Made by a program: the position numbers and the translations under genes
Notes under the pieces: model-generated
The model's input: the letters and a program-made list of their open reading frames with translations, nothing else
Told to the model about the DNA's origin: nothing
The model's database searches: none
In this document: piece after piece, positions 1 to 46,212 of the stretch
Position numbering within the stretch: position 1 is the first letter of the stretch
Layout of the letters: every line of letters begins with the position of its first letter
Origin: Candidatus Omnitrophota bacterium
GTDB lineage: Bacteria; Omnitrophota; Omnitrophia; Omnitrophales; Aquincolibacteriaceae
DNA length: 46,212 bases
NCBI GenBank assembly: GCA_030698625.1
Contig: JAUYMS010000009.1
Coordinates: 1 to 46,212, forward strand
Direction: 5' to 3'

Positions 1-951
1 ACGGTTCTTTAGGCACCGCTTTAACTCCTCCTCCAATCGCTCCATGAAGTAGCGCCGAACATAGACATTCGTCAGGCTATCGACGATCGACAACTCTTTG
101 ACGGTTTCGTAGAGTCGAATCTTCTTTATCTGTAAGACTAAGTGGGCCACGAGAACCTCGAACTTGGCAAGATCGCCAGGATTTGCACCTTCAACCATCA
201 TGTGGAGGACATCGTCCGTTGAAACTTTGAGAGGAAAAATCCAGAGGTTGTCTTCCTTCTGAAAGGACTGGCTCCCCTTGGCAAGCTGCAAGAGATCGCC
301 TTCACGCTGACTCAACGCCCCATCCCCCGCGCGGGCTCCGTCGGCCTGAATGACAAACTCACACTCAATTTCATCGTCCCCTCCGGCCGTCCCACCCTTT
401 TTCTGAGCCGGCGGGTCCATAAGAATACGCATTCTCGTAAACGGCAGCTCGGGCATGACACGCTTGCGAAGCAGCTCGATCAGCGTTGTAAAACTTAAGC
501 AATCACTGAAATCTCTTGCGATTTCAAAGAGGTCCATAAGACTTGAGGCCTGTTTCTCAAGATTATGAAGATTTTCAAGCCGCAGTTGATGCTTATGCTC
601 AAGCATCTCCCATTCTTGCAGTGCTCTCTGGCTTTCCTCTTTGCGCTTCTTAAGCAACCCCTCCCAGTCTTTTTGATAAAGGGCCACACCGCAAAACAGG
701 CATGCTTGACCAAGCCCCAGGAATCCCATCTCAAAGCTTGCAGCACGCCCAAAGTACACCCCGAATAGACCTGCTGCTAGAAGCACCGAGATCGGAAAAA
801 GCCATCGGCTTCGCTGATAATACAAATAATATATGGGAACAATAAGCAAGGGAGACAAAACATAGTAGGACAGGAAAAGCTCGTTGGCCTGCATGACCAC
901 AAACAGTAAGAGTAAAATAAAAAAACAGAATATTATGCTCCGCTTAAACAT
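1..951 (-). CDS. Membrane-bound GGDEF protein, C-terminus beyond the window (partial)
   Basis: The frame is open for 317 codons from an ATG at 951 to the left edge, so the C-terminal part is missing. The N-terminus holds about four hydrophobic segments (residues ~5-20, 25-45, 50-70, 75-90). A Lys/Glu/Gln-rich coiled-coil stretch follows (~95-135), then a GAF-like region of about 120 residues. The visible end reads LSIVDSLTNVYVRRYF, the characteristic entry into a diguanylate-cyclase GGDEF domain; the active-site loop itself is off-window. The start overlaps the end of the preceding GGDEF gene by 19 bp, so the two are translationally coupled and probably arose by duplication. A role in c-di-GMP synthesis is expected from the family, but activity cannot be judged without the GG[DE]EF motif. 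Confidence 0.8.
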   Translation of the reverse strand, partial: MFKRSIIFCFFILLLLFVVMQANELFLSYYVLSPLLIVPIYYLYYQRSRWLFPISVLLAAGLFGVYFGRAASFEMGFLGLGQACLFCGVALYQKDWEGLLKKRKEESQRALQEWEMLEHKHQLRLENLHNLEKQASSLMDLFEIARDFSDCLSFTTLIELLRKRVMPELPFTRMRILMDPPAQKKGGTAGGDDEIECEFVIQADGARAGDGALSQREGDLLQLAKGSQSFQKEDNLWIFPLKVSTDDVLHMMVEGANPGDLAKFEVLVAHLVLQIKKIRLYETVKELSIVDSLTNVYVRRYFMERLEEELKRCLKNR

Positions 952-2375
952 ACGCGATTCCGCCCGGTCCTTTTCGCTTGATACAGCGCCTCGTCTGACT
1001 TTTGTACGAGCGACTGCATGTCCAGGGAGTCATCGGGGAAATTCGCAACTCCCACCGATACCGTCATACGAATTCGCTCACGCCGAATACTAAAATCATT
1101 ATTTTCCACTCGATCGCGAAGACGTTCGGCCATCTTCGCGGCCTCTTCCTTTGAAGTCTCCGGCAAGAGGACCGAAAATTCTTCTCCGCCATATCGGGCG
1201 ACGACTCCGGTTTCAAAACCTTCGCTCAGGATTTTGGCAAATCGCACTAGCATCATGTCGCCCACTCCATGACCGAACCGGTCATTGCACTCCTTAAACA
1301 AATCGATGTCGCACATTAGCACCGAAAGCGGTCTTCCTGTGAGGAGCGCCCGACGGTGCTCTCCTTTAAGCCGATCAAAGAAGTACCTCCGCAGGAACAT
1401 GCCGGTAAGCGAATCTCGAATCGCCAATTCCTCTGTTTTTTCGTAGAGCATCGCGTTAGAAACAGCTGAGTAAGCCAGCGCCCCGATTGCGTCCAAAAGT
1501 CTTAAATCGTCATTACTGAACGAACCCGCGTCACGGCTGTTCATTCTGAGGGTCCCGATCACTTCGCCTTCATGGAGAAGCGGCGCGAGAATCAAGCTCC
1601 TCACAGATTCGTTGCGCATAGTCTCCTTGAGATCAAACCGGAAGTCTTGGTGACTGTCAGAAACAATCAGCCGCTTTCTATTTCGCACCGCCCACAAATC
1701 AAACACGTCTCCTTCTTTCGCGGATATTCGTGCGCGAGGCTTTATCTGCTTTGATGCCAAGATCGAAAGTTTTTCTCCCGATTTGTCTACCAAGCTGATA
1801 ATTCCGCTATCACCCCTGGGGATAAAGTCGCTCGTCTTCTGCACGACCATCTTGGACAGCTCCGTTACCGAAAGAGTCGTCGCTAATTCCTCAGCAAGCT
1901 TTCTAAGGTTGTAATAGGTTGAATACTTTTCAAAAAAGATACTTATCGCCTCGCCCTTCAATTTGTAGGAATTCTCTAAGTCATTTTTTTCATTGTGGTA
2001 CTTCTCAGAATCCACCTGGTGAGCAGCAATCTGGTTTTCGTAATACTGATCCATTCGGTAGAGAAAGAAACAAAAAGCTGCATATTGGACAAGGAACCAG
2101 CCGGTCACTGCAGAGCCGGAAATTACGCTGACGAACAAAACCATAACGGACGCTACGCCCGAAAAGACCGCTCCGCCCCCAAGCCGAGCTCCCCGCCACC
2201 CTCCGAGCAGGCAAAAGAAAAATGCGCCTAGAGCGAGGGCCGTGCGCCTCAGGTAGACCTCGGGAACCACCGTCGTTTCAAGGAAGGAAAGCTGATTGAA
2301 GATGCTGTAGATGAGGAAGGCACTGCCGGCAATGGCAGCCCCAAGACTCATGGTTCTTTGGGTTAAGAAACCCAT
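933..2375 (-). CDS. GAF-GGDEF diguanylate cyclase, membrane-anchored
   Basis: This 480-residue protein makes c-di-GMP from two GTP, by family knowledge. Three to four membrane segments lie in residues 10-105, then a coiled coil (~110-160), a GAF-type sensor domain (~165-310) and a GGDEF domain (~318-478). The active-site motif is GGEEF at 396-400, preceded by RY, with the upstream DIDLFKECND metal/nucleotide motif intact. The product-inhibition I-site (RxxD nine residues before GG) is replaced by FETG, so feedback inhibition by that route is unlikely. It sits 9 bp after an ABC ATPase gene and overlaps the next GGDEF gene, in the accD operon. The input ligand is unknown. Confidence 0.93.
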   Translation of the reverse strand: MGFLTQRTMSLGAAIAGSAFLIYSIFNQLSFLETTVVPEVYLRRTALALGAFFFCLLGGWRGARLGGGAVFSGVASVMVLFVSVISGSAVTGWFLVQYAAFCFFLYRMDQYYENQIAAHQVDSEKYHNEKNDLENSYKLKGEAISIFFEKYSTYYNLRKLAEELATTLSVTELSKMVVQKTSDFIPRGDSGIISLVDKSGEKLSILASKQIKPRARISAKEGDVFDLWAVRNRKRLIVSDSHQDFRFDLKETMRNESVRSLILAPLLHEGEVIGTLRMNSRDAGSFSNDDLRLLDAIGALAYSAVSNAMLYEKTEELAIRDSLTGMFLRRYFFDRLKGEHRRALLTGRPLSVLMCDIDLFKECNDRFGHGVGDMMLVRFAKILSEGFETGVVARYGGEEFSVLLPETSKEEAAKMAERLRDRVENNDFSIRRERIRMTVSVGVANFPDDSLDMQSLVQKSDEALYQAKRTGRNRVCLSGA

Positions 2376-2384
2376 ATATAGAGG

Positions 2385-3494
2385 TCAGACTAACGCTTTT
2401 TCAGTGTCGGGGTCAAAAAAATGCGCCTTACTCATGTCAAACACGATTTGAAGGTCTTGGTTTACCGTTGCCGTATCTTGATTCGTAACTCGAGCGACGA
2501 AGCTATTCTTACCCGCATTAAGATACAGAAAAATTTCAGATCCCATAGGCTCTACGACTTCAACAGTCGCTGTGATCGTAAATTCCGGACGCGCATCCTG
2601 CGCAAAAATTTTATCGTAAATATCTTCGGGGCGGATCCCAAAGACAACCTCTTTGGACTTCAGTGAGGCGACCTTGGCGTAATGTTGCGGCAGAAGCCGC
2701 AGTTTTATACCCCTCTCCTGAAAATAGAGGTCGTCATCTTCCTCAACAATGCGTCCCTTCAGAAAATTCATGGGCGGGGATCCGATAAAGCCCGCCACAA
2801 ACGTGTTCGAGGGCTTCTCGTAAAGGCCCACAGGATCGGCGACCTGCAGTATCTCCCCACCTTTCATAACCACGATACGATCACCAAGCGTCAACGCCTC
2901 GACTTGGTCATGAGTGACATAAATCATCGTACACTGCAACCGGTTGTGCAGCTTGTGAATTTCCCTGCGCATTTGCAATCGCAGTTTTGCATCCAGATTA
3001 CTCAGCGGTTCGTCGAAGAGAAACACCTTGGGCTTACGCACAATAGAACGTCCCACCGCGACGCGCTGGCGCTCACCCCCGGAAAGCTCTTTAGGCTTAC
3101 GCTTCAGCATGCCGGAGCGGTTCAGGCCCAAAATGTCCGCCGCTTCCATAACACGCCTCTCAATTTCTTTGGCCGGAAAGCGTCTGAGCTTCAAGGCGAA
3201 AGCCAGATTTTCATAAACCGTCATATGCGGATAGAGGGCATAATTCTGAAACACCATGGCAATGTCGCGATTCTTTGGGGGAACATCATTAATGATGCGA
3301 TCATCCAAGGAGATCTCGCCGGAAGATATGTCCTCGAGACCGGCAATCATACGCAGAGTCGTGGACTTTCCGCACCCGGAGGGTCCTACAAAAACGACAA
3401 ATTCTTTGTCGGCAACTTCCAGGTTTATGCCTTTAACTGCCGTAATGTCGTTGCCATATTTCTTACAGATGTTCTTAAGACTCACTCGCGCCAA
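2385..3494 (-). CDS. ABC transporter ATPase, MalK/UgpC/MsmK type (orphan)
   Basis: This is a complete ABC nucleotide-binding subunit of 369 residues. Walker A GPSGCGKST is at 37-45, the Q-loop near 83, the signature LSGGE at 137-141, Walker B FLFDEP at 158-163 and the switch His at 195. A C-terminal TOBE/MalK-type regulatory domain (~240-369) places it with the sugar and glycerol-phosphate importer ATPases. The start is TTG at 3494, chosen because GAGG lies 5-6 nt upstream. It lies 17 bp after accD and 9 bp before a GGDEF gene, and no permease or binding protein is nearby. It probably serves one or several importers encoded elsewhere, as MsmK-type shared ATPases do. The substrate cannot be inferred. 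Confidence 0.92.
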   Translation of the reverse strand: MARVSLKNICKKYGNDITAVKGINLEVADKEFVVFVGPSGCGKSTTLRMIAGLEDISSGEISLDDRIINDVPPKNRDIAMVFQNYALYPHMTVYENLAFALKLRRFPAKEIERRVMEAADILGLNRSGMLKRKPKELSGGERQRVAVGRSIVRKPKVFLFDEPLSNLDAKLRLQMRREIHKLHNRLQCTMIYVTHDQVEALTLGDRIVVMKGGEILQVADPVGLYEKPSNTFVAGFIGSPPMNFLKGRIVEEDDDLYFQERGIKLRLLPQHYAKVASLKSKEVVFGIRPEDIYDKIFAQDARPEFTITATVEVVEPMGSEIFLYLNAGKNSFVARVTNQDTATVNQDLQIVFDMSKAHFFDPDTEKALV

Positions 3495-3511
3495 GACAAC
3501 CTCGCTTCCTG

Positions 3512-4381
3512 TTATCGAAGGTATTCGAACAGCATTGTAAGTTTATCTTTAAGATCTCCTCGGGAAACGACCATGTCGATCATCCCATGCTCCATTAAAA
3601 ATTCGGATGTCTGAAAGTCCGGGGGAAGCTTCTGCCTTATTGTCTGTTCTATGACCCGTGGCCCGGCGAATCCTATTAGGGCGCGCGGTTCTGCAATCAT
3701 GATATCTCCTAGAGATGCGAAACTGGCCATGACTCCGCCCATCGTAGGGTTTGTAAGCACGGAAATATACGGCTGTTTGGAGCGCCTGTACCGAGCCAAA
3801 GCAAGCGACGTCTTGGCCATCTGCATGAGGCTTAGCGCGCCTTCATACATCCGCGCTCCGCCGCCGGATCCCGATACGATGATTAGCGGAATCTTCTTTT
3901 CACCCGCGTGTTCAATTAGACGCGTCATCTTCTCACCTACGACAGACCCCATCGACCCCATAATAAACCGGGAATCCGTAACCCCAAGAGCAACGGAAAT
4001 TCCTGACATTTGTCCCTCACCCGTAATACATGCTTCCTGGAGACCGGTCCGCTTTCTGTCCTGTTTTAACTTCTCCAGGTACGATTTGGTTCCGGAAAAC
4101 TTTAAGGGATCAAGGGTTTTAAGATCCGCGTTAAACTCCACAAACGTCTTCGGATCCAACAGCTGAGCTATTCGTTCGGGCGCCCCTACCACAAAGTGGT
4201 ATTCGCATTTGTGACAAACAGAGAGGTTGTCACGCAAAGCCTTATTAAAGATAACGCTTTCACAACTGGGGCATTTTGTCCACAGGCCTGCGGGAACACT
4301 CTTCTTACGGATCCCGCTAGTTACGGACCCCGTAGGAGTGTTATTAGAATTGAGTTTCGAGTCTTGCTCAGCGATGGCCAT
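3512..4381 (-). CDS. accD: Acetyl-CoA carboxylase carboxyltransferase subunit beta
   Basis: AccD is the zinc-binding half of the carboxyltransferase that moves CO2 from carboxybiotin to acetyl-CoA, the first committed step of fatty-acid synthesis. The 289-residue protein has the four-cysteine ribbon C37-x2-C40 ... C56-x2-C59. The crotonase-type core follows, with the oxyanion-region motif SGGGARMYEG and the TNPTMGG motif. The length is normal for the family. It is the first gene of an operon that continues into an ABC ATPase and two GGDEF genes, an unusual partnership. accB and accC lie about 17 kb away and accA is not in the window. Expression starts at a perfect-consensus promoter and passes a terminator-like hairpin 14 nt before the ATG. 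Confidence 0.97.
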   Translation of the reverse strand: MAIAEQDSKLNSNNTPTGSVTSGIRKKSVPAGLWTKCPSCESVIFNKALRDNLSVCHKCEYHFVVGAPERIAQLLDPKTFVEFNADLKTLDPLKFSGTKSYLEKLKQDRKRTGLQEACITGEGQMSGISVALGVTDSRFIMGSMGSVVGEKMTRLIEHAGEKKIPLIIVSGSGGGARMYEGALSLMQMAKTSLALARYRRSKQPYISVLTNPTMGGVMASFASLGDIMIAEPRALIGFAGPRVIEQTIRQKLPPDFQTSEFLMEHGMIDMVVSRGDLKDKLTMLFEYLR

Positions 4382-4395
4382 GATCCCCGTCTAAT

Positions 4396-4444
4396 AAAAA
4401 AGGGCCACGTCGGTCGCACCAAAAAGAACGTACCTCGTGGCGCC
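4396..4444 (-). terminator. Terminator-like hairpin in the accD leader (candidate attenuator)
   Basis: On the minus strand the arm GGCGCCACG (4436-4444) pairs with CGTGGCCC (4402-4409) to give 8 bp with one bulged C. The loop is about 26 nt, and the second arm is followed at once by six T (4396-4401). It lies downstream of the accD promoter and only 14 nt before the accD ATG. The neighbouring gene on the other side, rpoN, is divergent, so there is no upstream transcript for it to end except the accD leader itself. The plus-strand reading has no U-run. Attenuation is therefore the simplest reading; the signal sensed is unknown. Confidence 0.55.
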
Positions 4445-4469
4445 ATAATAATTTGCTGCAATTCATTGC

Positions 4470-4498
4470 ATTATAAAAAAATGTAAAAATACTGTCAA
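4470..4498 (-). promoter_or_regulatory. Consensus sigma-70 promoter for the accD operon
   Basis: On the minus strand TTGACA (4493-4498) and TATAAT (4470-4475) both match the housekeeping consensus perfectly with a 17-nt spacer. Transcription would start near 4463, giving a leader of about 80 nt before accD that contains the terminator-like hairpin. Confidence 0.85.
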
Positions 4499-4562
4499 TC
4501 TGTTTCTAAATCCCGATGTGGCCTCCCTTTACAACAATTCTGAATCATGCTATCGTTTGCCT

Positions 4563-6008
4563 ATGGACGCACGACTCATCCAAGGCCAGTCTCAAAGGCT
4601 CATCTTATCCCCACAAATAAGGCAGTATTTGCGCTTATTGCAGATGCCGATCACCGAATTGGCTCAAGCCGTCGACGCTGAGCTCACGGAAAATCCCCTT
4701 CTCGAGGAGAAGCCGGAGCCACGAAACGACGAGCTCACAGGTACTGAAGCATCTTCTGAGGCCCCTGAGCGCCCTGGGGGCGCTGAAGAACTTCGCTTGG
4801 GAGAATCATTCGGCGACACGGACCAGTTGGATCCGAGTCTGTGGCAGGGCTCCGAATACGGGGACACGGTTGGCTCCGACACTCGCGAGTTGCAGCGGCA
4901 ACAAGACTTTCGACAATCTCTTTTAACCAAACCTGAAGCCCTATCAGACTACCTTCTGTGGCAGGTTCGCTTCCTTGACTTAGAAGATGCAGATGCCAAG
5001 ATAGCCACTGAAATCGTGGGCAACATTGACGAACAAGGCTACCTTCGATCTACCGTTGAAGAAATTGTCAAAGCATGCGCCGCAAGCAAAGAGGCCGTCG
5101 AAAAAGTCCTCAAGATCGTACAGGGTTTAGAACCTCCAGGAATCGCAGCGCGCGACCTACCGGAGGCCCTGCTCTTGCAACTTGAAAGAATGTCGCCTCC
5201 GCCGACAATCGCCATTGATATCGTCAGAGACCATCTTCCCTTGCTCGAAAAACGAAACTGGAGCCAACTGACAAAGGTCCTTGCGGTCAATATCGCTGAG
5301 GTGCGGAAAGCAGCCGAACTGATTATTCATCTCGAGCCACGGCCGGGCCGCAGCTTCTACGTTGAGCAGCCGATTGCGATCACTCCGGACGCCGCCATCA
5401 CCATCAGCGGTCAGGACCAAGAAAAGATTAAAGTGCATATCCATAACGAGAAGATACCGGAACTTAGAATCAATAGTTACTATCGCCGCTTGCTTAAAGA
5501 AAAAGGCACCGACGCAAAGACTCGTGAATTCCTCAAGGAAAAACTTCAGGCCGCGTTGAATTTCATGAAAGCCATTAGCCAGCGAAGGTCCACATTGCGG
5601 GACATCACCGAAGAGATTGTCAAAGCGCAGCCTGATTTTTTTGACAAGGGTTTCTCACATTTAAAACCCCTCCGGCTTAAAGATATTGCCGACAACTTAG
5701 GCATCCACGAATCAACTGTAAGCCGTGCCCTTCAAGGCAAATACGTCACCACCCCTCAGGGGACCATTTCGTACAAAAGCCTATTTTCAACCAAGCTTCA
5801 AACAGTGAGCGGTGATACAGAATCTCAGAAGAGTATCATGGAGAAGATCAGGAAAGTCCTCGATAAGGAAGATCCTGAGAAGCCTTTGAGCGATCAGGAT
5901 CTCGTGAAGCTCTTGAAGGGCGATGGGATTATCGTCGCTCGCCGCACCGTCGCCAAATACCGCGACTTGCTAAAGATCCTACCTTCGCATCTTCGACGCA
6001 AAAGATAG
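4563..6008 (+). CDS. rpoN: RNA polymerase sigma-54 factor
   Basis: RpoN directs polymerase to -24/-12 promoters and needs an AAA+ activator to melt DNA. The 481-residue product has the region I signature (SQRLILSPQI, then LLQMP). An acidic linker follows (~40-110), then the core-binding domain and the helix-turn-helix region (SRALQGKYV). The RpoN box ARRTVAKYR stands near residues 459-467. The ATG at 4563 is preferred over an in-frame GTG at 4518 because family members begin just before this region-I motif; neither start has a clear ribosome-binding site. Two features downstream fit its use: a receiver-less NtrC-type activator gene and a -24/-12 promoter match. It is transcribed divergently from accD. 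Confidence 0.96.
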   Translation: MDARLIQGQSQRLILSPQIRQYLRLLQMPITELAQAVDAELTENPLLEEKPEPRNDELTGTEASSEAPERPGGAEELRLGESFGDTDQLDPSLWQGSEYGDTVGSDTRELQRQQDFRQSLLTKPEALSDYLLWQVRFLDLEDADAKIATEIVGNIDEQGYLRSTVEEIVKACAASKEAVEKVLKIVQGLEPPGIAARDLPEALLLQLERMSPPPTIAIDIVRDHLPLLEKRNWSQLTKVLAVNIAEVRKAAELIIHLEPRPGRSFYVEQPIAITPDAAITISGQDQEKIKVHIHNEKIPELRINSYYRRLLKEKGTDAKTREFLKEKLQAALNFMKAISQRRSTLRDITEEIVKAQPDFFDKGFSHLKPLRLKDIADNLGIHESTVSRALQGKYVTTPQGTISYKSLFSTKLQTVSGDTESQKSIMEKIRKVLDKEDPEKPLSDQDLVKLLKGDGIIVARRTVAKYRDLLKILPSHLRRKR

Positions 6009-6021
6009 ACAACAAAAGGGG

Positions 6022-6094
6022 AGCTGGCGGGCGGGATTGAACCGCCGACCTACTGTTTACGAAACAGTTGCTCTACCAGCTGAGCTACACCAGC
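6022..6094 (-). tRNA. tRNA-Thr (anticodon CGT)
   Basis: The 73-nt sequence folds as a cloverleaf. The acceptor GCTGGTG pairs with CGCCAGC, the D-arm is GCTC/GAGC, the anticodon stem ACTGT/ACAGT has loop TTCGTAA (anticodon CGT, reading ACG), and the T-arm GGCGG/CCGCC has loop TTCAATC. The discriminator is T and CCA is not encoded. Confidence 0.95.
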
Positions 6095-6430
6095 CCGTTA
6101 CATGCATAAGTCCACCCATGACATAGGGTTAGGGACGCGAAATTCTGCAGGAAAGAATTATATCACAATCTGCCTCAGATCGAGTATCTAGATTACTCAC
6201 CTAGTCTAAGCGTAACAGAATAATACACTTCTCTGCCCTCAGCGTCTCTACCATACCCGGCCGATAACCGACGACTCACCTATTGCATTAAATCATTACT
6301 CTCTGGTGATTGATTCGTGACAAAACACACGGAATTCAACGCCTATCTCCAGCGCTGCACTCGATCACAGAGCTCAAAGGACTTATTTTTAAACTTACTT
6401 CTCTCGATGGGGCGCCCGGCCATGTGATGT
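6095..6430. other. Intergenic stretch between tRNA-Thr and the FecR-like gene
   Basis: About 340 bp without a supported gene. It holds the extended -10 element for tRNA-Thr (6157-6165) and an imperfect palindrome around TCTAGA (about 6182-6198, GAGTA...TACTC). No open frame with a ribosome-binding site and no clear terminator was seen. Base composition is somewhat more AT-rich than the surrounding genes. Confidence 0.5.
6157..6165 (-). promoter_or_regulatory. Extended -10 promoter, probably for tRNA-Thr
   Basis: On the minus strand TGATATAAT gives a TGn extended -10 followed by a perfect TATAAT (6157-6162). No good -35 is present at 17 nt. The predicted start near 6150 would leave about 55 nt before the tRNA. 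Confidence 0.4.
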
Positions 6431-6445
6431 TGGCATAAATTATGC
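6431..6445 (+). promoter_or_regulatory. Sigma-54 (-24/-12) promoter match
   Basis: TGGCATAAATTATGC keeps the invariant GG and GC with exactly 10 nt between them and matches the TGGCA half well; the -12 half TATGC matches the TTGC consensus less well. The same bases form a 6-1-6 inverted repeat (GCATAA-A-TTATGC), so an operator is the alternative reading. Transcription would begin near 6457, only about 5 nt before the ATG at 6462. That is an unusually short leader and weakens the call. Confidence 0.5.
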
Positions 6446-6461
6446 GTTGTTATGTATTGTT

Positions 6462-6911
6462 ATGACAAAGCCCCTAATAAATGTGACATTTGCAGTGCTC
6501 ATGAGCGGGATAACACTCCTCTCACCCATCGCTGACTGTCATGCAAATTCGGCATACGCGCAAAGTAATATGTCGTCTGCATGGACTGAAATTGTTAATG
6601 ATTTAGACAAAATGGGCTGGGCAGGTCTATACAGCGGAACCGGTGCACCCCTTTTTCTTGGCGATTTTATCGTGAATGAGGACGCAGAGAAACTCTCCAT
6701 TGACTTGCTCGACGGAACGCAACTTACCCTAGAACCTCACAGTCAGCTTTTGATCGATACCTTTGTCTACGATAGAGGTGCCAGCACAAGGGAAAGCCAA
6801 TTGAATCAAGTTAAGGCAAGCCTGCGGTTTACCACTGGAAAAATTCTGGAATCAAAATCGTGGCTCCTCTCGAAGTCACTGGCGATCGGCACCATGGCCG
6901 TAAGAGGCTAA
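6462..6911 (+). CDS. Small secreted FecR-domain-like protein, apparently truncated
   Basis: The product is about 149 residues from the ATG at 6462; an upstream in-frame TTG at 6447 is less likely. A Sec-type signal peptide spans residues ~1-32 (cleavage near HANSAYAQ). The rest resembles the FecR fold, with DGTQLTLEPHS, a SLRFTTGK turn and finally AIGTMAVRG. In FecR-family proteins that last motif normally continues as RGT-(D/E)-F for many residues, but here a stop follows at once. The gene end overlaps the end of the convergent sigma-54 activator by 4 bp. A sigma-54 promoter match stands directly upstream. Whether it is a functional short FecR-like protein or a remnant is open. Confidence 0.6.
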   Translation: MTKPLINVTFAVLMSGITLLSPIADCHANSAYAQSNMSSAWTEIVNDLDKMGWAGLYSGTGAPLFLGDFIVNEDAEKLSIDLLDGTQLTLEPHSQLLIDTFVYDRGASTRESQLNQVKASLRFTTGKILESKSWLLSKSLAIGTMAVRG

Positions 6912-7900
6912 GCCGCCCTCTTCTCAAGATCAAACTTTTTAATATAGCGGTCCAGTCGGGGCCGCGAAATCCCTAGCGCCCCCGCCGTCTTTTTCTTATT
7001 CCACGTAAAATGAGATAATGTCTCTGTCACGTGCTTTCTCATTAGCGTGTCGACGGAAAAGTCCTCCATCGGATTCTCCGGCCTAGTCGTTTCACCGTGC
7101 GCCGATTCTTTCTTCTGAAGTCTTATTTCGAACGGAAAATGCTCGAGCCACAGCGTATTCTCATTGCAAAGAACGACAGCTGATTTTACGACGTTCCTCA
7201 ATTCGCGGATGTTCCCCGGCCAATCGTGTTGTGCAAGATAATTCAGAGCCGTATCCGATATCGTCAGCCCCGGTTTCTCATAAACCTCGCAGAAGTGTTT
7301 CACATAATGCCGAATTAACAGAAGGACGTCCTCACGCCGATCACGGAGTGCGGGAAGGTGCAGACTGACTTCTCTGAGCCTGTAATACAGGTCCTCTCGA
7401 AACTCACCCTTCTCGATGCTTTCCGCAAGATTCTTATTGGTTGCGGCGATAATGCGAACATCGCAACTGATTAACTTTTCTCCCCCAACTTTTTTAAATT
7501 GCCTGTCTTCGATAATCTGCAGCATCTTCCCTTGAGCCGCGTGGGTCATATCGCCAATTTCATCGAGAAAAATAGTGCCCCGGTCGGCGGACTGAAAATA
7601 GCCCATTTTCGATATCTTGGCATCAGTAAACGCGCCCTTCTCATGGCCGAACAGTTCGGATTCTACAAGAGAGTCAGGAATCGCCAGACAATTGACCGGC
7701 ACAAAGGGTCCCGCGAATCGCTTGCTTGCTCCGTGAATGGCTTTTGAGAGAATGTTTTTCCCCGTACCGCTTTCCCCCGTGAGTAGGATATTCACGTCTG
7801 AGGCAGCGATTTTCTCCGCAATCCGAATGACGGCCGTGACTTTTGGGTCGGTCGTAATAATTGAGCTGAAATCCCCTAATTCCGACATTTCCGCCTCCAT
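6908..7900 (-). CDS. Sigma-54-dependent AAA+ transcriptional activator without receiver domain
   Basis: This 330-residue NtrC-family enhancer-binding protein consists of only an AAA+ domain and a Fis-type DNA-binding domain. Walker A is GESGTGKN (42-49; the family usually has GKE), Walker B is GTIFLDEIGD (108-117) and the arginine-finger region is REDLYYRL. The sigma-54-contacting loop reads GAFTDA (89-94) instead of GAFTGA. The C-terminal helix-turn-helix is NKKKTAGALGISRPRLDRYI. There is no N-terminal sensory or receiver domain. A stand-alone receiver protein is encoded 135 bp upstream on the same strand and could supply regulation in trans. The most obvious target is the -24/-12 site at 6431. 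Either ATG (7900, or four codons later) could start it. Confidence 0.93.
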   Translation of the reverse strand: MEAEMSELGDFSSIITTDPKVTAVIRIAEKIAASDVNILLTGESGTGKNILSKAIHGASKRFAGPFVPVNCLAIPDSLVESELFGHEKGAFTDAKISKMGYFQSADRGTIFLDEIGDMTHAAQGKMLQIIEDRQFKKVGGEKLISCDVRIIAATNKNLAESIEKGEFREDLYYRLREVSLHLPALRDRREDVLLLIRHYVKHFCEVYEKPGLTISDTALNYLAQHDWPGNIRELRNVVKSAVVLCNENTLWLEHFPFEIRLQKKESAHGETTRPENPMEDFSVDTLMRKHVTETLSHFTWNKKKTAGALGISRPRLDRYIKKFDLEKRAA

Positions 7901-8035
7901 AAGGATGGAATGGCATGTAAAGATTCGTTACAGTACAAGACTAACAGGTCTATTCGGAGATATCAAAATTGCGCGGAGATTTCCCAGAGGACCCCGTAAC
8001 CCACTTTAAAGCAAGGGGTTAGGGAACTGATCCGG

Positions 8036-8416
8036 CTACTTCTTTTGGGCAAAGACCTTTTTGAGGATCAGCAGAAGCTCTCCGAAGTCGGATTTGTTAA
8101 CAACGGCCATGGCTCCGGCGTCGATACAATCACGCTCAAACTCGTAGTCCAGCTTGCTGCGGCAAGTAAAAATCACGATAGGCACATCCACGAGGCTGCT
8201 GTTAGCCTTCATGAGACTGCACAATTCCATGCCCTTCATGCCCGGCATCTCATGGTCTAAGGCGATGAAGTCCGGAGCAAAACCTTCCACCTTCGCTAAA
8301 GCCTCATTCGCATTCTCGACAACCAGCACGTCAAAATTCCACGCCATCAGCCGCCGGCCGATTACGGCGCGAATGCCCGCCTCGTCATCGACGAATAAAA
8401 TTTTTTTTGCTCCCAT
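8036..8416 (-). CDS. Stand-alone response-regulator receiver domain (CheY-like)
   Basis: This is a single receiver domain of 126 residues with all phosphorylation residues in place: acidic pair D10/D11, phospho-acceptor D54 (IALDHEMPG), T84 and K108. There is no output domain. A good Shine-Dalgarno (GAGGGTG) precedes the ATG. It stands 40 bp after the NUDIX gene and 135 bp before the receiver-less sigma-54 activator, all on the same strand, so it may be the detached input module of that activator. No histidine kinase is in the window. Alternatives are a phosphorelay intermediate or a CheY-like protein acting elsewhere. Confidence 0.92.
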   Translation of the reverse strand: MGAKKILFVDDEAGIRAVIGRRLMAWNFDVLVVENANEALAKVEGFAPDFIALDHEMPGMKGMELCSLMKANSSLVDVPIVIFTCRSKLDYEFERDCIDAGAMAVVNKSDFGELLLILKKVFAQKK

Positions 8417-8455
8417 GAGACACCCTCAACAAATGGTTACTCTTGCCTATTAATA

Positions 8456-8998
8456 TTACTTAACTCCCTTTTTCCTGCTTTTCAAGTAAAAAAAGGCGAG
8501 CAGCGTCTTTGCGTCGATAATCTGCCCACTGCGAATCATGCGTTCGATGTCGCGAACGTGAAAGCACTTCACTTCAATTTCCTCGTCTTCGTCAGGCTCC
8601 GCCCAAGCCGGCTCCAGTTTCCGTGCGTGGTAAAGGTGCATTACTTCACCTGAGATGCCCGGACTGGGATAAAACTTCATCATTTTTTTTAACCGCCGTG
8701 GACGGTAGCCGATCTCCTCCATGAGCTCCCGCTTCGCCGCCTGAGCCATCGTCTCACCCGGATCCACCCCACCGGCAGGCAATTCCCACAGTGAAGTGCG
8801 AGCCGCAAAACGAAATTGACGCACAAGGATGTAATGGTCTCGCGACATCTCCGGAAGGATCACCACCGAACCGGGATGTTCGAGAATCTGACGTGACAAC
8901 ACCCGCCCCGAAGACAAAGCCACATCACAATCGACAAGAAAGATAGGCCCCTTGCGGAAAATAACCTTGCGTTTTTTAACTCGAAAGTTTCTTTTCAC
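8456..8998 (-). CDS. NUDIX hydrolase, ADP-ribose pyrophosphatase-like
   Basis: This 180-residue protein carries a complete NUDIX box (GGVDPGETMAQ ... RELMEEIGY) at about residues 76-98. The preceding SLWELPAGG segment is typical of ADP-ribose pyrophosphatases, which cleave nucleoside diphosphates linked to another moiety. The start is GTG at 8998, overlapping the stop of the SAM hydroxide adenosyltransferase gene by 4 bp (GTGA). Coupling to a nucleoside-releasing enzyme fits a housekeeping role on nucleotide derivatives, but the substrate cannot be read from sequence alone. Confidence 0.9.
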   Translation of the reverse strand: MKRNFRVKKRKVIFRKGPIFLVDCDVALSSGRVLSRQILEHPGSVVILPEMSRDHYILVRQFRFAARTSLWELPAGGVDPGETMAQAAKRELMEEIGYRPRRLKKMMKFYPSPGISGEVMHLYHARKLEPAWAEPDEDEEIEVKCFHVRDIERMIRSGQIIDAKTLLAFFYLKSRKKGVK

Positions 8999-9792
8999 GC
9001 TTTTTCATACCTCACCGTCACGGCAGCTCCCAGACGGATCCCGGCAGCCTTTCTTGCTGACCCCCCCGGCTTAGCGATTTCAAGCTCCCAGGAACTATTC
9101 AGGAGTGCTACGAGCGGCCCTCGGCCAACTTCGTAATTCATTTGCAATTGACCAACTCTTTTGCCGTTGCAATAAACAACAGCCCGCTTCCAACGGCTCT
9201 GCCCTACATCTGCCTCGGAGATATTACTTACGGCATTACCAAACGAGTCAAACGCGATGATCTTTCCCCTGATGCCCCCGACCATTTTGCGAACTACGGG
9301 TAACGAAATCATCTTGGCGGAGCTAACAAGGGGGCCAAGGCGGCCCCAAACACCACCACTCTTAAGAAGGGCCGCGGCCACCGGCGCGAAGATGTCCCGT
9401 CCGTGAAAAGTCTTCGACACCCTGCCTTTAATTAAATAGTCCGGATTCTCTACCGAGCGAATTTTTATCCCCTTCGGCTTTAGCAAAATGGGCGTAAGCA
9501 AGCCGTTGTCCGGCGCGAGAAAAAATTGCCCTCGAGCTTTCACACATATAATACGTCGCCGACTCCCCACCCCAGGATCAATCACGCAGACAAAGACAGT
9601 ACCCGACGGGAAATATTCAAAACTTACCTTCAACGCCCTAGCCGCTCCTTGAACGTCCTGGGGAGCAATTTGGTGCGTGAGGTCAACAATGGTTGCTCGG
9701 GGCGCCTCACTAAGAATAGCACCCTTCATACTCCCGACGTAATGGTCCCTCAATCCGAAATCAGTCATCAACACAATTGGGGCGCATATCAT
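8995..9792 (-). CDS. SAM hydroxide adenosyltransferase (DUF62/duf-62 family)
   Basis: Members of this family hydrolyse S-adenosylmethionine to adenosine and methionine using hydroxide; they are relatives of the fluorinase/chlorinase fold. The 265-residue protein shows the family motifs LMTDFGLRDHYVG near the N-terminus (active-site Asp 11), CVIDPGVGS, APDNGLL, KTFHGRDIFAP and DSFGNAVSNI. The ATG at 9792 overlaps the end of the GGDEF gene by 4 bp and its own end overlaps the NUDIX gene by 4 bp, so the three are tightly coupled. The physiological purpose of these enzymes is poorly understood. Confidence 0.93.
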   Translation of the reverse strand: MICAPIVLMTDFGLRDHYVGSMKGAILSEAPRATIVDLTHQIAPQDVQGAARALKVSFEYFPSGTVFVCVIDPGVGSRRRIICVKARGQFFLAPDNGLLTPILLKPKGIKIRSVENPDYLIKGRVSKTFHGRDIFAPVAAALLKSGGVWGRLGPLVSSAKMISLPVVRKMVGGIRGKIIAFDSFGNAVSNISEADVGQSRWKRAVVYCNGKRVGQLQMNYEVGRGPLVALLNSSWELEIAKPGGSARKAAGIRLGAAVTVRYEKA

Positions 9793-11066
9793 GAGGTTTT
9801 CTTCGAGTCAAGATCCTTCAGCCACTTGCCCGCAGGAACAATCTTTCGCTCATCCGGATCGAATACGTGGACGCAATTACGGCCGGCTTTCTTTGACTCC
9901 AGCATTGCGTGATCCACCCATCGAATGAGGTAATCATGGTCCAAGGTACCGGTGAGAACCTGCATTGTGACCCCAGCACTGATTGTCACGTGAACCACCT
10001 CTGACCCGCTGAGACGAATCGTTAGATCAGGGTGATTCTCCAAATAACTCCGAATCCTCTCCGCAGTATGCACCGACTCAATAAGGTCAATGCCCGGGAA
10101 AATAATGCAGAACTCGTCACCGCCATAGCGAAAGACCAAATGCTTATCATACACTTCATCGTGTATGCGCTGCGTCACCGTCTGAAGAACGCGGTCGCCA
10201 ACCTGGTGCCCGCCCTTATCGTTAAGCTTCTTAAAGTCATCGATATCAAACATCATTATCGAGAACAAACCCTTTGTGTCGCGGTTCTTGTAGACTTCCG
10301 AGGTGAGCCACTGCGTCAAAAAAGTGCGGTTATAGGCGCCCGTCAACTGATCGACTATGGCTAAATTTTCAACCCTTTCGTACGCACGCTTCAGACGCAC
10401 TTGATAATCGTGGAGCCGCGCGTTTTCAGCCTCCATACGCTGCCGCAATTCAAACTCCATGTACCGTATACCGTTGTGCAACGCCGCCACAAGCACGCTT
10501 ATCAGTACGAAAAGAAGTAAATACAAATTGCTCTTTAATATAAACGTCGCAGAAAGTTCCTGCATCGACATCAACGCGGTGAGGGGATAAAAAAAATAAA
10601 TCGGGAGACATATCCCCGCCGTCGCGGCGCCCCCCCATGGCATCACAAAACCCACAAGTGCGAAGAATACAACATAAAGCGCAAAGGGATCCATGAGAGA
10701 CGTATCACCGCGGTATTGAGTCAACAGCGTCTGTGCACCTAGCACAAGACCCAACACAAAGGCGAAGGCGTAGCTGTTCTTCCGGAATGGGGCGAGAAAA
10801 GTCAGGATCAGCAACAGTAGAACAATCGCAATAGCGCCGAGTCGCGGCGCAAAAAAATAAGGCGCCAGGCTGGCCTCTCCAACATAGTAATCCACCGCGA
10901 TAAGAACCGGCAGTAAGGCAGCAAGAATACAGAGGCAAAGCCGAAAGCGGGAGACCGCCAGCGTCTCGGTCTCTTCAATGAACATACTTCGAACGTCATC
11001 GCCACCGCCTGATGCCTGCTGCTTAATCAACTTGGCAACCTGCTGCGCCCGGGTGCTGTTGGCCAT
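9789..11066 (-). CDS. Polytopic membrane diguanylate cyclase (GGDEF)
   Basis: This protein of 425 residues has a hydrophilic N-terminus (1-40), about six membrane spans (40-205), a short coiled coil (~205-235) and a GGDEF domain (~238-400). The active-site motif is a canonical GGDEF within FRYGGDEFCIIFPG, and the DIDDFKKLND motif is intact, so cyclase activity is likely. The I-site position nine residues upstream is Tyr rather than Arg, so RxxD feedback is absent. A 25-residue basic tail follows the domain. It is the second gene of the run beginning with the 83-aa protein and is coupled by 4 bp to the SAM hydroxide adenosyltransferase gene. Confidence 0.94.
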   Translation of the reverse strand: MANSTRAQQVAKLIKQQASGGGDDVRSMFIEETETLAVSRFRLCLCILAALLPVLIAVDYYVGEASLAPYFFAPRLGAIAIVLLLLILTFLAPFRKNSYAFAFVLGLVLGAQTLLTQYRGDTSLMDPFALYVVFFALVGFVMPWGGAATAGICLPIYFFYPLTALMSMQELSATFILKSNLYLLLFVLISVLVAALHNGIRYMEFELRQRMEAENARLHDYQVRLKRAYERVENLAIVDQLTGAYNRTFLTQWLTSEVYKNRDTKGLFSIMMFDIDDFKKLNDKGGHQVGDRVLQTVTQRIHDEVYDKHLVFRYGGDEFCIIFPGIDLIESVHTAERIRSYLENHPDLTIRLSGSEVVHVTISAGVTMQVLTGTLDHDYLIRWVDHAMLESKKAGRNCVHVFDPDERKIVPAGKWLKDLDSKKTS

Positions 11067-11083
11067 ATTGTCCGGTATTCGGT

Positions 11084-11335
11084 TTAAGCAGCCCTCTTGC
11101 TTTTTACAGGCTGAACGGTTTCCAGATACGCCTTGCGCCCTAATAGCGCGCGGGCATGACGAGATTGCATACCGCCCATGCCTTTTGCGGTCTTTTCCAA
11201 CGCCTTCTCTACCTCCACCAGCGTCATCCTGCTGACTTTGGTGCGTTGCTTCTTTTCACCTTTTTCACCGCCGTCTCCCGATTCCCCGCCTACTTCGACC
11301 GGATCCGGGCCGACCTTCTCCTGTGCATCCGCCAT
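11084..11335 (-). CDS. Small hypothetical protein with disordered acidic N-terminus
   Basis: I do not recognise this 83-residue protein. Residues 1-33 are Gly/Glu/Lys-rich and look disordered. Residues ~35-75 look like two amphipathic helices (RMTLVEVEKALEKTAKG and RHARALLGRKAYLETV), ending in a basic tail. It is supported as a gene by a strong Shine-Dalgarno (GGAGGA) in front of the ATG and by its position 17 bp before the membrane GGDEF gene, likely as the first gene of that operon. A small partner or regulator of the cyclase is possible but not shown. Confidence 0.65.
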   Translation of the reverse strand: MADAQEKVGPDPVEVGGESGDGGEKGEKKQRTKVSRMTLVEVEKALEKTAKGMGGMQSRHARALLGRKAYLETVQPVKSKRAA

Positions 11336-11414
11336 GTACGTCCTCCTCCCCTTCCCAGGGGTGCTTTAAGCAACGTTTTTCCATTGAGGCCAGTGTGGAG
11401 TAGGCCCTGGTAAG

Positions 11415-11443
11415 ACTATCGTCGCCGGACGGGCTTTTTTCAA
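11415..11443 (-). promoter_or_regulatory. Possible sigma-70 promoter for the 83-aa/GGDEF operon
   Basis: On the minus strand TTGAAA (11438-11443) and GATAGT (11415-11420) are separated by 17 nt. The -35 is a 5/6 match and the -10 a 4/6 match. A run of 11 C (minus strand) lies directly against the -35. Confidence 0.4.
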
Positions 11444-11454
11444 GGGGGGGGGGG
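11444..11454. repeat. Homopolymer of 11 G (plus strand) between efp and the next operon
   Basis: An uninterrupted run of 11 G on the plus strand lies 2 nt from the efp stop and directly upstream of the putative -35 element of the next operon. Runs of this length are prone to slipped-strand change and also to sequencing error, so the exact count is uncertain. Confidence 0.8.
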
Positions 11455-11456
11455 TC

Positions 11457-12041
11457 TTACTGAGGGGGAACCTTGGGATTAAGGCTCTTGGTGGTCAGAC
11501 GATCAAGATAGGAGAGATCTTCAGTGTTTACCCTCACAGTTTCTCCTTCTTTGATGAATTGGGGTGTCAAAAGCATAAGGCCATTTTCCAACTCGACTTC
11601 TTTATAGGTCGAATCGCCGCCCCCTTTGTTAGCCGGAGGAGCACTTACCACCTTAAGTTCGACAATTTTAGGGTAATCGATGCTCACCGGCTTGCCCTCG
11701 ACAAAATCGACATCGATCTCGGAGTTCTCCTTCAGGAATATGGCCTCTTTTCCCACTACTTTTTCCGAAATAGGAAATTGCTCGTAATCCTCCATATTCA
11801 TAAAAAAGAATTGGTCATTATCTCGGTAGAGGAATTGCATCTTCACTCGCCGATATTCGACTTCTTCGACCTTTTCTTCCGCGCGCAAACTCTTTTCGTG
11901 CATACGACCTTCCATGTCTCGAATCCTCAAGTGCACCGTTTTCCCGAACTTTCCGGAGCCGCGCATTTCTTGTGACAAAACTTTGCAGGGCTTTCCGTTA
12001 ATTTGAATAAAGTTGCCAGTGCGAATATCTGTGGCGATCAT
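11457..12041 (-). CDS. efp: Elongation factor P with a non-canonical loop
   Basis: EF-P relieves ribosome stalling at polyproline. The protein is 194 residues from the ATG at 12041. This start is chosen because AGGAGG lies 8 nt upstream; an in-frame GTG at 12050 sits inside that ribosome-binding site. All three domains are visible, including FMNMEDYEQ and the C-terminal OB domain. The tip loop that normally reads PGKG is SGKFGK. The lysine equivalent to E. coli K34 is kept (residue 31), but the flanking Pro and Gly are changed. It directly follows cysQ at the end of the fur-fbp-cysQ run. The modification type cannot be inferred, as no modifying-enzyme gene is in the window. Confidence 0.93.
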   Translation of the reverse strand: MIATDIRTGNFIQINGKPCKVLSQEMRGSGKFGKTVHLRIRDMEGRMHEKSLRAEEKVEEVEYRRVKMQFLYRDNDQFFFMNMEDYEQFPISEKVVGKEAIFLKENSEIDVDFVEGKPVSIDYPKIVELKVVSAPPANKGGGDSTYKEVELENGLMLLTPQFIKEGETVRVNTEDLSYLDRLTTKSLNPKVPPQ

Positions 12042-12053
12042 CGTAACCACCTC

Positions 12054-12857
12054 CTAAATTAGTTCCTGCCAGGGATAAGGGGGATCCCCGCAAACAACGA
12101 ATAGCGGGTTGAGCAAATCTTCTTTGTTGTATCTTAAGGGACTTGAATCAAGACCGCAAATACTTCCGCCAGCTTCTTCGACCACGCAATGTCCAGCCGC
12201 CGTATCCCACTCCATGGTAGGCCCTAGGCGCGGATAGAAATGGGCCTTTCCCTCAGCGATTAGGCAGAGCTTCAGGGAACTTCCCATATTAATCAACTTC
12301 ACATCGCCCACCTGCTCAAGAAACGCCTTCAGGCGATCACCGCGATGTGAACGACTGGCAATAATCGTCAGCGGTTCCGATCGGTAATCTGCAACTCGAA
12401 TGCTCCTGCGTTCCCGCCCTTCAGCTTCCATCCAGGCTCCGCTCCCCTTCGCCGCCCCATAAGTCAGATTAAGAATGGGCGCATGCACGACCCCGATCAC
12501 CGGATTCCCTTCCCGAATAAGGGCAATGTTAACCGTAAACTCACCGTTATGCTTAATAAACTCTTTTGTCCCGTCAAGCGGATCAACAAGCCAATATTCG
12601 TTCCATGCCGAGCGATCCGCATACGTGACATCCTTGGACTCTTCAGACAATACGGGAAGGTCCGGCGTCAACTTGTTCAATGTCTCGACGATCAAATTAT
12701 GCGAAGCTTGGTCCGCGCACGTCAAAGGAGACTTGTCGGCCTTAAACACTGTCTTAAAATCCTGCCGTTCGTAGATATCGCGGATCACGCTCCCAGCGCG
12801 ACATGCAAGGTCACGCACCGAGGGCAAAAGGTCAGCAAGTTTTTTGATTTCATTCAT
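12054..12857 (-). CDS. cysQ: 3'(2'),5'-bisphosphate nucleotidase, inositol-monophosphatase family
   Basis: This Mg-dependent phosphatase removes the 3'-phosphate of PAP, a product of sulfate assimilation, by family knowledge. About 267 residues follow the preferred ATG at 12857; an in-frame ATG at 12932 would give 25 extra residues overlapping fbpC. Metal-binding motifs are present: LSEES, WLVDPLDGTKEFI and EWDTAAGH. Its spacing to efp is so tight that the efp ribosome-binding site abuts its stop. It lies after fbpC in an apparent iron-uptake operon, perhaps only by read-through. Other members of the family (inositol monophosphatase, fructose-bisphosphatase) are less likely given the DGTKEFI motif. 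Confidence 0.9.
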   Translation of the reverse strand: MNEIKKLADLLPSVRDLACRAGSVIRDIYERQDFKTVFKADKSPLTCADQASHNLIVETLNKLTPDLPVLSEESKDVTYADRSAWNEYWLVDPLDGTKEFIKHNGEFTVNIALIREGNPVIGVVHAPILNLTYGAAKGSGAWMEAEGRERRSIRVADYRSEPLTIIASRSHRGDRLKAFLEQVGDVKLINMGSSLKLCLIAEGKAHFYPRLGPTMEWDTAAGHCVVEEAGGSICGLDSSPLRYNKEDLLNPLFVVCGDPPYPWQELI

Positions 12858-12903
12858 GATAGTCGTATTGTCTCCCAAAAAAGTTCTCTGTGCAAGCCAT
12901 GCA

Positions 12904-13950
12904 TCATGAGATCCGTTTGAACGCGATGACATGATCTAATTCGAGACGAATACCGATCCGGCAACCGATGGGATGATCGTGATGGCTAGGCACATGGGAT
13001 AAGACCTCGCACCCGCTTGCGAGCCGTAAAGTATATAGAATATAGGATCCGCGGAATGTCTTTTTTCTAACTTCAGCGGTCATGCTGCTTTCATCGTCGT
13101 GAACAATGTCGTCAGGACGCAGAAGCATGTCGACCGTTTCGCCCCGCGGATATGAAAGTTTCTGAGCCGAGCGGATCGAACCCAATTCCATTGTCAGCTC
13201 CGTATCACTCTGAACGATAGCGGGCAAGAAGATGCCTTCCCCGATAAAATCAGCCACAAATCGATTGGCGGGACGGTGGTAAAGGTCATAGGCACTGCCC
13301 CACTGCTGGACCGTCTTCTCATGCAAAATGCCGACGCCGTCTCCCATCGCAAAGGCCTCCTGCTGATCATGGGTCACAAAGAGAGCCGTCGCGCTGTGTC
13401 CCTTCAGAATGTCCCGAACCTGCATGCTCAGTTTTTCGCGAAGTTCGATGTCCAGATTTGAAAACGGCTCATCCAATAAAATGAGATCGGGTTTGGGCGC
13501 CATAGCACGAGCAATCGCAACGCGCTGCCGCTCGCCGCCCGAGAGTTCATGAGGAAATGCCTTTTCCGCTTTTCTCAGGCCGATAGCATCCAGCCACGAG
13601 GCGACTACCTTCTGCGTCTCTTTAAGAGATGCCCTAAGACCAAAGCCGACATTCTCAGCTACCGTCATGTGCGGGAATAATGCGTGGTCCTGAAAGACAA
13701 TACCGATTCTCCGCTTATGCGGAGCCATCTTCCATCCCGGCCGGCTAACACAGACTCCGTTGATTAAGACTTCCCCCGCGGTAATCTCTTCAAACCCGGC
13801 AATGGCTCTCAACACCGTTGTCTTTCCGTCACCGCTCGGTCCGAGAAGGCACCCGATATCACCCCTTTCCAACTGCAAGGAAAGGTTTTCCACGATGATC
13901 TGCGAACCGTAGCTGTGTGTCACGCCATTCAGTTCTAATACCCTGTCCAT
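12904..13950 (-). CDS. fbpC: Ferric iron ABC transporter ATPase
   Basis: This is the nucleotide-binding subunit of a Fe(III)/polyamine/sulfate-type importer, 348 residues. Walker A is GPSGDGKT (37-44, with Asp where Cys is common), the signature LSGGE is at 136-140 with RQRVAIARA, Walker B is LILLDEP ending at ~162 and the switch His is at 194. A C-terminal TOBE-like domain (~245-345) follows. The gene lies 4 bp after the permease gene and downstream of fbpA and fur, and this order gives the iron assignment. The final part overlaps only the longer, less likely start of cysQ. Confidence 0.92.
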   Translation of the reverse strand: MDRVLELNGVTHSYGSQIIVENLSLQLERGDIGCLLGPSGDGKTTVLRAIAGFEEITAGEVLINGVCVSRPGWKMAPHKRRIGIVFQDHALFPHMTVAENVGFGLRASLKETQKVVASWLDAIGLRKAEKAFPHELSGGERQRVAIARAMAPKPDLILLDEPFSNLDIELREKLSMQVRDILKGHSATALFVTHDQQEAFAMGDGVGILHEKTVQQWGSAYDLYHRPANRFVADFIGEGIFLPAIVQSDTELTMELGSIRSAQKLSYPRGETVDMLLRPDDIVHDDESSMTAEVRKKTFRGSYILYTLRLASGCEVLSHVPSHHDHPIGCRIGIRLELDHVIAFKRIS

Positions 13951-13954
13951 AGCC

Positions 13955-15565
13955 TTACCATGCCTTTTGCGGGCGATTGAGAAAAAATACCGGGATCAAA
14001 CCCACGAGGACCATTACAACTGCCGGCAGAGCCGCTCGCTGCCACTCGCCCTCGGAGGTCAATTCAAAGATACGAACGGCCAAGGTATCCCAGCCAAAAG
14101 GACGGGTCATCAATGTAATAGGCATTTCCTTCATCACCTCTACCATGACCAGGAGACACGCGGCGAGAATCCCCTCCCGCAACATCGGCAATTCAACCTT
14201 CCGCACAAGGCGAGCTCCACTAGCGCCTAGACTTCTCCCTGCCTCCTCCATACTTTCGGTAAATCGGTTCATGGCACTTTCAACGGGATAAAAAGCAACC
14301 GCCATGAAGCGAACCGTGTACGCAAGGAGCATGGCTGCGATGGTGCCCGTAAACAACATTGGGAGATCCACATGGAAAACAGACTCGACCCCTTTGGCGA
14401 TCTGTTTCTCGCACCAAACCATACTCATATAAACACCGACGGCTAGAACTGTTCCGGGAAGCGCATAGCCGAGAGTTGCCACGCGCACCAGCAACTTACT
14501 CCACCCGTCACGACACCTCCGCACTGAATGCGTGAGGACAAACGAAAATCCCGCAATCAGAAGACCCGCTACACATGCCAAGAGGACCGTATGTGAAAGC
14601 AAACCCAGATAACGCCAGTCCAAGTCACGCGCCATCACTCCACAAGCCCAATATATTAACTGACAGAACGGCATCAGAAAAGCCATGCCCAACACCAGTC
14701 CCGCATAAATCAGACAGAGCCACTTCTTGGGCCCCTCAACGCGAAAGCGGGATTGTTTCATTGTATAGAGTTTTTCGTCGCTTACGCGTCGCGCCGGTCG
14801 CAATCGCTGTTCCACCAAAACAATCGCGAACACCATTAACACCAGAAGGGATGAAAGCTGCGCCGCCGCAGGCAGAGAGAACATACCGAACCAAGTTTTA
14901 TAAATAGCCGTCGTAAGCGTATCGTAATTAAAAATAGAAACCGCACCGAAGTCGGCCAGCGTTTCCATCAGCACCAGGGTAACGCCCCCCAGAATCCAAG
15001 GCCTGGCCATCGGCATCGAAACCCTCCAAAATGCCTGCCATGGGCTGCAGCCCAACGATTGCGCTGCTTCCATAACTTTCACGCCCTGAGTCTGAAAGGC
15101 GTTTCGCGACAATAGATACACATAAGGATATAAGGCCAGCGTCATCACGAAAATTACACCGCCGCGCGATCTGATCGGCGGTAGCCATGACGGAGAAGCA
15201 CCTTGCCACTCGCGCCAGGCAGTCTGGATCGGACCCGAAAAATCCAGAAGACCGATCATGACAAATGCAATCACATAAGCAGGGATCGCCAGCGGCAATA
15301 TGAGGGACCAACTAAAAAAGCGCCTGCCGGGAAAGTCACAACAGGAAGTCAACCACGCCAAAGATACTCCCAAAGTGCAGGTCCCCACCCCGACTCCTAA
15401 AACGAGCCAGAGTGTGTTCCGCAAAACAGCACCAAGCACGTAATGACTCAGGTGTGTCCAAATTTCACCGGTAGGCGTCAGAAAGGATGAGAAGAGAACG
15501 CCCAGCGGAATTAATACGATGAGCGCAAAAAAAATCGTTGGGACACGCCAGAGGTTCGCGGACAT
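13955..15565 (-). CDS. fbpB: Ferric iron ABC transporter permease, double-domain
   Basis: This 536-residue permease has about 12 membrane helices built from two fused binding-protein-dependent transport domains, as is usual for FbpB/SfuB. Each half carries an EAA-type coupling loop: EAAQSLGCSPWQAFWRVSMP in the first, and EEAGRSLGASGARLVRKVEL in the second. It acts in the inner membrane, passing iron delivered by FbpA using energy from FbpC. It is spaced 9 bp from fbpA and 4 bp from fbpC. Confidence 0.94.
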   Translation of the reverse strand: MSANLWRVPTIFFALIVLIPLGVLFSSFLTPTGEIWTHLSHYVLGAVLRNTLWLVLGVGVGTCTLGVSLAWLTSCCDFPGRRFFSWSLILPLAIPAYVIAFVMIGLLDFSGPIQTAWREWQGASPSWLPPIRSRGGVIFVMTLALYPYVYLLSRNAFQTQGVKVMEAAQSLGCSPWQAFWRVSMPMARPWILGGVTLVLMETLADFGAVSIFNYDTLTTAIYKTWFGMFSLPAAAQLSSLLVLMVFAIVLVEQRLRPARRVSDEKLYTMKQSRFRVEGPKKWLCLIYAGLVLGMAFLMPFCQLIYWACGVMARDLDWRYLGLLSHTVLLACVAGLLIAGFSFVLTHSVRRCRDGWSKLLVRVATLGYALPGTVLAVGVYMSMVWCEKQIAKGVESVFHVDLPMLFTGTIAAMLLAYTVRFMAVAFYPVESAMNRFTESMEEAGRSLGASGARLVRKVELPMLREGILAACLLVMVEVMKEMPITLMTRPFGWDTLAVRIFELTSEGEWQRAALPAVVMVLVGLIPVFFLNRPQKAW

Positions 15566-15574
15566 GGGCGGGCG

Positions 15575-16594
15575 CTATGCATAACCTGCGCGATCCATAA
15601 GCCGTACGGCATCGCTCTGCAATTCGCCCGCTTGAGATACATTGATCATGCTTTCCTTGAAGTCGCCCCAACTGGCAACGATCGGGTGAGGCTCTACGGA
15701 TGGATTGACCGGATACTCCAGGTTTCCGTCAGCAAAAAGATTCTGCGCCTTAATCGACGACAACCATTCTAGGAACCTTTGAGCTTCTTCAGGATGTTTG
15801 GCATACCGGGCGATGCCGGCCCCCGAAATATTCACATGCACGCCGCGATCCTTCTGATTGGGCCAGAATAGAGCCAGGGGCGTCTTCGGATTGTCTAACA
15901 TAATGCGGCCAAAATAGTATGTGTTTCCGATTCCAACATCACACTGACCCGCGGCAATACTTTCCATCATCGTTGTATCACTCGTGAAAACATCGGTCGC
16001 CAAATTCTTTATCCAACCGCGGACCACTTTCTCGGTCGCAGCCTCACCCAGATCGGCAATCATCATTGCAACCAAGGACTGGTTATACTCCTTTTTCGAG
16101 GTCCGAAGACACACGCGGCCCACCCACTGATCTTCGGCCAGCGCCTCATAAGAGGACAGATCGGCAGGCCTAACCTTAGTCGGATTATAGACAATGGTAC
16201 GCGCCCTCACGGACAGCCCGAACCACCGGTCATCGGGGTCCCGCAGGTGCGCCGGCACATTGACATTGAGAAGGGTAGAATCCACGGTGCTGAGCAAGCC
16301 CTCTTCAGCGGCCTGCCACAAATTGCCGGCGTCCACAGCAATAAACAAATCAGCCGGGGTATCAGCTCCCTCTGCCTTTAAGCGCTGCAAGAGGGGTCCC
16401 GCTTTATCGGTAATATACTTAATTTCAATCCCGGTCTCGGCCGTGTATGCATCAAAAAGCGGTTTGATTAAGTGTTCATTGCGAGCCGAGTAGACGACAA
16501 TTTCATCTCCGGCCCGCGCATTCTCCACGGAGCCGAGGACTACGACATAAATTGCAAATAGCACCCATGGAACAACTCTCAAAAACATTTTCAC
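15575..16594 (-). CDS. fbpA: Ferric iron-binding periplasmic protein
   Basis: This is a solute-binding protein of 339 residues with a Sec signal peptide (~1-28, ending NARAG). The mature start DEIVVYSARNEHLIKPLFDAY is typical of class II iron-binding proteins. The adjacent tyrosines of NTYYFGRI correspond to the Fe(III)-coordinating pair of the family. The start is taken as GTG at 16594, with AGG 7 nt upstream; it overlaps the fur stop by 4 bp (GTGA). An ATG two codons later is the alternative. Coupling to fur points to iron-responsive expression. Confidence 0.94.
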   Translation of the reverse strand: MKMFLRVVPWVLFAIYVVVLGSVENARAGDEIVVYSARNEHLIKPLFDAYTAETGIEIKYITDKAGPLLQRLKAEGADTPADLFIAVDAGNLWQAAEEGLLSTVDSTLLNVNVPAHLRDPDDRWFGLSVRARTIVYNPTKVRPADLSSYEALAEDQWVGRVCLRTSKKEYNQSLVAMMIADLGEAATEKVVRGWIKNLATDVFTSDTTMMESIAAGQCDVGIGNTYYFGRIMLDNPKTPLALFWPNQKDRGVHVNISGAGIARYAKHPEEAQRFLEWLSSIKAQNLFADGNLEYPVNPSVEPHPIVASWGDFKESMINVSQAGELQSDAVRLMDRAGYA

Positions 16595-17022
16595 CGGCAG
16601 GCCTCACAGTACCCGAAGAGCCGATGATCGTGAAAGATGAGTTTAAAATTATGCTTTTCGCACACGGTCTCTTGCGTCTTCTCAATTTCTTCACTATGAA
16701 ACTCAATAATGTGCTTACAGCGAACACACACCATATGATCGTGATGCCCCTTGCCGGACGTCCTTTCGAAGAACTCGCGCTTCCCCTCACCTACGGATTT
16801 CTGGATGACACCGCTTTCTAACAGCAATGGCAGCGTACGGTAAACGGTGTCTCGAGATGTCCGCAGCCCCTTCTTCTTCAACTGCGCATAGAAGCTATCC
16901 GCATCAAAGTGGCTGTTAAGTTTCATCACTTCTTCGAGGATACCTTTACGCTCATAGGTAAACTTGAGACCCTTTTCGGCAAGCAGCTCACGAAAGGCCT
17001 GGAATTTTTTTGTATTGGACAT
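16591..17022 (-). CDS. fur: Ferric uptake regulator
   Basis: This Fur-family metal-dependent repressor is 143 residues from the ATG at 17022, which has GGGGA upstream; an in-frame TTG at 17049 lacks a site. The winged-helix domain (~1-80) includes TSRDTVYRTLPLLLESG. The dimerisation/metal domain holds HHDHMVCVRCKHIIEF, with the His cluster and structural CxxC, and ends in CEAC. As first gene of fur-fbpA-fbpB-fbpC it is most likely the iron sensor for that operon. Zur or PerR roles are less likely from context. A palindrome 50-66 bp upstream is a candidate autoregulatory operator. Confidence 0.93.
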   Translation of the reverse strand: MSNTKKFQAFRELLAEKGLKFTYERKGILEEVMKLNSHFDADSFYAQLKKKGLRTSRDTVYRTLPLLLESGVIQKSVGEGKREFFERTSGKGHHDHMVCVRCKHIIEFHSEEIEKTQETVCEKHNFKLIFHDHRLFGYCEACR

Positions 17023-17071
17023 GTTGTTTCCCCGTACGCGGTTAGCCAAGCGACTTCATCTTAATAGGATC

Positions 17072-17088
17072 ATATCTTAATCAGATAT
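17072..17088. promoter_or_regulatory. Candidate Fur operator upstream of fur
   Basis: ATATCT-TAATC-AGATAT is a perfect 6-5-6 inverted repeat inside an AT-rich tract, and overlaps a possible -10 (TATGAT on the minus strand). ATCTTA recurs three times around it (near 17058, 17074 and 17095). It resembles but does not match the classical 19-bp Fur box. The position directly before fur-fbpABC is the main support. Confidence 0.45.
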
Positions 17089-17155
17089 AACCCTATCTTA
17101 TTCTCGGATATATTCAAGCACTTTTTTGGGAAGCGGATTTAGGCAATGTGTTATG

Positions 17156-17226
17156 AGCGGGATGAGGGAATCGAACCCTCGTAGCTAGCTTGGGAAGCTA
17201 GAGCATTACCACTATGCTAATCCCGC
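17156..17226 (-). tRNA. tRNA-Gly (anticodon CCC)
   Basis: This is a 71-nt cloverleaf. The acceptor GCGGGAT pairs with ATCCCGC, the D-arm is GCAT/ATGC, the anticodon stem CTAGC/GCTAG has loop TTCCCAA (anticodon CCC, reading GGG), and the T-arm GAGGG/CCCTC has loop TTCGATT. CCA is not encoded. It begins 8 bp after the stop of the PfkB kinase gene on the same strand, so it may be processed from that transcript. Confidence 0.95.
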
Positions 17227-17234
17227 ATTTAAAA

Positions 17235-18140
17235 TTAAAAACTGCAGACTCTCCGAAAAATTTCAAGCCGTTCGTCTAACTCGGCCCTCGCGAGCCGCCG
17301 CAGGCGCTCCAAGCCGAAATCCTCCACCGTAAAGGACGCGACGATGCTGCCCATGGCAACAGCCGACTTCATGGTCTCCAACGACACCTCTCCGGCGGCA
17401 GCAAGGCATCCCATGAGGCCTCCGGCAAAAGAATCCCCAGCTCCAGTCGGATCAAAAACAGACTCCAACGGATATGCAGGGAGAGCAAAAAAATGGCCCT
17501 CAAAAAAAACAAGGGCTCCATGCTCCCCCTTTTTGATCACAATATGGTTCGGACCCATTTCGCGCATCTTGGCAGCAGCACGAATAAGATTACTCTCCCC
17601 AGTCAGTTGCCGCGCTTCACCGTCGTTCAAGACAACGCAGTGAACCCGTTTGAGGACCCTTAGAAGATCTTCCCGCTTATTTTCAATCCAAAAGTTCATT
17701 GTATCGCAAGCCACATACTTTAATTTCGCGCCCTTTACCTGATCGAGCACGCTTAACTGCAGGGCCGGATCCATGTTCGCCAGGAATAGGAAATCCGGCA
17801 GGGTCTCAAACTTCAGCCTAGGATTGAAATCCATAAGAACATTCAGCTGCGTCTCAAGTGTATGCGCCGTATTAAGGTCATTACCGTATTCTCCGCGCCA
17901 GAAAAAGGTCTTACCATCGGAAACCTCAAGATGGCTAAGGTCGATAGCCTTCTCCTCGAGAACCTTCCGGTAATCCGGCGGGAAATCCCTTCCGACGACT
18001 GCAACTAACGCAACAGGCGTAAAAAAGCTAGCGGCATAGGAAAAGTAGGACGCGGACCCCCCGAAGACTCGGTCCCGCTCTCCGAAAGGCGTTTTAACTT
18101 GGTCGATTGCAACGGTTCCGACAACAACGAGCTGCTTCAT
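17235..18140 (-). CDS. PfkB/ribokinase-family carbohydrate kinase
   Basis: This protein has about 301 residues from the ATG at 18140. That start lies 5 bp after the thiE stop, whereas the longer in-frame start would overlap thiE. The family signature DPTGAGDSFAGG with the catalytic Asp stands near residue 230, and the N-terminal lid region VFGGSASYFSYAA follows the GGxxxN pattern loosely (Ser in place of Asn). The substrate is not evident. The gene closes an operon containing gmhA and rfaE2 but no heptose-7-phosphate kinase, so it could fill that step; a nucleoside or other sugar kinase is equally possible. Confidence 0.85.
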   Translation of the reverse strand: MKQLVVVGTVAIDQVKTPFGERDRVFGGSASYFSYAASFFTPVALVAVVGRDFPPDYRKVLEEKAIDLSHLEVSDGKTFFWRGEYGNDLNTAHTLETQLNVLMDFNPRLKFETLPDFLFLANMDPALQLSVLDQVKGAKLKYVACDTMNFWIENKREDLLRVLKRVHCVVLNDGEARQLTGESNLIRAAAKMREMGPNHIVIKKGEHGALVFFEGHFFALPAYPLESVFDPTGAGDSFAGGLMGCLAAAGEVSLETMKSAVAMGSIVASFTVEDFGLERLRRLARAELDERLEIFRRVCSF

Positions 18141-18144
18141 TGCC

Positions 18145-18804
18145 TTAGACACAGGCCATCTCGTAGCTTGTGACGCATTCTCGTATTTTTCGAACGGCAT
18201 TTTCCACATCCTTTTGCCCAAAGATGCCGCGTACCACGGCTACCCGCCGAGCACCGGCATCCAAGACTTGCTTCAGATTCGTTTCGTCTATCCCGCCAAT
18301 TGCGACGATCGGGATATCTACATCAAGCGTCACCCTTTGTATCACGGACAGTCCCACCGCTTTATAATCGGGCTTTGTGGGAGTCTCAAATATGGGGCCG
18401 ACTCCGATGTAGTCCACATTTTCCTCAGCCGTCGCGACGGCCTGCTCATAACTGTGAGTTGACTTACCGATGAGGAGCTCGCGCCCCGCACGCGCAAACA
18501 AGTTTCGTATCACGCTAACGGGCAAATCGTCTTGGCCCACGTGAAGTCCGTCCGCTCCGGTTCCTAGCGCCAGGTCTAAGCGATCGTTAACAAAATATAA
18601 TTTCCCGAATCGGTCGGCGATCTTTCGCACTTGCAGGCCCAGGCGAAACAGAACCGCATCGCTCAGGGTCTTAGAGCGCAGTTGGACAATGTCGGCGCCT
18701 CCACGATACGCGCTTTCGATATCCCGCAACTGCCAATCGTCCTCACAGCGGAGGCTCGTAACTGCATAGACGCGGAAGCTTTTGAATACCTCGAGCCGAT
18801 TCAT
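18145..18804 (-). CDS. thiE: Thiamine-phosphate synthase
   Basis: ThiE joins HMP pyrophosphate and thiazole phosphate to give thiamine monophosphate. The 219-residue TIM-barrel protein has the expected motifs: VQLRSK, FVNDRLDLAL, ADGLHVGQDDL, the pyrophosphate-binding GKSTHS, DYIGVGPIFETPTK and VAIGGI near the C-terminus. It lies between rfaE2 (3 bp before) and the PfkB kinase (4 bp after). No other thiamine gene is in the window. Confidence 0.95.
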   Translation of the reverse strand: MNRLEVFKSFRVYAVTSLRCEDDWQLRDIESAYRGGADIVQLRSKTLSDAVLFRLGLQVRKIADRFGKLYFVNDRLDLALGTGADGLHVGQDDLPVSVIRNLFARAGRELLIGKSTHSYEQAVATAEENVDYIGVGPIFETPTKPDYKAVGLSVIQRVTLDVDIPIVAIGGIDETNLKQVLDAGARRVAVVRGIFGQKDVENAVRKIRECVTSYEMACV

Positions 18805-18807
18805 GTT

Positions 18808-19293
18808 TTACCGTTTCCTCTTAACACCCGCTAACATCTTGATAATACGCGAACTGGACCGACCTGCCACCAGCGGCATGCGCCGTACCGATCCACCCCA
18901 GGAAAGCACCTCGGGGGCACCCGCGATCTGACTTATTTCCCAGTCCGCACCCTTCACAAGAACATGGGGCCTGACCGCATGAATCAACCGCAAGGGTGTT
19001 GGCTCGGAAAACACAACGGCATAGTCGACGCAAGAAAGAGCGGTTAGAACTTCGATGCGATCCTTTTGCGGATTAATCGGCCTTCCCGGCCCCTTATAAC
19101 CCCGGACGGATTTGTCTGAATTCACCCCTACCACCAAGACATGCCCAAGGTTCTTGGCCTTTTGCAGATACCGGACATGCCCCAGATGCAGGACATCGAA
19201 TGTACCGTTAGTGAAAACGATTTTCTTCCTGCTGGCCCTTAGCCGGCGGGCGACCCTCGTAATGGTCGAGCGTGATAGGACTTTGGATTTCAT
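18808..19293 (-). CDS. rfaE2: D-glycero-beta-D-manno-heptose 1-phosphate adenylyltransferase
   Basis: This 161-residue nucleotidyltransferase corresponds to the C-terminal half of HldE and makes ADP-heptose for LPS core. Motifs are FTNGTFDVLHLGHVRYL (HxGH active site), VVGVNSDKSVRGYKGPGRP, and the C-terminal GRSSSRII. It occurs as a stand-alone domain without the RfaE1 kinase. The ATG overlaps the gmhA stop by 4 bp, so the two enzymes are coupled. Confidence 0.93.
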   Translation of the reverse strand: MKSKVLSRSTITRVARRLRASRKKIVFTNGTFDVLHLGHVRYLQKAKNLGHVLVVGVNSDKSVRGYKGPGRPINPQKDRIEVLTALSCVDYAVVFSEPTPLRLIHAVRPHVLVKGADWEISQIAGAPEVLSWGGSVRRMPLVAGRSSSRIIKMLAGVKRKR

Positions 19294-19865
19294 GCTCCGA
19301 AGAGCACTTCCTCGATGACTTCGCAGATGGCGTGAAGGCTTGTCGTGTGCATTTCTTGAATATGCGGCGTCTGGTCACTGCCGGCGATATAGCAATAGTC
19401 AACCAACCGCGCCAGCTTACCGCCATCTCGCCCGGCAAATCCAATCGTTACAAGGCCGGACTTCTTAGCCTGCTTGACCGCTTCCAAAATATTTTTCGAA
19501 TTCCCACTTGTGGAAATTCCAATTAGGACGTCGCCTTTCCGTCCCAACCCTTCCACTTGACGAGCAAAAACCCGCTCAAAGCCATAGTCGTTTGCCATAG
19601 CAGTGAGAATGGAAGAATCCGTAGTCAGCGCAATCGCCGGGAGACTCTGGCGCTCCTGCTTGAACCGCGCAATAAACTCAGCCGCGATGTGCTGCGCGTC
19701 GGCCGCGCTTCCCCCATTGCCGCAAAGCAAAATTTTCTTTCCCGCTTTCAGCGACTTGAGTAACTGGCGTGTTATTTCGCTGAGATCCGCAAGCTTGGCG
19801 GGGCCGAAGCTATTATCAAATGCTTCGCGATGCCCCTTTAGGACTGCTTCTATCTTGGCTTGCAT
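19290..19865 (-). CDS. gmhA: Sedoheptulose 7-phosphate (phosphoheptose) isomerase
   Basis: GmhA converts sedoheptulose 7-phosphate to heptose 7-phosphate, the entry to ADP-heptose synthesis. The 191-residue SIS-domain protein has CGNGGSAADAQHIAAEF, the phosphate-binding STSGNS loop and the catalytic-region TPHIQEMH. It lies 3 bp after a phosphofructokinase gene and overlaps rfaE2 by 4 bp. GmhB and a dedicated heptose kinase are not in the window. Confidence 0.95.
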   Translation of the reverse strand: MQAKIEAVLKGHREAFDNSFGPAKLADLSEITRQLLKSLKAGKKILLCGNGGSAADAQHIAAEFIARFKQERQSLPAIALTTDSSILTAMANDYGFERVFARQVEGLGRKGDVLIGISTSGNSKNILEAVKQAKKSGLVTIGFAGRDGGKLARLVDYCYIAGSDQTPHIQEMHTTSLHAICEVIEEVLFGA

Positions 19866-19868
19866 ACC

Positions 19869-20903
19869 TTACCCGAAAAAAATCTTTGCCATTTCATAGA
19901 AGTCTGGCGGCACCGTCTTTAAATGGCCCACGGCTTCATCCAGCGAAACATCCACGATGTTGCGCCCCTGCAGACTCACCATGCGGCCAAACTTACCGAC
20001 CTTGATTAATTCAACCGCTTTGACACCAAAGCGAGTGCCGAGGACTCGATCAAATGCTGTGGGTGTACCACCCCGTTGGATGTGGCCCAACACTGTTACT
20101 CTCGTTTCAAACCCGGTCTTTTTCTCGATAAGCTCTCCTATGACGTTCCCTACTCCCCCAAGCCGCGAGTGACCAAAGGCATCTTTCTCCCCGTCCAGCG
20201 TAATGTCTTTCTCCTTAAAGCGTTTCAAGCGCGCTCCCTCGGCAACGGCAATAATGCTGAATGTCTTCCCTCGCTTCTCGCGCTGTTTGATCAAAGCACA
20301 AACCTCATCAATGCTCACATCCACTTCGGGAATGAGAATCACATCTGCGCCGCCGGCAAGACCCGCCTCTAGAGTAATCCATCCTGCGTGGCGACCCATG
20401 AGCTCCACGACCATTACGCGATTATGCGATTCTGCCGTCGTGTGAAGACGATCAATACACTCAGTAGCTATATTTAAGGCCGTATCAAAGCCGAAAGTGT
20501 AGTCGGTAGCATTGAGATCATTATCAATGGTCTTAGGCACCCCAACGATCGGAACACCTTCCTTCGCGAGCCTGGCGGCAACGCCGAGAGTATCCTCCCC
20601 GCCAATGGCAATAACGGCTTTGAGCTTGTTATCGAAGATAGCCTTCTTAACCTTGTCGACGTCACCCTTGTTCTTATAGGGGTTCGTTCGCGACGTACCC
20701 AAAATGGTACCGCCTTTCGGCAAAATCCCGGACACTGAAGACAGATTCAGCGGTAAGAAGTCATTGTCGATAATACCCTTCCATCCATGCCGAAAACCGA
20801 CAACTTCCCAGTTTTCCCGTATCGCATATTTGACGATCGCTCGAATCACTGCGTTCAAGCCAGGACAATCCCCACCCCCCGTTAAAATTCCAATGCGCGT
20901 CAT
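19869..20903 (-). CDS. 6-phosphofructokinase, probably pyrophosphate-dependent
   Basis: This 344-residue PfkA-family enzyme starts at the ATG at 20903, with GGAGGT about 10 nt upstream. Substrate loops are present: GGGDCPGLN, IGGEDTL, PKTIDNDL and ELMGRHAGWI. The donor-selecting position holds Asp (GGEDT), where ATP enzymes of the same group have Gly (GGEGT), and Lys precedes TIDND. That pattern is typical of PPi-dependent or mixed-substrate phosphofructokinases. It is coupled to gmhA, whose substrate sedoheptulose 7-phosphate is also an acceptor for some PPi-PFKs. The donor is inferred from residues only. Confidence 0.9.
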   Translation of the reverse strand: MTRIGILTGGGDCPGLNAVIRAIVKYAIRENWEVVGFRHGWKGIIDNDFLPLNLSSVSGILPKGGTILGTSRTNPYKNKGDVDKVKKAIFDNKLKAVIAIGGEDTLGVAARLAKEGVPIVGVPKTIDNDLNATDYTFGFDTALNIATECIDRLHTTAESHNRVMVVELMGRHAGWITLEAGLAGGADVILIPEVDVSIDEVCALIKQREKRGKTFSIIAVAEGARLKRFKEKDITLDGEKDAFGHSRLGGVGNVIGELIEKKTGFETRVTVLGHIQRGGTPTAFDRVLGTRFGVKAVELIKVGKFGRMVSLQGRNIVDVSLDEAVGHLKTVPPDFYEMAKIFFG

Positions 20904-20927
20904 ACTAAAGCGAACCTCCAACCTTGG

Positions 20928-21509
20928 TTATGAGGAAGCAACTACGCTTACCTGCGATGCGGCTTCCTGAATGTCAATCTCGTGGTCCTCTATTCGGTAT
21001 ACGTCGCAGGAAATTTCCAAACGGTTTTCGTTGCCCAAAAGCTTTCTCAGACGGGTGCTGATTTCTTCCTGGATTTCGCCGAGCAGCTTCGGCACGCCTC
21101 CTCCGGACCACAACACAAGGCGCAGCTTAATTTCTACATCTTTGTTGTTAATCAAGGTCTTGATCTTCCAATCCTTTACGACGTGAAATCGCTTCAGGAC
21201 TTTTTTTATCACGTCCTCGATCGCCGTTACGGATACTACCATGGGGCCAATTTCGCTCTGGAAAATAATCGCCTCGGCGTTCCGGCCCTTTTTTACCAGC
21301 ATCTTTGAGAAGATCAGCCCCACGAGAATAAATAAGACTCCGGAAAAACCCGCCTGCAGTGACTTGGAAGGGCTTTCATAGACTTCGCGGACCTTGAAAA
21401 GGGCATCCTCCAAGGAAAGGAAATGCAGGGAGACCAACAACAATAGACTGCCCAAAGTGAGAAATGCAAATATAGCAAAGACTTGTGCAAAGGCATTCAT
21501 TACTTTCAT
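20928..21509 (-). CDS. AmaP-like Asp23 family membrane protein
   Basis: This product is about 193 residues from the ATG at 21509; an in-frame TTG at 21518 overlaps accC and sits against its ribosome-binding site. Two membrane helices (~8-30 and ~50-72) are followed by a cytoplasmic Asp23-like domain of about 110 residues (from ISVTAIED-like PMVVSVTAIEDVI onward). This is the architecture of AmaP, which anchors Asp23 at the membrane in Gram-positives. It is embedded between accC and the phosphofructokinase gene. A link to envelope or lipid metabolism is suggested by context only. Confidence 0.75.
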   Translation of the reverse strand: MKVMNAFAQVFAIFAFLTLGSLLLLVSLHFLSLEDALFKVREVYESPSKSLQAGFSGVLFILVGLIFSKMLVKKGRNAEAIIFQSEIGPMVVSVTAIEDVIKKVLKRFHVVKDWKIKTLINNKDVEIKLRLVLWSGGGVPKLLGEIQEEISTRLRKLLGNENRLEISCDVYRIEDHEIDIQEAASQVSVVASS

Positions 21510-21514
21510 AAGCG

Positions 21515-22894
21515 TCAACCCACCTTTTCTTCGTCGATATTGTCTTTTTTACTCGGTGCCAAGACCGTATCAACAAAACTTGTACTTACCGCCCCCTGTC
21601 TAAATCTGGGACGGTTCAAAATCTTTTCATGTAGCGAAATGGTCGTCTTGATCGGGCCCACTCGGCACTCTTTGAGAGCTCTGAGCATAATAGAAATTGT
21701 CTCCTGCCGGTTTTTCCCATGAGCAATGATTTTCCCGATCATTGAGTCGTAGTAGGGCGGAATACAATAACCGGCATACACATGGCTGTCGACGCGCACG
21801 TTGGGTCCTCCCGGCATAATCCATGTCTCCACTTTTCCCGGGCAGGGCATGAATTGGTTGTCCGGATCCTCTGCATTGATACGGCACTCCATAGCGTGCC
21901 CTCGGAACTGAACTTTGTCCTGCGTCACACTAAGCTTTTCACCCGCGGCAATCGCAATCTGTTCCTTAACAATATCTATCCCGGTAACAAGTTCCGTGAC
22001 CGGGTGCTCAACCTGAAGCCGGGTGTTCATCTCCATAAAATAAAAGTTCTGATCCGCGTCGACTAAAAATTCAACAGTTCCCGCATTCTCATACTTGAAT
22101 GCCTTCGCTGCTTTAATCGCGGCCTCGCCGATCTTACGGCGCAGCTTCAGATTAAAGCCCGGCGCTGGACACTCCTCGATGAGCTTTTGATGCCGCCGCT
22201 GAATGGAACAATCCCGTTCACCCATATGGATAATGTTACCGCGGCTATCCGCCATAATCTGTACTTCCACATGACGCGGTTCTTTAATAAGCTTCTCTAT
22301 GTAGACTTCCCGATTTCCAAACGAGGCCTCACCTTCCGCCTGCGCTGTAAGGAATGCACTGATCAATTTACCGTCATTGTGAGCCTCACGGATCCCTTTT
22401 CCTCCTCCGCCCGCCACTGCCTTGCACATTATCGGGTAGCCGATCTTCTTCGCCATACGCAGGGCTTCTTCCTGATCCTTGACCGTGCCCTTGCTTCCGG
22501 GGATTATGGGAACTCCGGCTTTTCGCATCTCCTGCCTTGCCAAAGACTTGTTGCCCGCCATCCGTATGCTTTCAGGTTTGGGGCCTATGAATCGAATCTG
22601 ACAAGATTCGCAGATCTCCGCAAAATGCGCGTTCTCCGCCAGAAAACCGTAACCGGGATGAATGGCCTCGACATCCGCTATTTCTGCCGCCGAAATCAAA
22701 GCCGGAATATTCAGGTAACTTTCCGAGGACGGCGCCTCCCCTATGCAAATAGCTTCGTCGGCGTACTTCACATGAAGAGAATCTCGGTCTGCCTTTGAAA
22801 AAACAGCAACCGTCTTAATACCCAATTCATGGCAGGCGCGTATGATACGCACAGCAACCTCACCGCGATTTGCCACTAGAATTTTATGAAACAT
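21515..22894 (-). CDS. accC: Acetyl-CoA carboxylase biotin carboxylase subunit
   Basis: AccC carboxylates the biotin of AccB with bicarbonate and ATP. The 459-residue ATP-grasp protein has the N-terminal [17 protein letters not shown], the glycine-rich [12 protein letters not shown] loop, [25 protein letters not shown] and the metal-binding [16 protein letters not shown]. Length and motifs are normal, with a charged tail of about 15 residues. It lies 18 bp after accB in the long operon starting at DUF1844; accD is in a separate operon. Confidence 0.97.
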
Positions 22895-22912
22895 GAAGCG
22901 GAGACCTCTGCC

Positions 22913-23374
22913 CTACTTGATCTTGAAAAGCGGTTGATCGAATTCTACGGGCTGGCCATTGTTAACAAGAACTTCGACAATGGTCCCGTTACTTTCTGAT
23001 TTGATCTCATTCATCAGCTTCATTGCCTCAATGATGCACAACACGTCGCCTACCTTGATGGATTGCCCCACGGTTACGTAAGGCGGCTGATCCGGCGCCG
23101 GCGTTGTGTAAAAGGTACCGACCATCGGTGATCGCACTTTGGTGCCTCCGTCTGCAGGGTTTTCGGCTGCCGGCCCCACAGCTTTGCTCGCCATTTCATA
23201 ACTCGCGGACATCGGAATAACCACAGGCTGCGACCCGGCCATTTGCTCTGCGACCATCTTCCCGCCGCTGCCTTTCCGCAACTTGATTTTTGTTCCGTCC
23301 TTTTCGATCTCGACTTCCGTCAGATCGTGCTCCTCCATGAGCCCCAACAATTCCTTAATCTCTCTTATATTCAT
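22913..23374 (-). CDS. accB: Biotin carboxyl carrier protein of acetyl-CoA carboxylase
   Basis: This 153-residue carrier has an N-terminal helical region (MNIREIKELLGLMEEHDLTE), a Pro/Ala-rich linker (~50-80) and a C-terminal biotinyl domain (~82-153). The biotin-accepting lysine lies in EAMKLMNEI, with SPMVGTFY at the domain start. It precedes accC by 18 bp, the normal accBC arrangement. Confidence 0.96.
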   Translation of the reverse strand: MNIREIKELLGLMEEHDLTEVEIEKDGTKIKLRKGSGGKMVAEQMAGSQPVVIPMSASYEMASKAVGPAAENPADGGTKVRSPMVGTFYTTPAPDQPPYVTVGQSIKVGDVLCIIEAMKLMNEIKSESNGTIVEVLVNNGQPVEFDQPLFKIK

Positions 23375-23428
23375 CCTTCAGCCCCAAGGGTTTGCGATAT
23401 TAAACTTAAGTCGGAAAAAACTGTCAAT

Positions 23429-23902
23429 TTAGATCGTGCGAACTACTGAGGTCAGCGCTTGTAAACCCAGCAAATAGCTGTCCATCCCAAAACCCGCAAT
23501 CTGCCCGACACAAGCCCCGACCGTCAAAGAGCGCTGGCGAAACTCCTCTCGCTGATAGATGTTGGAGAGATGAACCTCAACGCTAGGCAAATTAGACGCC
23601 ATCAGGGCATCTCGAATAGCCACACTGGTATGAGTATAGGCGGCGGGATTAATCAATATCCCCTGATACTTATTTGTCGCTCCCTGAATCAAATCCACGA
23701 TCTCGCCCTCGTGATTTGATTGCACTACCCTCAGGGTATAGTTGAGTTTTGCGGCCGCGTCCTTGAGGCGGCGGTTTATCTCCGCAATGGTCGTACGGCC
23801 ATAGACGTTCACTTCACGGGCCCCTAGAAGATTGAGATTCGGTCCATGAATTACAAGGATCTTCCGACTCTTACCTTTTATTGACTTTCGCTTCGCACTC
23901 AT
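23429..23902 (-). CDS. aroQ: 3-dehydroquinate dehydratase type II
   Basis: AroQ catalyses the third step of the shikimate pathway. The 157-residue protein has the type II signature [16 protein letters not shown] with the catalytic Tyr, [27 protein letters not shown] and [16 protein letters not shown] basic extension of about 12 residues precedes the core. The ATG overlaps the end of the upstream YbhN-like gene by 4 bp, and 54 bp separate it from accB. The aroQ-accB-accC order is common in bacteria. Confidence 0.96.
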
Positions 23903-24876
23903 TCCAAGGCTTCCATTTGGTGAATCGTTTCGGCTTTCAGCTCCCCCCGCAGGGCATAGATAACGCCGGCGCTTAGGCTGAACCCATAGATCAGGATATC
24001 CAAAAGGAGAGAAAGTGCAAGTGCTGTTTCTGACGGCATATAGCGTGAAAAGAGGTAAACACTGCCGACTTCACGAACCCCTAACCCCCCCATAGAAGGC
24101 GCCATGCTCACAATACTGATTACAGGCATCAAGACAAAGAAAAGCATCGGATTTATCGCGACGCCAAGGCTTCGGGCTAACCAATAGGCAATAAAAATCA
24201 AGAACACCTGCCCCACTAGAGACAGTAGTATTGCCGCAGCGATATTCTTTTTGCGGCGCTGAAAACTGTGAATGGCGTGATAAGCCTCTGAGAGGTGGGT
24301 GCGGAAGCGTTCGGGAATAACATAGGTAAGAAATTTAAAAATACGGGCAAACTTCTTGTTGATAAAAAACAAACTGAGTAGAAAGATGAGTCCCAGGAAA
24401 CCATAAACGCCCATGGAAATACGAGGGTCCTTAATCTCACGGTGCAGAAACCCGAGAGCGGCGAGGGCAATGAGCATGAGCGAAAAAAAGCCCGTCAAAC
24501 GGTCAATAATCACCGAAGTCGTGGCTTCAATCTTCTTCCCGCAGCGCTTGTAGCAATAATACGCCTTCGCCACGTCCCCGCCTACCGCCGAGGGCAATAT
24601 AAGATTAAAAAAATTCCCGATGAGACACAAGTAAAAAGTCCCCAAAAAACGAATCTGAATATCCTGCCCGTGAAAAATCGTCCTCAGCCGTAACGCGAGG
24701 ATCCCCTGACACAAGATATAAGCCAGCATGGCCAGGGCAAACCAGTCCCAGCGAACACCCGCGGCCATGATATGCAGGGCTTCATCGAGCTTATCGCGAA
24801 GGATATACAGGGTCAGACCGATCGCAGTTACACTAACCGTCAGGCGCACAAAGACCCCACCAAATCCATATTTCAT
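23899..24876 (-). CDS. YbhN/AglD-type membrane protein (UPF0104, LPG synthase TM family)
   Basis: This 325-residue integral membrane protein has about eight helices and belongs to the family that includes the flippase domain of MprF and YbhN. The family hallmarks [17 protein letters not shown] (residues ~95-111) and [12 protein letters not shown] (~258-269) are present. Members move or bind lipids or lipid-linked sugars in the inner membrane. It is second in the operon, 19 bp after DUF1844 and overlapping aroQ by 4 bp. The substrate is unknown. Confidence 0.85.
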
Positions 24877-24895
24877 AGGAGATTGATATTCCTCT

Positions 24896-25258
24896 TTAGC
24901 TCTTCTGGACGAATTTCATCTGGAGTTCCGGGAGGACAGATTCAAAGAAGGTGTTTTCCTCGGGGCCCGTATTACTGCGCGTCTTTTCCTTTAATTGTAC
25001 CAGGAGGTCTATGACACTACGCGCCTCGTCGATCTCAACTTCCGGCTTCTGAGATTCGGGGTGTGGGATTTCACCCATATGGATCATTGCCTGCATTGCA
25101 AGGGAGTTCAGCAGTGAGAGAAAGGCCTGCGACGACTGAGGCGCACTTCCTGCTGAAGCCGGTTCAGGGCGCACCCGCGCCTTGTCGCCTTCAACCTTTT
25201 CCTTCCAGTTTTGGTCTACCTTCTTCTCAGGAAAATGAATGTCCTTATCCGATTGCAC
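24896..25258 (-). CDS. DUF1844 family protein
   Basis: This 120-residue protein has a charged, likely disordered N-terminus (1-40) and a DUF1844 core (~43-118). The core includes FLSLLNSLAMQAMIHMGEIP, a DEARSVIDLLVQLKEKT helix and the terminal LPELQMKFV. The start is GTG at 25258 with GAGG 8 nt upstream. It is the first gene of the acc/heptose operon, starting only 18 nt after a terminator hairpin. The family has no established function. Confidence 0.88.
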   Translation of the reverse strand: MQSDKDIHFPEKKVDQNWKEKVEGDKARVRPEPASAGSAPQSSQAFLSLLNSLAMQAMIHMGEIPHPESQKPEVEIDEARSVIDLLVQLKEKTRSNTGPEENTFFESVLPELQMKFVQKS

Positions 25259-25276
25259 AGGTAACCTCGTACAGCT

Positions 25277-25326
25277 AAAAAAAAGAGGCTCCTGGCCTAG
25301 TGGGGATCAGGTTGGCCAGGAACCTC
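25277..25326 (-). terminator. Rho-independent terminator directly before DUF1844 (candidate attenuator)
   Basis: On the minus strand GAGGTTCCTGGCC (25314-25326) pairs with GGCCAGGAGCCTC (25285-25297). The stem has 8 + 4 bp around one mismatch and a 16-nt loop, and is followed by eight T (25277-25284). It lies between a near-consensus promoter (25367-25395) and the GTG of DUF1844, 18 nt from the latter. It may also end transcripts from the STAS-PilZ gene upstream. A transcript starting at the intervening promoter has to pass it, which suggests attenuation. Confidence 0.85.
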
Positions 25327-25366
25327 TGAAGGTGAGTTGAAACTTGCAAGTTTCCAAGTGAGGACA

Positions 25367-25395
25367 CTTATATCAGGAGCGCGATGACATGTCAA
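25367..25395 (-). promoter_or_regulatory. Sigma-70 promoter of the DUF1844-acc-heptose operon
   Basis: On the minus strand TTGACA (25390-25395, perfect) and TATAAG (25367-25372, 5/6) are separated by 17 nt. The start would fall near 25360, giving a leader of about 100 nt. That leader contains GAAACTTGCAAGTTTC, an exact 16-bp palindrome at 25338-25353 able to form a short hairpin, followed by the terminator. Confidence 0.75.
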
Positions 25396-25465
25396 TGAAA
25401 AACAGACACATGCGAGACAAAATAAGGGCTTGGACAATCAATACAAGGGGTTATGCTGTAAGAGG

Positions 25466-26200
25466 TTAGCTGGCTTTAAGATCGCCAAGAAATTCCACCG
25501 CAAGACCGAACTGCTTCCGGTGCAACTCCTTACGCTTAATCTGGCCGCGCAGCTCATATTCCTCGGGGAAATTCGCGCTTGGAAAGATGTGAATAGCGAC
25601 TTCCTTGTCTTGAAGCTCGCTATCCAGAGACTCAAGTTTCATTGCCACCGCAAGGTCCAGGTACTCTGCAAAAAGCCCCCCCTCACTGATATTGGTAGCA
25701 ATAGCACGTGTCCTGATAGGCAGTCCGTCAGCTCCTTCAAAGTCAATTTCGATGGGGAGAGCCACGTGCATACGCTTACTACGACGTTTCTCCACGTCAT
25801 TTCCAAGGGCACTTTCTACGCTTTTGGCCTCAAACTCCTTGTCCTTTTCATGCTCGAGAAGAAAGGGGCCAAAATCCTCTGCCACTTCCTTTTCAGAGGG
25901 ACAGATGCGCACATTCTGCGGAATATAAGTATCCTCGAGAATCATAACCAGGCTACCAGACGCCCCGAAAATGAGACTTTTTTGCGGTCGGATGCAGGCT
26001 GCGAGAAGTTTTCGCAGGCCGAGAGGGTCTAAGGTAGGGATCATCTGTAGGTTCAAGATAACTCGCTGCAATCTGTGGCGCCTGATATTACGCTGAATCT
26101 TCCAGGCAACTTCCTGCAAAGTCTCCTGCGTAGGACTCCCCTGCAGATCAAACACACAAACTGTTCCGATTTCCCTTGTACTTACCTTTAACTTGCTCAT
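25466..26200 (-). CDS. STAS-PilZ fusion protein (c-di-GMP effector)
   Basis: This product is about 244 residues from the ATG at 26200, which has GAAGGG upstream; an in-frame start at 26284 is less likely. The N-terminal half (~1-105) resembles a STAS/anti-sigma-antagonist fold (TVCVFDLQGSPTQ, VILNLQMIPTLDPLGL). The C-terminal half (~135-240) is a PilZ domain with the c-di-GMP binding residues RRSKR and NISEGG. It is the only PilZ receptor in the window, against three GGDEF synthases. It could tie c-di-GMP to a partner-switching pathway. The phospho-acceptor Ser/Thr of classic anti-anti-sigma factors is not obvious. Confidence 0.85.
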   Translation of the reverse strand: MSKLKVSTREIGTVCVFDLQGSPTQETLQEVAWKIQRNIRRHRLQRVILNLQMIPTLDPLGLRKLLAACIRPQKSLIFGASGSLVMILEDTYIPQNVRICPSEKEVAEDFGPFLLEHEKDKEFEAKSVESALGNDVEKRRSKRMHVALPIEIDFEGADGLPIRTRAIATNISEGGLFAEYLDLAVAMKLESLDSELQDKEVAIHIFPSANFPEEYELRGQIKRKELHRKQFGLAVEFLGDLKAS

Positions 26201-26361
26201 GATCCCTTCGCTCCCTCGCTGGAGCTTAGATTCAGACTTTCCTCCAGATATTAAAAAGCTACACGACAATAACAGTAATTGCAAGGCATTAACGCATTAT
26301 TTATAACTCTTAGTGTCTTTAGCGTCTAAGTATAACTTTAACAGTATATTCAATACCATTA

Positions 26362-26390
26362 GCTATCAATAACGATCTTTACTATGTCAA
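26362..26390 (-). promoter_or_regulatory. Possible promoter for the STAS-PilZ gene
   Basis: On the minus strand TTGACA (26385-26390, perfect) and GATAGC (26362-26367, 3/6) are 17 nt apart. The 266-bp gap before the gene is AT-rich and offers other -10-like hexamers (TATACT, TATAAA), so the exact promoter is uncertain. Confidence 0.35.
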
Positions 26391-26466
26391 GTCGCCTGAG
26401 TCACTTAAGCCACTCCGGCTGAAAATTTGGATTTCCCTTAAGGGATCGGACGGCATTCGTCTGAAA

Positions 26467-27807
26467 CTACTTAGACTTTAGGCGAGTCAGTCTCTCACGG
26501 AGCGTCTTCTCAAAGCCTTGTTCAGTAGGTAGATAGTAAGATTTTGGAGCGGGCATGTATTCCTGCTCAACATAGTGCCCCTCGTGGGAATGAGGGTATT
26601 TATAATCCACCCCGTGCCCCATCCTCTTGGCAGAGGCATAACTACTATCACGGAGGTGCTTTGGTACTTCCTGGACCGTCTCCGACTCCACATCTTCAAG
26701 AGCTTTGTTAACTGCTAAATAACTTGCGTTACTCTTCGGCGCCAGCGCCATATAGGTCACCAACTGAGAAAGGATAATACGGGCCTCCGGAAGCCCCACA
26801 AACTCGATAGCTTTCAATCCTGCGGAGGCCAGGATCAGGGCTTGAGGGTCCGCATTCCCAATATCTTCACTCGCCAAGATAAGGATACGGCGCATGATAA
26901 AACGCGGGTCTTCGCCGGCATAGATCATCTTAGCCAGCCAATAAACTGAGGCATCCGGGTCTGAACCCCTCATGCTCTTAATAAAGGCACTCGCCGTATC
27001 AAAGTGATAATCCTCGTCGCCGTCGTAATACACAACTTTCCGCTGACAGGACTCCTCCGCAACCTTCAGGTCAAAAATGATGTCGCCTTGATCATTTGGT
27101 GCTGTCGTCATCACCCCCACCTCAAGAGCGTTCAACGCCCGCCGGCAGTCCCCCGCCGCGTGCTTCGCAATGAATCGCAGCACATTATCGTCTGCCACAA
27201 CGCGCTGTCCGCCTAACCCGCGGTCCTCATTTTTTAAGGCCCGACGTAGGACCTCGACTAAAGCATCCTCATCCAGAGGCTTCAGCTCGAAGATCGTAGA
27301 TCGGGAAAGAAGCGGTCCGTTTATCGAAAAAGAAGGGTTGTGTGTGGTTGCGCCGATAAGTACCAGCGTTCCGTTCTCAACGTCGGGCATGAGCACATCC
27401 TGTTGCGCCTTATTGAAGCGGTGAATCTCATCAACGAAGAGAACCGTTTTCTGTCGCGATCGCCTTCGACGCGCCTGTTCAATAACCCGGCGCATATCCG
27501 CGGTGTTCGATGTCACCGCATTGAGAGTCACGAAAGCAGATCGGGTCGCTTTTGAGATAATCCTGGCGAGGGTTGTCTTTCCGATTCCCGGAGGGCCGTA
27601 GAAGACTACGGAGATGAGTCGATCGCCACTGATAACGCGATGCAGAGGTTTGCCCGGTGCCACGATATGGTCTTGCCCTACAATCTCCTCCAAGGATCTC
27701 GGCCGCATGCGTACGGCAAGAGGTGCATCCGCGAGAGACTCTGCCGCTGTTTCCGGCTGCTCATCGGAAAAGAAATCGCTTTGCTCGTGAAGAGGTTTTG
27801 TTTTCAT
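26467..27807 (-). CDS. rarA: Replication-associated recombination AAA+ ATPase RarA (MgsA/WRNIP1)
   Basis: This product is about 446 residues from the ATG at 27807, which lies 16 bp after pheT; the longer reading overlaps pheT. RarA acts at stalled replication forks. Motifs are RPRSLEEIVGQDHI, Walker A YGPPGIGKTT, Walker B VLFVDEIHRF, the sensor GATTHNPSF, and the C-terminal tetramerisation domain containing SRMKYSHRGHY-like KYPHSHEGHYV and EQEYMP. It ends the infC-to-pheT cluster. Confidence 0.95.
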   Translation of the reverse strand: MKTKPLHEQSDFFSDEQPETAAESLADAPLAVRMRPRSLEEIVGQDHIVAPGKPLHRVISGDRLISVVFYGPPGIGKTTLARIISKATRSAFVTLNAVTSNTADMRRVIEQARRRRSRQKTVLFVDEIHRFNKAQQDVLMPDVENGTLVLIGATTHNPSFSINGPLLSRSTIFELKPLDEDALVEVLRRALKNEDRGLGGQRVVADDNVLRFIAKHAAGDCRRALNALEVGVMTTAPNDQGDIIFDLKVAEESCQRKVVYYDGDEDYHFDTASAFIKSMRGSDPDASVYWLAKMIYAGEDPRFIMRRILILASEDIGNADPQALILASAGLKAIEFVGLPEARIILSQLVTYMALAPKSNASYLAVNKALEDVESETVQEVPKHLRDSSYASAKRMGHGVDYKYPHSHEGHYVEQEYMPAPKSYYLPTEQGFEKTLRERLTRLKSK

Positions 27808-27823
27808 AATTAGGACAGCAAAT

Positions 27824-29884
27824 CTACTGAAAGGTTGCTTGGAATTTACCGGAAACGGCCTTAGCAATATCGGTGTGGAGCTTTTGGATTTCCTCGGAGA
27901 CAAGCGTCTTGTCTCCGGACTGGTAAGTCACGCGGAAAGCCAGGCTCTTACATCCCTTGGGAATTCTTCCGCCGCGAAACAGGTCGAACACCTCAACATT
28001 CTTGATAAGTTCCTTTTCATGGCTTTTAATTTCTTCCAGCACGGCGCCGGCCTTCACGGATTCAGCCACGACGACGGCCAAGTCTCGTTGAATTGAGGGA
28101 AACCGGGAAAGATCTTGAAAGCGACGCACCCAGGCCACATGCGACTGCGTCTCAGCAAGGGAGATTTCCGCATAGTAGACCCGGCTTTCAAGATCCCATT
28201 TGCGAGCATACTGAGGCTGAACCTCCCCCACAAGACCGACAGTGTTGTCTCCGGCCTTAATTGATTCCGAAGACAGCCCCTCTAAAGCCGTGTACTCACC
28301 TTTTGAAAATGAGACATCCGCGATACCTAATGTTTCTAAAAATGCGGCGACCATGCCCTTAAGGTCGTAGAAGGCAAACTCTCTGCTATCCGTATCCGCC
28401 CATCCCTTTTCATACCGCAGTCCCGCAATAATAATGCCCAGGGCCTTTTCCTCGTGCGTCTTCTTACCCGATGCGGTCTCCTTCCGATAGGTATTGGCGA
28501 TTTCGAAGAACGGCATGCTGACCGCACCCTGGTTAGCATTTTTTTTCAGCACTTCCATGAGGCTCGGCAGCAGCATGGGACGCAGTCTGTTCAGCTCTTT
28601 ATTCTGAGGATTGACAATCCGTATTGATTCCTCAATATTGTAATCCGGCGGAAAGCTTTGTTCGGATATCAGGCTGAAAGTAACGGTCTCGTAAAGCCCA
28701 GCCGCCGTAAAATAGTGCCTCGCCGTCTCCTCAACTTTCAAGAGCGGGTCGTCGAGCAGTTCATGCGGCACTAGCGACGGCAGTGCAGACGGAATATTCT
28801 CATAGCCATAAAGTCTCGCGATCTCCTCAATGAGATGAACCGGCATCACAAGATCCGAGCGAAAAGACGGAATACGGACGGAAAAACTTCCGACCCCCTT
28901 GTCCTTCACATCGAGGCCAAGTCGCCTCATGAAGGCTGCGATCTGTGAGGGCTTAATTGCTACGCCGAGGGTCTTTTCAACCTCGCCGGCAGTCAAATGA
29001 ATCAGACCATTCTTACCCGCGGGCTTTTGGCCGACCTTGATCACGCTGCTGACAAAACGCGGCTTCGCATATTTCTTCAAGAAATAGAGGGCGCGTGATC
29101 GTGCAAAATCAACCCCTTCGGGATCCACGCACCGCTCAAACCGATAGGACGATTCACTCGTAATGGCATGATGCTTAGAGGTCGATCGTACTCTTCCGGG
29201 GTGTAAGAACGCCGATTCCAAGAAGATATTACGTGTTTTATCCGAGACCTCGGAATCCGCGCCGCCCATCACTCCTGCCAGGGCCGTCGCTCTATCGTGA
29301 TCTGCAATTACCAGATCTTCATTGCGGCAATCATACACATGCCCATTGATCGCCGTAAATTTCTCGCCTTTCCGCGCACGTCGAATCACGACTTCCCTGC
29401 CGCCCAACAAATCGGCATCAAAGGCATGAAGCGGCTGACCCGTCTCCAATAGGACATAGTTCGTGATATCCACAATCAGGTTAATGCAGCGAACCCCGCA
29501 GGCTTCCAATCGATCGCGCATGAAATCTGGAGTGGGATTTTGCTCCACGCCCTCAAGAACGACTCCCGTATAATACGGGCACCCGTCTTTGTCCTTAAGC
29601 TCAACCTTCCATCCCGGCGGCATTTTTCGGCTTGTCTGCTCATCAATTTCGGGCAGCCGGAGCGTCAGATTTTCGATCGCAGCAATCTCTCGGGCAACTC
29701 CGATATGCGACAGCCAATCCGGACGGTTCGTAGTAATTTCGATCTCGAAGAGATGATCTTTGCCTCCACAGATCGGTACCAATTTTTCGACTTCCAAACC
29801 GGCCATGGTGAGCGAGTTAGCAACAGCCTCAATCGGGGGCTTCATCGTCACATAATCACTCAACCATCGAACGCTGATTTTCAT
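27824..29884 (-). CDS. pheT: Phenylalanyl-tRNA synthetase beta subunit lacking the OB (EMAP) domain
   Basis: PheT pairs with PheS to charge tRNA-Phe. At 686 residues it is about 110 shorter than typical bacterial PheT. The N-terminal segment MKISVRWLSDYV...GLEVEKLVP runs directly into IEITTNRPDWLSHIGVAREIAA, whereas other bacteria insert an EMAP-II-like tRNA-binding domain there (E. coli residues ~39-148). The B3/B4 editing region, B5, catalytic-like core and C-terminal anticodon-binding ferredoxin fold (RFPSIQRDLAVVV to the end) are present. It is separated from pheS by 1 bp. The lack of the OB domain is read directly and is not explained by a frameshift. Confidence 0.95.
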   Translation of the reverse strand: MKISVRWLSDYVTMKPPIEAVANSLTMAGLEVEKLVPICGGKDHLFEIEITTNRPDWLSHIGVAREIAAIENLTLRLPEIDEQTSRKMPPGWKVELKDKDGCPYYTGVVLEGVEQNPTPDFMRDRLEACGVRCINLIVDITNYVLLETGQPLHAFDADLLGGREVVIRRARKGEKFTAINGHVYDCRNEDLVIADHDRATALAGVMGGADSEVSDKTRNIFLESAFLHPGRVRSTSKHHAITSESSYRFERCVDPEGVDFARSRALYFLKKYAKPRFVSSVIKVGQKPAGKNGLIHLTAGEVEKTLGVAIKPSQIAAFMRRLGLDVKDKGVGSFSVRIPSFRSDLVMPVHLIEEIARLYGYENIPSALPSLVPHELLDDPLLKVEETARHYFTAAGLYETVTFSLISEQSFPPDYNIEESIRIVNPQNKELNRLRPMLLPSLMEVLKKNANQGAVSMPFFEIANTYRKETASGKKTHEEKALGIIIAGLRYEKGWADTDSREFAFYDLKGMVAAFLETLGIADVSFSKGEYTALEGLSSESIKAGDNTVGLVGEVQPQYARKWDLESRVYYAEISLAETQSHVAWVRRFQDLSRFPSIQRDLAVVVAESVKAGAVLEEIKSHEKELIKNVEVFDLFRGGRIPKGCKSLAFRVTYQSGDKTLVSEEIQKLHTDIAKAVSGKFQATFQ

Positions 29885-29885
29885 A

Positions 29886-30860
29886 TTAGAACTGCCTCAG
29901 AAACCGCAAATCATTTTCATAAAAATAGCGAATATCCGGAATACCTAAACGCAACATTGCGATTCTCTCCACACCCAAGCCAAAAGCAAAACCGCGCACT
30001 TTTTTTGTGTCATAGCCCACGGCTTCAAAGACTTTGGGATTCACAAATCCTGCGCCTAAAATTTCAAGCCACCCCTTATCCCCCCACTGGATGTCGACTT
30101 CAACACTCGGTTCGGTAAAAGGAAAGAAATGAGGTCGGAAACGAATTTTTGTACTGCTACCGAACAGTTCCCTCAAAAACCAGTACAGAACGCCCTTCAA
30201 TTCGCTGAAATTTGTCTTATCATCCACCATAAGCCCCTCAATCTGATGAAACATGAAGGAATGGCTGGCATCGACCGTGTCGGGGCGGTAAACACGACCC
30301 GGCGCGATAATACGCAACGGGGGATCATTCTTTTCCATAACACGTATCTGAACGGTTGACGTCTGCGAACGGAGCAAAGACCCGGAATCGGTATAAAAGG
30401 TGTCAAAGCTGTCACGGGAGGCGTGATCGAGCGAAATATTAAGTGCGGTAAAATTATAAAACTCTGTTTCGACTTCCGGGCCTTCGACAACCGCAAACCC
30501 CATCCGCCCAAAAATCCGGCAGATCTCTCTGATCGTTTGGGAAATGGGATGTAGTTTACCGACAGCGGGACGAATGCCCGGCAGCGTTTCATCGAAGTTG
30601 CCCTCAGAAGTCGATGCGTCAGGAAGGGACTCGCACAGGGTCCGAAGGGATTCTTCTAAGTAGCCCTTGAGGCGATTAACCTCACGGCCCCAATCCCTAC
30701 GTTCCTCCGCACTCAGAGTCTTCAGCCGCGCCATGAGCTCGCCCAACTTACCTTTTTTTCCAAGGTAGGCAATTCGGAAGGCCTCTAAATCCTCGCGCGA
30801 ACCGATATCCTTGAGTTGTGCCTGGGCTTCCTTTTCGACTTCACTGACGGTCGGATTCAT
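29886..30860 (-). CDS. pheS: Phenylalanyl-tRNA synthetase alpha subunit
   Basis: This is a class II synthetase subunit of 324 residues. The N-terminal coiled coil (~1-90) is followed by HPISQTIREICRIFGRMGF, the motif LLRSQTSTVQIR, FRPHFFPFTEPSVEV, and the C-terminal motif 3 FAFGLGVERIAMLRLGIPDIR. Length is normal. It lies 42 bp after rplT and 1 bp before pheT. Confidence 0.97.
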   Translation of the reverse strand: MNPTVSEVEKEAQAQLKDIGSREDLEAFRIAYLGKKGKLGELMARLKTLSAEERRDWGREVNRLKGYLEESLRTLCESLPDASTSEGNFDETLPGIRPAVGKLHPISQTIREICRIFGRMGFAVVEGPEVETEFYNFTALNISLDHASRDSFDTFYTDSGSLLRSQTSTVQIRVMEKNDPPLRIIAPGRVYRPDTVDASHSFMFHQIEGLMVDDKTNFSELKGVLYWFLRELFGSSTKIRFRPHFFPFTEPSVEVDIQWGDKGWLEILGAGFVNPKVFEAVGYDTKKVRGFAFGLGVERIAMLRLGIPDIRYFYENDLRFLRQF

Positions 30861-30902
30861 CGGTGAGCAATGCCTCTGGGGGCACGTTCACAGATATGAG
30901 GC

Positions 30903-31271
30903 TTAGACCTTAGCGACTGAGCGCTGAGACTTGGCAAGTTCCACCAACTGCTGAAAAGCGTCGGCATCGCGTACGGCCAACTCGGCAAGAGACTTCCGGT
31001 CCAACTCGACTTTGGCCTTTATTAGGCCGGAAATAAATACGGAATAGCTGAGTCCAAATTCACGGGAACGCGCACCAATTCGCGCCTGCCACAAGCGGCG
31101 GAACTCACGCTTGCGAACTTTCCGGTCGCGGGTCGCATAAACCATGGCACGAATAACCGTTTCCCTAGCCGTGCGGAAAAGTTTGCGACGTCCGCTAAAA
31201 AACCCCTTAGCCCGCTTCAGAACCTTCTTCCGGCGTCTTCTAGACGCGGGGGCGTTAGTACTTCTCGGCAT
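30903..31271 (-). CDS. rplT: 50S ribosomal protein L20
   Basis: L20 is an early-assembly 23S rRNA-binding protein. The 122-residue product has the basic N-terminal extension (ASRRRRKKVLKRAKGFFSGR) and the globular domain ending VELAKSQ. The initial MPRSTNAPASRRRRKK differs slightly from the usual MPRVKRG start. A GAGGAG ribosome-binding site precedes the ATG. The order infC-rpmI-rplT is the standard one. Confidence 0.97.
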   Translation of the reverse strand: MPRSTNAPASRRRRKKVLKRAKGFFSGRRKLFRTARETVIRAMVYATRDRKVRKREFRRLWQARIGARSREFGLSYSVFISGLIKAKVELDRKSLAELAVRDADAFQQLVELAKSQRSVAKV

Positions 31272-31300
31272 GATGAACTCCTCTCAAAAAAATATTTTTT

Positions 31301-31501
31301 TTAGGTGCCATAAGGCAATAAAGTCTTAATCCGACGCACATCCGTATGATGGACGAGATGCATCCCGCGAGACTGCCTCTTCTTCTTGGGGCTCCGATCC
31401 GCAAGCATATGACGCCTTAGTGAGCGCGCGGATTTCACTTTTCCGGTTGCGGTAATCTTGAAACGTTTTTTGACTGCTTTATTCGTCTTGAGCTTTGGCA
31501 T
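31301..31501 (-). CDS. rpmI: 50S ribosomal protein L35
   Basis: This 66-residue basic protein has the L35 signature MPKLKTNKAVKKRFKITATGKV and RSLRRHMLADRSPKKKR. It begins inside the last 23 bp of infC, so translation is probably coupled to IF3 synthesis. Confidence 0.97.
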   Translation of the reverse strand: MPKLKTNKAVKKRFKITATGKVKSARSLRRHMLADRSPKKKRQSRGMHLVHHTDVRRIKTLLPYGT

Positions 31502-32087
31502 CAGTTGTCTCTTTCGTAGGCTCTTCTGTGGACCCTTCTCTAGGCTCTTTCTTGGGCTTCTTCGGCAATGCAGCCTTCGCCGTGAAATAAATATGGATCA
31601 CGTTACCCGCTAGCCCGTCGTTGCGCTCGAGATCTGCGACCTCGGAAATATCCTCTATAAACCGTTTAATAATCTTCTGGCCAAATTGCCGGCGCGTAAT
31701 CTCGCGGCCCCGAAAAAACATCGTAAACTTTACTTTGTCACCCCGCTCGAGAAATCTGCGCGCATTCCTAAGTTTAGTCTGGTAGTCATGCTCTTCGATC
31801 TTGAGGGTCATCTTGATTTCTTTGACCGTGATCGTTTTCTGCTTCTTCCTCGTCTCTCTTTCCTTCTTGCTCAGCGAGTAGATATACTTCCCGAGATCCA
31901 AAATTCGACACACCGGCGGGCTGACATTGCCGGCAACTTCTACCAGATCCAACTCATCCTGCCGCGCCATTTCCAGCGCTTCCTTAGTCGCAACAACACC
32001 GACCTGCTCGCCTGCGGCGTTTATCAAACGCACCTGAGGAACACGAATGTGTTCGTTCGCGCGTATTCGTCTTTTTGTTTTAGACAA
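31479..32087 (-). CDS. infC: Translation initiation factor IF-3 with TTG start
   Basis: IF3 proof-reads the start codon on the 30S subunit. The 202-residue protein has an N-domain (RANEHIRVPQVRLINAAGEQVGV), a linker and a C-domain with FTMFFRGREITRRQFGQKII, plus an acidic/Lys tail of about 25 residues. No in-frame ATG exists near the start; GGAGAA lies 5-6 nt upstream of a TTG at 32087. A non-AUG start is typical for infC (AUU in E. coli), because IF3 represses its own non-canonical start. The end overlaps rpmI by 23 bp, and a possible leader ORF overlaps the beginning. Confidence 0.96.
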   Translation of the reverse strand: MSKTKRRIRANEHIRVPQVRLINAAGEQVGVVATKEALEMARQDELDLVEVAGNVSPPVCRILDLGKYIYSLSKKERETRKKQKTITVKEIKMTLKIEEHDYQTKLRNARRFLERGDKVKFTMFFRGREITRRQFGQKIIKRFIEDISEVADLERNDGLAGNVIHIYFTAKAALPKKPKKEPREGSTEEPTKETTDAKAQDE

Positions 32088-32235
32088 TGATTCTCCTATC
32101 GTTCTTCGTGTCGGGGGAATAATTCAAGGACGGCACATATCCTCGCGCGTATATCACTCGGGCATCACGGGTTGACACCACGAGGTTGCGCGTTTCCGCT
32201 CTCAGAATTTTAGTCTCTTTAACTGCCTCACCCAT
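32080..32235 (-). CDS. Possible 51-codon leader ORF overlapping the infC start
   Basis: An ATG at 32235 opens 51 codons that end in a TAA overlapping the first codons of infC, in another frame. The infC promoter predicts a start near 32245, about 10 nt before this ATG. The composition looks protein-like (for example RNLVVSTRDARVIYARG) and the frame remains open for a further 12 codons upstream. No Shine-Dalgarno is visible, and I recognise no family. If translated, its termination next to the infC TTG would favour re-initiation. It may equally be non-coding leader. Confidence 0.3.
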   Translation of the reverse strand: MGEAVKETKILRAETRNLVVSTRDARVIYARGYVPSLNYSPDTKNDRRIIV

Positions 32236-32251
32236 CTTAAGATAGGCGCGT

Positions 32252-32280
32252 ATTTTACCTTCGAAAGCAGCTTATGGCAA
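32252..32280 (-). promoter_or_regulatory. Sigma-70 promoter for infC-rpmI-rplT
   Basis: On the minus strand TTGCCA (32275-32280) and TAAAAT (32252-32257, 5/6) are separated by 17 nt. The start near 32245 gives a leader of about 158 nt before the infC TTG. Confidence 0.65.
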
Positions 32281-32297
32281 CCCCTTTTAGAGGCTGT

Positions 32298-32387
32298 CTA
32301 GGCCGGCTTTTTAGCCTTCACTTTTAACCGCTTTTTCCGTCTGGCGCGCCTTTTCCGCTTAAGGCGTCTCTTAATGTCCTGGCCCAT
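32298..32387 (-). CDS. Very basic 29-residue mini-protein upstream of infC
   Basis: An ATG at 32387 preceded by GGAGGGG five nt upstream opens a 29-codon frame beginning MGQDIKRRLKRKRRARR. About 17 of the 29 residues are Lys or Arg. The length, charge and location next to ribosomal protein and IF3 genes resemble small rRNA-binding proteins such as bTHX or bS22/COX24-type peptides. That likeness is compositional, not a demonstrated homology. It is too short for usual gene calling. It would be transcribed ahead of, and separately from, the infC promoter. Confidence 0.55.
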   Translation of the reverse strand: MGQDIKRRLKRKRRARRKKRLKVKAKKPA

Positions 32388-32489
32388 GTCCCCTCCGTCA
32401 TTTGTGAAGCGCAATGAATACCATAGCCTGGGATTTATTTCAACTCTTTTCAACAAAACCACTTACAGCATCGGCGCTTGAGGAGGGTC

Positions 32490-32518
32490 TTGGTCTCTGA
32501 CTTAAGTCGTGCTAGACT
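32490..32518 (+). promoter_or_regulatory. Weak candidate promoter for the small heat-shock gene
   Basis: TTGGTC (32490-32495) and TAGACT (32513-32518) are separated by 17 nt, giving 3/6 and 4/6 matches. No CIRCE element or sigma-32-type CTTGAA/CCCCAT pattern was seen. Confidence 0.3.
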
Positions 32519-32551
32519 AACGCCTTACTTGACTCACTTAAGGAGATTTAT

Positions 32552-33220
32552 ATGGCGACTCAGACTAAGAATATGAATTGGCTCTACGGCATCATAGCCG
32601 TCCTGGCAACCTTGTTGATTCTTCAAACTTGCTATTTGCTCCTGAGCCGGAAAAATGGAGCCGTGCCTGCGAAGAAGTCAGCCGTCACTGTGCAGCAAGC
32701 ATCTCACAGCTCACCCTCGCAGACGAAACCGTCCACCTGGTTCTCATCCGCCGCTCCGGCGCGTGACGAGACCCGGAAGGATCCCTTCGCTGAAATGGAG
32801 CACATGCAGGCCCGCATGAACCGGGTTTTTAATACGATGATGAGGTACGGCCCGGTCATCGCCCAAGATCTCGGAAGCGGATTCTCATCTTTTCATCCCG
32901 CAATGGATTTGCAAGAAACCGAATCCGATTATATTGTCCGTGTTGATTTGCCTGGCACCGACAAAGACAAAATCGAGATTAGCGTCCGGAACATGCTTCT
33001 GACCGTCCAGGGTACGCGTGAAGTCGAAAGCGAATCTGCTGATAATAACCAGGGCTTTTATACTCAAGAACGAAGCTATGGCTCTTTCGCCAGAACGCTA
33101 ACGCTTCCGGGGCCGGTCAATGAGACCAGCGTAAAAGCGGAGTACAAGGACGGGGTCCTGACCATCTTCTTACCAAAGCTCAGTCCCGGTAAAGAGGCCC
33201 AGAAGATTGCGGTTCAGTAG
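32552..33220 (+). CDS. Membrane-anchored Hsp20/alpha-crystallin small heat-shock protein
   Basis: Small heat-shock proteins hold unfolding clients. This 222-residue member has a hydrophobic anchor at ~10-32, a Pro/Ser-rich linker (~35-75), an amphipathic segment with MEHMQARMNRVFNTMM (~80-97) and an alpha-crystallin domain (~113-205). That domain contains MDLQETESDYIVRVDLPG and EYKDGVLTIFLPK, and an IxV-type C-terminal motif (KIAVQ) follows. Positive charges after the anchor (RKNGAVPAKK) suggest the chaperone domain faces the cytoplasm. Most family members are soluble, so the anchor is unusual. A strong AAGGAGA site precedes the ATG. It is monocistronic. Confidence 0.92.
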   Translation: MATQTKNMNWLYGIIAVLATLLILQTCYLLLSRKNGAVPAKKSAVTVQQASHSSPSQTKPSTWFSSAAPARDETRKDPFAEMEHMQARMNRVFNTMMRYGPVIAQDLGSGFSSFHPAMDLQETESDYIVRVDLPGTDKDKIEISVRNMLLTVQGTREVESESADNNQGFYTQERSYGSFARTLTLPGPVNETSVKAEYKDGVLTIFLPKLSPGKEAQKIAVQ

Positions 33221-33235
33221 CATCTATATTCCTCG

Positions 33236-33264
33236 TTGAAATCCCAAGCGATTGTGATTAAGAT
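33236..33264 (+). promoter_or_regulatory. Sigma-70 promoter for tRNA-Val
   Basis: TTGAAA (33236-33241) and TAAGAT (33259-33264) are separated by 17 nt. The start near 33271 lies 8 nt before the mature tRNA. Confidence 0.5.
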
Positions 33265-33278
33265 GAATGCTCTTTTGC

Positions 33279-33355
33279 GGGCGGTTAGCTCAGTTGGTTA
33301 GAGCACTACCTTGACATGGTAGGGGTCACAGGTTCGAATCCTGTACCGCCCACCA
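33279..33355 (+). tRNA. tRNA-Val (anticodon GAC)
   Basis: The acceptor GGGCGGT pairs with ACCGCCC, the D-arm is GCTC/GAGC, the anticodon stem CTACC/GGTAG has loop TTGACAT (anticodon GAC), and the T-arm ACAGG/CCTGT has loop TTCGAAT. The discriminator A and CCA are encoded (33352-33355). It is the only one of the three tRNAs here with a genomic CCA. Confidence 0.96.
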
Positions 33356-33370
33356 ATTTACAACCCAAAT

Positions 33371-34170
33371 ATGCCGTTCCGAACGCAGCCACTCAGCGAT
33401 GATCTCGACAGCCTAGTCCCTCCGCCCGAGTTGCGTCGCCCTCGTGGAATCGAAGCCTCTGCATACATCAAAGACGGTCACGATATCGTCTCACGAGTCC
33501 GCGCCTCTGCGGGCTTAACTCCGAACAGTCATGTCCTCGACGTCGGCTGCGGCAGCGGAAGGTTTGCATCCGCTTTGACGCAGTTTTTGGAAGCCGGCAG
33601 CTATAGCGGCCTTGAGGTGCAGCACCCTTCATCGATCACCTAAACAGCAGCATCGCAAAGCGATTCTCGAATTTTCACTTTCATCACGCCGATATTTATC
33701 ACTCCTACTATTATCCGCAGGGCAAGCAGCGCGCCGAAGAGTACCGCTTTCCTTACGAGAATGAGAAGTTCGACGTTGTCTATCTGAATTCGATATTCAC
33801 TCATTTACTCCCGCACGCGATCCGCCGCTACCTGGAAGAAATCAGACGGGTCCTCATGGCAGGAGGTCGCGTCCTAGCCACCTACCTCATCGCTAATGAG
33901 GAGTCGTTGCGCCTCGACGAGGCGGGCGGCTGCCTCGAGGAGCTTCGTCAGGGCCGAGGGAGTGCCATCAATGTTCGGTATAAGAATCATTGGGCGCGCG
34001 ACGCGGAGACTCCCGAGCGCATGATCATTGTCGACGAAGATTGGCTGCAAAACACCTACAAAGAAGCCGGCTTAGAAATCACACAGCTTTTCTGGGGCTG
34101 GTGGTGCGGCAGGCCGAAAAGCCCCGGCACGATCGCTCAAGACGTGATTATCGCACGCCCTATCCCCTAG
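33371..34170 (+). pseudogene. Class I SAM-dependent methyltransferase, interrupted by a -1 frameshift
   Basis: The first frame (33371-33643) gives 90 residues including the SAM-binding motif VLDVGCGSGRFA. It then hits a stop shortly after YSGLEV. The continuation lies in another frame from about 33630: IDHLNSSIAKRF, FDVVYLNSIFTHLL and, after the in-frame ATG at 33856, GGRVLATYLI through to VIIARPIP. Adding one base between about 33615 and 33635 restores a 266-residue methyltransferase. It is therefore a recently broken gene or carries a sequencing/assembly error. It follows tRNA-Val by 15 bp and overlaps the convergent TMTC-like gene by 11 bp. The acceptor is unknown; proximity to glycosyltransferases hints at sugar or lipid methylation. 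Confidence 0.8.
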
Positions 34171-36199
34171 CACTGTACGTCTTTTTGCCGACCATCATTT
34201 CTTCGGCCATAGCCAATGCGTGACGCGCCCTTTCGTAATCGGGATTTATCTGTAAAGCTCGCTTCAGCGGTTCGACGGCTTCTTGAACCCTTCCCTGCTG
34301 GGCTAAATTCAAACCCAAATTAAAGCGGAATTCGGCATTTTCGGGCTCCACGCGAATGGCCTCAAGAAAGCACAATTCGGCCCCAGCAAAATCACCGAGC
34401 GCTGAAAGGGCGACACCCAGGTTACTCTGCCCCTCCGCGATGTGGGGACTGGCCTTCGCGGCCCGGCGAAGATAAGGCTCGGCATCCGCGAACCTGCCTT
34501 GTTGCAACAGCAGGCCGCCAAGGCTGCGAAGGGCGTCGACAAACCTGGGGTGAAGACGGATTGCCGTCAAAAAGTATCGCTCAGCCTCTTTGTAGTTCTT
34601 CTGCCTCTCTCTGAGCTTGCCCACCCGAAAGGGATATTCGGCACGATCCGGAAACGCCGCCATCAACTTCGCATACAAAGCCTCGGCTTCTTTATCCCTT
34701 CCCATCAAAAAAAATATTTTCGCCATGTTGCCTTCGATTTCATCTAAATCAGGCTGCAGACTGTGCGCCTGCTGAAGATAATCCAAAGCCTCTTCATAGC
34801 GCCCACTTCGGGCCAGCGCCTTTGCGAGATTGATTTTTGTCGGCGCGTCGTCGATGTTGCGTTTTACCGCTTCCTGATAAAATACCAACGCGTCCTGGAA
34901 GCTATCACCCTCCGCAACCTCGGCCCCCAATAAATGATGCGCCAGGGGGTTTTGGGGATCCAATGCCAGACCGCGTGCAGCAAAGCTCGAGGTATCGCGC
35001 CAGGAAAAACTCTGAGCCCTGGCGAGGCCTCCAAGCCCAATAACAACGGCAGCGCTCAGGGCGCAAGTGAGCACTCTCCCGAAACGCCTGTTTGAAAAAA
35101 GATCTGCGACAGCCCATACCGTGATCACAATCAGTCCCAGGATCGGCACATACATGAAGCGATCTCCCATCCGCGGGGCGCTTAGCACCGGCAACAAGGT
35201 CACCAGATACCAGAGCCATCCCACCGCCAGAAACGGCTGATCGACATGTGCGAGCATGAGCCAGGTTATAAAACCAAGCAAAACAAACGAAACCATCGCA
35301 ATACCGGTCGGAGCGGCACCGACATACGGGCTATACAGACCCAGGCCTATCGGCCAGAAGGCTTTGATCAACAATATCACCGGCGTCACGATCGCATTCG
35401 TCATGACCTCAAGAGGCATCGAGAACCTCACGGCATCAGGCACTCGGTATAGTGCCACGACTGCAGGGACCACAGCCATCAAACAAAGGGGGATTTTTTC
35501 TAGGATGCACCGAAATAACATCTGAGTCCGAAAGGGCCGAATCCCGATTCGGCCAAGCGGCCAGTAATCGATAAATAACAACACGATCGGCAGCATCATT
35601 GAAACGGGCTTTGCCATGAGCGACAGCGAATAGAGCAGCACTACGGCCGTTTTTTCCAGGGCCGAGGGCCGGTGCTGCTGCCTAGCGTAAGCCCAAATCG
35701 TCAGCAGCATGAAGAAGGCACACAACAGATCCTTTCTTGCACTCACCCAACACACCGTCTCAACTTGCAGCGGGTGCACGGCGAATATCAGCGCTACGAC
35801 GAGACATCTCACAGTCCGGGCGGTCAGATAGCGCAGGACAAGAAAAACACCCACTGCATTGGCGGCATGTAAAATTAAATTTGTCAGGTGATGCCCGGCA
35901 GGGTTCATGCCGGAGAATTCCGCATCCAGGATGCGGGAGACAAGTGTGGCGGGTTGCCAGTAATCGACATAGGAGGAAGGACTGAAGAAGTCAGCCGAAA
36001 GGGCCCACTTGAGCGCTGCCCAGTTCAGGCCCCCCGAGAGGTGCGGATTCTGATAGATAAAGTTCGCATCGTCGTAACGCAGGAAATCAAAGGTAACGGC
36101 TTGCCCAAATACCGCCGCCACCGCCAGAATGAGGCCGCAACAACAGAAAAAAACCGTCGCGGTCGGGGAGACCTGCACCTTAAGATTCAAGTTTAGCAA
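34160..36199 (-). CDS. TMTC-like GT-C glycosyltransferase with C-terminal TPR repeats
   Basis: This protein of 679 residues has 10-11 membrane helices in ~1-425, followed by about seven tetratricopeptide repeats (~430-670). The first luminal/periplasmic loop has the acidic motif RYDDANFIYQNP. The conserved FAVHPLQVETVCWVSARKDLL segment is that of eukaryotic TMTC O-mannosyltransferases and their bacterial relatives. It would transfer a sugar from a lipid carrier in the inner membrane, with the TPRs binding protein substrate. The TTG at 36199, with AAGG upstream, overlaps the preceding gene by 20 bp; a GTG seven codons later is the alternative. Confidence 0.82.
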   Translation of the reverse strand: MLNLNLKVQVSPTATVFFCCCGLILAVAAVFGQAVTFDFLRYDDANFIYQNPHLSGGLNWAALKWALSADFFSPSSYVDYWQPATLVSRILDAEFSGMNPAGHHLTNLILHAANAVGVFLVLRYLTARTVRCLVVALIFAVHPLQVETVCWVSARKDLLCAFFMLLTIWAYARQQHRPSALEKTAVVLLYSLSLMAKPVSMMLPIVLLFIDYWPLGRIGIRPFRTQMLFRCILEKIPLCLMAVVPAVVALYRVPDAVRFSMPLEVMTNAIVTPVILLIKAFWPIGLGLYSPYVGAAPTGIAMVSFVLLGFITWLMLAHVDQPFLAVGWLWYLVTLLPVLSAPRMGDRFMYVPILGLIVITVWAVADLFSNRRFGRVLTCALSAAVVIGLGGLARAQSFSWRDTSSFAARGLALDPQNPLAHHLLGAEVAEGDSFQDALVFYQEAVKRNIDDAPTKINLAKALARSGRYEEALDYLQQAHSLQPDLDEIEGNMAKIFFLMGRDKEAEALYAKLMAAFPDRAEYPFRVGKLRERQKNYKEAERYFLTAIRLHPRFVDALRSLGGLLLQQGRFADAEPYLRRAAKASPHIAEGQSNLGVALSALGDFAGAELCFLEAIRVEPENAEFRFNLGLNLAQQGRVQEAVEPLKRALQINPDYERARHALAMAEEMMVGKKTYSARG

Positions 36200-37586
36200 C
36201 TTGCCTTCTTGCCATCGGCACGTCTTTGTAATTGAAGATCGTTAGCTTCCGGTCCCGCAAGATTTTGATGTGTTCCTCTAACAAATGCGGTTTAACGTGG
36301 ATCGCCTTCAAAGCATCAGGATCACCTGCGTCGGCGAATCGTTGGATGCTCCCCCTAATGGACTGAACCGCCTCTGTCAAAAGTGCGACCGAAAACACAG
36401 AAGTATGCAGCGTAAGAACCGTGATGGATACGCATACAACCGCGCTTAAAGAGCGCAGCTTGGGCACTGCCGTGGAGCGAAATACAAGCGCGCCAAAGAC
36501 CAAGACCGCAATCCAGAACGGATACGCAGCGGTAATGTACTGCCCATCCCGTGCCCAAGCATGTCCCAATCCCCCACGGCCGACCGCGGCAAGGAGGTCG
36601 TTTGCAAACACGAAAAGACCGATGCCGAAGAAACTCAGGTAATATTCTCTCGGAATCTTCGTCTGGAACAGCAGGTAAAAGGAAAAAGCAAAAAAAAGAG
36701 CACAACCAACGATACCGGTCAAGAGTGGCCACAGAAATTGACCCGGCACCATAACCACAGCCACGGGCCCTCCCAAAAATACGAAAATAAAGATGAGAAA
36801 ATTTCCGGGATCTTCGAGAATGTGCGTCGGGTCTCGGTAGGGAGGATAAAAATCAAAGCCGTGCATATACGGAGTCACGACGAGAACCGCCGCAACCACC
36901 CATAGTCCGAGCGCACACCTCTTCTGCCCGGGAGTACGAAACTCGTTCAGGCAAAGAAGAATCCAGCCTACCGGCCAGTAGACAAGCCCTCCGGAAAAGG
37001 AATAATTAGACAACGCCCCTAAGCCGGCGGCAAGCCCGAAGCGCCTCCAGCGAAATGGCGCAGCCGTCAGAAACACTAATCCTGTTATGGCGGTAAAAAA
37101 GCATATGAAATTGACGATCTTCTCGCCCCAGATCCAGCACTTCCATTGGCCGATGGAGTACACCATGAGGAAAACCACCGGAATCAACTGTCTAACGATA
37201 CGACTCCCAAGGCAAGGCTTTGCGCGCAGTAGTGCGCAGCAAAAAGCCGCAAATGTTCCGCCGGCCAGAGACAAATTCAACACGACTTCGTATCGGAGAT
37301 CCCAATGCGTGAGACGGGCCATGTAGGTTTGAATCAATCTCGGAAACGGGCTTCTGTGTTGAGAACTCCAAGCCCAAAAATCGTTAAAACTGAGCGTTCC
37401 CTCAAAGACTTTGCGAATACGATCCATATTATCCCACTCATCGGCCCAGGGCATTTCGATGGGGTAGCGAAAAAGGAGAAACACGAGAAGCAGGAAATTG
37501 AGTCCCGCAACGGCCCACAGAAGGACCGGCCCGGGACTGCGGAGGGGAAAAGTCAGATTTTGCTTCTCATGAGGGGCTCTCAGCAA
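36180..37586 (-). CDS. Polytopic membrane protein, possible GT-C glycosyltransferase
   Basis: I do not recognise a named family. From the TTG at 37586 (GGAG 7 nt upstream) the product is 468 residues with about ten helices. A longer reading to 37742 would overlap rdgB by 176 bp and is unlikely. After the first helix a loop carries MPWADEWDNM, acidic residues in the place where GT-C glycosyltransferases hold their catalytic Asp/Glu. A soluble tail of about 75 residues ends the protein. Coupled overlaps with rdgB (20 bp) and with the TMTC-like gene (20 bp) suggest a shared role in envelope glycosylation. This is an inference. Confidence 0.6.
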   Translation of the reverse strand: MLRAPHEKQNLTFPLRSPGPVLLWAVAGLNFLLLVFLLFRYPIEMPWADEWDNMDRIRKVFEGTLSFNDFWAWSSQHRSPFPRLIQTYMARLTHWDLRYEVVLNLSLAGGTFAAFCCALLRAKPCLGSRIVRQLIPVVFLMVYSIGQWKCWIWGEKIVNFICFFTAITGLVFLTAAPFRWRRFGLAAGLGALSNYSFSGGLVYWPVGWILLCLNEFRTPGQKRCALGLWVVAAVLVVTPYMHGFDFYPPYRDPTHILEDPGNFLIFIFVFLGGPVAVVMVPGQFLWPLLTGIVGCALFFAFSFYLLFQTKIPREYYLSFFGIGLFVFANDLLAAVGRGGLGHAWARDGQYITAAYPFWIAVLVFGALVFRSTAVPKLRSLSAVVCVSITVLTLHTSVFSVALLTEAVQSIRGSIQRFADAGDPDALKAIHVKPHLLEEHIKILRDRKLTIFNYKDVPMARRQVAKLES

Positions 37587-38190
37587 GATACGTCTCCAGC
37601 AAAGATTTGGCCTTCTCGAGGGCCTTTGCACGATGCGAAACTTCGTGTTTCTTTTCAACAGGCACTTCGCCGAAAGTCCTCTCGAAAGGCGGGTAATAAA
37701 AAATGGGGTCATAGCCAAATCCGTTTTCGCCGCGGCGCTCACGCGCGATCACACCGTAGACTTCCCCTTCGACGCCCCCGATCACGTCTGTCGGATCGGC
37801 AATGGCAATGGCAGAACTAAAATGGGCTCCGCGGCAATTATCGGGAACCGCATCTAAAAGCCGCAATACCTTTTCGTTATTTTTATCGTCGTTTCCTTCC
37901 GCGCCCGAAAAGCGCGCCGAGTAGACTCCGGGAGCTCCCTCCAAGGCGTCGCAACACAATCCTGAATCCTCCGCCAGAGTCAGCATGCCGGTCTGTTTTG
38001 CGTACCCCACGGCCTTCAGGATGGCGTTGTCGGCAAAAGTCTTACCGTCTTCGGCAACCTCCTCGGTCGGCGGCAGATCTTTAAGGCAAACCAGTTTCAA
38101 AGGAAGCGTGGACAAGAGCGCTTGCAACTCGCCCAGTTTCTTGGCATTCGTCGTGGCGACAAGAAGGGTTACAGGGCCGCCGGCTGTCAT
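37567..38190 (-). CDS. rdgB: XTP/dITP diphosphatase (RdgB/HAM1)
   Basis: This pyrophosphatase cleanses ITP, XTP and dITP from the nucleotide pool. The ATG at 38190 overlaps the rph stop by 4 bp and gives 207 residues. Motifs are [14 protein letters not shown] at the N-terminus, [33 protein letters not shown] and the C-terminal VSHRAKAL. The rph-rdgB pair is a widespread arrangement. Confidence 0.96.
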
Positions 38191-38903
38191 CTGCCAAAAC
38201 ACTTCTTCTGGGCCTCGAGCAGTTCGCGCACCCCGCGCTTTGCCAACGCGAGCATCCGATCCATTTCCGCTTGAACAAAGGGAGTCCCTTCAGCGGTGCC
38301 CTGGACTTCAACGAACTTCCCCTTACCGGTCATCACAACATTCATATCCACGTCGGCCTTTGAATCTTCCTCATAGCAAAGATCCAGTACAGGTATCTTA
38401 TTGACAATCCCCACACTCACCGCAGCCACAGAATCTTTGAGCGGGCTCACTGAGAGCAGCCCTTGATCCATGAGCTTTGCGATGGCTTGCCGGAGCGCAA
38501 CATAACTCCCCGTGATGGCTGCCGTACGTGTCCCCCCGTCTCCCTGAATGACATCGGCATCAATCCAAACAGTTCTCTCCCCGAGCTTTTTTAAATCGAT
38601 AATGCAGCGAAGGCTCCTGCCGATCAGCCGCTGTATTTCCAAAGTTCGGCCGGAGGCCTTTCCTTTGCTCGCCTCACGCATGATGCGGTCCGAACAGGAG
38701 GCGGGAAGCATGCCGTATTCGGCGGTGACCCAGCCGCGGCCCTTATTTTTGAGGAACGGCGGTACTTTTTCCTCCACGCTGGCAGTACAAAGTACACGGG
38801 TATTGCCCATTTCAATCATGCAGGATCCCGTTGCAAATTTCAGATAACTTTTCTGAAGCTTTACTTTTCTGAGCTGGTTCGCTTTTCTTCCGTCAGGTCG
38901 CAA
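38187..38903 (-). CDS. rph: Ribonuclease PH
   Basis: RNase PH is a phosphorolytic 3'-5' exonuclease for tRNA ends. The 238-residue protein has the family's RPDGRK start, [33 protein letters not shown] (phosphate-binding region) and [19 protein letters not shown]. The start is TTG at 38903, supported by GAGGAGG six nt upstream and by the usual N-terminal RxDGR motif. It overlaps rdgB by 4 bp. Confidence 0.97.
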
Positions 38904-38928
38904 TCAATGCCTCCTCGGTGTCAATCCA

Positions 38929-39642
38929 TTAAGGGATCTGTAAAATACGGTGCAGTCTGGGCAAGAGTCGCACATTGAGGTCTCGAGCGGCCTCATCGCG
39001 CATAAGCTGGTTCAGCAGTTCCATTAGCTCGGCGTCTTCATGCCCTTCTATTCCGTTTGAGACCGGCTGTAAGACAACCGGCGTCTTAGGCGCAACTTTC
39101 CTAACGATATCCATGTGGGCACGAAACTCATCCCGCTTGAGGTCTTTGGAAATCACGATTTTGACCAGGGTTTCTTTCCTGCGTGCAATTTCGAGAAATC
39201 TTGCGTGATCGCGATCAAAGTTGCCCTCGCCGGTCACACTCGCGGGCTTCATGTCCATCGCGATGCAGTCACATAAGTCGACGACGCGCCGAAGGGCCCG
39301 CCACAAAATCCCATCCGTTTCTAAATACAGCCGGAAGTTTTCAACCTTAAGCCGCCTCATGAGCGGCTCCACGAACTCAACGTAGAGCAAGGGTTCGCCT
39401 CCCGTAAAGCTCACGAAGGCGGGTTGTCCTTCGTGTTCTGCCAATCGCATCACTTCAGCCACAACCTCGTCGCGGCTCCAATCTCGCCCGCCCTTGCCGA
39501 GCTCATCACAGTAGCTGCAGCGGATATGGCACTCTTCAAATCGCACGAAGATGTGCCTCTCCCCCATATGGGTTCCTTCGCCTTGCAGCGAGGAGAAGAT
39601 CTCTGAAATTCTTGCGCTATGAGTACTGGGGGGATGTTGCAC
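38929..39642 (-). CDS. queE: 7-carboxy-7-deazaguanine synthase (radical SAM)
   Basis: QueE builds the deazaguanine ring in queuosine/preQ0 synthesis. The 237-residue protein has the substrate-binding start EIFSSLQGEGTHMGER, the iron-sulfur motif CHIRCSYC and the SAM-binding FTGGEPLL. The start is GTG at 39642, inside the last 26 bp of queC. QueD and QueF are not in the window. Confidence 0.94.
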   Translation of the reverse strand: MQHPPSTHSARISEIFSSLQGEGTHMGERHIFVRFEECHIRCSYCDELGKGGRDWSRDEVVAEVMRLAEHEGQPAFVSFTGGEPLLYVEFVEPLMRRLKVENFRLYLETDGILWRALRRVVDLCDCIAMDMKPASVTGEGNFDRDHARFLEIARRKETLVKIVISKDLKRDEFRAHMDIVRKVAPKTPVVLQPVSNGIEGHEDAELMELLNQLMRDEAARDLNVRLLPRLHRILQIP

Positions 39643-40312
39643 GAGTCACGAGAGGATCGGTAAGTCCCGCTTCCTGAAAACCCTTAGCACGCAGGATACA
39701 GGAGTCGCATTCGCCGCACGGGTCCTTCCTGCCTTGATAACACGACCATGTGTGTTCGAACGGAATGTTGAGTTTGATTCCGAGTTCCACAATCTCTTTT
39801 TTTGACAGCCGAAGCAGCGGAGTTTCGATCAGAATCGATCGGCCCCGAACTCCCGCCTTGGTTCCTCGCTTTAACACCTCGCTAAAGGCATCGAAATACT
39901 CCGGGCGGCAGTCCGGGTAGCCGCTGTAATCCAAGGCATTCGCCCCAATAAATATCGCCTCGGCCCCACGGGCCTCCGCAAAAGATGCCGCGAAAGACAA
40001 GAATACGGTATTGCGTGCGGGCACATAGGTGGATGGAATTTCACGGCTCATTTCGGCGCTGTCGCGGCCCACCGGAATCGGGCTGGTCGTGTCCAAGAGC
40101 GCGCTCCCCTTCCAAGGAAGGGATATGCTGAGGATATGGTGCTCCAGATTCAATTCGGCAGCGATACGGCGAGCGGAGTCGATCTCTCGAACGTGCACCT
40201 GGCCATAAGAGAGCGTAAGCGCCCTCACCGAATAGCCGTCCGCCAACGCTGCGTATAATGCTACCGTCGAATCCAACCCGCCTGAAAGTAGACAAATCGC
40301 TGCTGTTACCAT
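39617..40312 (-). CDS. queC: 7-cyano-7-deazaguanine (preQ0) synthase
   Basis: QueC converts CDG to preQ0 using ATP and ammonia. The 231-residue protein has the PP-loop LLSGGLDSTVAL, the STYVPARNTVFLS motif, IGANALDYSGYPDCRP and the zinc site C-x7-C-x2-C-x2-C (CYQGRKDPCGECDSC). It overlaps murI by 7 bp and queE by 26 bp. Confidence 0.96.
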   Translation of the reverse strand: MVTAAICLLSGGLDSTVALYAALADGYSVRALTLSYGQVHVREIDSARRIAAELNLEHHILSISLPWKGSALLDTTSPIPVGRDSAEMSREIPSTYVPARNTVFLSFAASFAEARGAEAIFIGANALDYSGYPDCRPEYFDAFSEVLKRGTKAGVRGRSILIETPLLRLSKKEIVELGIKLNIPFEHTWSCYQGRKDPCGECDSCILRAKGFQEAGLTDPLVTRATSPQYS

Positions 40313-41106
40313 GCCCGAATCACCTTAACTCCCCGCAGTTTTTCTCCAAGAAAGCGACTTCCGATGCCAATAAAATTTCGGGGCAAATCACTCGTAAAAA
40401 CCTTCAATCGACCTCGTCCCGAGCCCGGATAGCTTAGCCCGTTTCGTTCCAAAAGGGAAGCGAGTTTCCCCACCGTCGGCTCGGCCGAATCCACAATCCG
40501 CACGCGGGGCCCCATATACTCCTCAATGCCCTTCCTCAGCAAAGGATAGTGCGTGCACCCGAGGATCAGCGTATCAATGCGCTTTGCCTTAATCGGTTTC
40601 AGATAACGCCGAATCACCTCACGCGTCACCTCATCATCGAACCAGCCGGCCTCAACCAACGGGACAAAAAGCGGGCATGCACGACTGTAGATTTTCAGCC
40701 CGCCTCCCGCTCTTTTCAAGGTGCGCACGTAGACTTTACTGTGAATCGTCGCGTCCGTGCCGATAACTCCGAGGCGACCCGATCGCGTCACGGATAAGGC
40801 CTGAGCACACGCCGGCTGAATGACGTCAATTATGGGGATATCAAACTCATGCTTGAGTGCGCTGTACGCCGCGCTCGACGACGAGTTGCACGCGACCACA
40901 ACCGCTTTGACTTTTTGCTTCAGAAGGAATCGAGTATTTTGGAGAGAAAACTCGCGGATCTGACGAGTCGATTTGATTCCGTAAGGGAGCCGGGCAATAT
41001 CCCCAAAATAGATAAGGGGTTCTCGGGGAAGCTGTCTCCGAATCTGACGGACTACGGTGAGACCGCCCAAACCCGAATCAAATACACCAATCGGCTTGCG
41101 CGACAC
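40306..41106 (-). CDS. murI: Glutamate racemase
   Basis: MurI supplies D-glutamate for peptidoglycan. The 266-residue protein has IGVFDSGLGGLTVV and both catalytic cysteines, in VVACNSSSS (about C73) and LGCTHYPLL (about C184). The start is GTG at 41106 with GAGAG 7 nt upstream; no ATG lies nearby. It follows an aminotransferase gene by 11 bp and overlaps queC. Confidence 0.95.
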   Translation of the reverse strand: MSRKPIGVFDSGLGGLTVVRQIRRQLPREPLIYFGDIARLPYGIKSTRQIREFSLQNTRFLLKQKVKAVVVACNSSSSAAYSALKHEFDIPIIDVIQPACAQALSVTRSGRLGVIGTDATIHSKVYVRTLKRAGGGLKIYSRACPLFVPLVEAGWFDDEVTREVIRRYLKPIKAKRIDTLILGCTHYPLLRKGIEEYMGPRVRIVDSAEPTVGKLASLLERNGLSYPGSGRGRLKVFTSDLPRNFIGIGSRFLGEKLRGVKVIRAW

Positions 41107-41117
41107 GGGCGCTCTCT

Positions 41118-42308
41118 TTAATCCTTCGCTTGCAGGAATACCCGGATCTGATCAACCGCCTTCTTGATCTGAATTTCGGGAACCACGAGCGCAAAGCGGA
41201 CATACCCTTCACCGTACTCGCCAAAGCCCGTGCCCGGCGCTACAGCGATGCCGGTTTCGCGCAAGAGGAGCTCGGTGAATTCCATCGAGGTCAGGGCACT
41301 GAATCGTGCAGGAATTCTCGTCCACACATAAAAGGTGGCCTTTGGCCTCTTGGTTTCCCAGCCAATCCCGTTTAACCCATCCACAAGCAAATCGACACGC
41401 TCTTTGTACAGTTTAACGATCTTCTTCACATAGGTCTGCGGGCCCGTCAAGGCCTCCACTGCCGCGGATTGTATGGCTCGGAATAGGCCGAAATCCACGT
41501 AGCTTTTCGTCTTATCAATGCTCGCGAGGATTTCTTTATTACCGACACAAAAACCGATGCGCCACCCCGGCATGCTGTAAGACTTTGAGAGGGTATGAAA
41601 CTCGACACAGAACTCCTTCGATCCTTTTGCCTCAAGAATGCTGGGTGAACGCTTGCCCGAGAAGACGAAATCAGAATAGGCATTGTCGTGCGCAACAATG
41701 ATGTCTTTATCTTTCGCCCAATGACATACCCGGTTGAAAAACTCCAGGTCACAAGTCGCTGCTGTCGGGTTGTGGGGGTAACTCAAGATCATTAACTTGG
41801 ACAGACGCGTCGTCTCACGCGATAATTGAGTTAGGTCGGGGAGGTAATTGTTTTCCTCTTTGAGCGGGATATTGTACAGAATGCCGCCGGCCATGATCAC
41901 GCCGTTGAAATGAATCGGATAGGCCGGCGACGGAATCAGCGCCAAATCATCATTATTCAAGAAAGCCAACGAGAGGTGCGCAATTCCTTCCTTCGAACCG
42001 ATCAAAGGCAGCACTTCCGTCTCAGGATTCAAGTCAATTCCGAAACGGCCGTGGTACCACTTCGTAATCGCCACCCGCAGGTTTCGCTCGATACTTTCAG
42101 TACGTTTTGAGTACCGGTGAATGCCCTTTATGCGCAGGGCCTCACGCAGCGCCTTAAGCACATTGGGCGGAGGCTCAAGGTCGGGATTCCCCATACTGAA
42201 ATCGATGATCTCCCTACCCGTCTCGCGCACTTCCTGCTTCCAATTGTCCACAATCGTGAACAGATACGGAGGCAAGCGCCTCATTCGATTTGCTTCATGC
42301 CTTGGCAT
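41118..42308 (-). CDS. Class I/II PLP aminotransferase (AlaC / LL-DAP aminotransferase-like)
   Basis: This fold-type I aminotransferase has 396 residues. The N-terminal RMRRLPPYLFTIVDNWK and IDFSMGNPDLEPP are typical of the AlaC/YfdZ and DapL-related group. The active site shows SYPHNPTA, AHDNAYSDF and the PLP lysine in TLSKSYSMPGWRIGF. Substrates could be alanine/pyruvate or LL-diaminopimelate, and sequence alone does not decide. Position before murI would suit a cell-wall amino acid supply role. A GGAGAG site precedes the ATG. Confidence 0.9.
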   Translation of the reverse strand: MPRHEANRMRRLPPYLFTIVDNWKQEVRETGREIIDFSMGNPDLEPPPNVLKALREALRIKGIHRYSKRTESIERNLRVAITKWYHGRFGIDLNPETEVLPLIGSKEGIAHLSLAFLNNDDLALIPSPAYPIHFNGVIMAGGILYNIPLKEENNYLPDLTQLSRETTRLSKLMILSYPHNPTAATCDLEFFNRVCHWAKDKDIIVAHDNAYSDFVFSGKRSPSILEAKGSKEFCVEFHTLSKSYSMPGWRIGFCVGNKEILASIDKTKSYVDFGLFRAIQSAAVEALTGPQTYVKKIVKLYKERVDLLVDGLNGIGWETKRPKATFYVWTRIPARFSALTSMEFTELLLRETGIAVAPGTGFGEYGEGYVRFALVVPEIQIKKAVDQIRVFLQAKD

Positions 42309-42324
42309 AAATTATTTCTCTCCT

Positions 42325-42567
42325 CTAATTCTCTTCATTATCGATAGCACAAAGAATTTCACCCTTCGCCACTATTTCTGCCTCGTCATAATAAACTTCG
42401 GCAAGGATTCCCGTGCAGGGCGACTGTATCATGACGACCCCGACTTCCGTCGAGAGTTCCACCAGGTCGTCCCCCTCATTGACCGGATCTCCTTCCTCAA
42501 AAAACCATGTCTGAACGGTCCCTTCCTCTACGTGAGGTCCCAAAACCGTTAAGGAAACTTCAACCAT
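42325..42567 (-). CDS. Stand-alone lipoyl/biotinyl-domain protein lacking the acceptor lysine
   Basis: This 80-residue protein has the full length of a lipoyl domain: start VEVSLTVLGPHVEEGTV, then FFEEGDPVNEGDDLVEL, the hairpin, SPCTGIL and the mirror half GEILCAIDNEE. The hairpin that should read T-D-K-A reads STEVGVVMI, so the modified Lys is Val. The change needs more than one base, and no other lysine is near. Its ATG overlaps the lipA end by 8 bp, so the two are translationally coupled. It may be a scaffold, an LipA partner or a degenerate carrier. Confidence 0.85.
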   Translation of the reverse strand: MVEVSLTVLGPHVEEGTVQTWFFEEGDPVNEGDDLVELSTEVGVVMIQSPCTGILAEVYYDEAEIVAKGEILCAIDNEEN

Positions 42568-43453
42568 TTATCGCCTCGTAACTTTCGCCCGCGTGATAAG
42601 AGCTTCTCACATAGGGACCTGAGAACACATCGTGAAAACCTAACTTTTTCATTTCTTCTGCCAAGTAACTAAACCGCTCTGGGCGCACATAATCAACCAC
42701 GTCAACATGTCCCTGGGTCGGCTGCAGGTATTGACCGATCGTAACAATATCGCAGCCTACGCGGCGCAGATCCCGCCCGGTTTCCAGACATTCCGCGTCA
42801 GTCTCCCCGAGCCCGAGCATCAAACCGCTCTTCGTATAAATTTCCGAATTAATTTCCTTTGCGGTCAGTAAAACTTCCAAGGACCGTTCATAAGATGCCT
42901 GTACTCTGACCTCGCGCTGCAGCCGGCGCACCGTCTCAACATTATGGTTATAAACATCGGGAGCCGCATCGACAACCGTTTTTATCAGTTCCCGGCGCGC
43001 ATGGAAGTCGGGGGTAAGGACTTCAACTCTTACCCCATCGATTCTTCGCTTGATGCTCTTCACCGTTTCAGCGAAGTGAACCGCGCCTTCGTCTGCCAGA
43101 TCATCACGTGCCACTGAGGTAACAACAACATAACTCAAGCCCATTGCAGAAGCTGCGTCAGCAACCCGCGCGGGCTCGTCAGCCGACAACTCCTCCCCCC
43201 TGCCGGTCTCCACGGCACAAAATCCGCAGCGCCGTGTGCAGACATTGCCGAGAATCATGAAGGTCGCTGTCCCCCCGCTATAGCACTCATTGCGATTAGG
43301 GCACATCGCCGACTCACAAACGGTATTGAGGCCGTAACGGGCCAGAATTCCGTGCGTTTTCTCGGATGACTCAGCAGGCAACGACCGCCGCAGCCACGGG
43401 GGTAACCTCCGCGGTGCCTTGATCTCTCCTTCAAGCAGGGTGCTTAGCGTCAT
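42560..43453 (-). CDS. lipA: Lipoyl synthase (radical SAM)
   Basis: LipA inserts two sulfurs into octanoyl-lysine of carrier domains. The 297-residue protein has both [4Fe-4S] motifs: auxiliary CESAMCPNRNEC (C-x4-C-x5-C) and radical-SAM CTRRCGFC (C-x3-C-x2-C). The C-terminal RSSYHA serine ligand motif is also present. An AAGGAG site precedes the ATG. It is the first gene of lipA-lipoyl-like-aminotransferase-murI-queC-queE. LipB or LplA is not in the window. Confidence 0.97.
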   Translation of the reverse strand: MTLSTLLEGEIKAPRRLPPWLRRSLPAESSEKTHGILARYGLNTVCESAMCPNRNECYSGGTATFMILGNVCTRRCGFCAVETGRGEELSADEPARVADAASAMGLSYVVVTSVARDDLADEGAVHFAETVKSIKRRIDGVRVEVLTPDFHARRELIKTVVDAAPDVYNHNVETVRRLQREVRVQASYERSLEVLLTAKEINSEIYTKSGLMLGLGETDAECLETGRDLRRVGCDIVTIGQYLQPTQGHVDVVDYVRPERFSYLAEEMKKLGFHDVFSGPYVRSSYHAGESYEAING

Positions 43454-43487
43454 ACTCTCCTTGTCTTAACTTCCGGTATTACGCGAG

Positions 43488-43516
43488 GTTGTATCAAAAA
43501 GAGATAGGGGTGTCAA
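43488..43516 (-). promoter_or_regulatory. Sigma-70 promoter for the lipA operon
   Basis: On the minus strand TTGACA (43511-43516, perfect) and TACAAC (43488-43493, 4/6) are separated by 17 nt. The start near 43481 gives a leader of about 28 nt. The -35 overlaps the nnrE stop codon. Confidence 0.65.
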
Positions 43517-44187
43517 GAAGGATCCCGGGAACGCAATAATTCCCGGGGAATGCTGATGTCCAGGACATGGACTAAACCTGCATAACGGGGTCCTTCTCCC
43601 CTGTGGAGCCCCTTCTTATGGAGCCCCAGCGTGAGCGTCGACGAGGCAAAAATAGCGGTACCGAGTACTCGCCCTGAATCGGCATGAAGACCTGAGGGGA
43701 TGTCGACCGCCACAACGCGGCAGGCCACTCGATTGACGAGCTTTATGAGCGACGCGTGGGGCTCTTTGACCTCGCGACTCAGCCCCACACCAAACAGGGC
43801 ATCCAGGACCAGGTCGGCCATGGCTATCCTCTTTTCAGTGCTTGCCGTCTGCTTCGGCGAAAAGACGCTCGCCGGGATCTTCATGCGAGTCGCGATTTTC
43901 CAGTTTACCGCCGCATCCGGCTTGAGATTCTTTGCGACTCCGACCAGCAGAATCTCCGCCTTATAGCCGCGATTCCACAAATGGCGTGCCGCAACCAGCC
44001 CGTCGCCGCCGTTATTGCCTTTCCCACAGAGGATTAAAATGCGAGAACCCGGCGCCAATTCACGGGAGACATAATCGGAAATGCCGCGGCCGGCATTTTC
44101 CATCAGCAGGAGGCTTGGGATTTTATATTCTTTGATGGCCTTCTTATCGAGGGCCATCATCTGCGCACCGCTAACGGCTCGGGCCAA
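43513..44187 (-). CDS. nnrE: NAD(P)H-hydrate epimerase (YjeF N-terminal domain)
   Basis: NnrE epimerises damaged NAD(P)HX so that the dehydratase can repair it. The 224-residue protein is the epimerase domain only, with VSGAQMMALDKKAI, CGKGNNGGDGLVAARHL, LDALFGVGLSREV and VDIPSGLHADSG. The ADP-dependent dehydratase half found in fused YjeF is absent. The start is TTG at 44187, with AAAGGGG upstream, overlapping the miaB end by 17 bp. Confidence 0.93.
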   Translation of the reverse strand: MARAVSGAQMMALDKKAIKEYKIPSLLLMENAGRGISDYVSRELAPGSRILILCGKGNNGGDGLVAARHLWNRGYKAEILLVGVAKNLKPDAAVNWKIATRMKIPASVFSPKQTASTEKRIAMADLVLDALFGVGLSREVKEPHASLIKLVNRVACRVVAVDIPSGLHADSGRVLGTAIFASSTLTLGLHKKGLHRGEGPRYAGLVHVLDISIPRELLRSRDPS

Positions 44188-45553
44188 GCGCCACCCCTTT
44201 GAAAGTTTCGTGGATCAACTCCGTCAACTCAACCCGATGAATGGCACCGATCTGATCCCGGCTGCCTCGGAAAATTACTTTCTTGTCGAAATTCGTGCGG
44301 CCGACCAACTCGTCGGGGTTTCTTGCATTCACACTCTCAGCAAACACAATCACCGTTCTGCCCAGGCGGGCCCGGTAATTCTCATCGCTGATCCGCTTTT
44401 GAGTTTCCAAAAGCTCCTGGTTACGCCTCTCTTTGACTTCAAGAGGGACGTCGTCGGGCAATTTCGCCGCCGGAGTGCCCGCCCGAACCGAGTACTTGTA
44501 GATGTAGGCCCCGTCGAAACGCAGGTCCTCGAGCGCCTTCATAGTTTCCCGATGGGACTCTTCGGTTTCTCCCGAAAAACCCGCAATGATATCCGTTGTC
44601 ACCAGGACATCTGGGATCATCCCCCGCATCCTTTCGATTTTGCCCGCATATTCCTCATAAGTATGAAGTCTTTTCATGCGCTTGAGGACAGCGTCCGATC
44701 CCGACTGGAGCGGCAAGTGAAACCGCCGCGAAATTTTCGGGTTACGCGCGATGACCTCAAACAGTTTGGGCGTGGCGTCATGCGGATGTGAAGTGGTAAA
44801 AGAGATTTGGAACAGACCTTCGATTTCACATAGGGTGTCGAGAAGCTTCGGGAATGAAACATTCGAGGACAATTCCCCCGCCGGGGCCCCATTGTAGCTG
44901 TTTACATTCTGCCCGAGCAGCGTAATCCATCTCACCCCTTCGCCGGCAAGCCGTGCCGCCTCGCGATAAACATCTCTGGCCGGCATGGAGACCTCGCTCC
45001 CCCGCGTGATGGGCACGATACAGAACGTGCAGACCTTGTTACACCCAGTCATGATGGGAAGCCAGGCATGATGTTCCGTGCGCCTTTTTATAAGCTCCGT
45101 ATATTCGATCGAGATGCCGTCCTGCTTGATCCTGGCAATCTGCCTGCGCTCTTTGCGCACCCGGCCGATAAGCGCCGGGAGCTCAACGAGGTTTCGCGTA
45201 CCTATCATGAGGTCGAGCTGTGGAAATCGCCGAAACAATTTCTCGCGGTGCTCTTCCACCATGCAACCAAGCAAGCCCAGCACGAGATCGGGGTTTTGCT
45301 TTTTGGTCTCAGCCAGGATTCCCAGGCGACTGTAGACCCGGTCCTCGGCATGCTCCCTAACCGAACACGTATTCATAAGAATAATATCGGCGCTCGCGCC
45401 GCTGTCGCCCTCCGGCAAAATCTCATAACCGGCGTCCTGCAGCAGCCCGCTCGCGACCTCGGTATCATACTGATTCATCTGACAGCCAAAGGTTTTAATA
45501 CTGACACGGAGCTTCCTAGTTTCCTGATTTTTGATAACTATTTCCTCCGACAT
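44171..45553 (-). CDS. miaB: tRNA-2-methylthio-N6-dimethylallyladenosine synthase
   Basis: MiaB methylthiolates position 37 of tRNAs. The 460-residue protein has the N-terminal cluster cysteines (TFGCQMNQYD, MNTCSVREHA, LLGCMVEEH), the radical-SAM motif CNKVCTFCIVPITRGSEVS and a C-terminal TRAM domain (~385-455). The start is ATG at 45553 with AGGGAG six nt upstream. The first 12 codons and their flanks are partly duplicated about 95 bp upstream. Confidence 0.96.
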   Translation of the reverse strand: MSEEIVIKNQETRKLRVSIKTFGCQMNQYDTEVASGLLQDAGYEILPEGDSGASADIILMNTCSVREHAEDRVYSRLGILAETKKQNPDLVLGLLGCMVEEHREKLFRRFPQLDLMIGTRNLVELPALIGRVRKERRQIARIKQDGISIEYTELIKRRTEHHAWLPIMTGCNKVCTFCIVPITRGSEVSMPARDVYREAARLAGEGVRWITLLGQNVNSYNGAPAGELSSNVSFPKLLDTLCEIEGLFQISFTTSHPHDATPKLFEVIARNPKISRRFHLPLQSGSDAVLKRMKRLHTYEEYAGKIERMRGMIPDVLVTTDIIAGFSGETEESHRETMKALEDLRFDGAYIYKYSVRAGTPAAKLPDDVPLEVKERRNQELLETQKRISDENYRARLGRTVIVFAESVNARNPDELVGRTNFDKKVIFRGSRDQIGAIHRVELTELIHETFKGVALGPSR

Positions 45554-45651
45554 TGTAACTCCCTATTACCCAACAAGTTGGAAGGTTCACTGATTTTGAC
45601 CCATCCGGAAACTATTTCCTGATTTTGGATAATTATATTTTCCGACCGCAT
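45521..45651. repeat. Imperfect direct duplication of the miaB start region
   Basis: The segment 45521-45553 (the miaB start codon and the first codons) recurs at 45616-45651 with roughly 80% identity. Both copies begin TTCCTGATTTT, and both end at a CAT that reads ATG on the minus strand. The upstream copy opens a 37-codon frame (45538-45651) starting MRSENIIIQNQE, against MSEEIVIKNQE in miaB, and ending inside miaB. It has no visible ribosome-binding site. A third short copy of CTGATTTTGA lies near 45590. Confidence 0.6.
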
Positions 45652-45696
45652 AATTATTCCCATGTGTTCTTTATAATTTCCTCATCACTAAACAGC

Positions 45697-45724
45697 ATTA
45701 TAGAGAAAACTCATCCATTTTCCA
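45697..45724 (-). promoter_or_regulatory. Possible promoter for miaB-nnrE
   Basis: On the minus strand TGGAAA (45719-45724, 4/6) and a perfect TATAAT (45697-45702) are separated by 16 nt. It stands about 145 bp before miaB, in an AT-rich intergenic stretch. Confidence 0.45.
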
Positions 45725-45800
45725 TCACTCCTTCTTTTAACTAAAAAAAGCGCTAAGGATCAAGTTCGACAAGGCAATCTCAACGGAAACATCAAGCTAT

Positions 45801-46212
45801 CTATACCCTTTTTATCACTATTTCTCGAAACATTTCAACTGAGTCATCTTTCCATTTGCCTGTCCAATATAATTCAAACTTCTGAGAAATAGCCTTTGCA
45901 TTTTCCGCCGAAACAATTATTTTAAATTCATATTTTTTGTTTGAATCGAGATGCTGCGGTTGATAGCCACCTATTGTATATACCTGTGACAGAAAAAAAC
46001 TATCCCCCTCATTTTCAAACATTTTATCTGTTTTCTTGACTATATGACCGATATCACAGAGCGTCCTAACGGGTGAAGGATTTATATTCGTATATTGAAT
46101 CCCTGGTTTACCCTGGTCCCATTGCAGGGGAACCTGCTGAAAATATTCAGTCCCATGCCATTTTTTATCTTTCAATTCCCTTAGCTCAGCTATGAACACT
46201 TCACACAACCTA
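45801..46212 (-). CDS. Hypothetical accessory protein, N-terminus beyond the window (partial)
   Basis: The frame is open to the right edge, so only the C-terminal ~137 residues are seen; the TTG at 46208 is not a convincing start. I cannot name a family. The visible part looks like a beta-rich domain with PLQWDQG, CDIGHIVKK and a closing KYEFKIIVSAEN ... FELYWTGKW. This pattern occurs in many uncharacterised accessory proteins that carry a C-terminal Ig-like domain. Codons are AT-rich compared with the housekeeping genes to the left, and there is no shared operon. Acquisition by transfer is possible. Confidence 0.6.
   Translation of the reverse strand, partial: RLCEVFIAELRELKDKKWHGTEYFQQVPLQWDQGKPGIQYTNINPSPVRTLCDIGHIVKKTDKMFENEGDSFFLSQVYTIGGYQPQHLDSNKKYEFKIIVSAENAKAISQKFELYWTGKWKDDSVEMFREIVIKRV

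Follow-up and report, generated by a model that had tools for sequence, protein, structure and literature searches.

The accD gene of a Candidatus Omnitrophota bacterium was found to be preceded by a predicted intrinsic terminator placed between a consensus promoter and the start codon. We give a probability of about one half to the reading in which this leader is a transcription attenuator with its read-through altered by a trans-acting factor, probably a protein. The stretch of DNA analysed, referred to here as the window, covers 46 kb (46,212 nucleotides) of a metagenome-assembled genome. The phylum Omnitrophota is known almost solely from metagenomes, and acetyl-CoA carboxylase carries out the first committed step of fatty acid synthesis. 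The long conservation of a built-in stop signal before accD in a group of uncultured Omnitrophota suggests an unstudied control of this pathway.

In the proposed mechanism, RNA polymerase would begin at the near-perfect accD promoter and make about 20 nt, whereupon the hairpin and the U-tract would release most complexes with an RNA of roughly 50-70 nt. Only the complexes that read through would make accD, and a trans-acting factor, probably a protein, would recognise the nascent stem and alter the extent of read-through. Both termination in the cell and regulated read-through at accD are inferred.

Organization of the accD leader

The accD promoter, TTGACA-17-TATAAT, was read directly on the minus strand at 4470..4498, with TTGACA at 4498-4493 and TATAAT at 4475-4470. 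A single match to TTGACA-N16-18-TATAAT occurs in the 46 kb window, against a chance expectation of 0.01, and this match is the accD promoter; the perfect consensus that an earlier sequence-only reading had noticed before the gene is therefore upheld. The start site is placed near 4463 by prediction, as are all start sites in this study, and with this placement the leader length of about 80 nt given in that reading agrees with ours. Between the predicted start site and the hairpin lies a 5' leader segment of about 20 nt (4445..4463, minus strand) that is not conserved in sequence.

The terminator hairpin, GGcGCCACG...CGTGGCCC, occupies 4402..4444 of the minus strand. In its conserved core CCACG (4440-4436) pairs with CGTGG (4410-4406), and the stem is imperfect because of one bulged C. 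The hairpin alone folds with -20.7 kcal/mol, is GC-rich and is followed directly on its 3' side by a U6 tract (4396..4401, minus strand, read directly), which together mark it as a predicted intrinsic (Rho-independent) terminator. The U6 tract is separated from the start codon by 14 nt (4382..4395, minus strand) containing a weak ribosome-binding site (GGGG), exactly the distance at which the sequence-only reading had placed a GC-rich hairpin with U6. A generic consensus scanner did not list this hairpin, presumably owing to the maximum of 8 nt that it allows for a loop.

The gene itself (3512..4381, minus strand) starts with the ATG at 4381 and encodes the carboxyltransferase beta subunit of 289 aa. 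Its Carboxyl_trans and Zn_ribbon_ACC domains, the latter with a C-X2-C-X15-C-X2-C zinc ribbon, identify it as a genuine AccD. The neighbouring rpoN (4518..6008, plus strand) contains Sigma54 domains, although the GTG listed as its start may lie too far upstream. Since rpoN is divergent, the terminator in the accD leader belongs to no upstream gene, as had been argued before. The layout is that of an attenuator, where the terminator (4444-4396) lies between the promoter (4498-4470) and accD (4381), with no preceding gene that it could terminate. A second promoter would not fit between U6 and the ATG, which are only 14 nt apart, and the window leaves no site 3' of the terminator for an alternative accD promoter.

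A second conserved block was observed at 4500-4560 of the window, where TTGTTGTAAAG and ATAGCATG, as read on the accD strand, lie 5' of the accD promoter in many relatives. This block is probably the divergent rpoN promoter region.

Strength of the terminator against background

The terminator fold dominates the accD leader when it is folded. The folding of the whole leader is unremarkable compared with its shuffles (z = -1.4), but a hairpin and T tract of this strength occurred in none of 2000 dinucleotide shuffles of the accD intergenic region. A survey of 100 leaders of divergent genes, drawn from a 749 kb sample of the same genome in which the gene calls are simple ORFs, also gave the accD terminator the first rank. 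The runner-up is probably an ordinary 3' terminator, since a small secreted ORF precedes it. Clean intergenic terminators of -20 kcal/mol or below number four in these 749 kb, namely those of the two acc leaders (accD and accBC) and a further two that are symmetric.

It is scarcely credible, given these figures, that the hairpin arose by chance or is an ordinary terminator with no function at accD. T runs are common in the AT-rich intergenic stretch and the hairpin is absent from some relatives, as such an explanation would have it, but neither the shuffles nor the first rank among divergent-gene leaders fits it, and conservation as captured by the covariance model of the leader (R3, below) is found at accD only.

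Strong intrinsic terminators at gene ends were observed to be very rare in the sampled loci of the window genome (L201-L240 of G000), among which the two acc leaders stand out. From this rarity, most termination in the sampled loci probably proceeds by other means.

Conservation of the accD leader in related genomes

A total of 47 genomes of the order could be searched, and 30 orthologous accD leaders were inspected, the hairpin not being required for inclusion. A consensus-like promoter was found at the same place in 28 of the 30. About fifteen of the leaders share the complete layout of consensus promoter, some 20 nt, hairpin with a CCAC(G)/(C)GTGG core and T5-8. Aligning orthologous leaders had been proposed by the sequence-only reading, and the layout proves to be conserved in about half of them, across two families. 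The succession of promoter, hairpin and T tract occurs at accD in G000 (the window genome), G006, G012, G016, G018, G020, G022-G026, G033, G037, G040 and G045, with a shortened variant in G006 and a degenerate one in G024. The hairpin-bearing leaders belong to genera g1, g7, g8, g13, g17 and g18 of one family and g25 and g29 of a second. In the alignment (A8), the CCACG/CGTGG core and the T tract vary hardly more than the -10 box, in a leader that has otherwise diverged. The description of the hairpin as standing right before the start codon is correct for the window (14 nt). In relatives the distance from the end of the U-tract to the first aligned AccD residue is about 26-95 nt, so that the gap is usually longer there.

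The covariance model R3 finds one site per genome, and accD is the site in all 14 of its 14 matches, including G022 and G024, which were both outside the model-building set. The hairpin pattern likewise occurs once in the window's own genome. In other genomes the CCACG pattern also matches away from accD, several of these matches resembling symmetric terminators or coding matches, and a match in G048 was rejected as an accD leader since it precedes an unrelated gene.

Stem covariation is present but limited. Two of the eight hairpin pairs are changed on both sides and 92.9% of cells are paired (34-59% in slid controls), as counted on sequences chosen for showing the hairpin, after the motif had been seen and with the arms excised by hand. 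As the stem is nearly invariant in sequence, this covariation is weak evidence. The covariation that the sequence-only reading had proposed to look for is thus seen in a quarter of the pairs, the stem being otherwise mostly constant.

About half of the accD orthologues are without the hairpin and have a plain promoter-leader-ATG arrangement, from which it follows that the hairpin is not essential to accD. Hairpin-bearing leaders cluster on the AccD tree, where the trait needs 5 changes compared to 10.4 when labels are shuffled. In G031 (L025), a member of another family, a different hairpin, CCCCGCACCACTACGACGTGCGGGG, followed by T5 was observed at the same position of the accD leader.

The conserved halves of the stem could also be read at the DNA level, as an operator in which a repressor binds the inverted repeat CCACGA...TCGTGG shortly after the promoter. 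The palindromic halves are conserved and the distance from the -10 box to CCACG is nearly constant, being 24-29 nt in most hairpin-bearing relatives, which would suit an operator. However, the two halves are separated by anything from about 8 to 27 nt, a variation that is unexpected for a dimeric DNA-binding protein and makes an operator very unlikely. In addition, a T5-8 tract always follows directly 3' of the 3' half.

Search for switching elements in the accD leader

No competing antiterminator fold was found by constrained folding of 12 accD leaders, the best alternative being 7-17 kcal/mol weaker than the terminator. The alternative antiterminator envisaged by the sequence-only reading therefore finds no counterpart here, and the roughly 20 nt that precede the hairpin are not conserved. 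These nucleotides also leave too little room for an aptamer, and none that is conserved was found upstream of the hairpin. In a scan covering 8 of 13 leaders, no leader ORF with a ribosome-binding site and overlapping the 5' arm was common to the leaders. The window leader does contain one ATG frame, which overlaps the predicted start site; a leader peptide from this frame was rejected because no counterpart was seen in relatives (8 of 13 leaders scanned). Of the attenuation reading, what stands is the promoter-proximal intrinsic terminator that accD transcription from this promoter must pass, and what is not supported is switching by an antiterminator.

Neither acc leader matches an Rfam 15 family at gathering score or credibly by E-value. 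The match of the accD leader to c-di-GMP-II-GAG is a chance match, with 17.9 bits against a gathering score of 40 and an E-value of 0.47.

A riboswitch or a leader-peptide attenuator with mutually exclusive folds is highly improbable in light of these searches. The overall order of promoter, leader, terminator and gene is what such a device would show, and the c-di-GMP-II-GAG match, weak as it is, points the same way. Against it are the position of this match far under the gathering score, the presence of just some 20 unconserved nt 5' of the hairpin with alternative folds weaker by 7-17 kcal/mol, and the lack of a common leader ORF with a ribosome-binding site in the 8 of 13 leaders scanned.

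The main rival to a trans-acting factor is passive dose setting, where a fixed fraction of transcription is stopped, a very strong promoter thereby yields the right low dose of AccD and nothing is sensed. We hold this to be possible, and it accounts for most of the facts: no antiterminator, aptamer or leader ORF is held in common (ORFs in 8 of 13 leaders), and many relatives lack the hairpin, as expected of a dose tuning that is easily exchanged. The exception is the conserved stem sequence. Passive attenuation would require pairing alone and not a set sequence, yet CCACG/CGTGG has been kept across two families while other parts of the leader diverged. The conserved stem sequence, taken with the lack of any common antiterminator, aptamer or leader peptide (peptides in 8 of 13 leaders), leads us to favour a trans-acting factor; no two-fold switch was found in the leader, so that regulation, if present, would come from such a factor.

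The candidate leader RNA of the accBC operon

The sequence-only reading had noticed a second acc operon with the same layout in the window, and this was confirmed, with a promoter at 25395-25367, a hairpin with U8 and then a GTG at 25258. The promoter (25367..25395, minus strand) reads directly as TTGACA-17-TATAAG. The leader RNA that follows, described by models R1/R2, covers about 82 nt (25277..25358, minus strand). It consists of a 5' hairpin, a CUCACC linker, a 13-bp terminator stem with a loop containing AUCCCCAC, and U8, which is represented by a U tract in relatives; CUCACC and AUCCCCAC are both unpaired and conserved. The terminator hairpin folds with -26.9 kcal/mol and together with its U8 occupies 25327-25277. 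The first gene after the RNA is a DUF1844 ORF (24896..25258, minus strand) starting with the GTG at 25258, and accB (BCCP; 22913..23374) and accC (biotin carboxylase; 21515..22894) lie further downstream on the same strand. A co-directional STAS/PilZ-like gene lies 138 nt upstream of the hairpin, and judged by position alone the hairpin could be the ordinary 3' terminator of this gene.

Covariation is extensive in this RNA, as ten of the eighteen pairs are changed on both sides and 97.2% of cells are paired, a level reached by none of 500 shuffles and compared with 32-53% in slid controls. The RNA was found in 36 of 384 genomes of the phylum (E <= 0.001), nearly always once per genome and almost all in this order, and nothing resembling it is present in Rfam 15. 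A broader model adds G013, G031 and G043. A distant R2 match in G261 and a second copy in G032 were rejected as being other hairpins.

Motifs of accB and accC were found about 2-3 kb downstream of the RNA in every locus that reaches far enough, which makes accBC its constant partner. A DUF1844 homologue after the RNA was not found in G004 and G032, where accB/accC are still downstream, and in the more distant relative G050 the order is R1, a Trm112-like ORF (recognised by eye), accB and accC. Degenerate accBC RNAs were observed in G013 (L166, 1927-2011) and G031 (L151, 1409-1485), where the terminator stem is kept while CUCACC and AUCCCCAC are lost. This joint loss looks as if both elements might serve one function. 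A gap of 200-300 nt separates the RNA from the next gene in some genomes, and a free-standing small RNA is a possible alternative to a leader. We regard it as a candidate for a new leader-RNA or small-RNA family.

Comparison with known regulatory systems

Transcription attenuators that depend on a protein are known, among them PyrR at pyr, TRAP at trp and the LicT/SacY-type antiterminators. The accD leader resembles the PyrR, TRAP and LicT types in that an intrinsic terminator stands close to the promoter, ahead of a biosynthetic gene, and its conserved RNA sequence suggests recognition by a factor. It differs from them in being far shorter, in showing no visible antiterminator and no known binding protein, and in its target, accD. 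Cis-regulatory RNAs of similar size exist in Rfam 15, although no family matches either acc leader.

For Escherichia coli, Meades et al. 2010 (as presented in PMC3896788) proposed that the carboxyltransferase binds the accA and accD mRNAs by means of the AccD zinc finger, a proposal that Smith and Cronan 2014 challenged (cited in PMC11602165). As far as these accounts go, the likeness lies in a control of accD after initiation and in the Zn_ribbon_ACC domain, which is also present in the AccD of the window, whereas the E. coli binding is described at the level of translation and on both mRNAs. The Omnitrophota leaders are unlike the E. coli scheme in that a terminator hairpin is present in the accD 5' leader and accA is without such a leader. 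For the accBC operon of E. coli, PMC3896788 describes autoregulation by AccB, which is likewise a control of an acc operon, but it mentions no terminator RNA, whereas the accBC operon studied here is headed by a conserved leader RNA.

Our literature search found neither attenuation at accD or accBC nor RNA regulation in Omnitrophota. As far as checked, both acc leaders are new, while their kind, the transcription attenuator, is known. If our readings are true, the accD attenuator and the accBC leader RNA would form a regulatory layer of acc that is new to the searched literature.

Relation between the two acc leaders

Since the accBC operon is also headed by a conserved terminator RNA, the two half-enzymes of the carboxylase may be tuned by parallel attenuators. 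Among 25 genomes scored for both features, the accD hairpin is present in 11 and absent in 9 of those with an intact accBC RNA, and absent in all 5 of those where this RNA is lost or degenerate. This gives a Fisher p of 0.04, which is not significant once relatedness is considered; the tree offers too few independent pairs for a conclusion on this link. A leader hairpin was not found at accA in 12 genomes, and accA closely follows a gene on the same strand. A further reading, worth stating although we consider it doubtful, is that two unrelated leader attenuators might govern acetyl-CoA carboxylase in the Omnitrophota of this order, both being read by one trans-acting factor responsive to lipid or malonyl-CoA status.

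In the window, the loop CCTGATCCCC of the accBC RNA (about 25300-25315) was observed to be complementary to the ribosome-binding site region GGGGATCATGG of accD (4378-4391, minus strand). The resulting pairing of about 10 bp lies over the ribosome-binding site. Being strong in the window genome G000 only, it does not represent a general mechanism.

The promoter-terminator unit of accD could, finally, be an independent small RNA gene that stands 5' of accD by accident and whose product is the short transcript. The unit is complete as a small transcription unit, and in G007 and G018 a distance of 200-300 nt lies between the accBC RNA and the next gene, which in G007 may have a promoter of its own, as would suit a free-standing RNA. 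However, the short accD RNA is not conserved outside the hairpin and is thus without a seed region, accD would be left without a visible promoter in the window, and the pairing of the accBC loop with accD is clearly above shuffles in G000 only. On balance we judge a small RNA gene to be unlikely and keep to the attenuator with a trans-acting factor as the preferred reading. As in the window (4381 and 25258), accD and the accBC leader share a contig in many relatives (G012, G016, G018, G025 and G005), at a distance of about 12-37 kb, a neighbourhood that has been kept.
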